Assembly (NCBI RefSeq): GCF_000003605.2
Contig: NW_003107096.1
Coordinates: 73,673 to 96,515 of the forward strand
Direction: 5' to 3'
Source: Saccoglossus kowalevskii
Lineage: Eukaryota; Hemichordata; Enteropneusta; Harrimaniidae
Length of the DNA stretch: 22,843 bases
The position numbers and the translations under genes are program-made. This document shows positions 1 through 22,843 of the stretch, in pieces. Within the stretch, counting starts at the first letter, position 1. The number at the start of each line of letters is the position of its first letter. The notes beneath the pieces were generated by a model. It had not been told where the DNA came from. It saw only the letters and a program-made list of their open reading frames with translations, and ran no database searches.

Positions 1-595
1 CATACATACACGACTATAAACAAGTCTGAAACTAAAAATATCAAACTAAAAAATAGTGACGCAAACATTAAATTAATTACTAGAAAATAATAAGTTATAT
101 GTTTTGCATCAATTGTCCGTGATGTGCTAGTTATTTCCGGAAGTCAAACACACATTTAATGGGCGAAACTACAGAGATTTGCCAAAGGTCGCTTTCCTAA
201 CAAACAATAAAATTCAAGAAGTCAAAGCATTGGTTCATGAATAAATGTTACCACTAATTGTCCATGACAGCAACCCATTAAGCAATATAGAAGTCATCCA
301 ATTAAAGCTGACTGGTAGTAAATATTGACAAATTGTCTTTGAATGTAATACACATTCGTGTCCTGCAGGCAGTTTGTTGGCAAGAATGAATGTAGCTAAT
401 TGAGTTGGGAAACATCACAGCTCCCCTTAGTGACTTTAAACATTATACATTGACTGGATGGAAAGAACCATTCATTATCATTTCTGGCTTATGCTTTCAC
501 AGTACACGTAAAATTACGAACCAGCTAATTGCTCATTAGGGTACATGACTGGGCTGTGCTTATTGGGGAATTGGATAGAAGCACAATCTTTTGGG

Positions 596-815
596 TCATT
601 GGCCGATATTTTGTTTAGATCATTTGCCATTGGGATGGAGGGCTGATATTCGTTAAGGTGTTTGGCCATTGGGATGGAGTGACAATATTTTAACATTTCT
701 AATCTTATTTGCCATTTGGTACATAGGGCTGATATTTTTGTGATGAAGTCATGAAGGCCAACATGAGAGCTAAAATTCTGTCAGGGCTCATTGGGTTGGA
801 GGGCCAACATTCTTT
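596..815. repeat. Degenerate short-period tandem repeat
   Basis: A motif of the form gccattgggatggagggctgata (given here only as a consensus of key bases: gccat, ggga/ggta, gggctgatatt) recurs with decay at about 626, 665, 711 and 786, and more weakly near 530. Spacing is uneven (39, 46 and 75 bp). It looks like an old, diverged minisatellite. The minus-strand open frame across it (514-696) shows the same repeat at peptide level and is not taken as a gene. Confidence 0.5.
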
Positions 816-1071
816 CAGAACTTATTCATCTGGAAAGCTGACAATCTTTCTGCCATCCATCAAAATGCACATGATCAACTTCTTTAAAATTAATTGTCTG
901 TGTCCTTATCCCAAAACTAACATTTGTGTAAGTTTATATTTTTAAACAATATTCTAATTTTCAATGATACATTAGGCTCAGGCTCATTACATGCCGAGAA
1001 GGGGTATGGCAATGACAAGAAGATACATAGCATTACGATATCATGCAGCTATTCAAATGAGATACATTGTC

Positions 1072-1162
1072 ATGCAAATGATGACATCTAAACTTTGGAT
1101 ATTAACAATGTCTTCCCCCATTCATGCAAAACTTATTGTCTACATAGACAATACATGCAAAT
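1072..1162 (+). promoter_or_regulatory. Two POU octamer motifs ATGCAAAT
   Basis: Perfect octamers occur at 1072-1079 and 1155-1162, 83 bp apart, inside the presumed netrin intron. A third lies at 17507-17514, preceded by ATGC. Octamers are the classic POU-homeodomain target (established knowledge). In AT-rich DNA such 8-mers also arise by chance, so an enhancer role is only a suggestion. Confidence 0.2.
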
Positions 1163-1290
1163 ATAGTAATAGTGTTTACACTGAAACCATTGAATTTTAG
1201 CGTAAATATTAACAGCAATGAAGCAAAATAAAATGGTCAGTTTAGGTAGTTGTGCAAAGTACAAAAGCTGCGAGTTATATTATTAACAAA

Positions 1291-1447
1291 TTAACCTTTT
1301 CACCACCAGACATTCTCTCCCACATTTGTCTGCACCTTTTTCTTATAGTCCTTCAATATTTCTAGAAATAAACCCTAAGTTTGAAGCCGACAGACAAAAT
1401 TTGAGTCAATTTTCAGTTTTTACTCAACTGGTGGTGAAAAAGGTTAA
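1291..1447. mobile_element. Short TTAA-flanked MITE (piggyBac-like target)
   Basis: This 157 bp unit begins TTAACCTTTTCACCACCAG. It ends with the reverse complement of the same sequence, differing by a single T. TTAA stands at both outer edges, the target-site duplication typical of piggyBac and Kolobok superfamilies (established knowledge). There is no transposase, so the element is non-autonomous. An internal segment (about 1356-1424) reappears in reverse complement at about 19605-19675, which supports a dispersed family. Confidence 0.8.
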
Positions 1448-2295
1448 TGCCAATTAGCGTTAAAATCACATAATCAACATTATGTTCTATTCCATAACAA
1501 CCTATTAGTACAGGTTTGAATAGAAGCCAACTGAACCCACAAGAAAGTATTTAATCAAAGACATACACACACAGATAGGAACACACAAAGACTCCCATGT
1601 GTGCAATACAATAAGTCAATAAATACAATGAAGATAATATTTAATATATGAAAGCTGCAAAAGTTGTACATCTGAAAAATCTGTACAGCAAAGATGATAG
1701 AACACAAAAGTGTTTTCGCTAATGTCAATGGGATGGAATATAAAATAATACATTTAAAAATGAGTAAACTTTTTTAAGCATAAGCTAATGTTTGAAGTAG
1801 TTATTGCAGTTGCAGGATTGGGTGGGGATTACAGGTATACACTAGTAGCTCTATGTTTTAGTGAATACATACACACACACATACAGACTGCATGAAAGAA
1901 TGTGAGATCAGTGTATATGACCCACATGAAATTCATCATCGCCTTCGCCACTGTGCCTGTAGTTTAGTGTAAACTTGCTTATAATGAGATTTGCACGTTT
2001 CGCGAGATGTCGGCACATGACTGATGTGTGGGTATCAATCAACAATGCTCTCTTCGCTCCACATACATTATATTCTTCTGGAGTTTCCCAATGAAATGTT
2101 ATCTTATTTTCTGTCTACTTAATTATAAAGATTTAAAGATTTTGTGTATAAATCAAACACTTCATGATAAAATTATGTAAAACATCATCTTATTAAAATT
2201 TTTGCCAAAAATGTCAAATACTGTCAATAAATGGACTTGATCATTCTAAAAACTGAAAACAAAAAGACGGCAATATTCAGTCTTAATGCATGGTT

Positions 2296-2613
2296 CTAAT
2301 GTGATGACATTAACAATAACAAGATATATGTGTGTAAAATACGAGAGATGACAGTCTCCCAGCTGATGTCTGCGTATGGTAGATGACCCCAAAGGTCGGC
2401 AATGACATCATCCAGTGAATCATAAAATATCTTTTGTAGGGCACATTTCTCAGCTAATATGGCATCACTATGTGACCTTTGACCTCTTGATAGTTTAGTT
2501 GGGTGAAGGGGGGAGAGGGAGGGGTAGAGGATAGTTTCAAGTTCTTGATGGCTAGATGAAAAAATACAATTCATTAAATTTATATAAACAACTATACTGA
2601 CACAGATCACCAA
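2296..2613 (-). other. Unassigned minus-strand open frame in netrin intron
   Basis: A 105-codon frame lies antisense inside the presumed netrin intron. Its central part (about residues 45-95, e.g. KIFYDSLDDVIADLWGHLPY) has a balanced, protein-like composition with acidic and aromatic residues. Its first 25 residues look like translated AT-rich DNA. I recognise no family and see no clear flanking splice sites or promoter. It may be an isolated exon, a decayed transposon fragment, or chance. Confidence 0.2.
2473..2485 (-). promoter_or_regulatory. Perfect DR1 nuclear-receptor half-site pair
   Basis: The plus strand reads TGACCTTTGACCT, which is AGGTCAAAGGTCA on the minus strand: two AGGTCA half-sites in direct repeat with one-base spacing. 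This is the established binding site of RXR heterodimers, HNF4 and COUP-TF. It sits in the presumed netrin intron about 270 bp before the first NTR exon. A weaker relative, TACCTTTGACCT, lies just after 4384. Function is inferred from motif only. Confidence 0.3.
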
Positions 2614-2758
2614 TATATAGAGGTGTTAATTGATATGTATTTATTCATGAATACTTGACAAATAATTAGAAACTGCCAAGAGTTCAAATAATAATTGCAT
2701 ACATCCCGATTTCAAACATAAATTAATTAGCGTATATATTTTTTGATTTCATTTCTAG

Positions 2759-2824
2759 GCTGTCCAAAATGTAAAGGTAGTAGCCGCAAAGTCAATATGA
2801 ACAAATACTGCAAGAAAGACTATG
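2759..2824 (+). CDS. Netrin, penultimate exon (start of NTR/C345C module)
   Basis: This is an internal exon of a netrin, a secreted laminin-related guidance cue that binds DCC/neogenin and UNC5 receptors (established knowledge). The exon is 66 nt, bounded by the acceptor tttctag and the donor gtaagt. It reads CPKCKGSSRKVNMNKYCKKD followed by Y, with the first codon completed by GC and the last base G left over (a phase 1 intron follows). From memory, human netrin-1 at the same place has a CxxxC pair and then INMKKYCKKDYAVQ, so the match is direct. The CPKC pair and the YC cysteine are three of the six NTR cysteines. Upstream exons (laminin N-terminal and LE domains) are not in the window. Orthology to one vertebrate netrin cannot be decided here. 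Confidence 0.95.
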
Positions 2825-3875
2825 GTAAGTTAGATAATTATTGGATATATTTAGTTTAAGGAAGATGCTTACTCTACATGCCAGACAGAAGTCTCAAAAT
2901 AATTCACACAGCCAATATTTGATAAAAGACATGGGAGAATACAGGCACTGGCAACTGCGGCAAATACCAAAAGGAATGGAATGGTGTTTTGTGTGACATC
3001 TTTTGGTGTGCCATGTACTATTATGTTAGTGTCTGGATGCGCGCAACAAATCCACAATCACATTTTTTCCAGTTGATATCGGTTTTAAAATGTGCTTAAA
3101 ATGTTAAATATGTTTACAGTAGATTGGTTTATGTACTGCTCAGTAGCGTAGATTTGTTTTTGAATGAAAATAGATGAACAAAGATTATCATCATTTATTT
3201 ACATCAAGTTCTACAGAAATTTGAGTCATGATAAAGCTACTGATTGGCTACCGAACCCTAACACCTAACGGTCTGACCAATCAGAAAGCAGCATGTTTTC
3301 AACCTATCAGATTCTGCCTCATACATATACTTCAACTCAACTGAGAAAGTTTTCATGAATATATTGTATACAATTTGTTCAAAATTCTACTACAGTATGT
3401 CCTACTGATATTATTGTGTTGCAGAGGCATCTTTTTGTTTTGAAATTTGCCAATCAAAAAAAAAAGGATTTATATTTATTTTTACGTGTGAGCCAACTTA
3501 AACGTAATGTTTAAAATCACATTTGAGCCCTAAACATGATATATTGAAGAAAAGACAACAATTGCTTGTCCCTTGTATTCGCTAGTGTCTTTCATTTGAT
3601 GAATATGTCATTATTATTCATATTATTCATACTTATCACATTATCATATTAGGTGATATTGTAAAATTTGATAACTTGGAGGGCAGTTACAGTGATGTCA
3701 CTTCATGAATATTGCGCCAAATTTATTTACATTACTTGTAAATAAACTTGTATCACTTACTACAATTTTTTTAAGATTTACGATAAAGACTTTAATTTCT
3801 TAATTGATTAATTTGACAGCCATCACTGTAAAATAATGCCTATGTAATTTCTTTCTCTTTTTCATTCTGTATCAG
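2825..3875 (+). other. Netrin intron within the NTR module
   Basis: This 1051 nt intron runs from GTAAGT to a pyrimidine-rich tract ending ATCAG, and splits an alanine codon after its first base. It contains an 8-bp inverted CCAAT pair (3240-3294) and a TGATGTCA motif near 3693 followed by a TTGCGCCAAAT (E2F-like) string. I see no coding content. Confidence 0.9.
3240..3294. promoter_or_regulatory. Inverted pair of CCAAT boxes
   Basis: CTGATTGG at 3240-3247 and CCAATCAG at 3287-3294 are perfect reverse complements separated by 39 bp. Each is a CCAAT box, the NF-Y site (established knowledge). They could also be the decayed ends of a small inverted-repeat insertion, since the flanks show partial further symmetry. 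The location is the netrin NTR intron. Confidence 0.25.
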
Positions 3876-4192
3876 CCGTTCAAGCGAATATATTATCTCG
3901 GGAGCAGACAACTGATTGGGTCAAGTTCACAATCAATGTAATGACTGTATATAAGAAGGGACAGAACAAAATCCGCAGAGGTGATCAGATATTATACGTG
4001 CATAACAGAGATCTAACGTGCAAATGTCCAAAACTGCGACTTGGTCGAAAATACCTTATTATCGGCAACGACAACAAAAATCCCAATCAAAATGGTCTTT
4101 TAGCTGACCACAAGAGCTACGTGATTCCTTGGAGGGATGACTGGAACAGACGAATGAGAAAATTCCAACGAAAAGCTAGGAAGTCATGCTAA
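3876..4192 (+). CDS. Netrin, terminal coding exon (NTR domain and stop)
   Basis: This final coding exon (317 nt including TAA) supplies most of the NTR/C345C domain, which in netrins contributes heparin/matrix binding (established knowledge). It opens behind the acceptor ATCAG with CC, completing GCC, and then VQANILSREQTTDWVKF. Diagnostic netrin strings are KIRRGDQILY, DLTCKCPK, KYLIIGN and VIPWRDDWNRRMRKFQ, matching remembered human netrin-1 segments RIRRGDQSLW, DIACKCPK, KYLLLGN and VIQWRDTWARRLRKFQ in order. The tail KARKSC is basic and ends in cysteine. The CKC pair and this last cysteine complete the six NTR cysteines. The frame is intact with no breaks. A methionine-initiated reading from 3941 is an artefact: the true frame enters by splicing at 3876. 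Confidence 0.96.
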
Positions 4193-5325
4193 AAAAAAAA
4201 TGAAAAAAAAAAAAGAACTATTGGCTCTTGGATTTTGGTTAAAAATGAAAAGAAAAAAATAATTTTATAATGTTATGTAAATTTTCAATCTATATAAAAG
4301 ACGGAAATTTTAGGTGCAACGTATTTTAAATCTGTATCCTGTAAAACAACAGAATTGTCACACATTTACACTGTTTGTAGAGTCTACCTTTGACCTTTAC
4401 CCCAGAAGGGAAATTCCATACAGGCTTACCACATCCCTTTCTGATTAACAACATCCTGTATAGCTAGGATCAGTAACCAATTGTATAAGGTCACACCCAC
4501 CTACAAACACATACATACACAAAATAGTCATGATATTCATACTGTACATTTAATGAGCCATATTTCAGTTAGAAGTGTTCCAATACACGTTTTGAACATA
4601 TTTGAAGAAAGTTGATTCCACAGAAAAATTACATGTCATGAAATCGTTGTCTTTTTTTAACAAGTTCATGCATGATCTTTTTCTTGGCTGTGTTTATAAG
4701 CATCCTAGATTTTGAGGATTGATTTAAGTGGGACAAAATGAAGTGCTAATGTACGATTTCAATTATTCTGTGACATGTACGTGTACCCCACCGACATATT
4801 TCGCTGGGTATTGGCTGGTCAGCATATATCCTAGTTTAAAGCTTGGATCAAAACAAAGTGTCTACTCACACATCTCTGAAACATTATTTGTAATATATAA
4901 TTGTGAAAGCATGATTTATTTTTGTTCCTTCGCTCAGTTCCAGAGGGAACCTTTTTTCAGGACACGGAGTAATATTAGATTTGATTATTAATATTTGATT
5001 CCAATTTATCATCCCTACCCATTTCAACATTTTTGGGATATGTAGGAAAATGAAAGTGGAAATTGGTAAAAATAATCATTATGTTAATGGTTTTATGTCA
5101 GTAAGCAGTGGAGGGTGGGTCTCATTATTGAGCAGTGTGGTCACATGCATTAGAAGCTATCACTGTCAACAGTTGTGTAAAATGCAGATTTTCTAAAAAA
5201 AAAACACATAGTAATGTTGTATTTTCCCCTATATTTATAATCTAACATAAAGCTAACTTAAGATATGGCAAACGTATTTCCTGAGTTGATCTAAATATCC
5301 TGTTGTGTGATTCATTGCAATCTCC
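4193..5325 (+). other. Netrin 3' UTR and downstream sequence
   Basis: The sequence following the netrin stop is AT-rich and non-coding, starting with an A-rich stretch (4191-4250). It includes a GGGAAATTCC string at 4408-4417 (a NF-kappaB consensus) and a degenerate DR1 just before it. No AATAAA occurs close to the stop, so the 3' UTR is probably more than 1 kb long. An open frame at 4728-4991 has no recognisable content. Confidence 0.5.
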
Positions 5326-5554
5326 CTAACTCTTTGAGTGCCAGATATTTTTCCTGTCCAAAATTCAGTGCAAAGTTGTCACATTTTGTGAAATTGTCAA
5401 CATTTAGACCAGACAGACAGTTTCACATATTGCTTTTAATTTTTGATGAAAAAAAACTTTAGCTATTTTTTCCACATTTCATGTGGAGAGGAACAGAGTG
5501 TAAAAAATCATTTTGTATATGGTGTCAATTTGACAATGGCGCTTAAAGGATTAA
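5326..5554. mobile_element. TTAA-type MITE, second family
   Basis: This 229 bp unit has imperfect terminal inverted repeats. The left end is CTAACTCTTTGAGTGCCA and the right end, read in reverse complement, is TTAATCCTTTAAGCGCCA. The outer tetranucleotides are CTAA (a decayed TTAA) and TTAA. The TTAA plus pyrimidine start resembles piggyBac-like non-autonomous elements (established knowledge), but the interior differs from the 1291 family. There is no coding capacity. The diverged ends suggest an older insertion. Confidence 0.65.
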
Positions 5555-8040
5555 GATACTGAAAATTCTGAACAATATTACAAATAATGTTGCATTTGGG
5601 ATAGCAATACAATACAGTTATAAACAGAGACAGTTATGGAAAACGTTGTTAAATGTTTTGCTTCATTTAGGCATAGATACAGTCAATTAAATAAAAAAAA
5701 AAAACTTATTTCACAAATTTGATGAACATTTGATTAATTGAGCAGTATTGTTTTGCGTTTTTGTATTTTTATGCAATTTCGGTGAGACAAAGTACGAAAC
5801 AAATGTTACAACCTAACTTGTCTCCGCGTAGACGAAATATCATAATGCATAGAATTTATCGTTATGTTGTTTACTTCTACTCACCGATATATATTTGACG
5901 ACTATCTTCACGAAGGTGGACTGTAGAGTGATTGTGTATATTTATAGTGTACTATGGTAGTGTTGGTGCTAACTTAATCTCATCTACTGCCAGGTGCTTT
6001 TCTCGTACAATAACACTTTAGTTCTGTATAATGTCAAATTTGAATGCATATTATTTACCAGACTGAGCAGTGCTGAGAAGTGGTTAGTCACGGCACTGGA
6101 ATTATAACTCTTTGGACCAGTTTCTCTGGTCCTGCCAAACTAACTTCTATCAAAAAAGTACATACATGTCTATTAATGAGAAAAAGGTGATCATGATTGT
6201 TTTAATTCTTGTCAATTTCTTTTTAACAGAATTGTACCATTTCATCGTGACCTCAAGTCCTATAACGGACACATCAATTTTTTTTTTAAAACTAAAATTC
6301 AATGATGGAATTATAGTTAATTTATACAGCTATATCAAAAGTCCATGTATTTTACTAGGTATTGAGTTTAATGTGAGAATATGTAAAGTAGTCAGTTTAG
6401 CTTAACCATTTGTTTACCTTATCCTGTGACCTAGGATACATTGCATAATTTTCATACAAGAATTGTGACTGGTTAACAGCATGAAGCCTTTTGAAGTTGG
6501 CTCAGATCACCATCACTTAGCTGTAATACCAAAACAATGAAATACAATCAGGGTCTGGATCAGTTCAGTTTTCACACTTCCCAAACAGTAGACATACTTA
6601 CAAATTTCAAATCCTTGCCACTGGAAAATAGATGTTATTTATACAATGTGCACACCCCAGCTGGGTACCTATATTAGAATTTTGAAAGCCAGAAAATAGA
6701 TTTATAAATATACAAAATGAAATCATTTGTTTTATCTACTGGGGGGAAAAAAACTTTAAAAAAAAGCAGCAAAGCCAATTTTTGTGAAAAGTCTGTTACT
6801 TACAGAATATATACTTAGTACGTTTAATTTTATACAATGGTCACAATGAACAATAATATAAGTAAAACAAAAATAGAATCCCCCAAAATACTAACTGTAT
6901 CAATTTTATTTAGTTTTATAAACACAACACGGCATGGGACATATATTAAACATATATTTTACACCATTAAATAATTTAAAACTAAGTTTAGTATATTTGC
7001 TTACAGGTGCTTTGTCCATTGAAAGCAAAATGTACTTCCAGAGCAAAACTATGTGCACAGGAAAAAAATGTTTATATTTTTTGTTTTTGTAACACACCAA
7101 AGTGGTTGTGTATTCAATGAAAGCTGTAAAAAGCAATATATAAAAAAATTGAAAAGTTACAGCTAGCACAGTTTTATGTATATAGCACAGATAAAAAAAA
7201 ATAATAAATAATTAAGTATTGAACTTTAAGATGTCTTGATGTGCAAGATTTATTTGAATCACATGAAGTTAATTTCTAATAAACTTCTTTATATTAAGAA
7301 TATATAACAACTGTCAGTGTACAGGTATATCAAGGAGTATTTTCCATTTAAACATGAAACTATTAGGAATGGGGTAAATCCATGTGATCAACTCACTCTA
7401 TTGTCACTCTTATAACGAAATATTTCACTTACTGTAATGGCTGCCCGACAGATTTTCTGAGATATAACAGTAATCTCAATACCAACCTCAGTCTCTGCAT
7501 TAACAAGGGTAATTCTCAGTGTATAGTTTTCAGAAGCCAAAATAGCGTGAGGAGATTTTCAGTTTTGTCAGGAAGTTTATGTTGAATTTCCAAAAATTTA
7601 GAAAGTGTAAAAATGAACTGTTGAAGCAGAGTTTCCTATTTTTGCGTGTAGATTCAACAAGCACTGTATAAGATATTTTTTTTTTCTCTCATTGAATTGT
7701 GTTGTATGTTATTTATTGGTGAAAGAAGTGGTGAGGGAAAAAAGGAGTTATGGAGAGAAACATTAAATCGTTACTTTTCTCAAATGTAAATAAGTCGTGT
7801 TTTTGACATTTTATTACAACTATATTAAATGTAGCTTCAATTCATGGAGATTACAGAAATAAAGATATGTTTAACCTTAAAATATAAGCAAAGTGTAATT
7901 TATAAATGAATGTGTGTTACTGATGTGTTCATCTTTCTCTCACTTTCTGAACAGATGTCAGACGAGACCTCAGGAAATGTCTGAATGCATATGTGTTGTT
8001 CATATAAAGGTTGAAAAAAATTTACCAATGCATGCATGAA
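5555..8040. other. Non-coding, AT-rich intergenic stretch
   Basis: No convincing gene on either strand. Candidate poly(A) signals for netrin on the + strand are AATAAA at 5690-5695, followed by an A run that may itself be genomic, and AATAAA at 7858-7863. A short hairpin (ggaccag with ctggtcc) lies near 6114-6132. Open frames at 6112-6405 (+) and 6906-7169 (-) read as translated AT-rich DNA and are not accepted as genes. Confidence 0.5.
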
Positions 8041-8054
8041 ATGGTTGAAAAATG

Positions 8055-8067
8055 CCCCCCCCCCCCC
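8055..8067 (+). repeat. Poly-C tract (13 C)
   Basis: An uninterrupted run of 13 C lies in otherwise AT-rich DNA. The complementary strand is a G run that could form a quadruplex (established property of G runs). Two longer runs of the same type occur at 11584-11599 and 18714-18727. Confidence 0.95.
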
Positions 8068-8149
8068 ATACTTAGAGTATTCACACCAAATCTAATCAAA
8101 ATCTGAGAACTGTTAGAACACATAGAGGGGAGCAAAAAGAGAAGAAGAA

Positions 8150-8690
8150 AAAAGTCACCATGGTGGCTATTTGAATCAAATCTGAAAAATGCCTTGCATC
8201 AGCATCTCTGAGTAAAAACAACTTTACTTGAACAAATTGATTAAAACATGTCTGAAAAATGATTAAGGAAATATGAAAGTATGGCTGCCAGACAGCCATT
8301 TTGAAGCAAAACACAAAATAAACTGACAAAAGTATGAATGTATGTTCAAATATTGTATTTATATGTTTTTGACAAAAAATTGATTCCAGTCTGTTACTAT
8401 TTCTTTGAAATCCAAAGAAAAGAACATGCAACCCATTATGTTTTGCTTTTGAACACAATTTATACAAAACATGTAAAAGTATATCTAAGAAACGCTTTGA
8501 AACAAAATTGTGAAACAAAATGAAGTAACCCACCATGAGTGGTGTCAATGCCAAGTTTAAATGAAATTGGCTCAGGCATGCATGAGAAGCAATTGATAAT
8601 TTATTGAAACATTGAATTTTGTTTTTTGTTTTTTTTGGACAAAAATGGTCGTCATACGCACAGAAGGATCAATGAAACCAAAAACGCAAG
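8150..8690. repeat. Old interspersed repeat with roughly 130 bp internal period
   Basis: Landmarks repeat in diverged form: a (g/c)(t/c)(c/g)attttgaa-type string at about 8163 and 8294, a catgtctgaaaaatg-type string at about 8196, 8250 and 8573, and a gaaattggctcaggcatg string near 8565. The same landmarks occur at 11750-12060. The large open frames here (8096-8554 minus, 8338-8523 plus) are by-products of the repeat. I cannot assign a superfamily. Confidence 0.45.
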
Positions 8691-8699
8691 TTCACCTTA

Positions 8700-11580
8700 C
8701 AGATTATGTTCAGTAGAAATTAATAATAGACATTTGAAGTAACCAATAGACCAAATAATGCTACTCAGTCAACTTTGTCAATACTAGTGCTGGAAATGAT
8801 GATTAAAAATCGATAAGCTACAGAGACATATGAACAAAGTACATATTTTACCCGTAAGACTCTTTTGACGCTCTCAGAGAACAATAACTCATTGAAATTA
8901 GGTCAGCCTGTTTTCATCAGACATGTCAGTGAAATGTCATACAGGTTAGGAACAAATGATGGTTATATTTGGAGACTGACAAAATAAGTTGTACATACGT
9001 CATAATTCACAAGAACTACATTACATAATATCCATCATGATGAATGTTTCATCTTCATTAAAGACTGCCTCCACCAATTGGGTCAAAGACAATTTGTTAC
9101 ATTCATCCTTGGCTGGTTTTATCATAACAATTTTTAAATTAGCATTCACTGATGTTCCTATGCTTGCTATGTGTTTTTATTTGGCTCAACTCTTCCGACT
9201 GTCCTTGCATTTTATTACCAAGTCTTGTAATTCTCATCAGTTGAGAATCTTTTCAGTCGTTAAATTTATCTTCCTCAGCTTAGAACTATTGTGAAAGTAA
9301 TTTGTTATGTATTACACCACTACATTATGTTGTACTGCACTCCATAAGTCAGACTCTATCCATTGTTTTCTTATGGTTATAAAACTCAAAAATTAGTTAT
9401 TGTTTTTATCTAATGATACAATCTGAACAGACCACCTCCCCTTTCCCCCAAGCAGTATCAACCTGAAAATTGCAATAAATTTGGGGCCATCAACAACTTG
9501 GACTAGGACAAGTCCCCCTAGGACCTTCCAAAATATTTATTATCAGAACAAATTTAATTCTGCTGAATTATTCAGTTTTGGTAATTTATTAAAATATTTA
9601 CAAACTACAAGTCCTGGTTGTATTAATAACTCTGAAACCTAATTTTTGTGTTTTTTGAAGAGAAATAGGTCATAATTGATAAAGCCAAATAAAATACCAG
9701 TATGTGGACTTCCCTGAAAAAGACAGAAACTATGCAACTAGGATCCTGAAATTATTGTAAACTGCATTGACAAGTAAATTATGAAGCAGTGTCCTATCAA
9801 TTCACAGTCACCCTTATGAACCGAGCACAGCCATAAATGGCTGTCAATCAGCCCTGACAAATCAAACATATAAAATACGAACCATCCTGAATTATCTTTG
9901 CGTGAACTTTCAACAAAATCTCTGAGATACACATGTCTGTATCCAACAGATGGTTGTAAAGCAATCAACAAGTACAAGTTCCAGTTCCAGTTAAACTCTG
10001 TGGATGGTTGCAAACCAATCAACAAGTCAGTGTTTACATACTTTGTCCAGACAGAGACTAAATAATCAGAATAGCACCTATTTGAAAAGTCACTCTATAA
10101 CTGACACATTTAAACAGTTCCGTTATATTTCTTTACAGCCTGCTTGAACTAAATGAACAATAATTATGCATTAAATGAATCTACCACAGTGACAACCCCC
10201 CTGACAGTAACTGATCATATGAATCCGAAACAAATGTACTTAAAAATTCATAAGGGATCCATTTTTGATAAATTTGCTTGATTACCTATGATCATTTCTC
10301 ACCTGATATCACATTATGTAATGACAACAATATTTCAATCTCTAAACAACTAGGGAATTAAAAAAAATCATGCATTACAAGTTCCCCCCCTCCCACCGAT
10401 TGTTGAATGCATGCATCCACAGTGAGACGTAAAACAGCACAGGTTACATAGTCTGATATCACATACTGCATTTTTGTATTACATGTGCTACCAAACCCGT
10501 GTGGAGCTTCAATGTATTGTGTACAGCCCAATAACTCTGTACTATAATTCAAAATGATTCATGTCGGCAAGCTTATGTGTGCAAATGGTTGAAATTATTT
10601 TTTTTTTCAAAATTTTTGCACACATGACAAACGAGCATAATGCACTGCAATGGCGTGAAATGGTACACTGCCACACCATCAAAATTTGCATAATCTCGAG
10701 AGTGAACATCTGGACGTTTTTACCACCTGATAACCATCACCAGTGAAAACAAGGGTTGAAAACTGTCATAAAACTATACATTGGGCTAGTTATTGAGACT
10801 CCCCTGAACAGTATAACAAGATTACCCCTACATGTACAACAAATTGAAATTTGGTTGTTTAGGATTTCTGCCATTTTCACTGTTTTTTTCAACCAGTGTT
10901 CCACAGCAGCTCACACAGAGCCCATAGTATGTATGTTAATATCTTCATTCCTGACAATAGGTCCATGCAATAATATATTAATCGATAATTTTACCGATAG
11001 TCACAGTTTCAACACTGCTCATCGCATTTTTCGGATGTGGAATAGGCACATGATAAATAAATAAATAAAATAATTCATATCTTTTTTAGGTTGAGATTTA
11101 AAACGCAGGCGATAGTCTGCTGTTTCTCTAAACCTGTACAGCAAAAATTTTGTTTTCTATTTTAAAATATTTGTTGGAAATTACTCTCCAAATTTGAATA
11201 GACATTTTCTTATAGGTTGGCATGCCAGGGAAACACTTCTTGCTAGCCAACCAGTATTCTTGCATACAAAAAATACAGTGCTCTAGCTCATAATATATTT
11301 ACACAACATTTTCCAAATGTTTCTAATATTGGCATACATTATACAATAACAGTCCATCCTCCTACAAGCCCTGAACCCAAAATTTGGACAAATACACGTC
11401 ATATAAGGACAGAAAATAAAGTTTCTCTATAACTGATGCTGATGAACGAGATGACAAAATTTTGTTTGAAATTCAAATTTATACATTATATATAAAAAAC
11501 ATTTATGGATGAACAAGACTTAAAAAAGAAACGGTCCTTGTTGGTAGTTTTTCAAAATCATTTCTTATGAGGTAAGCACT
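8700..11580. other. Intergenic stretch without a convincing gene
   Basis: AT-rich, with no splice-flanked coding segment I trust. It contains a minus-strand mini-frame at 9021-9125 (see findings), a short direct repeat at 9949-10027, a C-rich run at 10384-10390 and a TAAA run near 11055. Open frames at 8989-9294 (+), 9738-10025 (-), 10358-10552 (-), 10561-10746 (+) and 10756-11064 (+) show no motif or family resemblance. Confidence 0.45.
9949..10027. repeat. 25-bp direct repeat, 54 bp period
   Basis: The 25-bp string starting gatggttg and ending caatcaacaagt occurs at 9949-9973 and 10003-10027 with 23 of 25 positions identical. The spacer contains the doubled hexamer gttcca. It is a small local duplication with no evident function. 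Confidence 0.8.
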
Positions 11581-11583
11581 AGA

Positions 11584-11599
11584 CCCCCCCCCCCCCCCC
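11584..11599 (+). repeat. Poly-C tract (16 C) followed by GAAAA
   Basis: A run of 16 C immediately followed by gaaaag, very similar in design to the tract at 18714-18727, which ends ccgcccgaaaaaa. Run length should be treated with caution because homopolymers are error-prone in sequencing. Confidence 0.95.
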
Positions 11600-11739
11600 G
11601 AAAAGTGGATTATGTCTGAAAGCACACCTATTGGTGTGGTAAACTAGTAAATTACCATAATTAGTTGAGAAGTGTTTGCATGTCTTTATTAAAGTCTATT
11701 ATGACTGACACTCATATGACAGAGTCAGTTTACTTATGC

Positions 11740-12130
11740 ATTTTTTGTGTTGAGATTGGTCAAGGCATGTTTGAGATACAGCCCTAAAACAGCATTTATT
11801 AAATGGCGATTTTGAATCCAATCAGAAAAAATTATGTGTATCACAAACAAAATACCTGCAATAGACATACCAAGTGTGCTCAGAAATGGTCGAAATGCTT
11901 GATTTTTATGATTTTTTCCAGCATTAAAATGGTCACCATTTGGCCATTTTAAATTGCATTACAAAACAAATGCCAAATGCGTGTGTATATATATGACATG
12001 TGTTTTTGAATGTAATTAGCTCAGGCGTGTCTAGGATACCGGTGTACACGAATGCACAGATGCACTTAGCCTGAGGTAAAATTATATGTTTTCATTTTGG
12101 ACTATGTCCAAACGGGGAATAAAAATGCAA
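11740..12130. repeat. Second locus of the roughly 130-140 bp interspersed repeat
   Basis: Shares landmarks with 8150-8690: ggtcaaggcatgtttgagata near 11758 and agctcaggcgtgtctaggata near 12018, plus ggcgattttgaatccaatc near 11802 and ggccattttaaattgc near 11942 (140 bp apart). Copies are heavily diverged. Like the first locus, it starts close after a poly-C run. Confidence 0.45.
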
Positions 12131-12500
12131 AAATTGAAAAACAAATACAAATTCCAACAAATACATGACAAAGTACAAATAAAAAGAAAAGGCAATGAAC
12201 CCTACTCTGGCAGCATTTTGAATTGAAAAATTGTCAAATTAAATAACAACAGAAGTTAGTAATACAAAAATTAGTTTTTCCCATTATAACTTGTAAAATA
12301 ATAATTAACGTTTTGAGGGCAACTTTTGCAGGAAAATTATGTGTTAGCCACATCCAGCCTTAAACTCTACATAAGTACAAGGGAATTGGAATTTTAAATT
12401 CTCATTTTTATTATCCGTAACCATTAAAGAAATCCTGCAAATTGGAAAAAAATCTCAAGTAGCCATTTTCATTATAAAACTTGCGAAATAACATTTCACA

Positions 12501-12550
12501 NNNNNNNNNNNNNNNNNNNNNNNNNNNNNNNNNNNNNNNNNNNNNNNNNN
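12501..12550. other. Assembly gap (50 N)
   Basis: Fifty consecutive N separate two AT-rich non-coding flanks. The round length suggests a placeholder gap of unknown true size, so the netrin to syntaxin-8 distance is approximate. Confidence 1.
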
Positions 12551-14663
12551 GCAGGCTTTACAATGCAGCAGTGAACAGTAAAGAAATTACAAACATGTCG
12601 GCACCATTAACGAAATGTTGAAGAGACTCTTTAGTATTCTATCCACAGCTTGAATAAATGAACTGTTTTACACCTATGATGATTGAACCGACAGGGGATT
12701 TGCTTTAATTTCTCTGGGGTTACTAACTTTAAGCCTTGCTTGGAATTAAAGGATTGGTATAATCTCATTCCTGTCACAATACAACATTTGCAAAATACTA
12801 AAGTAAGCTGAGAAATAATCCCGGGCCCACCTGCCTGTTATTTGTACACTAACAAAACTACAAATAATAAAGTCATTGTATTCAAAAACCGCAGAGAATC
12901 AGATAATTACAGTAATCCAACACTTAGATTCGTTACAGCAACACAATTTAGTCAAGTCTGATTACATGTTGTGAAATTTAAATTTCTGATGATGATATCA
13001 AAATATAAATCTGTACATTTTTGCTTACGAGATAACATGACGACTGGGTTAATGTACAAACGTGTTACAGAATAATTGAATTTCCAGCGATTACATTCAT
13101 ACTCACATGAATCCAAATAACACGATCTGAATATCATGTAAACCTTTTGTCAAGATTTATGCAGGATGTAATTTACTACAACGAGTTCAATATTATATAT
13201 AATTTTGTATTTTATTTTTGATTTCATGGACACATCATTCTGAAAACTGAATTATTTGCACAAAATTTTCAAAATTTAAATCGGTTTCATGCCCTCCCAC
13301 ATTCAGCGGTATTCCGTCTGCCTCGGCTATTAAACGAGATACTATTGTGAGTACTACGTGAACACATTGCGGTGTCAGCAAAGGTGAAGTACACAAGGGC
13401 ATACAAATTAAACTACATACAGTTACTGAAAATCTGATGAAACAACCACGCTGCAACGTCAGTGCACGGCTGTAAAATTATAAAATCAACAATGCATTAT
13501 CAAAAACATTGACCAGAAAAACATACAAAGTTTTCATAAAAAAAAAAAGATTTAATTCATGCCAGTCAGTCAGTCAACCTTGTTAGCCGCCATTTTGAAA
13601 AATTAGGCAGCATCTCGATTCAGATTAGATTGACAATACATTGGGATTTGTTATAAGAGAAGTTGTACAGTCACACATTATAAGATTATGTCTAAGACTA
13701 TCATACAGTAGAACTGTTATGATATGTTATGGTAGTTTGAGAATAACCACATTATTGTACAACTTCGGGCCAAAAAAAAATAATCGACAATATAACACTC
13801 TGTCCACTTCCGATTTGTTTTGAGTTGTCTGAGACTGACATACATTGTACACCATTCTAGGTCTTAGTGACTCAAAGTTAGAATGTGTATCAAGACATCA
13901 TCTGTTAAGTGATCTAGCTCAGGTCACAACAAAATAAAACAAGCAGAAATGATTCACTTCGAATTAACAAAAGATTAAACACAGCACCAAACTGAAAAAG
14001 GTCAAATCAAGTACAATAGCACTCAGGTCATAGGTTAAACAGACAGCTAAATTCCATAGGTAACTACATCAGGTTTTGATTCTAAATTACAACTTACATT
14101 CAATTATGAAGAAAGCGATTTGAGGTTAATTGTGTCCCAAGAAAATATTTGTGATCGTAGGTTTTCATGGAAGTCATTGCATAGTCTCAAATACTTCACC
14201 TTTGCTTTCACAATTTATCAGAGGAATAACTCTTCGGAAAAAACACTTTGAAAGTTACAGAAGATACTTTTCACATTATGGAATATAATAAATAACATAC
14301 ATGTAAATCAAATCGCAATTTTAACGCAGCAACATTATTTAATGTTCAAGTGTGTTGCAACACAGCTGCCACGTTTCCTTCTCAGCGTAATCTGCGCTGG
14401 TAATTTCAATTTTTACGTTCCTATATAGCTGGAAAATAAGTCTTTAGTTCGCCTTTAATACATAGTTATTGTAATTAGGGCTCGATAGGATGTAAGAAAT
14501 GCAATTTGTAAAGACAACGTGGATGCATGGCGATTGTAAAGTTCTGATATCCCATGTCCAACGGTAACAACATAGACTACACCTGTATCACATTGTGCTC
14601 TACCTGTCTCAGTTTATAGTTATAGCTGCCCATATATTGATGAATAACATGTCCATCCAGTAG
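12551..14663 (-). other. Syntaxin-8 3' UTR and downstream sequence
   Basis: Lies downstream of the syntaxin-8 stop on the minus strand. The nearest clear minus-strand AATAAA below the stop is at 13211-13216 (TTTATT on the plus strand), which would give a 3' UTR of roughly 1.4 kb. A CCGCCATTTTG string (YY1-type) lies at 13587-13597 next to a triple CAGT. Open frames at 12952-13137, 13235-13456 and 13641-13823 have no recognisable content. Confidence 0.45.
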
Positions 14664-14731
14664 TCAATGAAAAGGCACAACAGCAACGATGACAATGGCA
14701 ATTAGAAGCAGCACGATGATCACCATCATAG
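14664..14731 (-). CDS. STX8: Syntaxin-8, terminal coding exon (membrane anchor)
   Basis: This is the last coding exon of a Qc-SNARE of the syntaxin-8 family. In animals it works with syntaxin-7, Vti1b and VAMP8 in endosomal fusion (established knowledge). On the minus strand, acceptor ATTGCAG is followed by CT (completing an alanine codon) and MMVIIVLLLIAIVIVAVVPF, then H and TGA. This is a single hydrophobic C-terminal anchor of about 19 residues with only three residues after it, as expected for a tail-anchored SNARE. From memory, human syntaxin-8 ends MIMVILLLLVAIVVVAVWPT plus N, aligning without gaps including the VAVxP motif. The exon is 68 nt, intact, and in frame with 16453-16554. It converges on netrin, with stops 10.5 kb apart. 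Confidence 0.94.
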
Positions 14732-16452
14732 CTGCAATTATAAAAAATCATATATTTATTTATTTTTTAGTCAGATATAATAAATAATGTGAAATTCTAG
14801 ACAATTGATTAAACATGTGGTGCTGACATATAGTGCATTTCGCTGAGCGGCCATCTCTCTATCAAATTTAATTTAATGCACTATCATGAACCATGCCTGG
14901 TTGAACACAAGCACCTGCGGTCTTTAACCAAGGTTTCTTCAAAGTTACATTCGTTAGTAAATAAATCTCAGAGATTGGATGTAACCTTCCCACCAAGTCT
15001 GTGGCACACTCACTCGGGATAGAGGTCAACCCTGTTTAATGTTCATATGGAAAAATTAAATTTTAATCTAAGAAAAAAACATTTCCAGCTACTTGCATAC
15101 AATTGTTCTAAATACACACCATGTGATTTGACTTAGTACCATGTGTTTACTTCATTTGAGGTCAGTATCACTTAGATAGAAAAAATCCAAAAATTACAGA
15201 ACATGACCCTTTACCTGTGTATGGCTACTTTTTAAGGTAGAAGCCTACTCATGATTTCAAAAACCCAGAATTTATTCATTTTCCAATAAATTGTACTTCT
15301 GGGCAATATAAGGATATTGTCCTAAAAAAAGTTTGGGGTCACCAGCTTAATTTTCAAGAAAATTATGTGGCAAGTGGTAACTTTGGCAGTGAGTATTATA
15401 AGGTGCTTTAACCATAGGTTCCTATGGTCGAGATAATATGTCATATTTTAAACTGTAGGCTGACATAGGCTGATATTTATTATATATTGTTAATGATGAA
15501 GTACTTTTTGTTGTTCTCATACTTCAACAAATCTATAAAATTTATGGAATTGTTCTAAAAATAGTGATTTTTGAAAAAAAAAAATTAGAACAAATTTCTC
15601 AAAATATGTCACTGTAACACACAAGAGAATGCTAATTTATGGTGCCATGGGACAATAGCTTCACAATTTTACACAATAAACCAATGAACACTGTCATGTG
15701 ATTTATTACCAACTTTCTCCAAAATTATGAGTAGGCATCTACCTCAAGACACTCTGCTGAAATACCTAAGAGCAACCAAACTACTTTGCATAATTTTTGA
15801 ATCAAAATTGATGTCATACTTAGGAATTAACACTGGGGATTTTACAAAGTCATTGTTGACATGTAAACTACTGGTAGTTTGAGTGCCATGACTTTGTTCT
15901 TTGTTATTTTTATAATAGAAACTTTCACTCAGGAAATTAAATAATGTCACTTTCTTTATGTTTACAAATGTGATAAGATGAAAAAAATAAAAGATTATTT
16001 GTTTGGAGAAAATCAATGTTCTTTATGGAGTAAACACATGTTTTGACTAATGTCAACACTGACATGAAGTTCATATCTAAAACTGCATCGAATAAGTTAC
16101 ATGGGACATATAGTGTACTGAACTCATTAGATACCATGTTATCTTCAACTTTATTTGGAGGAAAGAAAAAGAAATTCCAAACATAAATGTTTGTATCTGA
16201 ACTATCCAAGTGATTTACACTGAACTGGACACAGCTTGTCCTAGAATGCTTTGGTGTCCACAGCAAGTGGGATTCTGGTTCAAATGCAATGAACTCCTTT
16301 ATGTGTTGACCATAAGCAGTTTTTATTTTCTTCTTCTCATTGTACATTATATCCCCCCTGTACACAGGAGCTGTCATGTTTCGCACCCAGCATGATTTCC
16401 TCATACAGTTTGTTCATAGTCCATAATGTATGACACATGTATAAGCACTTAC
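14732..16452 (-). other. Last intron of syntaxin-8
   Basis: This 1721 nt intron is bounded on the minus strand by GTAAGT and TTGCAG. It contains the 516 bp TTAA-flanked element at 15232-15747, about 30 percent of the intron. Open frames at 15744-16016, 15937-16404 and 16210-16395 are intronic or overrun the neighbouring exon and carry no recognisable protein. Confidence 0.9.
15232..15747. mobile_element. TTAA-flanked inverted-repeat element, 516 bp
   Basis: The left end is TTAA then GGTAGAAGCCTACTCATGAT. The right end, read in reverse complement, is TTGA then GGTAGATGCCTACTCATAAT. The terminal repeats therefore match in 18 of 20 positions, with a TTAA/TCAA target duplication. TTAA targets point to piggyBac or Kolobok (established knowledge), and the GGTAGA start differs from the other two MITE families here. 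No open frame codes a transposase. It lies wholly in the last syntaxin-8 intron. Confidence 0.75.
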
Positions 16453-16554
16453 CACAGTTTCCACTCTTCTTATCCACTTTTTTAATGTGCTTCGTTTCCT
16501 TCAATAATCTTTGGTCTGTACGACCTATGTGACTTGTTAAATCATCAATAATTT
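16453..16554 (-). CDS. STX8: Syntaxin-8, penultimate exon (C-terminal half of SNARE motif)
   Basis: This 102 nt exon on the minus strand sits between acceptor TTTTCAG and donor GTAAGT. It encodes IIDDLTSHIGRTDQRLLKET and then KHIKKVDKKSGNC, with the first codon (E, split as G|AA) and last codon (A, split as G|CT) shared with neighbours. From memory, human syntaxin-8 reads EIIDDLANLVENTDEKLRNE then TRRVNMVDRKSASC, so the family call is strong. It covers the SNARE heptads after the central ionic layer. The zero-layer glutamine (QNE in human) falls at the end of the preceding exon, which I could not find. The basic run KHIKKVDKK precedes the anchor, as in other SNAREs. A longer antisense frame (16337-16567) over it is misleading because it reads through the donor. 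Confidence 0.94.
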
Positions 16555-16845
16555 CTGAAAAGAACAAACAAGGTCACATTATAAATGTTGCTGGTTGGAG
16601 AATAAAAGTGCCAGTCCTAAACTATTGATGATTTACCAGTCCCTAGCAACATAAATTACAATATATTATATGAAATAAAGGCTCATCACCTTTTTTTCAT
16701 CAACTTGGAAAGCAATTTTCTGGACATCAGCAATTTGGATAACCCCATTTGGTCAGTTAGTGAAATCGTTACTCAGCAGGGATAGACAATTTATACATGT
16801 AGTGGTCATAGGTAAAATCTTGGACAGGTAAACAGGCCTTAAATT

Positions 16846-17365
16846 CACACTGAGGAGTGTGTACCATACAAGACACTGTGAGATCAGCAATCACACACAC
16901 TGAGGATTGTGTACTATACAAGACACTGTGAGATCAGCAATCATACACCGAGGATTGTGTACCAAACAAGACACTATGAGATCAGCAATCATACACTGAG
17001 GATTGTGTACCATAGAAGACACTGTGAGATCAGCAATCATACACACTGAGGATTGTGTACCATACAAGACACTGTGAGATCAGCAATCATACACTGAGGA
17101 TTGTGTACCATACAAGACACTGTGAGATCAGCAATCATACACTGAGAATTGTGTACTAAACAAGACACTGTGAGATCAGCAATCATACCAGAGGATTGTG
17201 TACCATACAAGACACTGTGAGATCAGCAATCATACACACTGAGGATTGTGTACCATACAAGAAACTGTGAGATGAGCAATCATACACACTGAGGATTGTG
17301 TACCATACAAGACACTGTGAGATCAGCAATCATACACACTGAGGATTGTGTACCATACAAGACAC
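16846..17365. repeat. Minisatellite, 10 full units plus a partial one (48-50 bp)
   Basis: Ten nearly identical units and an eleventh partial one follow the pattern CACTGAGGATTGTGTACCAT, ACAAGACACTGTGAGATCAG, CAATCATA. Units come in two lengths: about 48 bp, and about 50 bp when a CACA doublet precedes CTGAGG. Single substitutions mark some units (e.g. GAGATGAGC in the ninth, ACTATGAG in the third). The last unit ends abruptly in CACCCCCC. It lies upstream of the syntaxin-8 penultimate exon, hence in its intron if the gene continues to the right. No coding frame is maintained, because unit length is not a multiple of three throughout. Confidence 0.97.
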
Positions 17366-18713
17366 CCCCCAAAATGAGTTGATGTTTATTTGATAAAAAT
17401 TATACTTCACACAAAATCAAAGTGGAAATTGCATTTGTAGTCTTCAGTACTATACAGACCAGTAGTCACACTAGCATTGTTACACAGGGACATAGTAATG
17501 TCATGCATGCAAATTAACTAGTTAATATTCACAATATTTCCCACTTGTAATATGCCCAGTGAAGACATGTAGTTGACATCAGAGTGTTTTGTTCAGAATG
17601 ATATGAAAGATAATGCAAGGCATGTATCATGTGATTTCATTACCAAGACAATTCACTAGAAACCATCTGAAAATGATTACCCACTGTGCTAATCTGTTAT
17701 ATTTTGATCTAAAGACATGCTGTCCAAATCAGACCAATATTAGTCAGATAGCAATGTTCACACTCTAATCTCAGTTTGGAACTAACTCAATCCAGAACCT
17801 GAATAAAACTTTACATTGGTTTATAACAATTTAAGACGGGAGATAATTCTACTCAATTCTGTCTCTATAATGGACACACGAAGAAAGCCTCAAAACATTT
17901 TCTGCTAAACATTTATCATGAATGATTTAATGTTACAGAGATTTTAAAGAGATTTCATTTTACATATAATAATTTTAAAGGGGTAATCCACACAGTGCTG
18001 CAATCACAGCAGACATGATAACAGAGCATTAGCCTGAACTCGGCGAATGAAGTGTGAACATAACTTATTCATCCATTCAAGAAGAACAAATGCAGCAGTG
18101 ATTCGTAAATACCTAAGTTATAGGGGGGTTGGATTGAATGTGAGAAAACTGACACTTCTCATTACTGTAGTGCGCTAATTTAGACCTGACCCACCGCCGG
18201 TACAGCTACATTGAAAGGCTTGCAAGGATGCCAAGAATGTCAGCTGTTCAAACCATGCTCACTTTACCCATTCTGTCTATAAATGTGTCAATACAGCCGC
18301 TACCCAGTGCATATTGTGTATCACCGCTCATCTTATTATGGGATAAATATCTACAAACACCCAAGTGACAAAGTCTCTAACCCTTGACACTTACCCTTTG
18401 AACTCTAAAGACAACTTGTGTTCTCATCCTAAAAATAAACCAGCATAATTTTTTTTCTATTTTCTCTCCTAAAAATTTAATCAACTCCTATTTTTATTTG
18501 GACATTAAGTCCGTTTGGTAGAAATAGAAAATTATCAAAAATGTGCAAATGATTTTCGTGAGAAAAATTCATATGAGATTAGAGAGAAATGACTACTTAA
18601 CCAAGACGTCTATGCTATTAAACATTTTTTTTTAGGAAAAGTAAACCTAATCAGAGAGGCTACATGTATATGAAGGTTTGAAATTCAGATATACATTGTA
18701 TTTTATTTTAATA

Positions 18714-18727
18714 CCCCCCCCCCCCCC
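18714..18727 (+). repeat. Poly-C tract (14 C) followed by GCCCGAAAAAA
   Basis: Fourteen C followed by gcccgaaaaaa. Together with 8055 and 11584 this is the third long C run on the same strand, in a window where G/C homopolymers are otherwise short. Confidence 0.95.
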
Positions 18728-18939
18728 GCCCGAAAAAATACATGGTAAATACAGCAAAAATTCAAATTAAAGAAATACTCAGATTAGTTTGATCCTGATC
18801 TAATACTACTAATGTTGAAATAAAGAAAAGCAGCAATGCACATGAGATAAAAAAAAGAAAAAGAAAAGAATTCTAGAAATGTAGGAGTGGGGATTTTTTT
18901 GGACATTGCCTGATTGTTGAAATTTGTAGCTTGCCGGCA

Positions 18940-18961
18940 GACACATGTCAGACACATGTCA
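18940..18961. repeat. Tandem 11-mer with two E-boxes
   Basis: GACACATGTCA occurs twice in tandem with no spacer. Each copy is nearly palindromic (GACA-CAT-GTC) and contains a CANNTG E-box, the bHLH site (established knowledge). It may be a small regulatory duplication or simple slippage. Confidence 0.6.
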
Positions 18962-19160
18962 AGCGAATGTGAGTTCTTTCCTGTGTGTGAAATTTGATTA
19001 CCACGATTTTGATCAACAAGAGTTTTTTTAGAGAGGCAAAAAAAAGCTAGAAAACTTAATATCCAACACTGCTATCAGATTTCGTTGTAAAAATAGATTT
19101 TGTTTTGACAAGTTTTAATCCTGGTATACTTATGTCAAATAATTGAATTCAACAAAAGTT

Positions 19161-19282
19161 ACAATACATTCATAGCAGCCCAGAGACTATTCAATCCAGC
19201 GAAAGAACAATACATTCATAGTAACAGAAAGACTATTGAATCCAAGGAAAGAACAATACACTCATAGCAACAGAAAGACTAT
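19161..19282. repeat. Short minisatellite, 46 bp unit, 2.7 copies
   Basis: Units at 19161-19206, 19207-19252 and a partial at 19253-19282 start with acaataca(t/c)tcatag and continue with cagaaagactat and tccaaggaaaga. Copies differ at a few positions. There is no similarity that I can see to the 48-50 bp minisatellite at 16846. Confidence 0.9.
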
Positions 19283-19499
19283 ATATCAAATCTGTTAACA
19301 CCATAATTTTCACCACAATATCTTGGTGCAATGTTCTTACGTATGTTTCTATAATTTTTTTTGAGAATTTTTGACACAATGAACATAATTTCGAATTGCC
19401 TATAAATTTTGTAAAATTTAGAAAATAAAGTGTTTATTTTATGAATAGTAACAACAATTTGGCGTTCAAAAACTTGACATTTCAAAAGTTTTCAATGTG

Positions 19500-19680
19500 T
19501 TAACCTTTTCACCATTATTTTCCTCTTTTAATCACAAATTAGTTAACTTTATAGTCTGCACTTTTTTTCAGAAGATTGGGGAAAAAAATGGCAAAATGTT
19601 TTAGGTAAAAACTGAAATTTGACTCAAATTTTGTCTATTGGCTCCAAAATTAGGGTTCATTTCCAGAAATATTAAAAAAT
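19500..19680. mobile_element. Second copy of the 1291 MITE family, reverse orientation
   Basis: Starts TTAACCTTTTCACCA, the same terminal repeat as the element at 1291-1447. The segment at about 19605-19675 (GTAAAAACTG through TTTCCAGAAATATT) matches the reverse complement of the interior of that element closely. About 95 bp between terminus and shared interior are absent from the 1291 copy. No matching right terminal repeat is visible; the right end dissolves into an A-rich run. It is probably truncated on that side, or the 1291 copy is a deletion derivative. Confidence 0.7.
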
Positions 19681-19804
19681 AAAAAATAAAAAAAAAACAG
19701 AATTTTTTTTTATGATATTCACCTTTGACTCTGCATATAGCAAAGTAATTTCTACTTTTTACAATGTATTGTATTTACCCTTAGGTCCATTAAATTCACT
19801 GCAA

Positions 19805-19872
19805 TGTGTAATACACAGAGTCAACATGGCGAATAATATAACATTGTGTTATTTACCATGGAAATTCATCAA
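19805..19872 (+). repeat. Left arm of a 68-bp inverted repeat pair
   Basis: Starts TGTGTAATACACAGAGTC and ends GAAATTCATCAA. The reverse complement lies at 21955-22022 with 66 of 68 positions identical. The arm contains a short palindrome ATAACA-TTG-TGTTAT. Similarity stops sharply on both sides of each arm. Confidence 0.92.
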
Positions 19873-19882
19873 TATAGTAACA

Positions 19883-19971
19883 TAAAATCTGTATTAGAAC
19901 AATTTGAACAATTGAGAACCAAAAATTCACCATTTCTCATATGTGTAGATTCTCTAATCAGGGATGAGAAT
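19883..19971 (+). repeat. Degenerate direct repeat, first copy
   Basis: Two exact strings mark it: TAAAATCTGTATTAGAA (17 bp, 19883-19899) and CAGGGATGAGAAT (13 bp, 19959-19971). Both recur in the same order at 20856-20872 and 20917-20929. The second string ends just before the polypyrimidine tract of the exon at 19990, so repeat-derived sequence may supply its acceptor region. Confidence 0.6.
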
Positions 19972-19989
19972 GAGAATTTTAATTTTCAG

Positions 19990-20091
19990 GTGAAAGTAAA
20001 GTAGCCGGAGCCCAGGCTGACATCATTAAGGACTTCCAAGTCTATGTCCAAGCCATTGGTTCCGCTGGGCGACAGGACAGCTCACTCCGAG
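19990..20091 (+). CDS. Probable orphan internal exon, unknown protein
   Basis: I do not recognise this protein. A 102 nt segment is flanked by a strong acceptor (TTTTAATTTTCAG) and a donor (GAG|GTAAAA). It is open only in the frame with two leading bases and one trailing base: ESKVAGAQADIIKDFQVYVQ, then AIGSAGRQDSSLR. It is visibly richer in G+C than the flanks, with C/G-rich third positions, and reads like genuine protein (mixed helix- and strand-forming residues). The other two plus frames and the minus frames contain stops. No partner exon is seen nearby. It may belong to a gene whose other exons are outside the window, or be a captured or stranded exon, since it sits inside the 68-bp inverted repeat pair. 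Confidence 0.55.
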
Positions 20092-20288
20092 GTAAAATAA
20101 AAATGCATTGTATTAGTTGAACATTAAGCAGCGACTTAAAAAAGAAATATGCCAATGAAAAGTTCGTCCATCTCAAGGCAACCTTCTCGAAATGTTTTTT
20201 TTTTCTTCATGCGTGTTCACGCCACGCATCCCCGAGAACTGTAGTAGATCAAATCGTTACAATACAGACACTGCGCCTTTTCCGGGAC

Positions 20289-20498
20289 CTAGCACTTGCC
20301 GATGAAGTCACTAAATTTTTCAGTTATCACTTCATATTTCTTCTCGATTCGCACGGTCAAAGTCACTTCCTTGTCAAGCCATGCCCAACAAAATTTGTTC
20401 CTAATGTCTTTATCGATCTCTTGCACGGCTGACTCATCTTTTGCAACCAATTTCACCATTACCGCAGCAAGAAACTTGTAAACAACGATCCAGCGCAA
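20289..20498 (-). CDS. Small hypothetical protein in a CpG-rich patch
   Basis: A minus-strand frame of 69 codons, or 56 codons if read from the inner ATG at 20456 (context gcggtaATGg). From the inner start it reads MVKLVAKDESAVQEIDKDIR, with later segments WAWLDKEVTLTVRIEKKYEV and ITEKFSDFIGKC before the stop. It is charged and soluble-looking, with no signal peptide from the inner start. The surrounding 20160-20560 is conspicuously CpG-rich compared with the rest of the window, as expected of an unmethylated promoter or first exon in invertebrates. I recognise no family. It may be a complete microprotein, a first exon with a donor inside the frame, or a gene fragment. A shorter + strand frame (20296-20481) is its shadow. 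Confidence 0.4.
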   Translation of the reverse strand: MRWIVVYKFLAAVMVKLVAKDESAVQEIDKDIRNKFCWAWLDKEVTLTVRIEKKYEVITEKFSDFIGKC

Positions 20499-20867
20499 CT
20501 AACAATTGAAACAATAATGGCGCCGTTGGTGAAAAGAAAAACGAAAGCTCTTCACTGATCGTATTTATAAGTTTTGTTAAAGATATTTTACTGTATTTGT
20601 ATCTGACACTGATAACACATCAATTGCTAACGCTGTTTCAGTTGACAATGCATTAAGATTGATAGTAATCTCTTTGTTTGATTTAATTGTTTTGTTTTTG
20701 ACATTGATTTTACGTAAATTCAGCATATACATGGAGTAAATGAACTTGAATACAACTGTGATAAGAGCATTTTATGCAAGTCTGTATTCCTTCTGGTGAG
20801 GACATCAGTTGTGCGGCTTAGCAGAGCACAATTCAAACATAAAACCTTTTTATTCTAAAATCTGTAT

Positions 20868-20911
20868 TAGAAGCCATATAATACAATGCAACAGAGGGGA
20901 TATGGCTTCTA
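20868..20911. repeat. Perfect 12-bp inverted repeat (hairpin)
   Basis: TAGAAGCCATAT at 20868-20879 and ATATGGCTTCTA at 20900-20911 are exact reverse complements around a 20 nt loop. It is not followed by a T-run. It overlaps the second copy of the degenerate direct repeat and may be part of that element. Confidence 0.85.
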
Positions 20912-21049
20912 TTAGACAGGGATGAGAATTCCCTGTGGATCTGTGGAATTCCGTGGATTTCTAAGCCCCAGGGGTCTATTTTCTGAAACGTCCAAGACCA
21001 AGGAGAAAATTTTAGGGGGGGGGGAATAAGAATACAAATCTTGTTTATT

Positions 21050-21270
21050 CACCGGAAGTAAACATGCTGTTGGGTCATTGTTGTCAGCTGCATAAGGCCT
21101 GTATCAGTGTATGGTCGAAGGGAGGCTCGCGGCGGCGTCTCCAATGCGGAATGTTCGCGACTCTTATCAGTGCAATCGTAAAATCTGATGTTGCTTCCAA
21201 GTGTTCAAAGTAATATGTAACGATTAACATGATTGGCTGGGTTAGTTCTGACGGGCCAATTATGCGCAAT
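21050..21270. promoter_or_regulatory. CpG-rich, promoter-like patch with ETS and CCAAT motifs
   Basis: ACCGGAAGTAAACA at 21051-21064 joins an ETS core (CCGGAAGT) to a forkhead core (GTAAACA). CpG dinucleotides cluster at about 21113-21165 (ctcgcggcggcg, gcggaatgttcgcgac), and GATTGG and CCAAT boxes follow at about 21232-21260. A + strand mini-frame starts at 21111 (MVEGRLAAASPMRNVRDSYQ, 25 codons) and contains a possible donor, ATC|GTAAAA. Together this resembles a promoter with first exon, but no second exon is identifiable. Confidence 0.3.
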
Positions 21271-21954
21271 CATCCATAACAGTTAGTGTTGGTAACATGG
21301 TCAGATAGTCCAGCACAAAACTTGTATTTATAAAACAAAATGTACACTCATTTACCACTAGAGATCTCTCAAGAAAACATAGCTATCATAACCATCCCTG
21401 TAAAATATTACAATCATGATTTCAACAACAAAAAATTGTGTTTTCTTTACAGTTCATTCAAAACAAGATATGATATTAAATCCAAGCATAGACTGAATTT
21501 AATTTGTTATTGAATTATACAGTATGAAACTAAAAAAAAAATAGAATATTCTCTTCCTAAACGTTTAGAAAAACTTTACTTATAGAATGTACAAGTTCAA
21601 ACTAAAATTTGAACATCAGATCACTAGGCTGACTTTGAACTATTTCCTATCCACATTTATTTTGTCAAAATTGCTAAAATTGCAACAAATGTAAACCTAT
21701 CACTTATAAGTTTTGAAAGAGAGAGAGCTTTTGGGTACAACATGTGTATACCCACAGTAAGGCTGAATCAAACTTCATTTACCTGAGGGATTGTATGGAT
21801 GCTTAATTTAACAGCCAAAAAATAGGTGGTCACTGAAGTTGATTCAAAGATCATAAGGAAGTGGGCCCTCTAGTGACTAATAATGGAAATGTGTGGGTGG
21901 TACCACTGTATATTGATTTTCTTACACACAAAATATAAATATATAAAATACATG

Positions 21955-22022
21955 TTGATGAATTTCTATGGTGAATAACACAATGTTATATTATTCGCCA
22001 TGTTGACTCTGTGTATTACACA
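21955..22022 (-). repeat. Right arm of the 68-bp inverted repeat pair
   Basis: The reverse complement matches 19805-19872 with two mismatches. Arms are separated by 2,082 bp. Outer flanks (…cactgcaa on the left, gattactt… on the right) give no target-site duplication that I can see. Confidence 0.92.
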
Positions 22023-22480
22023 GATTACTTGTGCAGAACATATGGAACACCACTCATAACTCATTTATCCATTACAAATACATAGAGATAAAACAAAACT
22101 AGTTAATTGAGCATTTAACTGGCCTCAAAAAAAAAAAAAACCAGGTCTGCACATTATTTCATGGCACCAACACTTGGTTGAAATCCAATTAGCAGTTGTC
22201 TAAATATTATCTAAATAAAAAGTAAAAAAAGTCTGTTCATAGCTGCAAAAGTTTTGGAAATAAAGGAAATGCACAGTACACAGCTTGAACTTTAACCTCA
22301 TCCACCAGTACTACTCTGCATGAAAAATGCACCTTCTACAATACTGTCCTCTATAGTTACACAGGTGAAAACATTTCTAAAACACAGTTGAGGGCAGTGT
22401 TACTAGAAAGACGGTTAAACCTAAACTAGTTATTTGTTCATATCCACTTTATGGTAGTACAGTACTCATTCCACCCAACC
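22023..22480. other. Non-coding stretch
   Basis: AT-rich, with a 14-15 base A run near 22127-22140. I see no gene, repeat family or motif that I can support. Confidence 0.5.
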
Positions 22481-22484
22481 TCCC

Positions 22485-22640
22485 GCTTTTATCGCTTTTT
22501 TTCCGACCGCTCGCTGCTTTCCGACCGGAAACTGACCGCTTTTTTTCCGCTCGCTCGCTCGCTTTTCTTCGCTCGCTCGCTCCTGCTATGGCTGGCTTCA
22601 GAAACATCGTCCGCTTGCCAACCGACCGCTGGAGTAACAA
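22485..22640. repeat. CpG-rich CGCT/CCGACCGCT low-complexity patch
   Basis: Built from ccgaccgctcgct-type blocks, (CGCT)n runs at about 22549-22582 and T-runs. It gives rise to long arginine/serine/lysine-rich open frames on both strands (22449-22765), which are composition artefacts. Just after it, a small + frame (22588-22662) reads MAGFRNIVRLPTDRWSNNDR plus TLYV and a stop. CpG density continues to the window end, so a promoter or 5' UTR of a gene to the right is possible. Confidence 0.55.
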
Positions 22641-22843
22641 TGATCGTACATTGTATGTATAAACTTAAGTTTATATTCGTAATAAATTTAGGTTTTAATG
22701 ACGATTCAAAACACAACGCCTATTGTTTCCCTGTTTTGGAACAAAGACGCCTTCAAATCACTTGACACATTGTAACGTTTGCTACGCAAGTCGAACTGTG
22801 ACCTGTATTTACATATTTACGTCCTTGTGGGTGTAGTTCAAGT

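Follow-up and report, generated by a model that had tools for sequence, protein, structure and literature searches.

The stretch of DNA analysed here, which we call the window, comprises 22,843 nucleotides (C173:73673-96515) of a contig of 501,143 bases in an assembly of 572 Mb and 4,830 contigs. It contains the 3' end of a netrin gene on the plus strand and, on the minus strand, the 3' end of a gene identified by sequence comparison as syntaxin-8 (STX8), along with repeats in a presumed intron of the latter; the other netrin exons and their nearest recognised neighbours on the left lie outside the window on the same contig. Positions below are those of the window unless the contig is named.

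2759..2824, plus strand: second-to-last coding exon of netrin, in which the NTR module starts, with a donor in phase 1 (AG/GT borders; tblastn with human NTN1)
3876..4192, plus strand: last coding exon of netrin with the stop, NTR/C345C module (splice border and stop; Pfam NTR and PDB netrin-1 when joined with the preceding exon)
4193..14663, no strand: stretch between the stop codons, with the 3' UTRs of both genes and a gap of 50 N (about 10.5 kb, no gene found)
12501-12550: the 50-N gap between the genes
14664..14731, minus strand (read 14731-14664): last exon of STX8, membrane anchor and stop (acceptor and stop; alignment with human STX8)
16453..16554, minus strand (read 16554-16453): second-to-last exon of STX8, C-terminal half of the SNARE motif (Pfam SNARE; the genome's best STX8 place)
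16846..17365, no strand: tandem array of 10.6 copies of a unit of about 50 bp (92% matches), in what is presumably an STX8 intron
19805..22022, no strand: mobile-element-like insertion bounded by 71-nt terminal inverted repeats that are 96% complementary, in the same presumed intron
C173 54929-55909, plus strand: large N-terminal exon of netrin (66.6% identity to human NTN1 9-339)
C173 63837-64025, plus strand: EGF exon of netrin (89% identity to human NTN1)
C173 70262-70411, plus strand: EGF exon of netrin (84% identity to human NTN1)
C173 about 12-18 kb and about 27-30 kb, left of netrin: two stretches of PhoPQ_related exons

Netrin is a main axon-guidance cue. The identity of the plus-strand gene as a netrin of the netrin-1/UNC-6 type is firm on sequence similarity. 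When joined, its two exons in the window (2759-2824 and 3876-4192; 127 residues) match the Pfam NTR family with an E value of 1.7e-33 and netrin-1 in the PDB (8snp) with 5e-43. A tblastn search with human NTN1 placed the remaining exons to the left of the window, on the same strand of the same contig, and with a Laminin_N match of E 5.0e-81 the modules that define membership of the netrin type, Laminin_N, laminin EGF and NTR, are all present. When used as a query, the N-terminal exon found a full-length match at one genomic place only, which is the exon itself (2.0e-233); the runner-up in the genome search reached 40% identity over residues 7-141 only (E 1.2e-23). There are nine Laminin_N places in the genome at E <= 1e-5, in a family that also takes in laminins. 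Because there is a single full place for the netrin N-terminal exon, and because its identity to human NTN1 is no more than 66.6%, the genome is not vertebrate-like and its invertebrate origin, as surmised in an earlier note made from the sequence alone, is well supported. A bindin core elsewhere in the assembly points to an echinoderm, and we take the animal to be probably one.

Each of the two minus-strand exons carries an open frame with splice sites, and the C-terminal membrane anchor is STX8-like; joined (16554-16453 and 14731-14664), they match the Pfam SNARE family at 1.8e-8. Over the 56 residues used, 28 of 54 positions are identical to human STX8, with a z score of 30.8 (500 shuffles), compared to 4.6-8.2 for the same residues against references for STX6, STX7, VTI1B, STX1A and VAMP8. 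Thus, the C-terminal half of the SNARE motif, together with the anchor, is nearer to STX8 than to the five other SNAREs, and the identity is firm as judged from these residues. The match to syntaxin 8 in the PDB (1gl2_D) is weak (E 0.46) and ranks under that of a designed protein (0.05). In a search of the whole genome with human STX8, the exon at 16453-16554 was the top place (E 0.007), the other two places listed being at E 3.07 and 5.64. The 3' ends of a netrin and a syntaxin-8 accordingly face each other at this locus, in agreement with the earlier description.

Position 16554, the stated limit of the pair, marks where the second-to-last STX8 exon begins; the gene itself does not end there. 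On the contig we covered 301,143 of the 501,143 bases (216-416 kb lying outside), about 71 kb of which are N (54,661 in the first 216 kb and 16,199 in the last 85 kb). A search of these 301 kb with STX8 residues 1-179 yielded seven matches, the best at E 5.8, among which the missing part was not found. Nor was it found when the genome was searched three times with human STX8, once with the entire protein and once with each of two portions of it: apart from the exon already described, these searches gave five places with E values of 0.35-9.2; for the 216-416 kb segment, the search for STX8 consisted of such genome-wide six-frame searches only. A 15-kb run of N (C173 96516-111559) adjoins the end of the window, and residues 1-179 may lie in this run or in the 216-416 kb segment, or may be too divergent. 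As these residues are missing, the whole STX8 gene is not shown at the locus.

The missing residues, as well as the many N runs in the scaffold, including the 50 N between the genes and the 15 kb after the window, bear on the idea that the pair is an assembly artefact, that is, that a netrin contig was falsely joined to a contig with a 3' fragment or a pseudogene of STX8. We consider such a join highly improbable: both STX8 exons retain open frames and splice sites, a six-frame search easily misses short divergent exons, and a false join is unlikely to reproduce by chance the neighbour found in human.

Between the two stop codons, the GC content is 0.327 (4193-14672), and the longest open frame spans 190 codons (8096-8668, minus strand), for which Pfam gave nothing at E 0.1. 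The whole window contains no Rfam family at the gathering score and no tRNA by ARAGORN. With Rfam, ARAGORN and Pfam on the longest frame, we could detect no gene across these approximately 10.5 kb, in accord with the earlier impression that nothing convincing separates the pair. Beyond the STX8 exons, an exon-like open reading frame at about 19988-20090 was considered as a further gene and rejected because it sits within the inverted-repeat element at 19805-22022, and the portion of the element around it (query about 151-287) is shared with other places in the genome at 81-90% identity. Parts of this element are widespread in the genome (1317 first-look candidates, of which 40 were scored), and the element itself contains a 56-residue reading frame on the strand opposite to the exon-like one, with no Pfam family above the cut-off. 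The presence of both the tandem array and this element in the presumed STX8 intron indicates that at least parts of the intron accept insertion. Separately, an 87-nt inverted pair (1337-1423 and 19605-19691; 83% complementary, 18 kb apart) flanks both of the facing gene ends and probably consists of two copies of one interspersed repeat.

In the human genome, NTN1 lies on the plus strand and STX8 on the minus strand, tail-to-tail. A clinical gene list gives the human order as MYH10, PIK3R6, PIK3R5, NTN1, STX8, WDR16, GLP2R (PMC5791184), and a study in dogs names STX8 together with NTN1 and WDR16 in the vicinity of a single locus (PMC4333733). Thus, NTN1 adjoins STX8 in human 17p13, and likewise, together with WDR16, at the dog locus, and the pair described here resembles this arrangement: netrin and STX8 have the same neighbour and the same orientation as in human. 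For human, the gene list documents the adjacency; strands are stated neither there nor in the dog study.

Assuming random gene order among 20,000 genes, the chance that a pair named in advance is adjacent in this orientation is about 2.5e-5 (approximately 1 in 40,000), a bare estimate that is weakened by the fact that the match to human is what drew attention to the pair, yet the window shows one adjacent pair only. Given this chance and the single adjacent pair visible, common descent is the best reading, and for the comparison of this animal with human and dog we hold with considerable confidence that the pair was inherited. The existence of one netrin N-terminal place and one outstanding STX8 place in the genome also speaks for inheritance. 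That the adjacency arose twice, once in the line leading to this animal and once among vertebrates, appears unlikely in the face of the same estimate, even though no outer neighbour is known to be common and netrin (NetA/NetB) and Syx8 are on different chromosomes in the fly.

The similarity to the vertebrate locus could not be extended beyond these two genes. In human, WDR16/CFAP52 follows STX8 and PIK3R5 precedes NTN1, whereas here CFAP52 is on another contig, C2524 (9 of the 18 matches listed, the best at 6.4e-40), and PhoPQ_related exons lie to the left of netrin. On the 301 kb covered of the netrin contig, E values for CFAP52 go no lower than 3.6, and the 514 bp upstream of the CFAP52 start codon (C2524:21619) contain no STX8 first exon by eye. 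A three-gene block of netrin, STX8 and CFAP52 was thus not found. On the other side, the nearest recognised exons belong to PhoPQ_related (PF10142), not to PIK3R5; the two stretches of such exons are apparently a tandem pair, and in the interval from there to netrin further genes may have escaped detection. The PI3K_1B_p101 family (PIK3R5/6) has no match in the genome, a result that is uninformative because 14 of 14 controls were likewise without a match. Overall, the stretch common to human and this animal looks short, consisting of netrin and STX8 alone. The proposal of a very old microsynteny block is accordingly supported as regards the descent of the pair and not supported as regards a larger block, with CFAP52 elsewhere and a different recognised gene on the left.

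For an inherited two-gene, tail-to-tail neighbourhood that goes back to the ancestor shared with vertebrates and has been kept by netrin regulation, we see about even chances. Netrin being developmentally regulated, its distant enhancers would be situated between the two genes and within the STX8 introns, a placement that we propose tentatively. STX8, a housekeeping SNARE, would then be a bystander, the removal of which would cut netrin off from its enhancers, and the netrin and STX8 proteins need not work together. Casting netrin as the target and its neighbour as the bystander would fit the gene types and the spacing, and the explanation that we favour, with a confidence somewhat short of even, is that the pair was retained for the sake of netrin enhancers located within STX8 or past it. 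The finding that the block extends on neither side, with CFAP52 elsewhere and a different gene on the left, counts against this explanation, as does the missing part of STX8. That the pair represents a regulatory block inherited from the ancestor of deuterostomes or of bilaterians, locked since before the echinoderm-chordate split with STX8 carrying the netrin enhancers, is conceivable and rather doubtful.

Plain inertia after common descent, whereby an ancestral pair survives unselected in slowly rearranging genomes, is nearly as likely as the bystander mechanism, although it, too, falls distinctly below an even chance. Only two genes are in common, both outer flanks that were found differ, the presumed STX8 intron has accommodated repeats and insertions, and no direct sign of constraint was obtained; the retention of the pair in both lineages since the echinoderm-chordate split argues in the opposite direction.

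The bystander explanation has published precedents. A study of conserved blocks describes cases, such as the sparse block wnt7-atxn10, in which the retention of an unrelated neighbour is attributed to intronic elements that regulate a developmental gene (PMC8851819). The netrin-STX8 pair, apparently sparse as well, resembles the wnt7-atxn10 case of that study in that a developmental gene adjoins an unrelated one. Blocks of the wnt7-atxn10 type are characterised by regulatory elements and by conservation in multiple phyla, whereas the comparison of netrin-STX8 concerns gene positions in this animal and in vertebrates. The same study also reports high gene density for most non-paralogous blocks of bilaterian age kept in ecdysozoans and lophotrochozoans, with stronger co-expression in dense blocks, which counts against a bystander pattern (PMC8851819). 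Furthermore, the method of that study requires at least three genes, so that a two-gene pair would escape its list (PMC8851819). According to another study, conserved pairs known from earlier work fall within TADs in sea star and sea urchin (PMC13317027).

Among titles and abstract beginnings, we found no paper with netrin-STX8 gene order as its topic, and in the main text of PMC8851819 and PMC13317027 netrin and STX8 are unmentioned. The pair may be present in published tables of conserved pairs. Most likely, netrin-STX8 is a further example of a known phenomenon, that of ancient microsyntenic pairs, and it would exceed the known type only if the pair turned out to be retained in further phyla, with netrin under the control of STX8 introns. 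If the pair has indeed been retained since the echinoderm-chordate split, distant control of netrin would be one likely reason, and the STX8 introns would be a place to seek netrin enhancers. Such control would also bear on association signals inside STX8, for example at the dog cancer locus in the study cited above (PMC4333733).

Elsewhere in the assembly, exon-like pieces of receptor guanylyl cyclases lie far to the right on the netrin contig (C173 about 424-439 kb and 459-485 kb), with a Guanylate_cyc match of 2.6e-9 and ANF_receptor matches of 0.0022 and 9.7e-5, both under the cut-off. Bindin, an echinoderm sperm protein, is represented by a single bindin core (PF02084) in the genome, at C2594:88011-88148 on the minus strand (34.1 bits, cut-off 22; E 8.7e-6).
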